This document shows, piece by piece, positions 1 through 64,000 of a stretch of DNA of 64,000 bases. Position 1 is the stretch's first letter. Each line of letters begins with the position of its first letter. Below the pieces are notes generated by a model, which ran no database searches, had not been told where the DNA came from, and saw only the letters and a list, made by a program, of their open reading frames with translations. The DNA lies in NCBI GenBank assembly GCA_030141605.1, contig JAQGDQ010002366.1:929160-993159 (forward strand). The letters run 5' to 3'. This DNA comes from Tubiluchus corallicola. Taxonomy: Eukaryota; Priapulida; Priapulimorpha; Priapulimorphida; Tubiluchidae. The position numbers were made by a program, and so were the translations under genes.

Positions 1-545
1 AAAGGTATTCAGTTGTACCCTTGCATGAATAAATGCATCTTTAAAATGTGTCTAAACTTTTCAAAGTTTTCACAAACATAATTGTGTAATTACTGGATTG
101 GCTGTAAATTGCACTTGACATGGTTACAAGTTCTACGAAAGAGTGATTTATCATTCCATGTTAACTGCAAAATAATGTCCATCAGTTTTCATTTTCAAAT
201 ATAATTTTGACAGAGATGTGAACTGTCATCTTATTTAATAATCTTAGCCATATTCTGTCATCCCACTCTATCCACACACATACACATAATGCTTTCATGG
301 TACATTGCTCATTTACTCATTTTCTTCCATAAACAACAATTACCCCGCTATTAAGTTCATATATTATGCACTTAATTGGGCAGGTAGCTGACGAGCAGGT
401 AACAGGTGTTGCTTGTGGGTGGGAGCAGAGCTTAACAAAGCAAGCATCAGAAATTATTTAGTGGGATGATGTTCTGGCTCTAGTGTGGAGCTCTTTCTCT
501 ACCTGTGTCATTTATTGCGTGGACAGTGGTGTATGTGTATGAGAA

Positions 546-663
546 ATGGCTTGGCTTCAGCAGATTTCTAGTTTCTTGTTAAACAGTGTATCTAATGCCA
601 CTGCTGATGTTGTGGAAGAAGTTGTGGCAGAAAACGTTACAAGCTTGTATGAGCAAGACCAGG
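546..663 (+). CDS. possible upstream exon of the TMEM8-like gene (weak)
   Basis: An open stretch starts at an ATG at 546, directly after an in-frame TGA at 540-542, and runs to a donor-like GT at 664. It ends with one base of a codon, which is the phase needed to join the exon at 1716. The translation begins MAWLQQISSF and ends SLYEQDQ, and it contains no cysteine. In known TMEM8 proteins the residues just before the conserved GW-CTD motif belong to a cysteine-rich EGF-like module, so this stretch does not look like the family's usual preceding exon. It could be an alternative first exon or chance. The true EGF exon probably lies upstream of the window. Confidence 0.22.
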
Positions 664-781
664 GTAATGCTTGTTTATGCCTAGAAATAAAGGTTTAATG
701 AAGACCAGAATCAGTGAATGAAGTAGGATAATGAAGTGAAGGAAAAAGCAAGGAAGAAAGAGGAGAAAAACAGGACAAACA

Positions 782-804
782 AGAGAGAGAGAGAGAGAGA
801 GAGA
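782..804 (+). repeat. (GA)n microsatellite
   Basis: An uninterrupted run of GA dinucleotides lies inside a purine-rich stretch (720-860). It explains the serine/leucine-rich open frame on the opposite strand, which is not a gene. Confidence 0.85.
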
Positions 805-1212
805 AGGAAAAGTATAGAGAAAAGAGACAGAAGAATAAAAAGACTGGGATAGCAAAAAGAGAATGGCTGTTTTAGAATAATATATTTAAAAGAAATTACA
901 TCATTTACCTTTGGATGAGTTATTGTTATATGATAATAACTTCAAAGAAGTGATATTGAAAAATCCTTCCAACTTCATTCACCAGTACATTTCGGTTATT
1001 GATTAACCCGAGAAATTGAAAAACGCATTGCCAAAAGCTCCTCAACAAAAGTAGCATCTGCATTAGAAATTTTATGCTTCTTGATCATTCTCAGTAGGCA
1101 TGCAGAATGCAGCCTGACGGTTTCATTGAATTAGTTCTATGTTAGCTTCGTGTCAAACCGGAATTATAATATTTAATGAATAATACATGAAAAATAACGT
1201 ATCAGCCCCTAG

Positions 1213-1626
1213 GAATCAACATGTTTATTGAGCGTATACTATTGTTTCGAATATCATGGCCATTTTCAGTACTATAAATCGAGCCAAAAAAGGAATAATT
1301 AGTATATCGACAATACTAATATATAAAAGTTCAAAATGACATTACAAATTCACTAGATTGGAATTTAAATTGTCAAAATAAACTTGGATGTAAATAGAAG
1401 AAATTGTAATAAAAATATAAAAAATGTTTGTCTTATATATGAGATTCAAAAAAGATCATAACACGGTAATGTTAATTCGTAATGACATTTTGTGCCTTTA
1501 TATTTTAGTATCCTACTAAAATCTGTCGTTGTACTAATTATTTCTTTTTTGGTTTTATTTATAGTATTGAAAATGGCCATTATAGCTGAAACGATCATCT
1601 ACGCTCAATAAACATGTTAATGATTA
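1213..1626. mobile_element. inverted-repeat element of about 410 bp
   Basis: The stretch 1213-1278 reappears in reverse complement at about 1555-1626. Both arms share ACATGTTTATTGAGCG and a TGGCCATTTTCA block, with scattered mismatches and indels. The AT-rich 280 bp between the arms has no coding capacity. It looks like a foldback or MITE-type non-autonomous element, or the terminal part of a Penelope-like element, which often carries similar terminal motifs. No clear target-site duplication was seen. Confidence 0.5.
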
Positions 1627-1715
1627 ATAGATTTCTACTAGGTGTGTTCATCTAGAAGCCAACTGTTAATTACATAACCATTAATCGTTAAATAATTATC
1701 ATATCATTGTTTTAG

Positions 1716-4700
1716 GTTACAGAGGCTGGGACTGCACTGATTCTAGTCACGCTTTAACAGACGGTCAGCTCATAGCTAATACGTTACTACTTACATTGAG
1801 TAATTTGTTTTTCATACCAGCTGTGATACTAGCCATCTACAGGAAGTACTACACTGAAGCACTGGTTTACTTTGTCACCATGTTTTTCTCAACGGTAAGA
1901 ACTAAGAATTTCATAATGCATGAAACATTCATAATACATTCATGTATTTCTCGAAGTTTCTGTAATAATACTAATTAGATTGACATAGTATTTTAGTTCA
2001 ATTTAAGAATTGTATTATAGTTTACTATAATTACTATATATTATATGTATAGAGTTTCCTTTTTTGTTACTTGGAAATTCATACTTATTTTTAATTTGAC
2101 AAAAGAAATGTTAGTTCAGTAGTTTTGTTTGTTTGTTTTTCATTCTATATTTATAGCTCGCAGTCTATATGTAATCATTATAAAAATGATTATGTCGACA
2201 TTATAGTACTTATAGTATGTCTTAAACGCCCTTGCATTTTTGTTAAACTTTGCGACAACGTAAATCACTTTTAAGAGCACATTGTCATAGTTAGACTAAT
2301 TCCTCTATTGTACATACTGTTTTATTATGATGATTTATGTGTCAAGTAATGTTTAAAGCACAAGAAAACACTCTTCGTAGATAAAGTTTTAAAAAATTCG
2401 CTTTGAAATTTTATATTACTTACATGCTGCCTTACTGCATAAACAGCTTGCATTAGCAGTAACACGTATAAAACTTGTGTATTTAAACTCCCACAGTGAC
2501 CTTTAAGCGTAGTCATTTGATGGTAAGTCATTTGGAATAAGTTCAGATAATATTGCGTAAAGTTTTAAAAAATAATCGGAGCATTCGTAGCACATTCTTC
2601 ACTAACTAAGAAAAGGTTTTATAACTTAACTTTAATATAATTACTTTATATTTTTAATAAGATCAATAATGTGTTTTTTGCTGAGTGAGAATTATTAAGA
2701 ATTTTCTTTTCTAATTATGTAAGTCTTTCAAATAGGTAAGCATCATGCAAAGTAATATAACTTTGTGTGGGAAGTTTTTTGGGACATACTTTAAAATAAC
2801 CTTTTTCCCCGTTAACTAATATTATATAAGTAAATAAATGCAGTTCACGTCAATGCTAGTATAGTTTTTCACTTTCTCTTCCCAACCGACAATGCATCAA
2901 AAATTTAGCTGTTTGTTAAAATTGATTTTTTTAACAATTGTTATGTTTTGGGTTACGTAAAAGCAGGACATTGTGGTTTGTTCAAAAAACATTATTGACT
3001 GAAGTTTCTATAATAAACTTTAAATTCACATTATAATTCATGTTAATAAACTAAAACGTCCTGTTTTTATGCGAGCTGTTAACCAGCAATAAATACCAGA
3101 TTTTTTCAGCAGGTTATGTTTTTTATATAATTGTACAAAGTTACAGTAAATGCTTAAATGCACTATGACTAACTAATTTAATAATTAATATCTGACCTTC
3201 TTTAAACTTAGATGATTTATGTCTGTTTTTCAGTTCTACCATGCTTGTGACGAAGATGTGTATTACTACTGCCTCATGCGATACACTGTCTTACAGTTCT
3301 GTGATTTCTATGCTTCAATCATGTCATTCTGGGTAACTCTAATTGCCATGGCCAAACTCAACTGGACATTGCGGTCACTTTGTCACATGTTAGCGGCTAT
3401 ATGCATTGCCCTAGGTGTAGCGTATGACCGCACAGGTCTGTGGGTGTTTGTGGTACCGGCTGGTGCTGGATTAGGAATTATGTTGACATCGTGGGTAAGT
3501 AAAACTGATTTTGCAGGATCAAATGTCATAGAATCATAAGACCGGTGACATAAAGTCACTTTTTATCTTTGTTTAAAAATATGTGAATTAATCTCACCAT
3601 TTTTTGTAATAACAGTTATTGATTCTCTCAGTAGCTATTCATTTTATTTATAAATGAAAAATAGTTTTCTTTCTCATGTTTTGAGAAATTCACAGTCATT
3701 ACACCTGCTTTTATAAAATGGTTTATTGCTTCAATAGCTTCAGTTGTACTTGTTGTCTAGTTGTATTTTAATCACCATTTTAAGCAGGTGTTATTTCATT
3801 GTGACGTAGGTGTCCATTGGTCTGCACATAGGTTAGTTAGGTCTTGTCTAGCCATCACTCGGCATTCAGGTTACTTAGGCTTTGTCCAGCCATCAGTCTG
3901 TAGTTAGATCAGTTAGGCCTTGTTCAACTGTCAGTCGGCAGCTAGATCAGTTAGACCTTGTCCACTCAGCAGTCAGGGTTCTTAGGCTTTGTCCAGCCAT
4001 CAGTCGGCAGTTAGATCAGTTAGGCCTTGTCCAGCTATCAGTCGGCAGTTAGATCAGTTAGGCCTTGTTCAACAATCAGTCGGTAGCTAGATCAGTTAGG
4101 CTTTGTCCAGCCATCAGTCGGCAATTAGTTCAGTTAGGCCATGTCCACCCACCACTCGGCATTCAGGTTACTTAGGCTTTGTCCAATCATCAATCTGCAG
4201 TTAGATCAGTTAGGCCTTGTTCAACAATCATTCGGCAGGTAGATCAGTTAGGCCTTGCCCAGCCATCAGTCAGCAGTTAGATCAGTTAGGCCTTGTTCAA
4301 CAATCAGTCGGCAGCTAGATCAGTTAGGCTTTGTCCAGCCATCAGTCGGCAGTTAGTTCAGTTAGGCCATGTCCACCCACCACTCGGCATTCAGGTTACT
4401 TAGGCTTTGTCCAATCATCAATCTGCAGTTAGATCAGTTAGGCCTTGTTCAACAATCATTCGGCAGGTAGATCAGTTAGGCCTTGCCCAGCCATCAGTCA
4501 GCAGTTAGATCAGTTAGGCCTTGTTCAACAATCAGTCGGTAGCTAGATCAGTTAGGCCTTGTGCAGCCGTCAGTCGGCAGCTAGGTCAGTTAGGCTTCGT
4601 CCAGCTATCAGTCGGCAGCTAGATCACTTAGGCCTTGTTCAACAATCAGTCAGCAGCTAGGTCAGTTAGGCTTTGTCCAGCCATCACTCAGCAGTTAGAT

Positions 4701-7700
4701 CAGTTAGGCTTTGTCCAGCCATCAGTCGGCAGTTAGATCAGTTAGGCCTTGTTCAACAATCTGTCAGCAGCTAGGTCAGTTAGGCTTTGTCCAGCCATCA
4801 CTCAGCAGTTAGATCAGTTAGGCTTTGTCCAGCTATCAGTCGGCAGTTAGATCAGTTAGGCCTTGTTCAACAATCTGTCAGCAGCTAGATCAGTTAGGCT
4901 TTGTCCAGTCGGCAGCTAGATCAGTTAAGCCTTGTCCAACCATCACTCAGCAGTTAGATCAGTTAGGCTTTGTCCAGCCATCAGTCGGCAGCTAGATCAG
5001 TTGGCCTTGTCCAGCCCAGTCAGCAGTTAGATCAGTTAGGCCTTGTTCAACAATCTGTCAGCAGCTAGATCAGTTAGGCTTTGTCCAGTCATCAGTCGGC
5101 AGCTAGATCAGTTAGGCCTTGTCCAGCCATCAGTCGGCAGCTAGATCAGTTAGGCCTTGTCCAGCCATCAGTCGGCAGTTAGATCAGTTAGGCCTTGTCC
5201 AGCCATCAGTCGGCAGTTAGATCAGTTAGGCCTTGTCCAGCCATCAGTCAGCAGTTAGATCAGTTAGGCCTTGTTCAACAATCAGTCGGTAGCTAGATCA
5301 GTTAGGCTTTGTCCAGCCATCAGTCGACAATTAGTTCAGTTAGGCCATGTCCACCCACCACTCGGCATTCAGGTTACTTAGGCTTTGTCCAATCATCAAT
5401 CTGCAGTTAGATCAGTTAGGCCTTGTTCAACACTCATTCGGCAGGTAGATCAGTTAGGCCTTGCCCAGCCATCAGTCAGCAGTTAGATCAGTTAGGCCTT
5501 GTTCAACAATCAGTCGGCAGCTAGATCAGTTAGGCTTTGTCCAGCCATCAGTCGGCAGTTAGTTCAGTTAGGCCATGTCCACCCACCACTCGGCATTCAG
5601 GTTACTTAGGCTTTGTCCAATCATCAATCTGCAGTTAGATCAGTTAGGCCTTGTTCAACAATCATTCGGCAGGTAGATCAGTTAGGCCTTGCCCAGCCAT
5701 CAGTCAGCAGTTAGATCAGTTAGGCCTTGTTCAACAATCAGTCGGTAGCTAGATCAGTTAGGCCTTGTGCAGCCGTCAGTCGGCAGCTAGGTCAGTTAGG
5801 CTTTGTCCAGCTATCAGTCGGCAGCTAGATCACTTAGGCCTTGTTCAACAATCAGTCAGCAGCTAGGTCAGTTAGGCTTTGTCCAGCCATCACTCAGCAG
5901 TTAGATCAGTTAGGCTTTGTCCAGCCATCAGTCGGCAGTTAGATCAGTTAGGCCTTGTTCAACAATCTGTCAGCAGCTAGGTCAGTTAGGCTTTGTCCAG
6001 CCATCACTCAGCAGTTAGATCAGTTAGGCTTTGTCCAGCTATCAGTCGGCAGTTAGATCAGTTAGGCCTTGTTCAACAATCTGTCAGCAGCTAGATCAGT
6101 TAGGCTTTGTCCAGTCGGCAGCTAGATCAGTTAAGCCTTGTCCAACCATCACTCAGCAGTTAGATCAGTTAGGCTTTGTCCAGCCATCAGTCGGCAGCTA
6201 GATCAGTTGGCCTTGTCCAGTCAGCAGTTAGATCAGTTAGGCCTTGTTCAACAATCTGTCAGCAGCTAGATCAGTTAGGCTTTGTCCAGCCATCAGTCGG
6301 CAGCTAGATCAGTTAGGCCTTGTCCAGCCATCAGTCGGCAGCTAGATCAGTTAGGCCTTGTCCAGCCATCAGTCGGCAGTTAGGTCAGTTAGGCTTTGTC
6401 CAGCCATCAGTCGGCAGTTAGATCAGTTAGGCCTTGTCCAGCCATCAGTCAGCAGTTAGGTCAGTTAGGCTTTGTCCAGCCATCAGTCGGCAGTTAGATC
6501 AGTTAGGCCTTTTCCAGCTAGTCATTTATTATCATAGTGACTAGGGTGTCACTTAAGTGCAGTGAATCGCACTTGTCTACAAGTTAGACCATAATGTTCT
6601 CCTAATGGATAATTACGTTAGTCATTCTCGTCAATCATGCACCAGAAAAACCATCTGGAAAGTTCCCTAATTCTTATTATAGGCACTTATGCAGCTAATG
6701 AAATGAGAGAAATTCTTTACTTTATTAGACAAAGTTAGACATTATATAGGGCAAAACCCATTTTTTAAAAAAATAACGATCTTGACATTAACTATACTAA
6801 ATGAATTGACAATTGAAATCATCATCCCTGGCTTAGAAGGACTTCACTTGAAATAGAACTTCACTTGACTTCACTTGACTATCAGCTAAGACTGGCTTGT
6901 CACTTTTAATGCACAAAGTTTTGACAAAGCTTTTGTTGTCTTCTTACCATCACAATAAGTACTTGCTTACTTTAAATATGAGTCTATTATCTCTTTCTTG
7001 AACTGCTTCTATCCATTGTTTGATTTTGCCTTGTGTTTTGATCCTAGATGGCAGAAGTATTTTTCAAAAGTAAGAACACACTGAAGGAAGTTAGGCAATG
7101 TATCGTGCTCAAAAACGTCTAATAGTCAGGTCTGATTTGGGTCAAGCCTCAATCAAAGTCAAGTGTTACATTAAACTTCTTTTTTATATGCTACTTTAGT
7201 GGAAGGTGCTCTAAGAATCTCTCATCATTTTTGCGATGCATATGACCATTCATCCCCACAAATGACAAATTATTAAAAATCTTTGTTACTTTGCAAGAAA
7301 CAATATTTCTTTTTTAACTGCGGGCTTTGAATATGTAAAGTAGATTCTGCATCTGTATGTATGTGGCATATGTATATGTATTATACTGAACACTGAAGAG
7401 CCTGAGTAATTACAGTAAATATATATATATATATACTCCTCTTATTGGCTACACAATTTACTAAGATTTTTCATCAGTATATTGTGATGTTTTTACAGGG
7501 ATTCAAGTGCTATAGGCAAAAGGCGTGCTATCCTAACCGATGTCAGTATTTGTTACTTCTACCCGGTGTGGCACTAGCTGGTACTGGACTAATCATCTTC
7601 GCTTTTGTGGAGACTGAGAATAACTATCAGTATGTTCATAGCGCTTGGCACATTCTCATGGCCACCTGCATTCTCTTCATGCTTCCTGAGAACGATAAAA

Positions 7701-7789
7701 AGACGGTTGCTAGCAATCAATCGTCTGCCGAGGAGTTGACCGCCGACATCTCCAATACGGACATGGCTAGTTTACTAGAGGATAAATGA
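1716..7789 (+). CDS. TMEM8: TMEM8/PGAP6-like membrane protein, 3' part (exons 1716-1894, 3234-3494, 7499-7789)
   Basis: Three exons with AG acceptors and GTAAGA/GTAAGT donors encode about 242 residues. The first exon starts in phase 1 and reads [17 protein letters not shown], the end of an EGF-like module, followed by a membrane helix. The residues expected for the CREST-superfamily hydrolase core are visible: Ser in FFST, His in FYHACD (split by the first intron), Asp in FCDF, and the final HSAWH pair. Several hydrophobic segments fit the seven-helix domain. The tail after the last helix is acidic and serine-rich and ends SLLEDK before TGA at 7787. Human PGAP6/TMEM8A acts as a GPI-specific phospholipase A2 at the cell surface; that role is inferred from family. 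The N-terminal ectodomain and EGF exon lie outside the window or are not recognised. TMEM8A and TMEM8B cannot be told apart here. Confidence 0.9.
3815..6519 (+). repeat. 38-bp tandem repeat array with higher-order units
   Basis: About 2.7 kb inside TMEM8 intron 3495-7498 consists of a 38-bp unit containing GATCAGTTAGGC, TTGTCCAGCCATCAGTC and GGCAGTTA. Unit variants recur in order. A marked variant containing TTCAGTTAGGCCATGTCC occurs at 4127 and 4355 (228 bp apart, six units) and again at 5333 and 5561. Each is exactly 1206 bp from its counterpart, so a block of about 1.2 kb is duplicated within the array. The variant GTGCAGCCGT at 4561 and 5767 shows the same 1206 bp offset. There is no coding capacity. 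Confidence 0.95.
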
Positions 7790-8870
7790 CAATTAGTTGA
7801 ATATAGGCCCCTTAGACATAGTCACAGTTCAGCGCTGACAATGGTTGCTGGTACAAGTCAATCAGACATGGCTGATACGAACCGAAACAGTGCTGACACT
7901 GATGTTGTAAGCTTGACCATTTCTCTTCCCATTGACAATAATGTAGTGGGAGAGTCTTAGTCAGTAGTCAAGGCTATTTCAATAACCAGCTTAATACAAG
8001 AGGTAAGATCTTGTTTGGGGCCTATATTCACAATTAGGAATGTAAATTTAGGAAATAAATTCAATTATGTGAATAATCAGTCTGTAGTAAAGAATCAGTT
8101 GTAATAGCTGAGATATTTTTATCAGAGGTGTTATGCAATCATGTGTTTTTGCATATGCAATTTTACTATTGTTGTGGTGGCAGACTGGCTTACACAGTCA
8201 TGTGTTAATTAGCAATTTAAAAAAACATAAATTTTATCATTAATTCAAAAGTCAAGTAACAAGTTGAATGCTAGTGATTTTAATGGTGCCTTTAGATGTA
8301 GCGACTTCTTTCGCAATCTCTCTGAGAGTAAAGTTGCAACATGTGAAAGATTTGGCAACTTGTTGCAACATGTGAACGGCTTGGCAACTTCTCACAGAGG
8401 GAAGTTGTGCAACAAGCTGCGAGAGAAGTCTCTACCTCTGAACACGCTATAAACTTTACTGTTTTCACACACAGTTTTTTTTAGTGTTAACTGAGCTTAT
8501 AAAAATAATTCCTCAGAGAATTGCAGCACTTGTAAAATTCTACGGAACGTTTAGTTGGTTTTGTTTTTTTGTTTTTTTTTGTTGGCAGTGTAAGCTTACT
8601 AACATTAGTATTCAGAACTTCACTTGCTCCTTTTAAGAATAAATCTTGTATATACAATTTACTGTATATATTGTACATAAAAACATTCAAACATTTTAAC
8701 TGCGATCATACTCATGATTACGTTTTATGCCAAAGAAGCGAAAAATATGCTAAACCGTCTTGCCCACTGCCAAATTATTTAAATTGTTGTGTTCAGATAG
8801 TACACATGCTGTCAACTTTGCAATTTTGCCAAATTTTATTGTAAGTTTAATAAACCTGTAGCCAAATTAG
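7790..8870 (+). other. 3' untranslated region of the TMEM8-like gene
   Basis: This non-coding stretch follows the TGA stop. A candidate polyadenylation signal AATAAA lies at 8849-8854 and an earlier one near 8638. The true end cannot be fixed without transcripts. A small inverted-repeat element lies inside it. Confidence 0.5.
8295..8435. mobile_element. short inverted-repeat element, MITE-like
   Basis: The left edge reads GCGACTTCTTTCGCA and the right edge, in reverse complement, reads AGAGACTTCTCTCGCAG. Inside, a block of about 30 bp (GTTGCAACATGTGAA, then TTGGCAACTT) occurs twice in direct orientation. The whole is about 140 bp and can fold back. No duplication of flanking bases was confirmed. 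Confidence 0.4.
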
Positions 8871-8879
8871 AAATCACAA

Positions 8880-11800
8880 ATCATAATTTTTCCAGTCCAG
8901 TGGTACATTTTAAAGAGAAATAATATGGATATGATGAAGCTTCCATATCTTTCTAATGTATAAAAACACTGCCAGTCAAAATTGTGAACTAGTCATCCTT
9001 ACAAAGGTCTAATGATAGTGCTGGAAAACTTACCTTAAGTTTTTTATTAATCAATCAGAGTATCAAATTAGATGTGGGCATGCATGCATGATAAGTATGC
9101 ATATTTGTTGAGTAGTTATTAATGAATAATGAATAGGTGATGCTTATGATTCAGATAAGTTTATACAATTCAATTAGACACGCTTTTTTGTGCAAGAACT
9201 CATTAAGGTCTTAGTGTATTCTTGAACTTATTTTGCAGATTCTTTTACATCTAATGCTATATGTATAACAAAGAGATTATACTTAAAATTTGAAATCATT
9301 GTAGACATACTTTATTTAACATTATACAGTCATTTATACCTAGCATTTGTGGTGCTATTTCAGAAAAATCATTTTGCTGTTTTTTTTCATAATTTTTTTC
9401 TACCACAGTTTATAACCCATATAGAAAACACTTCCTTGCAGCAACATGAAGTTAGATTATATGTTGTGCGTGTGGATTTTCACACTCAGATTTTTAGACT
9501 TTTCTATGTCATGCAGCTAAGGATGTAGCTTTTATTAAAAGTTACTGACATTAAATAATCTAATGATTTTCTGTTCTGATTGCACTGCCTGTTACGAAAT
9601 CACTGTTTTGCTTTGTTATTTAAAAATAGCTTTTTTTAAGATGAATGAGTCAAAACGTACGTTCCTTGGGATGTTTCTCATTTTATTTTGACTAGCCCTC
9701 TAGTCAGTGCAATTCCCACTTTAAAAATGTGTTTTTTGTTTTTATATCTGAGATGAATTCATGTCTTGAAAGCTTCCTGTGGACAACTTTGCACAGTTAA
9801 TTTACAGTTATCAAAACATTGTCATCTTTTTTCATCACTATTGTCAATATTGTCATCATCATCATCATCATCATCATCAATGAAACTGCTACCAAAGATT
9901 TGTGTATTAGGTCTCTTAACTGAGTTTTGGCTTCAAAGAAAACTTTGTACACGAGAGAGCTAATTGTAGTCAAGTATATTTGTTATATTTTAGGCAATCG
10001 TTTCGTTTAGATATTTTTTACTTTAACACTATTTAGTTAATAAATGAAGATTATTTATGTTACCCCTACATACCTTTCTTTATTTTGTACTATTATTGAT
10101 TTTGTGTCAATTACAGCAAGTACACGTCACTTATTTGCATTAAACTATTTAAGTTTATAAGTTTAATATCAGTTTTTGCTTTTACAAGCTCCTCCTTCTT
10201 AGCCTTACTACTGTTATGCACAGGAAAAGATGCAGCCCTTGTTTGCTACATTGTTGCTCACATGTGATCATGCACATGCAAATTAGTGTTGTCTTTTTGG
10301 AGTGCTTTATAATATAATAACAGTCTTGTATTAATGAATACGTACATTCCAATGTATTGTTTGTCTTCTACAGTCTACATTTTATTACTTGCTGAAATTA
10401 AGACCTATCAGTTATATTAGTGTGTCTGACACTTTTGTTGTGACATTTTTGTTTCCACAACTCATCGTATTGTATTTTTTGTTATTCTTCCCTGATTCGT
10501 TACTTCACAACCACCGTACACACAAAACAGAATCAGAAATTTTCTATATACTGCTAACAAAATTATAAAAATTTAATGGAATTTCAACTAGTCTGGCATG
10601 AAAAAATGAGATCATTTTACATAGGTTAGTTACATTGTGATTAATAACTTTGTGAACTCAACAAATGAGATCTGTTTGTGTAATAGGCCTATATGTTTAG
10701 CTCAATTATAATAATAGGTTGCACGTTTATGAATTCTTTTAAACTAATTATTATACATTATAATACTTTGATGCACAATCGTTTTTTCATTATGGTAATA
10801 ACTTGTGTAAAAGTGTGAAAGACTGAATGTTTGTATATACATGTAAGTGCAATACATGAACTTAAAAAGTAAAGAACTTTTGTTTACTTAATAAGTTAGT
10901 CAGTTAAAATGGGCAGTGACTGTCCATGTCATGATTGTGTTTAAGCTTTGAATGCATTATAGTCTTTCATGGTATACATACATGTATTAATTTATAGTAG
11001 TCAACTGTAACTATTTTCGAATGGTTAAATTACGTTGTTTCAATATAAAATGTTTTTGTGCAATATAAAAGGGCGTTCGAATCCCATGTGCAGAATACCT
11101 TTTTTCATCGTAAAGAATAGGTATCATTGAACGTTTAGTTCTACTACTCGTGTTATAGAAAATTTATTACCTATGGCTGTATCGTAACATTTTTTGAATG
11201 TCTGCGTGTTAATAAAGTAGTCTATATAAATTTGATAAATCATAACTTTTGATTAGTGCTACTTTACTATCTAAATCAGAGATCGTGAGCAGTATTTTCA
11301 AATGAATTTAACGTGAAAGAAGCTGTAACTCAGTAATTAATCATATTAATTACAGATTCTTTCATCATTAAAAGAATATAATAAAAAGGGTGTGGCGAGG
11401 AAGTCGTGAAAAGCTCACTTCTGATACCTTTCTAATGTCAAACATAGAACGTTACGCTGTCCAACAGCGCTTTGTAATGTCCCCCATCATTATTGCACAT
11501 GGGAGCACAGTCAGGTAACATAACTCCCTAGGCCTTGGTCTCTAAACATATTCAAAGATTTCAATTAGAGTGATACGTACTAAGCACATTTAATACCTAG
11601 TTCACACGGTTTTTTCAAAAGATTGACATTCAAAGCACTGATTATGTGTACACGATCAGTTTTCACTGATAATTACGTATACTTTCAAATAACTATTTGT
11701 CGAAGGGGTGTTCTTTAACTTTTTATCATTTCCGAAATAGCGTCAAAAGACCAAAACAGCTTGTATGAAAACGAGCTTTGTTTTAGCTTATGCTTGCAAA

Positions 11801-13480
11801 GCGAAATCAAAGAAAAAAGACTTCAGCAAAGAAACGAAACAAGAAATTAGCATCAAATTTTGGGAACTAAAAGCAAAAGCACAAACGAATTTTAATTATA
11901 TTGGGATAACACAAAGTAATTACTGGACAAATTTCACCTCTAAATAAAGCGAAAGGAATAGATTGTCAAGGCACCATAGCGTGCAAGTTAGTCGCCGAAG
12001 TACAACAGGTCTATAAAATGTACACTCACGAAAATTTCGGCACTCACGCACTTACAAAATGTAATTTATGCAGTAGCTTTTTGTTAATAATTCATTGTTT
12101 TTTTGTGACATTGCACTTTACACAACCGTTATCAAAGGGCTCTTTTAGCCGAGTCACCAGCCCGCATTAATGTTACCTGTTCATTCCGAAAATTTATGAC
12201 GGACACTGACGAAAATCAAGACCAGTTTGATTAAAATTTTACTGTCATTCTTGGTGTCCACGCGGCCACTTCAACCCTGACAAACTCGAGAATGACTGTT
12301 TTGAATGACCGTGAAGACGGCCTATTAATACTCTGGGTCTACCATACTTTATAAAGCAACCTATATCTGAAATAATTATGAGAGAGAGAGAGCTCTCCTG
12401 AGACTTTTTTAAATATAAAAACGTATAAATAACGACCTGTTATTACCCACCCGACTGATATGTGGGTAGGGTGTTTAGCCGCGTTTGTGTGTTTGACTAT
12501 CTGTCCACAAAATGAGCTCAATGAAACAGATGAAGCGTTAAAGCTGGAACAGAGATAGATCTAAAGTGGTCAAATATTCGGCTCGCAAGTCAAACAATTT
12601 CAAAATAAAAAAAATTTCTATTTCATGCGAAGACGTGGGTCAATGAATCCATTTTAGTTTTTACATGAAGGGTTGAATGCCTTCGGTTTAGACAAATAAC
12701 AAAGCAGAATAAACACTGTCTTTTTCTTCCCTTTATTAAAAGAGGAAAGGAAACACAGTTTATATACTATTTTTATTTATTTTTAGTCACGTCTGAAACC
12801 TCATTGTAAGACACTAGACTCATTTAAGTGGTAATTAAAAAAAGTTGTATACTAAAGTCAGCAAGTCATAAATTTTTTAACAGCTTTTAATCTTAGGAAA
12901 CAATTATGAGTCTGATAATATATTGCAACGCTATTTTTTAGATTGTTACTTGAAATAGTATACTAGGAAACTGTACCGAAGGCTGTTTTACTTTTGCAAT
13001 TTGTTTGCGACAACAATGATGTCACAATGACAATGGTGATACCGTGATGGTGACGACGATGACAGCGATTAGCCCATTTATAATAATAAGTTTATTACAA
13101 CTAAACACTGTCTTACATAAAAACTGTAAAATATAAAGAAATTAATATACTTTTAATAACCTATTTAAAAAACGCACAATAATAAACAGTGAATGTGACG
13201 CAGTCAATGAGCTAAAGAAAAAAGTTTAAATAAATAAATAAACTCTGATTTGCATTCTGGTAAGGGTAAATGATAATAATATTTTCACGTAATCACTGTA
13301 GGCAAATAATATATCTGTGAGTGCAGTGATGTGGCAATCGACCATGGATTATTATATTATTTGGATTTTGAACTGATAAGAACAACCTTTGCAATATTTT
13401 TCGCGGCAGGCAAATAAAGGCTGAAGATTAGCCAACATTAGAACATAATTTAATTACATCTGCCACTGCTAACTACTATA
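8880..13480. other. intergenic AT-rich DNA
   Basis: No convincing exon, RNA gene or complete mobile element was recognised on either strand. The stretch holds a (TCA)n microsatellite at 9852-9880 and a lone B-box-like motif GTTCGAATCC near 11075, without a matching A box. Confidence 0.5.
9852..9880 (+). repeat. (TCA)n microsatellite
   Basis: About nine uninterrupted TCA triplets, read as a serine run in one frame. No gene context. Confidence 0.85.
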
Positions 13481-14177
13481 ATGGCATCATTTTGGTTTTC
13501 GTAGCTAAAAAATCACACGCGCTGAAATTTATAAAGTCTCCGCCATCGATGCTGTTACCCCCGCATGTTTTTGGGGGTTTTATTTATATAGGTCCGCCCC
13601 GGATTGCTGCCGCCGTCTTCGCAATATTTTCTATAGTTGAAGCCACTCGCTCTACCGATACACGCACACGCATATCGATCGTCAGTTTGCCAGGTTTTGA
13701 GATTATCAGCTGGGCAGCAGCTTCCTTGATTCTTATCACAACTCTTGGAACTGGCTTCATTCTCGCGTGTGTCAAACGAAGTTCACTGGGGTTTCTTTGT
13801 TCTTAACTGTCAACTGAGCACTTTGTGAAGTATTGACGCATTTGGTTCTTTGCGAGTTAGAGTTTTGTCAGTGAGTTTACACTTCAACCGCGTGATGTTT
13901 CGCTGATGCTTGTTACAGCTTGAGATTTTTGAACCTTTCTACATCTGCGAAAGCTATGACCAGGACGTGAATTTATTCTGTGAACGGTTAATACTTCAAA
14001 GAAATCGTAATTGTATATTAATTACTACTTTCTTATTCGAAAATTGTGTCGAAGGCCCGTCGAAGCCAAAGATAACTGGCTTTTTTTCGAAGCTCACTAT
14101 GGCATCGTCAGCAGCAGTTAGTGTGTTGGCCAATCAACGTTTAGAACATCACCACAGCTGCAGCTGTTTAGTACAGT
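13480..14177 (+). promoter_or_regulatory. CpG-richer probable promoter and 5' UTR upstream of the 14178 exon
   Basis: The stretch 13490-13790 is visibly richer in C, G and CpG than its AT-rich surroundings, as are the 150 bases before the ATG at 14178. It lies just upstream of the ATG in a good start context (A at -3, G at +4). An upstream ATG at 14099 opens a 29-codon frame ending TAG at 14186-14188, which overlaps the 14178 start out of frame. No TATA box is obvious. Promoter assignment is inference from composition and position. Confidence 0.4.
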
Positions 14178-14297
14178 ATGGCGGATAGCAGACTACAAAT
14201 TCTGAAGGACAGGACTTATAGAAATGAAATACTTTCTTTATTAAAAGACGTAAAACATCGCATGGTTGTGATGGGACAAGTTATGATGCAAGTTGGG
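14178..14297 (+). CDS. probable first coding exon of the FBXL20-like gene
   Basis: The ATG at 14178 opens 40 codons (MADSRLQILKDRTYRNEI ... MMQVG) ending exactly at a strong donor GGG|GTAAGT in phase 0. The next supported exon on this strand (36327) also starts in phase 0, and no intervening exon was recognised, so joining them gives a 526-residue protein. The peptide is charged and probably helical; I do not recognise it as a domain. It could instead begin a different or alternative transcript, since the 22 kb gap holds no bridging evidence. Confidence 0.45.
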
Positions 14298-14939
14298 GTA
14301 AGTGCAGCAATACTATCTACGCCTTATTATCACCATCGAGTCAACGGTTCCTTGCACTTGTAAGTGAGCAGGTTTCTATGATAACTGGCGTTTTTACTAA
14401 ATTGCAAACATGACACATCATAACACAGTGTAACTTGATAAAACACACATATCAGTTGTCATGTGGTATGTGACAAAAGTTGACGAGAATGTCAGAATAC
14501 AAAACACTTTTGGAATCTTACTGCCCTTTGGGGTACTAGTACTAGTAGTTTGTGGATAAAACGCCAGAGAAATTCGCAGACACGTTCGAGTTACGTTCAT
14601 GAACTGAATCGTGGACTCAAAAAATTGGAGATGGCTTGCCGTAGATTAACTAGGTACTCATGTAGCTACATAATAATAATATTTATAGTGTACACGCACA
14701 TGTGGTAATGTTGCAATCTGTCTGTTTCGTTTGAATTCATGAGTTGGGAATTATCAGGGGCAATTGATCATAAATTCAAGATCCCTTTTTCGACACGTCA
14801 AGCATAAACATTTTTCTGAACTATTTGCTTGAAATGTATAACATGATAGTGCAAATGGGTTTTTAGAGGATGTGGTGCAGCAATATTATGGAGACAAATG
14901 TGAATAATTTGCAGCAAATTGCTGGGTCTTTGTTGGGTG

Positions 14940-15618
14940 CATGGTAAGTTTGGTGCTAGTAAGTTTGGTACAGGTAATTTTGATACAAGGAACTTTTGGT
15001 ACCTGGAAAATTTGGTACTAGGAATTTTTGGTACATGATAATTTTGGTACTTGGAAAATTTGTTACAGAGAATGTACGGTACTGGTAAATATGGTACTAA
15101 CGAAGTTTTGTCAGGTAATGGTACAAGGTAAATAATGGCACAGAACAAGTTTCATACTACGAAAATTTGGTACTAGAAAAATTCAGTACAGAAAAAGTTT
15201 GGTACAAGGAAAGTTTGGTACTATAAAAGTACGTTTTATTATAACCTACTCAAACAAGTTGCAGAGGCTCATTGTTGCATTTTTTATTTGTTTTTGTTCG
15301 CTTCCTCTTTGTTTGTTTGTCTGTTGTTTCTTGTTTATCACTGTTGTTGTTGTTTGTCTGTTTCTTGCTCACTCTTTTGTTGCGATAACTACCACCACCA
15401 CCATCATCAACATTATTGCTGTCATCATATCACCATTGTTACTTTTGCCATTTTGTTGCTGTTGTTATTGTTGCTTTGTTATTGCCGATGTCATTGTTGT
15501 TGTTGCCATTGTTTTTGTTACTGATGCTGTTGTTATTCTTCTTGTATGTTAGTTCTTGCTTGCTGCTTTTGTTGTCCTCATCATGGTTGTCATCATCATT
15601 ATCATCACCACCACCACC

Positions 15619-15650
<32 letters not shown>

Positions 15651-15711
15651 GGTCATCATCATCGTCTTTGTTGTTGTCATTGTTACATTTGTAATTTTGT
15701 TGCTGTTGTAA

Positions 15712-15742
<31 letters not shown>

Positions 15743-16476
15743 TGTTATTGTTGTTGCTGCTGTTAATATTGTTAGCAGTGAAGATCATAATTATCATCGT
15801 CATCATCACTGTTACTGTTGTTGCCGTTGTGCCAATAAATAACGATGGATGATCACAGTAAGTAATAGCAATAATATTGATGATGACAACGTTGATGCTA
15901 GTGATGATGATAACAATGATGATTATGGCAAAGATGGGTTGCATGGTGAGTTGGAGGCCTTTCATTTTTTGCTGAAAGAAATCTCAAATATACCTGCATG
16001 GATGGGATAATCATGGATAAAATTCTAGCTCTGCCATGCACCATTAATTACAGTATAATGTTTTATGAACTTTTTAATAAACCAGACTTTCCTAGTACCA
16101 TATTTCCTCCCTAATGAATAAACTTCTTTATTTTATAGTTGAAACAATTAGTTTGTAATGAGACGCAGAAATGCTCTGTTTTTCGTTAAGTACCATATTT
16201 TCCTAGTACCAAAACTTCCTTGTACCCATATTTCCTAATACTAAACAATCTTGGTATCATATTTTCCTCGTATCAAACATTCCCACTACCACAATTTCCT
16301 AATACCAAAACTTCCTTACACCCTAAGATGATAGCACCAAATTTACATGTAACAAAATTAGCACGTATAAAAAATTCCTAGCACAGAATTTTCTGGGTAC
16401 CAAAATTTCCTCGTACCCAAAATCACCTATACCAAATTTACATGTACTAAACTTTCTTGGACCAAACTTTCCTAAA
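14940..16476. mobile_element. foldback-like element: inverted arms made of short tandem repeats
   Basis: The left arm (about 14940-15232) is an imperfect tandem array, period about 15-18 bp, of the motif TTTGGTACTAGGAA and variants. The right arm (about 16080-16476) carries the same motif in reverse complement (TTCCTAGTACCAAA and variants), also tandemly repeated. The arms enclose about 850 bp, of which 15290-15930 is triplet-rich microsatellite DNA. Long inverted repeats built from short direct repeats are the hallmark of Drosophila FB-type foldback elements. No transposase frame is visible. It lies within the putative first intron of the FBXL gene. Confidence 0.6.
15290..15930 (+). repeat. 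compound triplet microsatellites (GTT/CTG/CAT/CAC)
   Basis: These include a CAC/CAT run at 15590-15660 and GTT/GCT runs at 15690-15765, followed by ATGATG-type repeats near 15870-15925. The overlapping open frames on both strands (poly-His, poly-Val, poly-Met and poly-Ser) are products of the repeats, not genes. Confidence 0.85.
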
Positions 16477-16479
16477 TTT

Positions 16480-19400
16480 CTTTATTGTTCACTTAGTCAC
16501 TGTCATACATGATCTCATACACGATCATCAATCGCTGCTACTTTCTAAAAAATTCGAGTAGCAGGTTTCCAAATAAATTATCCTGTTAACTTATAATTTA
16601 ATGTTCTTTTACAGACGTTTGATTTAATTTACAGGAATAGGCCTTGCAACTTAAAATAAGAGTAAACTAAGCATATCTTTTGGTTTGTGAATTTTTTGGG
16701 CAGTTACATTAAAAATCATTAAATCATAATTGACTGTTGTCGTCAAAGCTTTCCGTTTCTGACCGAATGCCAGAAACTTTTGTCTTTAAATTCGCACCTG
16801 TATGCTTTTGTGATTTTAATTTCAAGCTCGTGTGAAGTTCTGTTTTACGATGTAGAACAATCAGTAACAATCAGAATCACTAAACTACAATGGAATTAAT
16901 TCTAGTATCCTAAATTCAATATTTAAGAATGACTTCAGCATTTCATAGAGTTAATTTACTCAAACCAGGGTAGCTACTAATGAGTTTAACCGCCTAGTGT
17001 TAAAATTTCAAAAATTTGGTTATTGCAGTTTCAGTCTGCCGTTAATATTCTTCAAATAAGATGATAAATAGGTAATTAATTACCAACGGAGCATTCCAAG
17101 TTCTACATTACTTACGAAATTAATCTTAGTTGGTTAGAAACTGCTCAAGCTATCTATCGTACGTAAACAAACACTTGGTTGGTAAACTGTGGAATTGGCT
17201 TCTTTAGTACGAGGACTGGTTGGAGTTGCGGTTTAATGTCCTTAATTCAAATTTAGCCTCAATACAACAGACATTTCCTTTCTTTTCATCAATTTAGCCC
17301 TAAAAAAATCAGTGATTATAATTTGATTGTGTCGTTAGCCTGGTGTCCTGACGCGAAATTACTTTATTCACATAACTTGCATCATACATGTCTATCAAAT
17401 AAAGCAGACTGACTGTGATATAAGTTCCTAAATAGTGACTGTGAGACTTCAGAGCAATTTCATGGACTTCTTGAAATGAACAAGTCTCAGGAGAGCCACT
17501 CACTTACATACATTTGTTTAAATCCATAATAAACAAACATATTTATATTATCTTACGCTGTACCTTACACGGCCTGGTAAAGTTAGCAAGTGAAAGTGCT
17601 GCTAACAACTGGGCGCCAAGGATATCATCGGATTTTGCTTGTTGGGATGCTAACGACATAATAGAGTGGCGCTACTTAGCTGCATGTAAATGGCTGCTGT
17701 GGAACCAATTGAAATTTTATTACAGGATTCATTGATTGCTGATGCTGTTAGATCGTGGAGGACAAACAGAAATTTCTTGACATTTTAACCTCTGTGATTT
17801 CTATTGGTTTAATTACTATATTAGTCAACAAAGTAAATTTGATCTCATATGCATTTATAATAATATAAGTTTAAAAATATTACCTTCTGCGTTGGAATAT
17901 ACTGACTAGTGTTGTTCATTGATTAACCAGGACTATGTCATTATGTAGCAAAAAGTAAAGATTCTTAAAGCTGTTTAATCAGTTGCATTAATGCAAACCA
18001 TTACTAACTGAATTACTGTATTTAACAATAATGAATGAATTCAGATCCGAATCCGCGAGCATGACCGTGTTTATCACTTGACGATGCCTGGTTTAATGTA
18101 TACTAAAAGCTGCATCATGTGTGACTGATTAGTGAGTATGGTGCTCGTGACTAATTATCACTTGATTATGCCTGGTCCAGTTCTCTTTACTCATGTGTGA
18201 CTGAGCAGTTTGCCGTAATTTTCCATTTTCTGAACTTCCTATTCCAGGTCACACCTGCAAGGCTTTCGTGAGTGTAGGTACTTTAGTTTTCGAATCATTC
18301 AATGTCATGAACTTATGAGTCGATGCCTAGAATTCCACACCTAACAAAAATGATGGAAACAAAATATGAAAAAAATCAGTAATTTTTTGAAAAAATTTGA
18401 AAATTTTACATTATATAGGAACTATGAAGCCAAGCTGGCAAAGTTGTTATGCGTTTGTTTAAAGTTAAACGTGGAATAGGTCTTCCTGCTCCAGTCTTGC
18501 AGTATGGCTATGCAATATAGATTAATATTGAGAAACAGGGTCCTCAATTGTTTAGGAAAAGAACTTAATTCTTAGCTTCCGTTTGCTTTCGTTCAATAAT
18601 CTGATAGCTATATCACCCTATAAACGATATCATGTACTATTATGTCGTGCATGGCCCATAGAAATGAATATTATTTCCAGACATTTAATTTTTAAGGTAG
18701 GTTTGTATTGCAGACTTTGCAGGTTGATATATTAGCGTCTTTTACATCTTATAAGCGGCGAATACATTAAGGAAAAGAATTCTCTCGTTTTTGCACAACT
18801 TGTTATTGCTGTTTCGTTTTCGTATTCGAGTTCCTCTAAACATAGTATTACGTTTATCAGAGGGGGGGACAGAGGCATTCCTTACCGCATAACAGAGCAC
18901 TTGCCAATTATCTGAAAACAAATTTGAGCAACTAATATTGTCGATTGGTTGTTGTGCATGTGAGTAAACGTAATGTTTAATGTTGTGAGAGTCTGAGCAT
19001 AGATAGCTCGATATGTTTTTCCCGTCTTATCAGCTATCAGTAATGCGCGGCAGCATTGCTTGGGCCTTGCACTTTGTACTTAACCAATGAGCATTGAGTG
19101 TGTATGACTGCAAAAACATTACATAATTGCGTGAACTGCCTGTATTGTTTTGAGCACGTGGTCGGTGCATTAAACTGTATTTGACTTGACTATGACGTCG
19201 CTAAAAACAAAGAGAAATTTGGTTTTTCGTTGTCACGAACAGAATTCATTATGCATGGATTTTGGCGCAGCCCGTCAGGCATGCTTATGGCGTACTCTCT
19301 TTCTGAAGTACCGGACTATGTCAGTCTGTATAAGGACTATAAGCCGTCATGTAGTGATAAACCTACTTGAGAAAAGCCTGCATTGATAAATTTATGTCAA

Positions 19401-22400
19401 CTTTCAATAAAAAAGACATTAAATGAAGCAATATAAATCGGTGTAGTCTATTAAGTTTATAGACTGCCGCTAGCCCTCGGGCAATTATTTGCCTACAGTT
19501 TGTGTTTAACTCCACTACGTCTTTACGTTTTCAGCGCTTGCTATTATCATTCACTAACTAAAAACTTTTGTGTTTAAAATTTTATGTCCGAACGTTTTAT
19601 AACTTTGCACGAACGAAAGTTCGTTTCATAATTTATACCACGCTTACGAGCAGTCTGATTTATGAAATAATGAAACTGATACTCAGTATTGTGTAATTTG
19701 TATTCCATGATTTACTTCTATTATAAACGTATAAATACTCGAAATCACAAATAGCATACATATTATTTAACTTAGTTTAGTAAATTTAGAGCTCTACATT
19801 TTCTTAGAGCTGTATTTATTACGTAAAAGCGAGTTATATTAATCGATTTTTTATATTTAACATTTTTATTTAATACAAAACATACATTACAAATTACAAT
19901 CGATTTTGATTTACAAGCACAGTATCAGATTTAGACTGTGTGAAAAGGTTTAAGCGTACTATGGACTGTTTTTGAACAGTTTGTTTCTAATTTAAATTAA
20001 AAATGTTTGATGAATGTTGATCTATTTATTAACCACTAATAGAGCAATTCTTGGACATATACAATGGAGGATGTAAAATTTTCTTTCGCCATTTGAAGCA
20101 GAACTTCAAACCAAACTCTCCCCTAACAATCTATTAGTCTGCGTATCCATATAGCACAAAAATTATAGGTTTACTTTCATGTTTTGTGACGGAGACTCAT
20201 GGTCGAAAGTAACAAATCGGTTCATTAACATCACTACCAAGCGGCTGCTGGCGTCGCTGTTTAACTGGCTATTGTGTTGCTCTTTTTCCACTAGTAAAAT
20301 GTGCTTTCTTTATTGTGGGGTATGCTCACAAAAGATCTGTGACCAGGTGGGTTTCCTGCTTGGGAGCATTTGCCATATTCCCGGTCGCGAACTGCTTGAT
20401 TCAGCGCCAGCTGCGTTGCTGTATCAAATACATGACATTGACCCGTGGGCCCACCAGGCAAACTCAATCGCTCTGTGTATTTTTTCGCAATGGTACATGT
20501 ATATTGCATGTGCGTCATTATGTACGTAGTATACCCATCACTGATATAAAAATATAACATATACAATTATACATAGTTAGTCAATGGCTATTTCCTAGTT
20601 ACAGTCACGAGTTTCCCTGCAAGCAGACACCAATGAAAAAAACAGATGATTACTGGGTGGGATGTGATACACTGCCAAGCAGTGTTCCAGCGAAATGTCT
20701 ATTTTTAGGAAAAACTAGGTTCGGGGACCTGTTTTTAGAAAGCTCAAGTGAATATACTGCATTTTCTCTGTGTTTGCAGACATTACCTTTCTTTGTAATT
20801 TGCTAAAATTCTCTAAAAGTAAGAGCGTCCTAGTCTAAAAAATTGCTAGTGTCCATAAAATAACTTTCATTGCCAAATTTAATGCTCGACTTAGGACAGG
20901 TTGTTGGGCAAAAGTAAGACAAAAATTAGAAGTTACATTAATACACTGTGAGTCTGTAACGTTCTTTGGCTCTGATCCGTTTGCTGGTTAAAGATCGTGT
21001 CTCTTGACGACATTTCATTGCAAAAAAGTTCACGCTTCCATACAGGGTGGCGGAACCGACAAACTCATTCTAGCAGTTATTAGTCCTTTTATAAATAGAT
21101 AAACGCTAAGACATCACATAGCCAATTTTGGATTTATACATTGATGTTAATTAAGTTAGTGAATGAACACCGTTAGGTTACGTTTAAACAGTGTAGGTAG
21201 TTTTTTACAATTCTAGTGATGTTGTACTTATAAAACAGGTGGCTATGGTTGGTTATAACTAAGGTTATCGACAATTCGATAGATTAAAAGGTGTGTTATA
21301 GTATATGTTATTTATGCGGCTAGCTGTTGCGCTCTACCACAGCAAGCACATGAGTCATCAGTATGTTTATCTGTAGTCTTGTGTGAAAAAACCGCGCAGT
21401 CCTAATTATTTGTTTTAGATAGATAGCTGTCTTGTTTTAGATAGGGCAATAGCTGGAATTACCGCTGATGTTCAAAAATGCCAATGACATCTAGGCCTTT
21501 TTTTCTTATGTGTCGTGATTAGTGAAGTGCCTCTATAACGCTTTAGCTTTCCTAACCATGCGTTTAGTGTTTATCGGGTGGATCATCCCGGTGTTCGCTC
21601 TCGTGCACAGCTGATCGATATTGTAATCCACTTTCACTGAATGGGGTGCAGTGTCCTCTAGCTCGCGGGACCTGGTATATCTAGAGCAGTGAACAGTGAC
21701 GATAGCATGGACAAGTACCTCCTGGCAAAACCCTTTCGCTCATACATGTATGAATATTAGCGACAATTTTGCATTGATTTCCGCATTTGGTGATACGCTG
21801 TATAAGCTGTCTAGTTTATGAAATTATTGAAAGTCTTTGGTACGGTTTATCACGTAAGTGTAACCTATTTATAAACTGGTGTTGAAAAAGAGAGCATTGG
21901 TCATTAATTAAGGCAACTTAATAAATTGTAATTTATATCGAACTTTAGTTTATAAAGGCAACTTGGTTAGAATCAATACAAAAAGAGTTCGTCTGGAAAC
22001 AAGTTTATAGAAAAAGGTACGACTATATTACTTATCTTGGTTTTGATTCGAAATACATGTGAAAAGGCGCTAGAGTGTAAGTAAGTTTTATACCATTTTT
22101 GTATACGTAGAACTTAAGCAAGTTTTATACCAGTTTTGTATAAATGCAAACGAATAATTAATCTGATTCTAAATCGCTATATAGGACGAAGTCATTACGA
22201 GACTTGTGAATGAGTGATCGAGTTCTGAGGTGATCATTAGCACTTGTGCTGAATAAAAGTTGTATCAATCGTTTTTATCCAGCTATCAAATGCAGCATCG
22301 GTATGCCATGGTGTTTGAGCGTTTTGTGAGCCGAGCGAGTGTATTCTTTATTCAAAAAAGCAAAAGTCGTTTCTCACCGCTTAGTAAATTGCAAAATATC

Positions 22401-25400
22401 TAAAGAATTGAACATTTTTATTAATTAATTAGAGAAAACATCTCTGATTAGAAGATACTTTATCTTAAAAAAGACTGAAATTGTTTTCATTGGCGTTTTC
22501 CCATAGTGATGATAGTTGTAGAGGTAACTGGATACAAAATCAATGACTTGTAGGGCCAAACTTATTTCGATTGCCATAATGTTAGCGGTTGGTTTGAGCC
22601 TAGAAAGATTATCGTGATTAAATACTTCTTCTTATGTGGTTGATGTACAGCTTATGTGTGTAATAATTTGTCCCGAGTTTGCGCCGCAGTCGGGTGTGAG
22701 AGATTCCGTTATTTGCATTCGCCTTGCGCTAATTTTTTTTCAGTCTTTGAATAGTTGATGCAATGAGGCATTCATGTACGTGGTGAATTGGTTGAAGTTT
22801 TTACAAACTCTGAATACGTAGACGAAGTTGCGAAACCTGCTTCTGCTTTATTTGACAGCGAAGTTTAACATTATTTAGTCCTTGTACAGCTATAACTTCT
22901 GAAGCTCCTAAGTTGCGAATACAAATAATCCAAGGTTAGATTATACAAAACCCAGCTAAAATTACATGGCATTTATTTGTTTGCAATTTTCAGAGTTTAT
23001 ATTAACGTATAGCAAGTTGTTAACCTAAATTCAGAGTGTTTAAGCTGGCTTAGATGTTGTGTGTAATGAAAATGACACCAAAGCAAACGGTTCACTTCCT
23101 GTTGGCATTTCCTTTTCCTAATGGCACTGTTTGTTCTGTATGCGGACGTTTTCAACTCGCTTGCATTCGTCAAACAAAACCAGTCACCAAAACTCTGTTG
23201 ATTTTTCTTATTTTGCTATCAGACGCATTGATTTTGCAGAGTTCACGAGACGGTTTCATTAGACATTCCGAAAAAATTCTTTGCTTTTAGAAACCTTATT
23301 GACGTCTTGTATAGCCAGCGGGGTAGAAGGATTTTGTGCGATTAACTCTCGCCTGATGCCGTATCTCTGTGCTTGGCTTCATTTCGATAACGAACTTTTT
23401 CGAATCTAGCGTAGAGGATGTGAACGCCTATAGGTAAAGCTGACCTGTCAACTTTCATCAGGCTAGAAATAGCACCAAAGTGGATCTTCTGTCAAATTGG
23501 AACTACAAAATATTACTTTTGCATTCTCATTTAAATTGTAGGGTAGTGCTGCTTTAATCTGTGTATATGCATAGACGAGTATTGTGTACGACTGTATATT
23601 AAACCTAGGCTTTATGTAACACGGTTATGTTGCCACATTGGCTTTTGGTGCTCTTTTCCTTTGTATATGCGTAATGGTAGATTCATAAGTGTTCATATTC
23701 TCACCAAATAGAAAAGGTTTTTGGTTTGACCCATATTAATTATCAAGGTTAATTAAGATAAGCCTTATCTTGGTACAGTTTCCGGTACTGGCGTAGCCTT
23801 GCTTGCTTTGTCATCAGGGAGACGCGAGCTGTTGCAGTTATTTTGCTGTTATCACTTGTTAACGCACTTATCTACATCTGTGTGCTATTCATAGCATTTA
23901 TTTCCTTCGCAAGTTTTGTTATTTGAACCCATTTTTCTTTTTGTTATTTCCTATTAATGAAAGTTTTTGCTTGAGTCGGATTCAGCGAGCCGTGCAAACT
24001 GTTTTTACTTTCAGCTTTTGCACCAACAACTTTCAGCTTTTGCACCAACAAAGTACAAGTAATTTCTCCTTTCAAATTAACTGTGAATAAATTTGGCAAA
24101 AAGGTGTTACTATAAGTTTACCTTTTTGATGGAACTTAATTTCTGTGACATATCAGACTATTAAGAAATTGACATGAGACCCTTTTGTGCGTTCAGACTT
24201 TATGGCTAACCGTGTAAAGTTACAATTGTACATTTTATTTGCATACACTGTGTCAACTGTGACTAAACGCAGCTTTTGGTCGTTCACATTTGTAATTGCT
24301 ATGATAACTGGTTAGCTAACTTTAGTGTAACTGTTGTAACGTTGCTTAAAGGTTTTCAAACCACAATTATGATAAACGCTTGAATTAAAACAAGATTAAC
24401 TGTGGGTTTATCTGATTGTCTTGTTTGCACTGTACTCAAGTTTGGTTGTTTAAAGTTTCCGGTTCTATTTACAAGTTTTTCCAAGCTTGATTGCTGCCCG
24501 AAAGTTTAGCAAACTCGTCACAGTTCAAAAACCTGCTTGTACACCTGTGTAAAACCTGTCTATTGTTTCAATGTGAAATTTCAGACACTGTAGAGGCACA
24601 CAGCGGCAACAAGTAACTATCTGTGTCAGCAGGTGTCACTGACACTGACTTATCCCCTACTCCAATTTACCCCAATCGCCCCAGGCGACTAAGTTCTTTT
24701 TGTTTGGCTTTGTTTTGTTATTTTCAGGTTCAAAGGCGGGAGTTTTCGGTTTGAGGGAAAGGTGTGACATCTCGAAATAAATTATATGTTCAAATTTTTT
24801 TTGAGATACGAGAAATAATTGTTTATTTCGGAATGGCATACTAATATCTTGTGCGGGTGAGATATCCTTTACTGTAGATATGTCAGTTTTGAGCTCATAG
24901 TCTTTAAACATCTTAATTTCTGTTTAGTCATTTTGAGAAGTCAATTCTTGTCCAGCAGTTTCTGCAACTGTGCTAGTGCGCCGTCTAAAGGTCATTTCAC
25001 GTTCTTGTTTTGAGTTTACCGTACTGTCGTCGGTTTGCTTTCAGTTAAGTTTCTCCAAAATTTTAGTTGATAGTGATTCAGATCATTCGCGTAAATTGTT
25101 TGACACGTGGGTTTTGAGCTTAGCGAAAACGTGAAAGGCGGGCTTAGAGAGAGATGTTGAAAAAAGCGACCTCAATTTCAACGCGGCTTAATTAATTGAA
25201 CAATACACATCTGAGAAAGTTAATTAATTATTGACTTTGAGCATTACGAAAAGATTCAATACGTCTTTTGTGAGTTGAGAGTTTCATTAGCTGCTTTACC
25301 AAGCCAGCACTTCACGTAAGAATCGTTTTCCTGGTTTCTTTTCACTTTTTCTTGCTAAACTTGAGATGACCTGGCATCAGTTAATTGTTATCACTTGCTT

Positions 25401-27660
25401 TTGTTGAAATGAAGCCCCTCTGTAGCGGCAGCGGAACTCATGCAGAATCTGCGCTTCTATTTGCCGTCGAAAGGTCAATTAGGATAGCTTGTTGTTGCTA
25501 TGGCAACGAAGTTCGCGTTACCGTGGAAATAGATGAGATGTGGCATGGTCTGCAGGTGTATGTATGTTGTGTAGCAGCAATGAGCTATGGCGTCTTATAA
25601 TGATTTCTGAAAGATTTATGTGAGTGTTGTTGTCAGAATACAGGCTTGTCGAGTTCTTATAATTTCCGGGCAAAGTGCCAAAATTCATGTTTTCAGGAGG
25701 CAACTTATCTGGTAGCCATCACTTGAGAGAGAAGGGTTGTACCATGTTATTAGTTGTAAAGTTTAGCAGCTTTCTGAATTCTGACTTAATGAATGAAAAG
25801 TAAACTAACCTTATTTTAAACTCTTATTGTATATAATGCTTTTGTACAGTATGAAGATTAACAAGTTTAGAACTTGTGTAAATTCTCGGGCTTTACCAAA
25901 ATGTTGCCATAGTTTTACTACATCAGTATTGGCGGGAGCATAGTGGCGTAAAGTTTCCTATTTTACAGGTGATGATAACTTCAAATATTTCTGTTAGTTT
26001 ATCTGAAGCCATTTTATATGACATGTTGGGTGACATAATTGGACAAATTGGCTTCTCATTTTCTTAAGTGCCTTAGTTGCTAGAGGAGAATGGAAGCTTG
26101 ATCAAAGTCAGCCATGGCTATAATTTGTAAACTCATTACAGAAGGCCTAGGCAAGAGCATCAATCAGGCAAGTGTAGAAGTGCATGCTTATAGACCCGGT
26201 CCCCTGGTGGTTTGATATGGAGTGTTGCTGATAATGTGGACAGCTACAATGAAGAGCAGAGTGTTCCAGGAGGTAGTGTTGCTTAGTTACACCCAGACGT
26301 ATCCTTATTTTCTCAAGGTAAGCGTAGAGTTTATAATGTTCATTTGTGTGGACACGTTTTTTGGTGGTGGTATTTCATATTTTCGGTTTCTTCAATTTGT
26401 TTGCAACATATTAATGCATAACACCCTTGCGAACAACAAATATTGAACAGCTCTTTACTTGACTACAAGAAAGTTGCAATTGATTGTGGATTGTTTTACT
26501 AGAAAGACAAATGCGCCAACAGAACACCTTTTGCTGGCAGCAAAAATGATTTTACGTTTGTCAGCGTGATGTGAACGGCTAAACTTTTAATCCAGAAGAT
26601 TTGATAATATGTGCCATTCTTTCTCTTCACATTATTTCGCATTATTTCTCTTGTCCAACTGACACAACGTGGGAAAACAAAAATGAAATGATTGAAATCA
26701 CCACTTTGTCCGCTTGTCAATCCTCATTATGCTGACCTTTGCCCTTTGAATTTGCTCTTTCTTACATTATCCAACTGAGACGTTATGTACTTTTGCTGTA
26801 CACTGTTTGTCAGCTCACATTTACCATTCTATTTTTTGCTTTTTGATTTTGCATTTTCTTACGTTAAATGTCCATCTAGAATTTGAGCTTACGCTTTAAT
26901 CGATGTCTCCTTGCCAGAATCAGAGGTTCTCAGCTATGCAAACACTTTTCATAACTGAGAACCTCTTTGGACAAAATTATTTAAACCTGTCATTTAATAG
27001 GCCTAACTAATTAATTCGTTAATAATTAACGAATAATACTGAATTCAAAGACGTAGTTGCTTCTTCTATACTAGGAATAATTATAATTGAGGTTTAATCC
27101 GATGCTCAGGATGTGACTTTACTTTGTGAAGCGTGTTGCCTTTAATGTCGCGTAAACAGTCACTCATACGAGTCATACGTGAGATCACTCATACGTATGT
27201 AAGTCTGAATTAAAAATCGTAATGGCGTTCAACGTTAAATGGCTGTGTGTATCGTAAAATTACGTTCAGGGTAACAATTGCAGTATTTTGAACCTTGAAC
27301 TAATCTCGATCCGAGAACCTGTTATACGACAATTTCTTGATCAATCAATTTTCTCCCTTTATATTGCTGAATTTTGTCAATTATTGCGCCACATGTCACA
27401 ACACCGCTATTTCGCCTTCGTGGAGTGCTTTTTCGAAGCATTCATATTGCTGTAAAAAGCTTTGTGCGTGCATGGTATAGCTATTATTTCATTAAATTAT
27501 TTTGCTTGTCATGAATTTCTTCGATTGAAATGGTTAGTTGGGTAATTGCAGATAGAGAACCTTGCAGCGTGTCTACAACTTGACATGTGTTGTTATTGGC
27601 ACCAGTCTTTATGCTAACAAAGCTCTTTGTTTGCCCAATATTCATAGCATTTAATAAACG
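16480..27660. other. non-coding stretch, probably intron of the FBXL gene
   Basis: Only short open frames without recognisable domains or exon-type boundaries were seen. A 21-bp direct duplication (CAGCTTTTGCACCAACAA) lies at about 24013-24052. No element could be delimited. Confidence 0.4.
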
Positions 27661-27672
27661 CTGCTTTCCGCA

Positions 27673-27763
27673 GGCAGAGAAGTGTACATAACATAACACG
27701 TACAGTGTTTTCTGCTGGCAGAGAAGTGTACATAACATAACACGTACAGTGTTTTCTGCTGGC
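27673..27763 (+). repeat. 44-bp tandem duplication
   Basis: A 44-bp unit starting GGCAGAGAAGTGTACATAAC is present twice, at 27673-27716 and 27717-27760, essentially identical, followed by the first bases of a third copy. Confidence 0.85.
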
Positions 27764-28029
27764 TGCATAGATCTGCGTGTACCAGGTGGTTTAAGGAACA
27801 TAATACTTGTACGTGCATTGGAAAAACTTTAGAATAAAGACAAAATGCAGCTATATTTACGGCGTGTATCTTTGTTAGCTTAGCAGATCTATTAACCTGG
27901 CGCCTGGCGGTGAACAGGTGATATGTCAACCAATATCTGGAGAGTTAATCATCTTTCCGTTTCCATGACCTACTCCTATTACGCCATTGCGTGATTACTG
28001 ATCACTCCGGTGAATTGCAGACTATTTTC

Positions 28030-28550
28030 ATGTTAAATTGCCCAGCGCACGCGTGGCACGGAGGTCAGCAAGAGTTTTTAATCGTTTCTTGTGTACTTCA
28101 GATATTGCGGAACCTACTGAGGAAATAAAGAATATTTGGTATTATTTTGCAAAAAATATGATATCAAATGTAAATGTTTATTTGACCAAATTTCGAGACT
28201 ATTTCCCAATTTCCAGATATGAATAATGATGAAAAATTTAGATTTATCTTAGGAAATGATGATACGGAAGCGTTGGATTTAATTTGGTACTTTGTCAGAG
28301 ATTGTTTTAGAATCAGGGCAAACGGAGCAAAATAGTATTAAAAATGACCACACGTCCGATTATTGTTATGTTATTTTAACATTTAATTGTTATTTGTGTC
28401 ATTTGGGTATATTATACTTCAAATTATCGTGTTGTAATTTATGTGATCTGTTTTATTATCGTTAAGATTTTGTAAGTAATGTATTGTATAATGATTGTAA
28501 TGAATGCTAATTGTTAACCCAATAAATTAAATTAAATTAAATATATTAAG
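28030..28550 (+). mobile_element. 3' end of a non-LTR retrotransposon (LINE) with TTAAA tail
   Basis: The open frame at 28038-28226, then a +1-shifted frame from 28219 reading MNNDEKFRFILGNDDTEALD and ending near 28335, resembles the poorly conserved C-terminal end of LINE reverse transcriptases in invertebrates. A non-coding tail follows, ending AATAAA plus about four copies of TTAAA at 28521-28541. A frameshift and a missing upstream domain mark it as a dead fragment. The exact LINE clade cannot be told. Confidence 0.5.
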
Positions 28551-29137
28551 TATTTATTCATGGGTAGCATAAATCTATCGTTTTACTTAATTCAGTAAAC
28601 TCTATAGAGCAGTTACGCTCCACTATGTCCAAAGCTCTGTAAACACTGTATTAAACTATGATTCAATACTTGCTTTTAAAATAATAATGCTGCGTAGCTA
28701 TAAAACTGGGCGTTCTTGATGCAAATATCTGCTAATGACACGTTATTCCTCGTAAAGTTGTACCATATCACCATATTCAGTACTGCTAACATCAACAGTT
28801 GCATTTAATATTTAGCGTTGCTATAATTTAACAATTATTTTATACTTATGCAAGTTGGTATGTGAACACCCCGGCAAGTGCAGTCATACATTTATTAGTT
28901 ATTACAAATTGGTTGCGTCTCCAAACTCATTTTCCCCAAAACATTCACTGCCCGATCGAGCAAGCAGTAACTGACTGCTAATTTGATGATTTCACTAACA
29001 TGTCATATGCTCATTTTTTGCTGCGGCTGCGAACAGGTAGATCAGTGATTAAATATGTGATCTGACCTAAACGAGAGAGTGCTTCACATCGATAGGATCT
29101 GGTTGAATAGGATCTGGAAAATATTCAAATTAGTACT

Positions 29138-29766
29138 GAGTGTAACAGACCATAGTATACCCCAGTTTAGACTATAACCGGGTGTTTAAAGCGGCCTAGA
29201 CTAGATTATACCCCGTGTATATTATACCCCCGCCTAGGCCAATTAATACCGCGGCGCAAATCGTACCCCCATGATATAAGCAGTGTAGAGTGATATACAC
29301 AAGAATTATTTAATTTTTCAACATTTTATTGGGGTTTAACCTATGTCAAGTAAGTTAGTTAAGAAAGCTAACTGACTTAAATTTTGAAATAAGAGCGCAA
29401 CTCTGAACACACACAGATCTTCAACCAGGAAAACTATAGTCAGTAAAAATATTAAACGCCACAAAGATCAAAGATTACCACCACATCTCAGTAGTGTTCA
29501 TACATTAAAATAAAAGCACATTTCCAAAACAACGTAATGTAATTGTAACATAATGGCAATTACTGTTCATCATTCATAAAAGTCATAACGTCCTGAAATT
29601 TCAACTTCTAAGACTAGCAAGTCCTTGCTACAATATAAATGTACATTTTTTTTCACCCCAGGTATAGTTTGACCCAGGACAGTTTATACCCCGGGGTATA
29701 TTTTGCCCGGGGCAAAACTATACCCGTGTTTAATCTGGGCAGGGGTTAATTTGCCCTGCTACACTG
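29138..29766. mobile_element. inverted-repeat DNA element, about 630 bp
   Basis: The left end (AGTGTAACAG, then TATACCCC) and the reverse complement of the right end (AGTGTAGCAG, then TTAACCCC) match imperfectly, and subterminal TATACCCC/GGGGTATA motifs recur on both sides. A perfect 16-bp palindrome TATACCCCGGGGTATA lies at 29686-29701. The middle is AT-rich and non-coding. No target-site duplication was found, so the superfamily is open. Confidence 0.5.
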
Positions 29767-30949
29767 GAATATCGGAAGTTCAGAACAACTGTGCTGTAGT
29801 TAATGCAAAATCGCTTCTTGCCTCTTCTGCTTTTTTACTTTTCTTTGTCTGATACAGCAGAACAAAGGAATATGTGCTACTCTGAAAGAAATTTGTTGAA
29901 TATTCACCAGTCCTCATTAAACGTTTATATTTGCGCTTGAGTAACGTTGCTGACTATTCTTGTTAAGTTTGAGTGCATAATTTTGTGATTGCACGAACGC
30001 TGCCTATACCATTAATATTACCGGATCGATTCAATGTATCATGGTTAATTTGTAAGGGCAATGGCCGCGGGAAATCACAACACAGTCGATCTTTGCATCA
30101 AGAACGTTTGATTTTAGTCATCTATTTACATAAGAACGCGATTTCCATTTGAATAATTCTCGTTCGTGATCTTTGTTCATATTTTTCTAAATCTTCCGGG
30201 TTTTAAGACGCTGTAAATCGCGTGGACTTGGCAGGCGCAAAGAGTGACTGTCAGAAACAGAGTTCCGTTTTAATAATTTATAAAATGCGTGAAAATGCGT
30301 AAATTTAATTCATGTTCTAGTAGTGACTGTATTTAGCTTTCTCAGTTCCTGAGTGACTCATTGCTTATCATGTTTTCTTTGTTTGCCTGTTATTGTCATT
30401 TGTAAAAAAACTTGCTCAATTGCCAGACGGGATAGACCGTCATTAGCGGTCGCCCAATCTAGTGCACAAATAACAAAAACTCACCAACGTTCACATTTGA
30501 TCACTTCCGCTTGCCAGTGCGTTACCCCCAGTCCACATCCGGTCATTCGCAGTTAATTACTTTTACGCTCCCGTATTTGCGCTTGTAGAAATGAAAAATG
30601 ATATTGATGGAATAATTATTGTTGATAGTTACATAAGGTGTTTAGTCTGATTCTGATACAACTATAGACCTTATATAGCTTCTTACGTGACACCGGATGC
30701 CTGTTATTACGAGGGAGAAAGTGAAGGGGACGAATGAGAGATGTGAGAGATAATAAAAATAGGAGGAGACGAGCAGGTGACTTCCAAAGTCATGAAATAT
30801 TATTACATATGAATAAATATGCCTGTTTTATTGCTATTTTATTCCTACGAGCCCACTAGAAAGTGCTCCCAATACCTTATGTCTTGGGTCCTAATCGCCG
30901 ACAGTTTTGTCAGACTACTGGCTTTGTTGCTGTTTCTCGTGGTTTTACC

Positions 30950-31310
30950 CTGAACATTATTGACTGCAAAACGGTTTTTTGTAAATAGCTTTTCTATCGG
31001 GTGTCTTATATGTGGAATTCCTTACCAGAAAGTTATTTAATTGGTAACTAAAGCTTCACCGACTTTTCTGGACCTGTATTCATTTTTCATTTTTCGACTT
31101 TTCTATTGTAACCCTTTCGTCTTTTGTTTTTCTTTTTTCAGAGGTGGCCTTGGCGAAATGCTGGGTATCGCCATGCTAAGGTCTCCAGAGACTGATCTGT
31201 CATTAATAAGCATTATTAGTTAATTTACCGTATTTTTGTGCATTTGTACACAGGCTGTATGATTGTTTATGTTCAGTGTGTAGTGTTAAATAAACTTAAA
31301 ACTTGAGACT
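30950..31310 (+). mobile_element. LINE 3' fragment
   Basis: At about 30987-31050 the frame reads LFYRVSYMWNSLPESYL, resembling the RxxxxWNSLP motif near the C-terminus of many LINE reverse transcriptases. A non-coding tail follows, ending near 31300 in AATAAA plus an ACTTAAAACTTGAG duplication. No upstream reverse transcriptase domain is left. Confidence 0.4.
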
Positions 31311-33209
31311 GAGTACTAACTGGTGTTGTTGGGGCGATTTTCATTTTAAAAAATAGAGTGACGCCGCTGACTAATAAGTGTAAAAATCCTCTGTTGGGAC
31401 TTCCGGGCATTATTGCTAGTGTCTAAGAATATAATCGCGTGTCAGTGTAGTAGTTTTTGACACTGCTGCATTGATACTCTAACAAAGTGACTGTTATAAT
31501 TACTTAAAACCTCTGACTTATACAATAGATCTGCGTCGTATTATTATCGCATCACGTATCATTTCATCTTTATTGTCGCGGATTCATCGATTACAGTCAT
31601 TCTCTTCATGTGATTCATCGTATAATTTCGGGGTTTTTAAATGCGTGATACATCTACTCAGTAAACCACGTCACCCGAACATGCGGCAACCTTGAGACTT
31701 ACACATTGAAGCAGTTCATCGCTGATAATGACGTAATTACTACTTGCATTTATAACAATAAAGCTCAACAAACGTTTTATTATCTTAATATGAGGGCAAT
31801 AATTGTGGTTGCTAATACATAATTGGGTGCCATCATAACCATTAATTTTAAGTCATTTAATGTATCTTTTCTAGAGAGAAATTAACCCACTAAATTTGAT
31901 TGTATACGCGTATCATCAGTTTTATCATGATGTAAAAACCGATGTTTTACACATGTGGGCAGTTTGGTAAACAAAAATATTGTAACGACAAAAACAGAGA
32001 TTAGCGGGCAACACTGCACAGTATAGAACATAATGATAGAGGAATTATAATTTATAATTAGCCTTTCTGCTTAAGCAATGGTAACCTCTGTGTCCTCTTT
32101 TTTGATTTTATATTTTTACGCCAGGTTCCAGTAACTAGCGAAATATCAATCGAAATAGAATATCAAAAATGATACATGCTTGTGTACTTCAGTTTTGCTG
32201 CATTCAATTGATAGTAGTAGAGCTTATTTTGAGTAATTTAATGTGAAGATATTTTGGGGGTGTATTTAACGAATGGTTTCACATTCCAGCAGCTTGAATG
32301 CATTTAAGTCGTGTAGCACTCCAAGCTGTATTGCTGCTTAAGCGTGTAAGTACCTTAACCTGGGTTATTGACAACGCTCTGTGTGTAACCTTGTCTTTTT
32401 AACACATTTTGTGTTTAATGTAATTTAGTTTAGTAAAAACTTGTTTTAGCGGTTTGTGGTTTCTTTCACTCATGCAGATGTGTGTACGTTTGATAATTGA
32501 TATAATTGTTTAACATGGTAAGTTGTTGTGCATATGAGTACATATCACTATTGAATATATATGATTTGATTGCTTTGATTTGCTGCTTTCATAACTGCAT
32601 TTTTACTAAAACTCTCCCACAATGGGTCCACGCATTCACGCACCCTTTTCTGACGTTTATTGGTTTTGTGTAATTTTGCAATAAAACACTAAGAATAACA
32701 GGTCAATGAGGTCAATTTCATTTTGATATTAAAAGTACAGTGATTCAACTATAATGTTAACACAACCGGCATTTGTGCGTGTTTGAAGTTGTAACTGAAA
32801 GTTCATCCACATATCATCTGTCTGCTACCTACGCACAAAGCCCGTTCTGTGCTCTTATCAGAATGTAACCGCTACAAAATACGCATTTTGACTGCTCTAA
32901 TATGTTTATTGATTTAATCATAGTTATCTAAAACATTTTGTATATACAATGTAAACAGTTATTGGGCAATCTGTTCCGAACACAGACCATAATAGTATCA
33001 GGTTATCGACATTTACGTTTGAATCATGATGTCATACGTGTAGCACAGTTCGGTATTCATGCGTTTCTTTATCACGCTTGTTTTCTTATGTTTTTTGTAA
33101 ATTTACCCTCTTATCTTGGAGTCATTGGTAGCATATCAGTCAAAGTACTTTTTCTTATGTTTGTGTACGAGAATGCGAGCAATGTTTAACTGGAGAACTA
33201 GGAAGTGGT

Positions 33210-33560
33210 TGTTATTTTGTGATCATTGTAGATATAGACATAGACGTAGACATATATATAGACAAAGAGGTGTTTATTCATCTCTTCTAATGCACATTTA
33301 CATAAAATACACAGCTGATTAATCATATAAAATTTACGCGAAAATATACATCAAGAAGCGATTAAGTGGGTGCAAGAGAAAGGTTAGCAAAAGACCATCA
33401 GGTCGTCGACTCAGCTACCCTTCTTAAATTAATAAAATAGAAACTTTATGTGCTGAAAAATTACTAGAAAGAAAATTACAAATTAGGTTTAAGAAAAAAA
33501 ACAGTGATAAAGTTAAAGAAAAAAAGATACAATAAATAGAATAACATATATACAATATTG
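33210..33560 (-). mobile_element. LINE 3' untranslated end with TGTCTA tail
   Basis: Read on the minus strand, this stretch ends in GATGAATAAACACC followed by an irregular TGTCTA repeat (33230-33265 on +). The segment near 33384-33424 is similar to the 3' region of the minus-strand LINE at 43.3-44.5 kb (shared AAGACCAT ... CAGTCG/CAGGTCG ... CAGCTA blocks), suggesting the same or a related family. No coding part is recognisable. Confidence 0.45.
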
Positions 33561-36326
33561 CATATTTAATTTTATTTAGTGATGTTTCTGGTGTGTGTTA
33601 GTAAATGACTAGGCAGATATAAATTTTATAAACAATCAACTTTGAACATTTACAGGTGTATCTACGCCTTATTTAGATATGTAAATAAATATATACATAT
33701 TTATCATAATCTACATACACAGTCTACATACATATAAAAATCCAAGTTAATATATGTAGGCCTACAGCTTTTATCTCAGCAACACAGTACTCTCTTGTCT
33801 AGCTCTCCTGTACCAAACACCTGCTATGTGATGTAAATCACTTATTTAGTCACTGCTAACAAATTAAATAATTGTTTATTAATAAAAGCCCAGTTATTAA
33901 GATTCTTATTTTTCTCACGAGCAAACTATAATCAATGTCAATTTATACGGGTACTCTCACAGCATTATAAAAAGAAATAACTTTTATTAAAACTTTTAAG
34001 ATATAAAATGTTAAAAAGCATGTCATAAATGTTTCGACTGTAGCCTGCAGGCATCGTCAGACTATACAAACAAACAAGAGTTATATAGATTGGGCCTACT
34101 GTACGGAAATTCACTAATTACGTATTTGCGAGGAAGCCAAAGATGTAATAAATTAAGTAAAAGTATGCAATAAAATGCAGTAATGCAGTAAAAAGTATAG
34201 CTAGGTGTTTGTAAACAAAGTTAAGAAATTACTTTGCACATTAAGAGGTTTATTAGGGACATAGATAAACTTTCTTTCATTAATATAAGTCCCATTTATT
34301 TGCAGTTTTGGCCACAATTCTGAAATTATTAAAATTAGCTTTATGGCCAGATGCACAGCCACATATAAGGTCATGAATACTAGATAGAGAAGGGTTGCCA
34401 GTTCTAGACGAAATACCCAGATAAATGTGTTAAAAGCAAATCTGTTCACATGTGAGAAGCACTACAAAAAGCCTGCAATTTTTTCTTCTAAAAACCTTCT
34501 AATAACATTGTTATAATTAAACCTGATTTTATCTATAACAGACTCTGAAATATTTAAACCAAAACAAAGACAGCAAGTGGTGATACAATAATAGTTGCGA
34601 AATAATACGGTTTAAGTTTAATATTGCCTGCACTATATTAATCAACTGCTAACACTCATATAAAGAAATTGAATGTAGTTATAGTAACGCCAGTCATTTG
34701 ATGACGTTTTTGTGAGAAACGCATAACTTCAAAATCACTAAAAGTGCTATTTGAATATTAAAAACTAACAGTGCTTTGAACAGATGCCTATCGTTTCTGT
34801 AGTTTGAAAGTATTAGCAAAGTGAAAAAATCGTTAAGCAGCTGGCATTTCCTGTTGCGCAGCGAAGTGGCTTGCCTGGCTTCCGAGAATTCTTTTGTGAT
34901 TTTCAGCAGTGGCGTCCTCTACCGGGAATTTGCTATAACTACTAATAGAAACCCTGGCTGGTTATTGCAATGAAGCCTTTTATTAGCTTGCTTCCAGTTA
35001 TTAACCAATACGCAGCATTGCCATCTAATAACCGTTATTTTATCACTCATTGAAGTTTACTGCCTGGCTTCTTCAACAAATGGCTCACTTTAATCAAAGC
35101 CACAATCCAGTTTGGTTAATTACGATACCTAATTAACAGTTACTGTGATTTATGCGTTTTCCTTGGAAAGTGTGTGGGACGAACATATAAATCTGATGGG
35201 AAGGAGTAGGCGTATGTGTGCTAATGTCACAATGATGGTAATGTTATTATCCGATTAAAGCAGTGATCAGCTCGCGTCTTTACTGCAAATAATCGTCACA
35301 TGTTAAACTAAACAAATAAGTTTACATGAACTGTGGGTAAGACTAGCACTAGACAAAACTTGGCATTGGCTGAATGTCAATCGCGCTATAGCTTATCAGG
35401 AGTTCCGTTTCTCATCAATAGATGTCGTAACAATACCTCTAATATACTATCACTTGCATTGTTAAATCGTTGGTGTTGTTTCTACTAAAGTTATTATGAG
35501 CAGAATTAACAGAAGCTGGTGCATCTTTAATAAGCAGAGATATTTATTAACTCTGGCATTTTACAATAATTGCCATCGTAGTGCTAATTTGTAGACTATA
35601 ATTTACGAAATAAACAATTATATACGCTAATAACCAGCCTTTAATTTTGTATAGAACTAATTTAAAATATGAAATTCCTGTGCACAATAATTTTATTTTA
35701 ATCGGAATCATGCTTTGAAGAACGGTTGTGTTATTTTTCCATAGTTCAGGTCGACGAATGCATAATTTGTACATTATTAGGAGCTAAGGCATTATCCAAA
35801 CAGCAATAATAAACTGTACTTGTGTACGGGTTAAGAAGTGTTTCCACAGTACTTTGTACGTTGAACTTGTTGCCATGTAACAATAATGTGCGTGTTGTAT
35901 AAACTATATTTAGATTTTCTCATGTGTGTCGCAATTATTAACACATTGTTTATCTTATAAACTTCGTTTATTTACATTTAATTGGCCGGTCGCCCAGAGT
36001 TTAACGTATTTACCGTTAATATCGGTTGATAGAGTTTATATATGCGTAGATAACCCTACTAACTATGTATCGACAATTTACAAACCTCTGATTATTTCGA
36101 ACCTCACGTTTTTTTATGACGTTAATTGTTAGAAACTGTTGTTTTGATTTCACACCGTGTCACATTTCATACGATATATGTGGCAAGATCTATGTATTTA
36201 AACAGACAGTTCTGTGACGTCGTCTTTTTATGCCATTAAACAACTTTTTGAATTAATCGATATTTTACCATTGATAATAATATAAGCGGTTCTTTCTTCT
36301 ATCTTTTTTATATCATTTTTTTGTAG

Positions 36327-39300
36327 ATTTCTACCGGGGATGAACTGGTTCCCTCCTTAGCCACGGCTTCCCCCCTGTGCAGCAGTAATGGGCACATTCC
36401 GATGTACGTGAAATCTGGCAAGAGCAGCGGCAAATTGTACATCAGTGGCATCTCCCATCCATACTACAAACAAAAGGTAAGTCATGTGGAACAGTATTAA
36501 AGGAAAACAGGATGATTTCTGAAGTATGGTAAGAAGTATGTATTTTAACACGTATGATAATGCCAAAACGCTTCTGATAATTAAATAATAGAACATTAAT
36601 TAATGGCGGGCAAGCCCAGCTAGTGATGACATCACAACTGAACATAATTTTAAACAGTGCAAACATTCCATGAACTTGTCAAATGTGGTTGTTATGGCAA
36701 AAAATGTAGTACAGTGCTACTGTACTATGTTTGGAGTGATATCCGAAAACTTGCAAAATTTTAAGTTTAAAATTCATATTTCAAATTTACCGTGAGCTAT
36801 CGAGCATGTGTAATACGTCGCAACCGAACATCTCCAACTGAGAGGTACAGCACCTATTTTTTGTGTAACACCTCCGAGACGTAAATGCTACTGCTCGTCT
36901 AACTAGCGAATGGTGAAGTGCATGTAACAGCGAAGAACCAGCTGCGCGAACACAAAATTATGTTTTTGTGGTAATTATTTTTTTCGCGTAACTCATTCCT
37001 GAAAAAATAGTTTGCTTCCTTTCAATATTTTACTGTTTACATTATTTTGACTTTGGGTCCGATTTTCCTTTAATTAAGCAACTTGATCATGCAAATTGTC
37101 CTGCTAGAGGGCAGTAGGTAACTACTACTTTTAAAGCAGCTGTTTTTTTTTTAATACATACTGCTATAACTATTTTGGTATCACAGTGACTGTGATATCT
37201 TCACAATAATTTTTGGTAAATACTAATTTATGATGTAATATGAGTAAATTGTAGAGTCACACAGTAAATGGGAAAGTTGCATACACATGTAATCAAACTC
37301 AAACTGCTAGTACGTATCAACAATAAAATCAGCAATTAAACAAACTAAATAAGAACTCAATTTATAATTATTGTTTTTTTATTCTCATAACACATTTCTA
37401 TGCAACAGAATGTTTTGGATGCCAGTAGACTTGTAGTTTAAAATCAGTGGTTGCTTAAGTTTAGGATCCCGTATCGTTTATCTACTAGAGTAATTAACTT
37501 GATGGAATTTCATCCCTAGTGATTTGCCTTTGTGCATTATGCAAAAGACATGTCGTGACCGTTTACCCTAGATTTCCATGATGATTTCTCTCTCTCTCTC
37601 TTACTCCCAGCCTTCTCACATATTCACGGATGCATTCAGGGGGGCTAAAATTGGAAAGAAACTAGCTTAACCTCGTTACTTGTTTCAGGTTAATGTGAGG
37701 GCAGAAACACAAAGAGCCTTGGCACTAGATGAGGCCTTAATAAATCATTTGTTGCCAAAAGAGCTTCTACTACGGTAAGTACACTGGAATGTAACTAACC
37801 AGCTAGCGGATGTAGATATCCTAGTTTAGTATGACTGGGTATTATCAAATATTTGATTGTGTACATTTTAAATTTCCGTTCATAATGTTGTATAAATACT
37901 GACTTGAGAAAGAATTAACAAAGATGGTTCAACTGTAGTCATATTAATTTTGAAAATGTGTTACTCTAGAAGGACCACTTATAGGATTTTTGCAAGTCCA
38001 TACACATTTACATCAGCGTCAGCTAATTAAATGTTTTATTATGCTTAAGCATTTATGTAATAGTTGCTGGATAGTACAATGGTAATTCTTAGATGCTGAA
38101 CAGGTTCGTAGTTTCAGTTTCTAGCTTCATTGAACATTTTCATGATGCATCTTATTTTGAAAATCATTAAATTATTAATAGGTCATCCAAATTTGTTGAT
38201 TTTTTTTTGTAATGGTTTATTAGTTAAAAAAAGACAAAGTTAGACAAACTTTTTAATTTTGCTTTGTTGCAGGATATTTTCATATCTAGATGTTGTAGCT
38301 CTGTGCAGATGTGCCCAAGTGTCGAAGGTATAAAAACACTAACTATTTTTGCTTTTCCTTTTTGCGATTTGTATTTCTTCTTAATCTGTTGCAAATGTGC
38401 CAAGACACTTATTTATATGTAGCAAAATCACCTGAAAGAGTTTGTATTTAGCCTTGACTTATGGTGAGCATATTATGTGTTGTTTTTTAAGCGAATTTGA
38501 GCTCCTCGAGTGTTTTTAGTTCATTTTTAAATTTTCTTGATAATCATTTCAAGACTTGTCTAAGCTCCACATTTGCAGTAACAGGAAGTACCAAATTTTG
38601 TTGGGTTGACCAGTGACTTTGACCCAGTGGTCATTTACAACTCCAGAAACTGTCATCAGTTGCACTACCAGATTTAAAAAATGATATTCCCAAAAACATC
38701 GGGGAAAGTAACTTGCAGGCAGACCTGAAAAATAGATTTTCCTCGATCATATAGTAAACGTTCTGGATTCTCTGTAGTGTACAACTATTTTGCATGTTTT
38801 GCTAAGACAAAAGTAAGTTTTCTATTGTATATTTCAGTACTGGAACTTATTGGCACTGGATGGCAGTAATTGGATGCATGTTGACCTGTTTGAGTTTCAA
38901 CGAGACATAGAGGGCGATGTCGTTCGAAATCTCGCAAAGAGATGTGGAGGATTTCTCAAGTCTTTAAGCTTACATGGTTGTCAAAGCGTTGATGATGGTG
39001 CTATGATGTAAGTTACAATGGATTTGCTTGGCACAGTTTAAGTGTATTAAATAGCTTGTAATAATAAAACTTCGAATATTTTCCTACCGATTCTACCAAC
39101 TGAAAGACGCCATGCTTTTATCAAGTTGTACGGGAAATGTGACCCTGCATTCTGAAACCAGACTTACGCAGACAGTTAGTTATAGATATCTTTGCATGTG
39201 CGGTGGCATAATCAGCCACAAAATTTACAAAATTTTACATTGTAAAATGAAGGAGCTAACGGAATTTATTAATAATGTACTCACTGTTGTTTTTATTTAT

Positions 39301-42300
39301 TTAAGTGGATGAAAGTAGATATATACATGTAGATGATGCATAAGTTGATGTAGATTAAATGTAGATGGGAAAAAAGTAGATGTTTCACACTGATTGGAAT
39401 CTGATAAATTATAGATGAGTTAATTATTAATTAATGGATTTTGGTCATTAGATTAAACACGGGAAAAACTGGCATTCACTGCCGAAGAATTAAACTTATG
39501 TGTTATCTAACTGAATGCTGACCTGTGTGCACCCTTGTGCAAATGGTCACAGATTAGGACAGTGGTCATTCACGGCAAGGGTCACAGTCACGATGTGGAC
39601 AAATACACGTTCAGGGAGCAACAATTCTTATAGCCAAGCTAGGAAATAACGTTCTATTGATTTTGTGCTTGAAGCAAATGCCATTGTATCCAACTAGGAA
39701 ACAATTTTCTTGTAAAGAGTTTTGCAAATGAAAAACCTACTGGAAAAAGCTGGATCTAGAAATGTTCAGGATAAAATTAGGAGAACGAGCATTCCGAGCA
39801 AACTGTTGAAGTTTAAAACTCCTTCCATAGACAAAGAGTCATAATGTGTGTAGTAGAAAAATTCGTTAAGTAAATCAAACTAGACTAGAATGACAATGCA
39901 GTTTTACAATTTTTTGTCTGGTGGACTAAAAGGGAAGTATGTTTTGCATCAACTTAGATGAGACTGTAGCCATTTTATAAAGATGAACATCAGAAGTTAG
40001 GTGTTTTTGTGGTTGATACATGGAGGTGATAAGCCACCCTGTTTTTTGACAGGTTTAAGCAATTTCTGTAAGATATTTCTGTATAATGTTGAGACCTAGC
40101 TTCTTCACATTAAAGGTGATACTCAGTTTAAAGTGGAATTAAGCAAGATGCTGTGAGAAGAACCACAAAAAAGGATAAACAAATTAGTACTTTTCAGCAA
40201 CTAATTGTGACTATGTTTGTTTCAGCACATTTGCTCAACAATGTAACAACATTGAGGAGCTTGATATTATCAACTGTAAACAAATCACCAATAGGCAAGT
40301 AAAGCTATTTTGTTCAATTAAATCAAATTGTCATTAGATGATTTTTATGCATCAGCATTAGCTGTTTTGTAGAAATAAGAGAGCTAGTAGACAAATCATT
40401 GAGTGTAAGATTTAGTGTGTAATATCAATATACAATAGTGTGTAATAGAATTTCGTATTTCATCAACACTATATGAAAGCAGGCTATGTGCACATGTGAA
40501 ATTTTTGCTGTTCTAAACTGGATTCTCATTTGCTTTTGATGAAGCTGTACTAAAAAGATTTATTAAAACGAAAGTAATTGTAGAGAGTGCTGCATTTTTA
40601 TGACTTGCTGCTCTCTAGACTGTTTTCTGAATCCAAAGTGTAAAACTTTTTGCTCTGTAAATCATTCATTATTAATTCTGAAATTGTTCTCTATAAAGCT
40701 GATTAATAATCTTGCAGAACGTGTGAGAATCTAGGGACTCACTGCTGCAAGTTACGAGTGCTAAAGATGGACTCCTGTGTACAGATAAATGATATATCAT
40801 TACAAGCTCTTAGGTAAAAACATACAATTAGTAGTTGGATAGTTGTAACCCACTATTATGCTTAGCCAAGCTGTAAAAATAAACGAGTTTACTGATATCT
40901 GAAGATGCGTGTTGTATTAAAGGCATTAACAGCTTGTAAGGGAAATAACTTGCTTGGATGTTTTTAACATTTATGAATATATATGCAACATTTGATATCT
41001 GAGCCAGATTGTTATAACTGTTACAGTTTGTACTTAGTGACCGAAGTTAACCAACACCATATTTGTTCTCTGTTTGGAAAACGCTTCTGGGTAGCTTCAT
41101 CTGTCTCACTGCTTCCGGCTATTTACCTGTGGGGAAGGATGTATACGAATCCAAACATGACACTAAGGCCTTGCAAAGCATTCTAGGGATATGCTTTTTA
41201 AAGTGTACTTTTTGTCGAAATCAGCAAATTTCACTATCTATTTATATATATGTGACAAAATAAATTGTTCCTGTGTCAGTCCAAACTACAGTTAACCTTC
41301 ATTTGTTTATATTCATAATGGCCTTGAATGAAACAGGAGGTATTAGTTTTAACGTTTTTGGTATGACCCGACCATGGAATCGAAACCATAAGTTCCTGAT
41401 AGAAAGTGAGAGCTTTACCACCTTGGCTACACTGCTGAGTCATGGTTGCCATATTAAGTTGTCTCTTCTGTTCTGTTTGCACTCCCATTCATCATTTGTG
41501 ATCAAAAAGATGTTTGTATCATCTCTTTTTTCTCATTAGCTTAACCTAAATGACATTTGTATTTTCCAGTCAAGGATGTCCATACTTAGAACTCATAAAC
41601 ATATCATGGACGAGCATCTCTGATACCGGTTTGGAGGTTCTCTGCCGAGGCTGTCCTAAGCTGAAAGCTCTCATACTTAAAGGATGCCATTCTGTAAGAT
41701 TTTCATTATACAGTGGCCGCCGCTTATTGTGGACACCTCGGGCCAGCAGTGTATGTCCATATTAAGCGGCTGTCCATATTAAGCGAAGTGACCCATGAAG
41801 ACCCTTCCCCTTCATTAAAAAAGGCAAAAAACTGTCTGTATCTACTCGTCTCCTGTTTTATTGAAAAAAAGAAATCAGACGAGTTTGTTTGGCAGGAAAC
41901 TTTTCTCTCAACCTTGAACGGAAGGAAGTTATCACAGTTTCGAAGCTCTCAAGGCCACGGCAAACGGCGAACTGACTGATGCAATGACTCACACAGGCAG
42001 CAGAGCGGGAAGCTCTTTTCAATCATGCGCGCAGGCCGTGGTTGGCACGGCTTGTCACGTGCCAAGAATGTTCGCTGTCCATATTAAGTGGCGGTTGTCC
42101 ATATTAACCGGCGGATTTTATTAGGGGAAAATTCCGTCCCTCGCGAGTTGTCCACAATAACCGGCTGTCCACAATAACCGTGTCCATAATAAGCGGCGGC
42201 CACTGTACTATCAATAAGTGCATCAGATGTTTCGTGTAACAGAGACATGCAAGTCTCACCTTTGAGGATTATTAAGTTTTGAATTAAGGATGTACCGTAT

Positions 42301-45300
42301 TCGGATTCCTATATCTGGTAATTTTAGTGGATCCGGATCCAATAGAAATTTTAGTCAGATTTTTCACTATTTGTATTTCTATTTTGCTATGTGTAAAACT
42401 ACCGAATGTGAAAAAATTGGAACGGGTAAGAAGAAATATATATAATAGTTTAATTACCTAAATAATTTATTAAAATCTTTGGAAGTTTACGAAAGTACTG
42501 CTTAGGTTTTATGCCACCTTCTTGTAACCTTAATGCTGCCATTCCTTGAAGCAAGTAGCACACAAAGGTAGTGCTATTGCTGGAAAAGTTTAGTCTGCTA
42601 ACAATTTAGAGCCATCTACTTCCAGAAAAGCATTGGTTGGCATTTTTAGTTTAAACCGAGTGTGTATCAAGTGTTGAAAATTACAGTACATCAACGTTTG
42701 CAGTGCTTCCACTTAAAATTACTTATTGACTCTGAAAATGGACAGGCGATGCAAGCATGTGAGCAGAATGTCAAATAAATGAAATATTGTTTTCAATCCG
42801 GATCCGATCCGGAACCCACAAATGTGGATCCGGTGTGTCCTTGTTTTGAATGACATAAAAATGATTGATTTTTCAGTCTTAATTTTCTTTTAGATTAGTG
42901 ACATGGGTCTACAGTCAGTTGGGTATTACGGACATGATCTAAGGCATTTAAACCTTAAAAACTGCTTCAAACCTTCTTTGAGTACGGTGAGTATCTTCTT
43001 AAAAGATAAGAAAATAAGTGTGTGAGCTTATGAAAAGCCACTAGATCTAAGGACTATTGAGAAAATGTTGATTTTGCAGTGAAAACAAAAATGATGTAAT
43101 GTGTAGTTTAAATTGAAATTTTTTGTAGTATTTAATACTATTTGATAATATGATATTGCTTAGATTGCAGTACTAGTACTATTAATGCTTTTAAAGAACA
43201 GGATCAGTAAATTTCACATGGAGTTGAAAAACTCTTCATGAAAAATGGCTAAAGTTTACAATTTTCCACACACAAGAAATTGGTTCGTGAAGCAGATTAG
43301 GATTAGGATTAAGGTCGGTAATAGTAATAGTAAATTTATTTAGCTTCATGAACTTAATACACTAGTTAAGATGTTAGTGCATATCATACAGATTAATATG
43401 AGCAGAGGTGATGAAAGACCATGCAGTCGCCCAGCTAGTCACCCCTATTTAGGTGTTGGTAATATTAACATTGTGCTAGTGGCAAATAATCAAAATCATA
43501 ATTACATTAATTCAATAAAAATACAAGCATGTCTATATACATACACTACTTACACACATACTTGTACATGCATACACTGAGAATGAGATTAGATAATAGA
43601 ATGATAATAATAAGAATAATGAGAAAAATAATACAGTCTTGAAGAAAATTTATGGGAGGTAGATTAACGATATTAAAGGAACTAAAATGGAAAATGAAAT
43701 GCCAAAATTATAAACTGAAGACCATAGTGATAGAGCTAATTTGGAATACTTAAATAATGTTAAAGATTTTGAGTAAATTGAATAGTTATATAAAGAAAAT
43801 GGTGTTTTAAAATTGTTAAGTTATTAAGTATATGACTGAAGTAATTCATTTCTATATTTTAACATTAGTGTTTTAATGGTTGTAGAAGTTTATACCTGGG
43901 CTTTAGGGAGTTCCATAAAATAGCTCCACGATGTTGTATTGTGCAGAAACCTTGATTGAATCTGCCCTGATATAAGTTACTATTTGCTGAGGCCCTAGTA
44001 TTGTAATTTTGAACATCAGATATTTCCGTAAAATAGTTGCTATATAGATAGGATAATATTCCCAAGTGGCAGCTTGAATTTGGCCTTTTCTAATTTATAG
44101 ATTTATATCCATTAGTTTCAGTAACCCTAGAGCAAATATATATGAGGGGGTACCCCATTGCCTGTAATTAGTAAAACTCATTAGCTTAATTATTTTGTTT
44201 TGTGCAATAATAAACGGTATAAAGCGCGGTCTCATTAGCTTTATTTAGTAGACAGTATTGAAGATAAGTGTTAATTAGAGCATAATAGGTTAGTTTTTCA
44301 GTTTCAGTATCCTTAGTTTCGATGTGTTACTGAGTTTGTATGCAATATTTTTTGCTTGCGTGACCAAGATATTTTACTGAGTTAACTTGTGCTATTTGAT
44401 TATTATTTAAATTAATTTTGAAATCTATATTAACATTTCTTTTAGTAACGATCATGTTTTTGGTTTTCTTATAATTTACAGAGTTTATTTGCATGCATTC
44501 AGGTATCTATTTTTACCAATTCTTCTGTTGTTTGAAGTCTGTGGGATTAAGGTTACGGTTACGTTAAGTTAGAGTATTTAAATCGGTTGGCGAATTGTAA
44601 CTGGAAGATATATATTATCTACAACTAATCTCACAACGTACAGCCATTTTAGTGGTGAACTGAAAAGCTAAAGCAGTTTTGTTAGTGCATAAATCACTGG
44701 CATATTAAAAATATATATTGTTTTCAGAATAAGCTTGTTTATAATCATTTTTCTGAACTATTGACACATACTGAAGTTGTGGGTCTCTGGTGTGTATTAT
44801 TCAGCTTTTTAAATTTTCTTCTATTGTCGTGACCCTTTCAAACAAGTAAATTGTACAGATGCTTTTGAGCATACTTCAGATTTTACTGATTTTCCCTTTT
44901 AACAGTTTATATCATTATTGCACAGTTAAATTACATCTTGATGTTTAAACATGTGAAAGTCTTATGTGTAAGCAAAATGTACGGTTTGCTTTGTATTTCT
45001 TCTATATAATCATTTTGGATGTTATACAGAGATTTGGGGATCGAGGTATTCGTTATATCGCAGAAGGCTGTCCAAAGCTAGAATTCTTGTGTATATCTGG
45101 TTGCTTCAATCTATCTGACTTGTCGCTAATCTCAATTAGTCAAGGTTGTCCAAAACTAAAGACCTTAGAAGTTGCCAACTGCTCACAGTTTTCTGATATG
45201 GGCTTCCAAGCTTTGGCAAAGGTAAAGAGTATTTCTTCAAATTGAAGTTGGTTGAAATTGGAATTAGCAACCTGAAAATTGTTTCTCATTTAAATGATTG

Positions 45301-48300
45301 TACCCTGCCAACTTTACACTGAAGCTGACCTGGGCGATATCAGAGAAATTATGAAAACTTTTGTCTAGTAATTGGCAGACATATAAACTGATATTTAGCA
45401 TTAGACTTTCAACCAGGGCTGGATTACCCTATAGGCTAATATAGATTGCAGCCTAGGTACCCCTACAGCATTGGGGGCCCAAAACTTGAGGAGCCCCGCT
45501 AAATGACTTTCAAATATAATCTTTTTTTTTGAAAAATAAGTATAATATTTTAATATTTTGCATTGCTGAATGATTCATTTAACATAAAATAAAGAGAGTG
45601 CCCAGGGAGTCCAAAAAACTGGTTATAAAAAACTGGCCCTTATTTGAGATAAAGGGTCACTGTTGGGACCCAAAAAGGTCATAATCTGGCCCTGCCTTCA
45701 ATGTATATCAAAGTGTAGTGTAAAGAAACAAATCTCAGCTACATGTATATTGTTCACAAGGTAACAGAACTTGAAGCTGAATCATCACAGTATTATAATC
45801 AAACAGTATTAAGAAAGTTAATTAAATCCATTCAGTCTACATTAACCACTGTAGTAATTTTGAAACCTCCCCTACGCAATTTATAAGTATACACCTCGAT
45901 AACTATTTCAGATAAAATCAGTGAGTCACTGCCAATATGCAATTACATTGGTACAGTGGTAGTCACACATTGAATAACATGGGTATGTCGTCTTCAGTCA
46001 CTCAAATGTAACTTGAGTGGAATTTCTCACTCACCAACCTGGCCAAAGTGCACACATCTTGTTGAGTTTATACTTCCTACATGTCATTACAAGAATAGCA
46101 GATCGAACTGATTATAGATACCATTTAGTCATATACACGTCTTTCAGTAGAAGATTTAGGGGAACAGACGTAATTGTGTTTAGTGTTGTTTCAGACACAA
46201 GTGACTGATTTAACAAGTATATTAATTTCCGAGACGTGACAATTTATCAGTTACCAAGAAGTTTAGCATGATTAGAGTAAATCTGTGTCATTCAGAATCA
46301 CGATAGGTGTTAACATCGCTAACAAATGTTCTTTCAGAACTGCCACGAGTTACGACGTATGGATCTGGAAGAATGTACACTCATTACTGATGCTGCTTTG
46401 CTGCATTTAGCAGCCGGGTGTCCAAAGCTAGAACGTTTGGTAAGTGTGAAATACTGAGCTGGTTGCTTTTTCCTGGTCTTGTAATTGTGAATCCTGTGCA
46501 TCCCTAACATAGTTAAGAACTTTAGGCAGTAATATTATGTATGGACAAGTAGAGTTGTGCATATACCAAAACTGCTTCTAATTCATAACCAGGGTTTCTA
46601 GTCGGGATTTTTTTCTGACAGAATTCATGGGGATTCGGTTCTGTCTTAGATATTACAGTGTTAATTTTAGTTTTGTGAAGGTGTCCTAATTGCTTTACCT
46701 TTCATTAAATTTTTTTTGACTTTTAATTTTCACGAAAAACTGAAATGGTAACTTCTGGGCCAAATTTCTTTCTTAGTTACAGAACTTTGAAGTTCATTTG
46801 TAATTCTTTATTTTTGAGCTAACTCGAATCTTGTAGTGTATGTAAAAATTTTGGAAAGAAACTTGCAATATCTTTTGCACACACACCTGTGCTTTTTTTG
46901 GTATTCACAGATGCACAGGTTCTTTCGACTAGAATTTGACCACAGTTAAACCCAGATGTTTAATTGGCATTCACCAAGAAAATATGTCAGTTATTTATCG
47001 TATTATTAGTATGGTAAATTATTTAAATTTATAGATATCAATAATCTATTAATTTAGTAGAAGCCTTGCTGGACATCGATACCTATTGATTCTATTTTTA
47101 CTTTTTTCTGTGTGTACGTGATTTAAACTTTCTGCACTGTTTTCCACGAAAATTGTTTGCTTTACTTAACAAGTTCTTATCTTTTAGGGTTTCTCGCATT
47201 GTGAGCTAATCACTGATGAAGGAATCGGTTACCTAGCACAAGGAGACTGTGGAGCAGATCATTTATTTGTTCTCGAACTGGACGGTTGCCCTTTAATTAG
47301 CGATTCAGCTTTGGACAAATTACATCGCTGCAAGATGCTGCAACGTGTTGAGTTGTATGATAGTCAAATGGTCACAAAAACCGGCATTAGTAGGCTGAAG
47401 GTAAATAATTCAGATTAGGTGACCCAAGCTCTTATAATATAAGGGGCCATCCACATGTAACTAGAGGCCAGAGCTGCGCTGTTTCAGCTGAGCTCCAGCC
47501 AGTTTATTTCTACAGCCGACCTAGCCAATAAGAAACCCAACTTTAGTTATTCCAGCCGCTAAGTGATGTGAGTCGAGCTAACCAATAATTTTGCCGACTG
47601 CGAAGATTTTCACTCTTGCCAATAAGCTACTGGCACAATTGATGTAAGTGGCTTATGATCATGATGAAATATGGCAAATGCATCGCAGATTCGAAATATT
47701 GGCAAACACATTGCCAGATGTGCGTGTACTGGCAGAGATACAAAACTTTAGAAATTTTTGAATGAGTAAACAGTCAATTCAAAATTAATGCACAATCAAT
47801 ATGCAAATAAGCAACGTTAGTCACGCGTATGGGATCATTTTGGTATTGGTTCGTCGGTAATCAAGATAAGCCTTGCCAAGGGTTGGATTTAAATTATATT
47901 TGCAATAAATCCATTGCTGTTTTATAATAATAAAAAAATGATCTCTGATGCATTATTTGAATTTGTACATCAGCTTCTTGCTGTGTATAAACAACACGAA
48001 TTATTTAAAAAATTAGTCTCGTTAATTTAACAGTTAACTAACAATTTGTCATTTGTTTCGTTAACAAAAATTTGCAGCTTCAGCTGACTTAGCTGATTTT
48101 TTGTCTAAGCCAACTCAGCTGAAGTCAGTCAACTTCAACTGACTCCTAGCCGATTTACTGTGTCAGCTGATGTAATAGCAACTGACTCAGTTTTAGCCTC
48201 TACATATAATGATATCGAGTTTTCGACCAATTTCGAGGGCCTGCCTTGCATTATAATGGAGTTATCATATGCCCTACCACTTATAATGATATGGTATCAC

Positions 48301-49553
48301 ACCGATGTAGATTTTTGTATATTTTATTCTTTCCTCTCCCAAGGACAGGTAACAACATCACTTGTGTTAATCAATGGCAAACCATCAGTGGATTCTACTG
48401 GTATCGAAGGTGAAGGCGGTGGCAGCCCAACTCGCTGAATTCATTCTCAATGACTGCAGATTCGTCCTCATCGCGGCCGATGTAGCATTGTCTGCTACTG
48501 GCACGCATGTTTCATAAAAGCCTGAAGTTGAAAAAAGCAAGATGACGATATCTTAACTAAATCACCTACCAACCTTGTGCTCTAGTGGCATTATCACATC
48601 TCCTGCCATGTACCATATATTTGACATCGTTAACCCTAACTTGTTAAAAGTATTCATAAGTTTTTTAATTTGTCATTTCATATTTTGCATTTTTATGTTT
48701 ATTTACATTTTGTATTGCTTTAGTACACTCGATCTGAATGTAAAGGAGCCTATGGCTCATTCTAGCTATCGAGTTTAAATAAAGATCTTATCTTATCAGT
48801 CAAACCTTTTTATACTGCCTACTTAGGGACAGCAAAAAAACATTAAGCAAGTTCGGCATTATGAGTTGCATTAACACACGTGTCTATACAAATACATATA
48901 TTTTTTACCAAAAATTTGAGCATTAAGCTGAGTAAGCGAGGCTAGCATGATAAGGGCATTATAACGAGGTTTGACTGTAGTTTGATGCTATCTTGCAAAG
49001 ATTACCGCATCCCCCCCCCCTTTTGTAGAAAGTTCACATCAAATTTTACTAGCTGAGAGTTTTCGTTTGTTGAATAAGCAAATTCAGACTTCATTATTAA
49101 TGAGATATTGGCAGTAATAAAGTTCCTAAATCTATGCACCCCTAAATCACACTCTTGTTTCATTAAAGTTTCAATAGTACCTTTGATGCATTTCATTGAA
49201 ATCGATAGTGCAATCTTACGAAGAAAAGCTATTATGTTTACCACTTATTTTAGAATAACTTCACAACCAGTTTTTTCTTTTTTTCGTAGGACTACACTAT
49301 TGAATAGACAAACTCAGATTTCATTATAATTGAGATATCGGAAATGATAAAGTTCTTGAAAGTCCTTTTGCTTCACCTGAAAATTTGACTGGATGTAACA
49401 AAATCCAATCTTTTAGAGGAGTGAAATACATTTTTTTTTCAGGTGCACCTACCAAATCTCAAGGTACATGCATATTTTGCACCGACAACGCCAACGAGTC
49501 CTACACCACACGCCACACCTCGCCGTTACAATTTGTGCTGCTGTATAATGTGA
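36327..49553 (+). CDS. FBXL20: F-box and leucine-rich-repeat protein, FBXL2/FBXL20 type
   Basis: Twelve exons: 36327-36476, 37689-37774, 38273-38327, 38838-39007, 40226-40294, 40718-40813, 41570-41693, 42894-42986, 45030-45221, 46338-46439, 47188-47400, 49443-49553. All phases agree and give 486 residues. Residues 1-65 are a low-complexity lead without a clear match. An F-box starts at about residue 66 (LPKELLLRIFSYLDVVALC). About eleven cysteine-containing leucine-rich repeats follow (patterns such as GCPKLEFLCISGC and NCHELRRMDLEEC). A proline/threonine linker leads to the C-terminus LCCCIM, a CaaX box. In the family the F-box binds SKP1 of an SCF ubiquitin ligase, the repeats bind substrates, and prenylation targets membranes. 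Human FBXL20 is about 436 residues, so the N-terminus here is longer. FBXL2 and FBXL20 are not separable from this sequence. Confidence 0.93.
40295..40717 (+). other. GC-AG intron in the FBXL gene
   Basis: The exon 40226-40294 ends ...ACCAATAG and is followed by GCAAGT, the consensus of the rare GC donor class, with acceptor CTTGCAG at 40711-40717. Using GC keeps the leucine-rich repeat in frame (NRTCENLG). The nearest GT, at 40299 (GTAAAG), would add four bases and read AAC GTG TGA at the start of the next exon, a premature stop. Confidence 0.85.
41270..41440 (-). mobile_element. tRNA-derived SINE head
   Basis: On the minus strand a polymerase III A-box-like TGTAGCCAAGGTGGTAAAGC (41412-41431) is followed by a B-box-like GGTTTCGATTCC (41376-41387), at tRNA-like spacing. 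The surrounding bases do not make a full cloverleaf with an acceptor stem, so a tRNA-related SINE is more likely than a tRNA gene. The 3' limit is uncertain. It lies in the FBXL intron 40814-41569. Confidence 0.5.
41711..42205. mobile_element. pogo/Tc1-mariner-type MITE, 495 bp
   Basis: Terminal inverted repeats start CAGTGGCCGCCGCTTATT at the left edge, mirrored by AATAAGCGGCGGCCACTG at the right edge. TA dinucleotides flank both sides (41709-41710, 42206-42207), as for Tc1/mariner-superfamily insertions. Subterminal copies of TGTCCATATTAAGCGGC or TGTCCACAATAACCGG occur at both ends, several times each, likely transposase-binding repeats. It encodes no transposase. The left end is 17 bp downstream of a 5' splice site in the FBXL gene. 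Confidence 0.88.
42285..42843. mobile_element. hAT-type MITE, 559 bp
   Basis: The left end TAAGGATGTACCG and the reverse complement of the right end CAAGGACACACCG match, followed on both sides by GGATCC-rich sequence. The element is flanked by a perfect 8-bp direct repeat TTTTGAAT (42277-42284 and 42844-42851), the target-site duplication length of hAT elements. The interior is non-coding. It shares intron 41694-42893 with the pogo-type MITE; the two elements make up nearly nine tenths of that intron. Confidence 0.85.
43319..44550 (-). mobile_element. truncated LINE, reverse transcriptase C-terminal part
   Basis: Read on the minus strand from 44550, broken frames give ANKLCKLYKKTKNMIVTKRN, then VNSVKYLG, then YYALINTYLQYC, and in 43865-44065 QNYNTRASANSNLYQGRF with GAILWNSLKP. 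This order matches the thumb and C-terminal end of CR1/Jockey-like LINE reverse transcriptases. Several stops and frameshifts show it is dead. The 3' end is AATAAATT followed by ACTATT repeats (43319-43333 on +). It sits in the FBXL intron 42987-45029, opposite to the gene. Confidence 0.8.
45414..45694. mobile_element. hAT-like MITE, copy A
   Basis: The left end CAGGGCTGGATTACCCTAT and the right end ATAATCTGGCCCTG are inverted repeats, flanked by the imperfect 8-bp pair CTTTCAAC and CCTTCAAT. A GGGGGCCCAAAACTTGAGG block and its partner near the right end are shared with the copy at 61725. It is non-coding and sits in the FBXL intron 45222-46337. Confidence 0.75.
48080..48124. repeat. strong hairpin in FBXL intron
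   Basis: TTCAGCTGACTTAGCT is mirrored by AAGCCAACTCAGCTGAA, giving a stem of about 17 bp with a few mismatches around a short T-rich loop. It lies in a stretch (47460-48200) repeatedly carrying CAGCTGA motifs, which may be a decayed inverted-repeat element. Confidence 0.5.
48575..48799 (+). mobile_element. LINE 3' end with TCTTA tail
   Basis: An AT-rich segment ends AAGGAGCCTATGGCTCATTC, then AATAAAGATCTTATCTTATC. Signal-like AATAAA followed at once by a short tandem repeat is the same arrangement as in the other LINE 3' ends of this window. No coding part is left. Confidence 0.45.
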
Positions 49554-51730
49554 TAATACGCCATCATCATGTTTGACAATGCAAACGTCACAGTGATAAC
49601 TGACATGAATACCTGCTTTTTTCTCTGCTGGTTCTTAGAAATCTGAAATGGCCGTGTAAGCTGTATGAATTGCAGTTATGAAACTCCAGAAAAAGTCGTA
49701 CTTAGGAATGTGACATTAACAAGATCTTTAACTCTAACTAGTGGGCTAATTAGGAGCTCGTTAGTGTGGTCCGTCTCGCAAGGCCTCACTGTTTTAATGA
49801 TCTCATTAATTCAAACTTGATGACGTTTTGCGAAAAGCATTTCCTAAGCAGGTCACTTAATAAATTAATGATGTTATTTTAACGAGACCTTTGTGTGTGG
49901 ATGGAGCCAGAGGCATTTTTGAGTGGTTTCATTTGATATTCTATAAGATATTCAGATATATTAATGTGTCAAAAATTGTAACTGTTAGGATATGTTTGTT
50001 TAACAATTGTTGGTTAGTTGATTGGCAGAATTTTTTTAAGTGAAATACCATATATTTCTATATTCTTCGTGAATAATTAGATGATGGTAGTATTATATGT
50101 TGAGACAGCTTCCACTAATTTTTCTAAAACATTTAGTAATTGTTTTTCGTGATGTTAGTTAACTGTCTACACTTACAATGATTTACTATTAGGCACAAAG
50201 TAATCTCACTGGCAGTAAATACTGAACAGTGAGACAATTAAACCAGTAAATTGTGCATATATTTCGCTGATTAGGAGAAAAAATGTCCCAATTTGTTTCT
50301 TTAAAAATTGTAGTGTATTTCCTATTTGACTATGTTTTGTACATGCATTATAATTTCCTATAACGTATTAGCAGCTCATTGTCACAAAACATAGTTTGCA
50401 ATAATGATCCTTAATGCGGAATTGATTTCGCAATTAAGGGCAAGATTTTCTGTGGCAACTGCTAAACTGTACTACTTCCGTGTTTAAATTATTTAAAACG
50501 TACTGGCTATTCACAAAGTGAATATTACAAAGTGATAACTAGCTATTCACTGGTTCATGTAAATTCCAGCAGAGCCCAAGCAGTATAATTATGCAGCCAC
50601 AATTTCAACATGTAAAAATTGTATGTAGCTAAATTTTAGTATGAATATTTATTACTATTTATAATAGTTGTTCTAATTGAACAATCATAGAATTTGTGAT
50701 ATTTTGTATTGTACATTCCACATTTAGCTTGATGTTGTTTGTGTGTTTGCTGTCTGTGATTTTGTAAGTATAGTTAAATTAACAGAATCACACTGAGTAG
50801 AACTATATAACAGAGAAAGACAGTCTTTTGATAAAAACATTATATATTGCTTGCTTTAATATGTTTCAAATTTGATTAAGTTAGCATCCTGCACATCCCA
50901 TTTAATGCAGTGGCAATGCATTGTGTTATAAATTAATTTTAACATATGTCCAGGCTCTGTGTCTCATTTCTGAACTGATTGCATAACTTTTTATTGCATC
51001 AAAACAAAATTGCCACTAGCAAAGTTGTAAAAATACATTATAATTTATAAATGTAGATTTGTTTATTGTTCTTAGTACATTATTGACTTGTTTTTGTCAG
51101 TTTTCTCATTAACACCAGTGGTGTAATATCTTTTGTTCTGTAAGCTGTTTTATAAATCATATTATAGCAATTAAATATTACTCTGTCGTAAAATGTACAG
51201 TAACATACAATTTTTGATCTAGTCTACGGATATGGATGTACAAGTTCAAGAGAAGGAACGTATGTATGCACAAGGTTATATGAATTGACCGATGCATTCT
51301 CACTGTATTACGAATTCGTATAATTAGTTGATAGTTCGTTTATAACTATTATTATAATGTGCTCGGAATGTATTATGCCATTTTTTGCAACTTTCAAGTA
51401 TTGTATGTATGAATTTTAAAAATGGTGCCACAGAATAAACTGAAGTGCAGTTTGCTAGTCAAGTTGATAAATTAATTTACCATTATTGTGTGATAACCTT
51501 AATTAAAGTTAAGGTTTGGTGAGTGTTGCTTTTAATGGTGTTTTGTACCTGTATAGAACTTTCGTGTACTCTCTATGTATTATTGATATAACCAGATTTT
51601 TTACCTACATTTTCTAGGTTTGTGCAGTAAGACATTCTTGTGTGGTGTCATTTTATTCATTTGTATTTTAACCTGTGACAGATGTGCACTATAAGAAATT
51701 TACAATAAATTGATTTGAATTTGAAAACAG
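49554..51730 (+). other. 3' untranslated region of the FBXL gene
   Basis: About 2.2 kb of AT-rich non-coding sequence follows the TGA at 49551-49553. The best polyadenylation signal is AATAAA at 51704-51709. The end point is inferred. Confidence 0.5.
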
Positions 51731-54345
51731 TTTTGAATTTTTGGTGATTAAAATACAATTGTTTCCATCAACTCAGTTCGAACTGGATAAATTTTGTAGA
51801 GGGGTAACCGTTACATATCTACCATAATCAATGAGCAACACTATTATTCCCTCAAAATTAGGAGTAGGTTTGTGAATTCAGATGCTTTGCCATCATTTTA
51901 TGGGGAAGCAAAATTGCAAGATACAAATCATGCTTGTAATTTTTTTATAAAAGCAGATTGTGCGACAATGGCAAGAACTCATCAAAACAAACGACCCAGT
52001 TGAGGAGAAAAACTGAGAAAAAAGAAAAAGTGCAACAAGAAAAAAGAAGTCACCAAGGAAATTTTTGTGATTTTACGTCAAAAAACATGGGACTCAAGAT
52101 TTAGGCATGAAAGAGATGGACTAAAAAAGTGAACAAAAGACAGTGAAAAAGAATGGACTACAATGCAAAGCACTAGCACATAATAAAAGAATTTTGAAAA
52201 ATTTTGATCCAGCCTAAAACGTGTGCAGTGGTAAGAACAAAGGCGTTGTTTCCATTTTGATGATTGTTAACAAACTTTAACAAAATTTTCCGCGGACAAG
52301 GCAAGGTCCACTCTTTGCGGGTGTGCACAGAAGGTGCAAAATATAATGGTAAGTCATAACAATGAGAAAATTGGCCTGCCATCAGTTTGCTGCATTGGAA
52401 TGACAGGAACATGTCTATGTGTATTAAATTATTATTACTACTGACTTTCTTTCCAAAGTATCTGAGATAACAGGGAAGACATGATGTGGGGACATAGAAA
52501 GAGTTCCACATAAAAGCGACTTGGCAAAATATGCTCGAAAGGTGTGGCATAACAGCGGGATTTCATGCAAGTCAATAGCAAACTGACAAGATCTAGCAGC
52601 TTATCTCCACGGAAGAAAACTACTTTCGAATTAGAATGGCACTTAGTAGAGTGCAGACCTGTGCCAATGGCGGAGGGGTGACCTATCCATGAAGTTAACG
52701 AAAATCAGTTAAATAGTTTTTGTTTAAAGGAAAACTGGACCCAATCCTAAACTGTATGTCAAAACAATCTATTCTTTAAATATTAGGGAACATACTATTT
52801 TTTAAAGAACGCCTTGCGTGAAAGAATTATTTAATTGTCAGAAATGCTTTGGCATTATACATTTTACCATACTTCAAAATGTGGTAGGATATGAAAAATT
52901 GTCTTGTTTTGCTTTAATACTAACATAAACAAACAGTAGATATTGTAGAGCACTTGAATAGAATAAATCTGATACAAACAGCAAAATATACAATGTAGTC
53001 ATATTGAAACAATTTGCTTCACACATTTACTTAGCTATCACACTGCATATACTTACATGCAGACCACCAAAATAAGAGGCTACCACAATCAGAAAATAAA
53101 ATGTGTTCAGGTAAGTACTATTGCATATTGTGCACTATTACCTACTAAAAATCTGAATACATAATTGGCCAATGCAGGATGGCTTTTGAACCTGCTTCAA
53201 TTTGATAAAACTTGCAGTTGCAAGCAAATTTCTTAGATCATTATAAAAAGCACATAAAATTGTAGTGAAGGTATGCCGGCACGCAATTCTTTTCTTAACA
53301 AATGTGCAAGCAAAAAAACAAACGCCTAATACTAGAGCTACATAACAGAAGTACTTCCATTATTATAAGACTTACAGTTAAATAAACCGAAAAATCTATG
53401 CTAAAAAGTTTTCAACTTGTCAATTTGTTTAAGAAAACAATAACAAACGTAATCTATATAACACGTAAAAAATCACATGCAGCAAGAAAAGATTGTAGAC
53501 TACACAACAATTAAAAAAATTGTTTTGATTTCATCAATAAAAATGAATCAATTAGAGTTGTCATACATATAATTTTATAATTCATCCTGTTTTTAATGTT
53601 GGACTCTTTCAAGCAAAGTTTAAAAAGTAGTTTCAAGAGAAAAATCCTTAAAATAATGGGAAACTCAACAAACTTTGAACTGAACAAGTTCATATCACAA
53701 AGCAAAGCTGCTTTACAAACACTAAGGAAATTATATTTCTAAACAAAATAAGACCAAGTTAACCCCTATTTGTAAACAAAAATAAGACCAAGTTAAGCCC
53801 GTAACAGCTTTATTTATAACTAGCTCTTTTCGACATAGCTGCAGAGATATTTCTTATGTTAAAGTATTAAAATGAAATTTTTTACAGGTTCTTAACCACA
53901 AGATCTACTTTACCCATCTGATGGTATGCGGTTAGAGAGAATTTTGCGGCTTTCTAACAATGTATGACACAATAAATTTCGTTGACACTGAGGCTTTCTA
54001 TAGCTGTCCAAACTAGAACCTTACACATGTTTAGAGCCTGCTGTCGCAGCTGCAAATGACTTAATGACTTGTAGCTATGGCAGTAAATTAAAAAATAAGT
54101 TACAGATGTAGTAGTAACATTTGTTTTTTCTTTTGAAGCTATTTGGGCAAATTGCATGAGAAAGCAGCAGTTCACTAAGCATCGAAATAACATAAAATTA
54201 ATATCTAGTAAGGAATGTAAAAGCTGTGCTATTAATAATTGCAAATTACAAAATATAATACGATTTATACACAAACCATGGAATCATAGCAAATAATTGC
54301 AATTATTAACTCAGTAATAACAGAAAAAGCAGTGTTCATAACTGG
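51730..54345. other. non-coding stretch between convergent genes
   Basis: It probably includes the 3' UTR of the minus-strand small gene, with AATAAA on the minus strand at 53809-53814. An imperfect 31-bp direct duplication (AATAAGACCAAGTTAA) lies at about 53740-53800. A 125-codon minus-strand frame at 52173-52550 has no recognisable domain and no supporting exon boundary. Confidence 0.4.
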
Positions 54346-57300
54346 CTACTGATTTGGCCCTAACCCTTGGTTTTCTTTCTCAACATCTTGCTTCCCTTTT
54401 GAATTAGTAGAGCTCTCTGATGGCAGTGCTATTTGTTTTAAAAGTTTTCTTGGCTTAGGTTTCCTGCAAAGCAAAAAGTACAAGACTGAATAGGCCCACA
54501 GAATTTAGTTCACCATTAATATACAAAGCCCGACCAAAATTAACGTAGAACCCTAAGTACAATCCATAGTTTTTCTTCTTTCGACCAGATAATCAGATGT
54601 GGTATCAAACAATTAATAATTGTGGGGTTATTCTGACAATTTTAATCATATTTTCTTTTGAGCTTAAAATCATAAGCTTTATTGCAGTCATTTTCTGGTC
54701 ATTGCTCTGTCAAAGAATGGTAAAATAAATGTTTGTGGGTGCATATCAGCAGCAGCATAGCATTTTTTAAATTTTTAATTCTATGTTCTTATGTTGGCCT
54801 AAAGGACATAACAGTACTTTATCACTATAAAAAGTATTGTTTTGAAGAAGTGCTAAACAACAATTACAAAGCCACAATAAATCATTGGAAGGTTTGTGAA
54901 AACAGCAGGAGTTACTGGAAACTAAATGTTACGAAGGAGACTTTCTTTTTAAATGTGAACGAGTAGTGCTCCACCTTACACAATTACACCTAATACTGCT
55001 GGTACCACCAGTATGCATCATTATTCATTACATATATGACTAACAAGATGCATTTGCCCAGAACAGTGCATGTTTTTTATGAACCAACACTGACTGTCTG
55101 TCTTTTTATTATAATGGACAATGTTTTTAAAAGGCAAAATAAAGAATATACTACTACTACTACTACTAAAAGCAAAGAAACAAGCCCTGCCATTGGGTGC
55201 TATTTTTGAGCACTTGTCTTAAGTCGTAATTTGAAATTGAAACATTCAAGACTAATTTACTCTAAACTGGGGAAAATTACTATTTACCTTTCAAACTTAA
55301 TAACTCAGCTGGCTACATCGCTTTGACACTGAGCCCGCAATTTGCTTTTGAAAACACTAGCATTTGAGGCACTAATTACATCGTTCAGCAAGGTATTCCA
55401 GCAGGGAATAGCTCCTTTGGTGAAAAAATGACCTTTTATATTAGTATGATAGAAACGCTGGAAAAGTTGTATCGAATATCCACGTAAATCATATTGACGA
55501 TGAGTCGGGAAGAAGAGGTCTTACTCAAGATGGTCAACTCGTTCAAAAATTTTTAAACAATGAATGAGATTTATAGTTTTATGGTGATGTACTGTGGTGA
55601 CCAGACAACTGATACATACTCAAGCTTTGGCCGAACCAGTTTTTTATACAGTGTTGGTTATACCAATATCCAGGAAAAAGGCTGTTGATATTTGTGCTAA
55701 ACGTAATACTTTGATGTGCCCTGCAGTTTAACTTCTACAGAAATTGCTAGTTGAATTGCTTGTGATATTTGTAAAAATAGTGGCATAAAGTTTGTGCACT
55801 TATGTTCTTACAAAGATTTGGTGAAGTATAAAAAATATAAAATTGATTTTGTTTGTGCTATTTGTGTTCCTGGTAGAAAGTCATCTAACAAGGAGCCGGA
55901 TTCACAGGATACAAGTGACATCGTTCAATCTTGCGAAAATAAACTTGACCATTTGATTTCTGTTCTCTTTGAAAATTTTAGCTGTATAGCAGACATTTCT
56001 TCTAATAGTTCTAGTGGCAGCAGTAGTTACTCTAGTGGCAATGGCAATCTTATTTCATCAAGTAATGCTAAGAACTTTTATAAAAATTGTTGTGTTTATA
56101 GTTTAGACAGAATTGTAGTTGTAAATAAAGTTGATGACCTTTGTGCCTTTAAAAACAGTGCTGCTATAATAAAAGAATTGAAGAAGATTCCTTACATCTC
56201 CCAAAAAGTTGAATTGGCACATAGCTTAGCTGGTGGAGGTATTGCCCTTTATACTCATTAGGGTGAATCTGCTTCAGATATCATCAGTCACTGGCCTCGA
56301 GGTCAAGTGTATGGTAGTTCAGTTGTAGTCCGTCTGCCAAAGCGTGCTGATCCTAACGCAAAATCTAATGTTTGTTACATTAAAAATGTACCTAGAGACA
56401 ATTACTGGGATAATAATTGTGCAGCAGCTAAAAAAATCTTAATTTTCATCGGAAAAAGTTTCATGAGCGAAATCTTCCCCAGAACAAATTTAAATTGTTG
56501 GAAGCAGAAGTATGTTTTACTTACGCAATTGACATTGCTCTCCTGTTTTTGAGGATTCTTGAGAAATTTGATATTCTTCAAAATTGTTTTTTGATGTAAA
56601 GCATATCTGCCAAAGAAATTTTGATGATAGTTTCAAAAGAAATGTTGAGGAAAAGCTAGCTTCAAAAGATGTTTGTCCAGCAAGGTCTGGAATTCATTGT
56701 TCTTTTGCACTAAAGGAGTATATAATGCAATTAGCCACTTGAAGGCAAGTAAATCACCTGGTCCTGATGAATATCCTCCTGGGTTATTTATACACTGTGG
56801 GAGCAATTTGAAGCACATATTATTGAAGAGTTTTAAGTCATGGACCAATAGAATTCTACAGACAGCTTGGACTTGTGCAAATGTTAAGTTCATCAGGAAA
56901 CAAGGCAAGGATGACTATTATGTACCCTCTTTTTATTGTCGTATTAACTTGACATCATTCATTTGTAAAATTATGGTAAGATTAGTACTTTTTAAATTAA
57001 ATACGGCAATTGATACATATAATATAATAATACTGATACACAACAAGATGGTTTTAGGAAGTTCTGTTCTATAATTCACCCTGTTTACGACTTTGTACAA
57101 ACTATATGTGATGGCTTTAATAATGCTAATCAAACAGTAGCTTGTTTCTTGGATTTGGAGAAAGATTATGACCGTGTATGGCGAGATGGACTTCCTATCA
57201 AGATATATAATGTTCGCATTGCTGGCAGATTACAGTATGGATTAAAGGTTTCTTATCAAACAGACATGCTAGACATCTGATTAATGGCTATCAAGGGCCA

Positions 57301-59441
57301 GTATTGCTTCTTCTAAGGGATTACCAAAAGTGAGTGTTATTTCAGCATCTTTATTCAACATTTTCATAGCTGAAATATGTTCAAGTCTGTACAGGAAAAT
57401 CATTGCAAGCATGCAGATGATGGTACTTTATGGCACACTGATTCAGGTGTCATCAGTCTAGCTTCATTAGTTTGTTCTGATGTGGAACATATTATTAACT
57501 GGCGTTCTTTATGGCATATGTCACTTAATTTAAGTAAAACTGAAGTTACTGTGTTTAGTAGAGTTCCTAATATACTACCTAGTAATTCTCCTTTTTGTGT
57601 TTATAATGTGTTGTTAGAGCAAAATCAATTTCCAAAGCTACTTGGCATAACCCTAGATAAGAAATTAACCTTTCATCCCCCACACTGTCAAACTATGAAT
57701 GAAAGCTAGCAAAGTTCCTTCAGTCGTTAGAGAAATAAGAGGTATTGTTAATATTTCAACTTTGTATAAATAAATGCCTTGTTTGTTCATTGATGAAATA
57801 TGGTGTCATATAGTTAAACGCAAGGCTTTGTCTTTATGTCTTGATCTCCCTTCGACTGCTGGTGTTGAAGTATTGGAGGTTGTTAGTAGTGTACCTCTGT
57901 TACAGAGCTTGCAAAAATTGAATCAAAACCACTATCTAATCCTCTGAAACAACAACTAGAAGATTTTAAAGCAGTTGGTTTGGGTAATATCAGATTTGTT
58001 TCTCTTAAGGCAAAAGCTGCTTCTTTGGCATGGGAGGTGGAGAAGAACTGGAATGCTATTATTTCTCAAGTGGTTCCGGCAGTTGATTTCGATCTAAATG
58101 ACAATTTTACAGATATTCCTGTGGCTAAACCTAACTATTGGAATGTACTAGGATCCTCAAACAATAGGTCAGAGAAGCACAAGAACTTCTTGGGAAAGCC
58201 TTTGTTATAAATTCTTTATGCAGTCTTTCAGATAATGCTGTTTTAGCATTTACAGATGGTTCTTGTACAGACAATCCTGAACAATGTGGAACAGGAGCAG
58301 TAATTTATTCAAATATTCACAATTAATCTTTGTAGCTACAGATACTAAAAATGTTACAGTTTTTTCAGATAGTAAATCTTCAGTAGCATTGTATCTTTAG
58401 GATGATCTTGTAACTGTTACGAAGATCTACATGACAGCATAAAAATTATGTTAAATTTCATTATAGTATTGATATTCATGTTAACTTCTTTGTATAGATT
58501 CTTGGACATCGTAATATTATTAGAAATGATCTTACTGATTCCTTCACTAAAAGGGCTGCCCATGATGCTCAATTTGTGGTCATAAATTCCTGTATTTACA
58601 GTTTGCAAGATGTCAGGAATGCAAGCCGGTAACTTTACTACGTAAATGGTAGTTTCGACGGAATCACTAGCTTCAAATGGTAGATTCTTCTATAATTTGT
58701 GTTCACCAGTGGTTTTCAATAGAAGACTTGATTTTCAAAGTCACAGTTTTCCAAACTTACGCAAGAGCTACCCTAAACTTAATTATTATTTTCATACAAT
58801 TGGAAGTGTCGATTCTCCACCATGCGAGTGCGGTTCAATGAAATCTACAGAGCGCATTTTTGTCTGTGTGTGTGTTTCATGCTAATCAAAGGGATGTGCT
58901 GCTATACAATATTTCCCGACATACTGGCTATCTAATTTCAAGCTAGTTGATATATTGTCAAGTGAAGTCACTGATCAAGATGATGTTGATATTGAGGCCA
59001 TAATAAAAGATCTTTGTTCTTTTATAGATAGCACTGAACATGTAAACAAGAAGACATTATTATATTGCGTCAGTGTTGGAGTCATAGCCCCGTATTCTCT
59101 TTATTTCAGCTTTTAGAAAGAAATTTTTCATTGTGATAAACAGCTCATATTGTGGTGATTAAAGCATTTATGTGAACATTTTGTCGATAAACATTGGTGT
59201 GGAGACTATAACTTTAAATGACATTATTTATTATTAAGTAATATTCTTACATTTGAGCTCCCATTAGTCTTGCTGTGCAAGGTGAGAAAATGTTATCAGT
59301 TGGACTTGTAAATTTTTCGCTCAGCTGCCTTCTTTTTACAGCGGCTGGCGTTGCCGATGCTGTTCCGCAATTTTGTGATGATGCCAAGTTATGGGCCTGG
59401 CTGACATCATTCAAAGAACCTGCGTCTTCTTTGGTTGACAT
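54346..59441 (-). CDS. unnamed small basic protein, two exons (59251-59441, 54346-54463)
   Basis: Exon 1 starts at an ATG (59441-59439, A at -3), reads MSTKEDAG, and ends at donor CAAAT|GTAAGA in phase 2. Exon 2 follows acceptor TTTGCTTTGCAG and starts with one base that completes the codon, then KPKPRKLLKQIALPSESS, ending QGLGPNQ before TAG. The product is about 102 residues. The most conserved-looking part is KRRQLSEKFTSPTDNIFSPC, which holds two Ser/Thr-Pro sites, followed by a basic patch. I do not recognise the family; a small nuclear or cell-cycle phosphoprotein is only a guess. If exon 1 were unspliced, the frame would stop immediately after the donor, with an AATAAA at 59232-59227, so a one-exon 64-residue form is also possible. 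The intron (54464-59250) is full of LINE remnants. Confidence 0.55.
54980..55170 (+). mobile_element. LINE 3' end with TAC tail
   Basis: A non-coding segment ends GGCAAAATAAAGAATA followed by about six TAC triplets (55150-55168), the AATAAA-plus-tandem-tail arrangement of LINE 3' ends. The opposite orientation, as a tail of the adjacent minus-strand fragment, is possible but lacks a signal on that strand. Confidence 0.4.
55225..55690 (-). mobile_element. LINE reverse transcriptase C-terminal fragment
   Basis: The minus-strand translation reads LYKKLVRPKLEYVSVVWSPQ, then FERVDHLE, a degraded middle, then GAIPCWNTLLNDVISASNAS and VFKSKL. This is the typical order of the region after the polymerase motifs in CR1/L2-like LINEs. 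Stops interrupt it. It is oriented opposite to the larger LINE that follows. Confidence 0.75.
55735..59060 (+). mobile_element. degenerate LINE with reverse transcriptase and RNase H
   Basis: The order on + is as follows. At 55755-56261, an ORF1-like frame with zinc-finger-like cysteines (CDIC ... HLC ... CAIC). At 56673-57000, the start of the reverse transcriptase (SKSPGPDEYPPGLF, then GKDDYYVPSFYCRINLTSF). At 57140-57190, CFLDLEKDYDRVWRDGL. At 57377-57709, the catalytic-loop region, reading HADD where YADD or FADD is expected. At 58240-58310, RNase H (AFTDGSCTDNPEQCGTGAVI). At 58490-58560, LGHRN ... SFTKRAA. Near 58823, a CECG motif typical of the segment after RNase H. At least four frameshifts or stops and no intact endonuclease mean it is inactive. 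RNase H points to an I/R1/Jockey-group lineage. It lies in the intron of the minus-strand small gene. Confidence 0.85.
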
Positions 59442-59474
59442 TTTCGAATAACACAAGCGAAGGTACACATTCAA

Positions 59475-59560
59475 ATACGAGTTCGCTCAGTACGTCACTG
59501 TGACTTTGCACACTGCGAAAATTTAAAATTCCCTCCTGCTAATCCTATGATAGCTGGCTT
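59475..59560 (-). promoter_or_regulatory. possible promoter of the small gene with CRE-like site
   Basis: About 50 bp upstream of the ATG at 59441, the minus strand carries GTGACGTA (59491-59498), a near match to the CRE/ATF-type element TGACGTCA. No TATA box was seen. Regulatory function is inferred from position and motif only. Confidence 0.3.
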
Positions 59561-61020
59561 CAACAATATGCATTATCTTTGTAACTGTAGTGCAAAATGA
59601 GAAGAGGCCAGTCACCAGTGTGATTTCTTGATTTTAATCGATCTGATAAACGTCCGTCAGACAAACCAAAGACAGCCTGCATAATTTATCAAGGCTTAAC
59701 AAAACTCTTTAATAATCGAGGCCAAATTTAACAGGAACACAAGAGTTTTAGCAGTGATGAAACTATGCATCTGCAGACCATGCAGTTTGCCATATTAGTG
59801 AAGACCTTATTGTGAAGAAGTCACCAAGCGAACCGAAGTAGTGCATAATAACTAGAAACTTTCTCCTGCATGAAATCAGAAATAAAGAAATTAGCTTAAT
59901 ATTTAAAGTTATAACAGTTTTATAACTGAGACTTTAATGGATCTCCTCTGTAAGGAAATGACTATTGATGAAATATTGTAAGTTGACCTGAATGCTTAAC
60001 ATATGGCGAACTGATTCAATTATGATTAAATTTTATCTACTCCGTGCAAAAGCATTTCTCCATTATCTTTCAAAGTACTTTTACCTTACTGTAAGAGAGA
60101 AAGTTGACAATAAATGATCAATGATAAGCTTAGGCCTAGGGCGAGGTTTAATTTAGTTATAATCGTTTTATTTAACATAAGATATAACGTGTGCAAAAGA
60201 TATAAAAAAACTATTATTGGCTAATTATGAAAATTATTAAAGGTTTCATTTCGCTTCTCTCTCTCATTTCATAGGAGCTATGTCAGTTAGCTTTTGATCA
60301 AACTGTTTTCTTTTTTTCACATTTTTAAACACTTTGATTTATGGATTCTGTCAGCTGGACATCTCTATATAGGAGTACGACTTGTTAGCAACGATGCCGT
60401 AAAATAATATTCTCTTATCTGAAATTCTGTTAACTTATATCTCAGGTAAATGTTTACTTTATATTTTTCTTTGAATTGGTTATTGAACCAGTGTACACTT
60501 ATATAAATTACATGATGAAATTGTTTTTCAATCGAAAATATAATTAATACTAAACTCCTATGCTACATTACCATATCTATTTATTTGCCCTTTTATTTTT
60601 GTATTGTTTTTGTTGTTGTATACATCAGTGGTTTGCATTTTTTGCATAATATTAAATATTTCGCAACATATGATTTTGATTTGCATGTAAATGGTAATGA
60701 TGATATTCTTGGATTTTTATAATTATAATATTAGCTTAACACTATTGCATTTATATTTTGTTACGATTTTGTATGAATTTTTGTTTTACGCACTTTTAAT
60801 ACGTTCATAAGATGCATGTTTTCTTGTTATTGAGTATACCGAGTTATTACTAGAACTCCTCAAATTCGAGTTACATGCAAATTATGCTATTTTTAGCATG
60901 CTAGTACAATTTATTTCTTTTTTTGCTCATTTAGAATGTGAAATTTCGTTTTTGGCGTTTTTCTTTTATGTTATATAGATATAAACAAGTGCACAATTCA
61001 ATATTTCATTATTTTTGATT
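59560..61020. other. AT-rich intergenic DNA
   Basis: No exon, RNA gene or delimited element was recognised on either strand between the small gene and the LINE tail near 61.2 kb. Confidence 0.4.
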
Positions 61021-61195
61021 AGTTATCGTCTGCACTACATGCAAAATATTTATAACAGAACTGAGTTGGGGTGGCTGATACGATAACGCACGTTCTTCGC
61101 CACCCCTTCCCATTTGATTGGCTATTATAATTATGCCACTAAGCTTTAATCGATGTTGTATGTGGGAAAAACAATAAATGATTTGATTTGATTTG
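61020..61195 (+). mobile_element. LINE 3' end with TGATT tail
   Basis: A non-coding segment includes GCACGTTCTTCGCCACCCC and ends GGGAAAAACAATAAATGATT, followed by further GATTT repeats to 61194. AATAAA directly joined to a pentamer tail is typical of CR1/L2-like LINE ends. The upstream limit is uncertain. Confidence 0.45.
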
Positions 61196-61724
61196 GATCA
61201 ATGGTTTTAGTGTTGGGAATGGCTTCATTCAGCCGCCTTCAGAATTGGCCAGATATATAACAATATGTCTCCTAACCCTCCTCACAATACATCAAAGGCA
61301 CTGGGCACCCTATAGTTAAAAGCAAAATTACAACAGATATCAACACAGCCTAGCCGTGTCATGATAACCCACATACTAGCATGTGAACACACATTGGCAA
61401 TTGCCAACCATCCCCTAATTATGATTAAATGATAAAATGTTACTAACTGCCAGCATAACTGGTCATAGAAAATGAAATACTACCAGTGGTCAGTTGCATT
61501 CAAGCTACACAGTTGCCTATTTAGACAGTTTACACTCTTATGCCAGGAAACGTTGTGACACTCATCATTACAATTTGCCGAAAATCAGGACCATCATTGT
61601 ATCCACAACCTGAAACTACAGCACTAGCAGTGAAGTTTTACGTCTTCCTTATATGCAAGGAAGTATTGAACAATTAGTCAAGATGCCTACATCAGCTCTG
61701 ACTAATACTCTGTGGTTCTTGTGC

Positions 61725-62027
61725 CAGGGCCGAATTATCCTATATGCTGGTATATCGGACTCCAAGCTTTGGTAGAATTTGGTAAAAAATCTGTTTATTC
61801 ACTACAGCTGTGCTGAAATTGTGTGCTAATTTGGTTTTCAAGAAATAGTAAAATGTCGTGTTTCTCAGAGATTAGTTTTATTGACAAACTGATGTTTACT
61901 TCATTGCAATAAATTTACTTCAAACTATGAAAAATGTTGCAAGTTAAATGGTCTCCCCACCCAAAGAGGCTTCATAGTTTCATTAGCTTAAGCCCCAAGG
62001 GCCCCAATAGTTCATAATCCGGCCCTG
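61725..62027. mobile_element. hAT-like MITE, copy B
   Basis: The left end CAGGGCCGAATTATCCTAT and the right end ATAATCCGGCCCTG are inverted repeats and match the ends of the copy at 45414. AAGCCCCAAGGGCCCC near the right end is also related. No 8-bp target duplication is recognisable here. It is non-coding. Confidence 0.7.
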
Positions 62028-62807
62028 GTTATCATTCAATATAAAGTTGATTGTTGTGCGAGTTGCCTTTTGTCGTGCTGATACTCATTTCTAATATTAT
62101 AGCAAAAGGGATATCAAATCTTGCTGAAACATACAGAACCAGAACCACTGCATGTGAGCTGCTTGCTTACATGTACACACATGGAGGACATCAAATTTTG
62201 ATGCTCTTGATAGTTAAAGACATTAAAAGAGAAAAATGTTATAGTTCATAACATTGCAAATGCATCAATGGTTAAACTACGACTTCATCTCATACAACAG
62301 TTGCATTTTTCTGATTCTTTTAATGTGAATGTTTCATTAGTTGTTCTGTCTCAAGATCGCATAAAAACATTAAAGTCGCAAAATGTATGCTCATGTATCA
62401 TTTTAATATACAGCTAACAATTTACAAGTGCCCACAAATATATCAGTCACACTAATGACAGATAATGCTATTAAGAAATAACATTCATATAACAAATTTC
62501 ATAGAACAGAATTAATCATTTAGATTTTAGAATGTTACAATAATGAGCCCAATATAACTTTTACAGTGAGGCTGTATAATTGCACATGAATGTGATTATG
62601 CTATTAAGACAAGCACATTAATTCGCTGTTGTGAACCAAAATTTACAGTCCATATCCAGCAAATTATTATTATGACTTTCGAAAAATCTGGTACCAATAT
62701 GTACAAGATGTTTTTGTACCCTTTTACCACTAATTAATCATTATTTACAAAAAGAAATGAATACTTCTCAAAATCAAATTTAGACAAAATATAAATTATT
62801 TCATTTA

Positions 62808-64000
62808 CTACATAAGATCCGGGAACAAGTCTGAAAAAGACTCTTGCCAAGCTTCTTCATCAGTAGCTGGGGATGCTGCACTTACAGGTGAGCCAAGATC
62901 ACTTTCACCTGTGCTATACCCAGATTCCGAAGACGTGTTGGGCGACTTGCCATGTATTCCAGGCGTGTTTAAAGGTGAACACGAAGACAACATATTATCC
63001 CATATGCTGGGATTGTAGTGCGTATTAACCTTTAATGGAGTGTTAATATCGGTTGATAGTTCACTACGAATTCCTTCAATACCGGTACAGGATACATTAG
63101 AAAATCCACCAGATTGCAGAAAAGAATCAAACTCACTAAGATCAAGATCCATTAATTCTGAAAAATCATCAGTTGATGGCAAAGTATTGCCAAGTTCTGT
63201 GTATTCTGTAAGAGAATTTCCTCTATAAAGTACATCGACTTCTGAAGAAGTGTCTTTGTTAGCACTATAATTATCATTAGTGCAACTGATATCCTGATCG
63301 ACAATGGAAACACTTTCCGCTTCTGTTTTTACTTCTTCTTCATGATCAATTGAAGTGAGCTCATCGGCATTTTCAGCCTTGTAGTAAATGTGGTCGAATC
63401 TTATGAATTCATTGATGGCGTCCACATTCTTTGGTGTGCTCCCCACCATTTTATGATTGGATTTAAAACGCTTGTCTTCAACTTTGGCATTCTGAAATAA
63501 AAATGATTTATAAATATCTTGCTAAATTGAAACACTCAACGTAACAGTAAAAGTAGAATCTTAAAATCCAGATACAAAAACTTTGCCGTCACGCACACTT
63601 CTACATGTGTATTTGTGCACAAGAAATTTATTAAAAATAGCTAAGACAACAGCTGACATTCAACAAGTCCTTCAGTTTTCTTAAAAATTTAAACAGCCTG
63701 ACTCCTGACAAATTTAAACTGATCATACAGTATGTCAAAAATGAACGCAATACGGATTTTACAAATATATCTTTTACAGTTTTAAGAGATAAAATCGCCA
63801 ACAAACCTGCTCTGACTGTTCAACTTCATCATCCGTTTCAGACGAAAGTCCGTCAACGATGAAGGATAAGAGATCTCGCTCAGTACAATCAGGAACAGAA
63901 ACGTTACTGAAAATGCCATCCAATGAGAGACTGCACGAGCCTGCTCCTGCTGCAGAGGAAGCATTTTGAATACTGCGGATTCAACTGACTCGTCCTTTCT
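62808..64000 (-). CDS. XBP1: XBP1 transcription factor, 3' part (exons 63807-64000+ and 62808-63491)
   Basis: The conventional exon 64000-63807 ends CAGAGCAG|GTTTGT and joins the last exon at acceptor TTTCAG|AATGCC (63491). After IRE1-type removal of 63975-63953 the frame reads RKDESVES-AAGAGSC, then DGLSSETDDEVEQSEQ-NAKVEDK, then VDAINEFIRFDHIYYK, and ends WQESFSDLFPDLM before TAG at 62808. The AINE-IRFDHIY block and the Trp/Phe-rich LFPxL-like end are hallmarks of the XBP1s activation domain. The last exon gives 227 residues. The bZIP domain lies upstream, beyond the window end. XBP1s drives the unfolded-protein-response transcription programme. Acidic, serine-rich composition fits a transactivation domain. 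I am confident of the family. Confidence 0.95.
63401..64000 (-). CDS. XBP1: XBP1u unspliced frame with hydrophobic region and arrest-like peptide
   Basis: Without IRE1 cleavage, the frame continues as ESAVFKMLPLQQEQARAVSH, then a hydrophobic segment WMAFSVTFLFLIVL, and after the conventional splice (63807 to 63491) ends IIKWWGAHQRMWTPSMNS with TAA at 63403-63401. Vertebrate XBP1u has the same layout: a hydrophobic region 2 that brings the mRNA-ribosome complex to the ER membrane, and a C-terminal arrest peptide ending WGRHQPSWKPLMN (recalled). The Trp-Gly, His-Gln, Trp, Pro and Met-Asn positions line up. This frame overlaps the XBP1s frame throughout, so both are coded by the same bases. Confidence 0.85.
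63953..63975 (-). other. IRE1-type unconventional XBP1 intron, 23 nt
   Basis: On the minus strand, ATCCG|CAGTA at the 5' end and CTCTG|CAGCAG at the 3' end bound 23 nt. The 5' site sits in a seven-base loop CCGCAGT on a perfect 6-bp stem (TTGAAT/ATTCAA, 63966-63984). The 3' site sits in the loop CTGCAGC on a stem of four pairs plus a wobble (63944-63960). Both loops fit the CNG|CNGN rule for IRE1 cleavage. Removal shifts the frame by two modulo three, as the 26-nt vertebrate intron does. Confidence 0.95.

Follow-up and report, generated by a model that had tools for sequence, protein, structure and literature searches.

In mammals, the hydrophobic segment HR2 of unspliced XBP1 (XBP1u) has a role in targeting that is exerted via SRP and Sec61. 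Eight arrest-optimal residues, Y241, P244, W249 to H252, W256, and P258, emerged when the human XBP1u arrest peptide was subjected to saturation mutagenesis; any substitution at Y241 or R251 weakened arrest, C247K was among the strongest arrest-enhancing changes, and Ser was fixed at position 255 in 90 homologues (PMC6624018). HR2 and the pause are separated by 52 residues in human (PMC6624018). Conservation of HR2 and of the pausing region in Drosophila Xbp1 was described in 2014; deletion of both lowered splicing there without abolishing it (PMC4138184). In 2021, ribosome profiling revealed a stall on fly Xbp1 at the same aligned position; five residues (W, G, Q, W, and P) are invariant from fly to human, and the pause falls on Met-Asn (P and A sites) in human, mouse, and zebrafish but on different codons in fly (PMC8152447). 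For one of the five residues, PMC8152447 prints Glu at −7, which was taken here as Gln, as in human. Since fly pausing was reported previously (PMC4138184, PMC8152447), pausing older than vertebrates is not a new idea, and a bilaterian age of XBP1u pausing had already been deduced from the Drosophila reports. What is added here is a well-supported further XBP1u case, the mechanism of which is very likely the known one.

The XBP1 locus and its putative IRE1 intron

The window, i.e. the whole analysed stretch of 64,000 nt, truncates an intact XBP1 gene on the minus strand, the remainder of which was located on the same contig. Judging by GT-AG borders and open frames, the coding sequence is predicted to be split over four exons, located in extended window numbering at 67432-67215, 64992-64896, 64111-63807, and 63491-62808. 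The following features were assigned:

67432-67215 and 64992-64896 (extended numbering), minus strand: exons for the N-terminal end and for the basic portion of the bZIP (Pfam)
63807-64000, minus strand: part within the window of the exon that carries the last stretch of the shared region together with the IRE1 intron and HR2; the exon starts at 64111 in extended numbering
63946-63984, minus strand: twin stem-loops with 7-nt loops CCGCAG/U and CUGCAG/C, in the form of an IRE1 substrate (RNAfold)
63950-63972, minus strand: 23-nt IRE1 intron, CCGCAG/TATTCAAAATGCTTCCTCTGCAG/C
63854-63925, minus strand: HR2-like hydrophobic segment HWMAFSVTFLFLIVLSEISYPSSL, unspliced frame (Kyte-Doolittle mean 1.85)
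63492-63806, minus strand: ordinary spliceosomal intron of 315 nt (GT...AG), which separates HR2 from the arrest peptide
62808-63491, minus strand: last coding exon, with the XBP1u tail and then the C-terminal domain of XBP1s to TAG
63404-63463, minus strand: arrest-peptide homologue NPIIKWWGAHQRMWTPSMNS, unspliced frame (alignment to the human peptide, PDB 6r5q)
63412-63410 and 63409-63407, minus strand: predicted pause codons Met (P site) and Asn (A site)
63401-63403, minus strand: XBP1u stop codon TAA, one codon later than in human
63381-63425, minus strand: conserved motif VDAINEFIRFDHIYY of the spliced frame, overlapping the pause codons

The predicted products comprise 236 aa for XBP1u and 426 aa for XBP1s. 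The bZIP is of the XBP1 type (Pfam bZIP_1, E 5e-12; bZIP_2, E 6.6e-10), and the KMKNREAAQTARDRKKARM exon is 68% identical to human across the matched stretch. The XBP1 locus was found on three contigs, C1787, C2138, and C2264 (L004-L006), with zero differences across 5.5 kb. Divergent paralogues were therefore rejected in favour of assembly duplicates, so that only one new sequence is available for comparison. Neither XBP1 relatives nor the DNA pattern of the arrest peptide were found in the scanned viral and prokaryote contigs, and the PDB held no relative of the XBP1s stretch. Downstream of XBP1, at 55755-58600 of the window, broken retroelement-like frames were observed, including an RNase H-like stretch AFTDGSCTDNPEQCGTGAVIYSN.

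The putative IRE1 intron is a short frameshifting intron at CNG-CNG sites (CCGCAG/...CTGCAG/C), with a length of 23 nt compared with 26 nt in human. Its removal moves the frame to XBP1s. For structure prediction, the mRNA around the site was folded with 24 or 30 nt of flanking sequence, and each predicted loop contains a cut site; the human XBP1 site, in the sequence we assume for it, gave twin stem-loops as well when folded in the same way. IRE1 with kinase and RNase is present in the genome (E 3e-39; locus L009). A second, divergent IRE1/RNase L-like kinase-RNase frame was observed at G000:C1752:323567-323863, with identical copies (L010, L011, and L012). The three copies compared, out of six matches, are identical over 3,297 nt, as expected of assembly duplicates. 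Because LHGGLKPSN replaces the usual HRD motif, this frame probably encodes a pseudokinase.

Past the IRE1 site, no stop interrupts the unspliced frame for 77 complete codons, an open stretch for which the chance over XBP1s is about 0.025. The best hydrophobic 19-mer of HR2 ends 51 residues before the predicted pause Met; in what we take to be the human XBP1u sequence, two equal-best 19-mers end 52 and 53 residues before M260. The spacing at this locus is thus close to the human one of about 52 residues. The hydrophobicity of HR2 is weakly above the expectation from XBP1s (P 0.05 to 0.24). It was rejected as independent proof, since XBP1s codons partly force it.

Two further observations concern the genome as a whole. 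TTAGGG arrays are common, and a Hox gene at L017 (G000:C2201:12741-12914) bears the tail KKENQALKEMKEQ after the homeodomain, which resembles the Ubx/abdA (UbdA peptide) signature of protostomes. As a tentative lead for placing the organism, both are compatible with a protostome outside the arthropods.

The unspliced tail and the human arrest peptide

On the minus strand, the last XBP1 exon opens with the 91 bases at 63491-63401, which run to the stop codon that closes the unspliced frame. As a reference, human residues 241-261 were used; they were compared with PDB 6r5q and related entries, and the letters were confirmed in 6r5q up to M260, with the exception of the engineered S255A. The original prediction, that this unspliced frame lines up without gaps with the human end and that the same bases also encode the VDAINEFIRFDHIYY motif, was borne out on both points: 9 of 21 residues are identical (P244, W249, G250, H252, Q253, W256, P258, M260, and N261), the pattern W-G-x-H-Q-x-x-W-x-P-x-M-N is reproduced exactly, and both frames could be read. 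Beyond that prediction, P244 was found to match, and IRE1 intron, HR2, and bZIP were found at the right spacing. When all six frames of the window were scanned with human 241-261, this site ranked first, and the runners-up reached seven identities, twice among about 31,900 stop-free 21-mers. Upstream of the peptide block, the unspliced tails here and in human share ungapped identities of 3, 1, and 0 of 19, which indicates that conservation is local to the arrest peptide.

Also, the five residues invariant from fly to human are all present if Glu at −7 is read as Gln, and of the eight residues optimal for arrest in human, six are retained (P244, W249, G250, H252, W256, and P258). The two others, Y241 and R251, are V and A here; in human they are graded contributors and do not strictly define the peptide. 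Position 255 is Met. Taken together, the tail of this invertebrate XBP1u is with high probability the conserved translational arrest peptide, and a pause is predicted.

A degenerate or weakened relic, related by descent to the human peptide but without a working pause in this lineage, is an unlikely explanation. Such a relic would fit Y241V and R251A, which affect residues where every human substitution weakened arrest, and the unusual S255M. However, HR2, its spacing, the open frame, and the other key residues were all retained, C247K strengthened arrest strongly in human, and the fly peptide stalls although it has only five residues in common with vertebrates. Considering the six of eight optimal residues kept, the strengthening C247K, the changes at Y241 and R251, and Met255, a working pause is likely for this XBP1u, while its strength is not predictable from these residues.

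Constraint from the overlapping XBP1s frame

Each codon of the unspliced frame consists of the second and the wobble base of one XBP1s codon, followed by the first base of the next. With this phase, XBP1s wobble bases always fall on the second position of unspliced codons. For the analysis of this overlap, the XBP1s protein was held fixed and synonymous codons were randomised under the condition of an open unspliced frame; the test covers one comparison, i.e. one invertebrate gene versus human. With XBP1s fixed, the human residue is attainable at 11 of 21 positions and present at nine of these 11. For at least nine identities in an open frame, exact calculation yields probabilities of 6.1e-4 (uniform codons) and 2.0e-4 (codon usage of the gene), and sampling gave concordant values. 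The BLOSUM score was reached in 9e-5 or 3e-5 of the samples, which are rough values based on 7 and 2 matches, and all five fly-to-human invariant residues are obtained jointly by chance with a probability of 1.8e-3 or 1.1e-4. The match in the unspliced frame exceeds what the overlapping XBP1s forces.

These numbers bear on the reading that conserved XBP1s residues (VG, AINE) produce the similarity as a side effect, without a function of its own. The original prediction had cautioned that some similarity could be forced in this way. In favour of this reading, the XBP1s residues V, G, A, I, N, and E are common to human and this XBP1, and with XBP1s given, the likelihood of M260 and of N261 is about 50-74% each. 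Its further point, that the idea would fail if XBP1s explained the match fully, is answered by the exact probabilities. Each matching residue also demands a specific wobble base of XBP1s, and H252 and Q253 match despite different underlying XBP1s residues (T-P here and presumably S-S in human), so that a mere by-product is very unlikely. Wobble identity to a presumed human cDNA is 8 of 14 over the peptide versus 5 of 12 in a short spliced-only stretch, which are few sites. Since the former is not clearly higher, support comes from which residues match and not from overall wobble conservation.

It is extremely improbable that the wobble bases are maintained through a structure of the XBP1 mRNA or an RNA-protein site on it: two hairpins are predicted across the region, but it does not fold unusually well (z = −1.2; equalled or surpassed by 24 of 200 shuffles), by which RNA structure was rejected as the cause, and the conserved residues are those found important by mutagenesis of the human peptide (PMC6624018).

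Predicted pausing and comparison with known systems

With the arrest peptide as the preferred reading, the anatomy required for pausing-assisted membrane targeting is present in full. From the human and fly work we infer pause, targeting, and splicing in the following order. Before splicing by IRE1, the ribosome would read the unspliced frame and thereby produce the hydrophobic HR2. About 51 codons after HR2, it would slow down at the point where Met occupies the P site and Asn the A site, as the Trp-Gly-x-His-Gln-x-x-Trp turn lodges in the exit tunnel. HR2 would just have left the ribosome at this pause, and SRP and Sec61 could thus carry the complex of mRNA and ribosome to the ER. There, IRE1 would cut out the 23-nt intron, the frame would shift, and XBP1s would be made. 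Since the stop codon lies one codon later than in human (Met-Asn-Ser-stop, 63401-63412), the predicted pause does not adjoin it.

The locus would be a second protostome example besides fly, apparently a non-arthropod one, with the Met-Asn pause codons of vertebrates. Together with the excess over what XBP1s forces, this supports the view that pausing-assisted targeting of XBP1 mRNA arose once, before protostomes and deuterostomes diverged. If the organism is indeed a non-arthropod protostome, a second line of protostomes would possess the arrest peptide, and Met-Asn would be the simpler ancestral state. Tentatively, and with some doubt, the Met-Asn site may be ancestral in bilaterians and the fly state derived, and arrest may have been retuned here by C247K (stronger), R251A and Y241V (weaker), and Met255. 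The peptide also offers a natural variant (K247, A251, M255) for asking which residues set arrest strength.

An analysis of the overlapping XBP1 frames was published by Nekrutenko and He (2006; cited in PMC2329644). In contrast to that work, our test addressed one invertebrate gene and the arrest peptide alone. For mammals, Nekrutenko and He are said to have concluded that the evolution of the overlapping frames can be accounted for only if unspliced XBP1 has a function.

With the human arrest peptide (237-261; PDB 6r5q), the peptide described here has in common its C-terminal position in the unspliced frame, P244, and Met-Asn at the pause site. It differs by Y241V, C247K, R251A, P254R, S255M, K257T, and L259S, and XBP1u has one additional Ser ahead of the stop codon. 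Drosophila Xbp1, likewise from a protostome, shares the same five residues and HR2. However, fly has Ala at position 255 and other P- and A-site codons, whereas the XBP1u described here has Met at 255 and has kept Met-Asn as in vertebrates.
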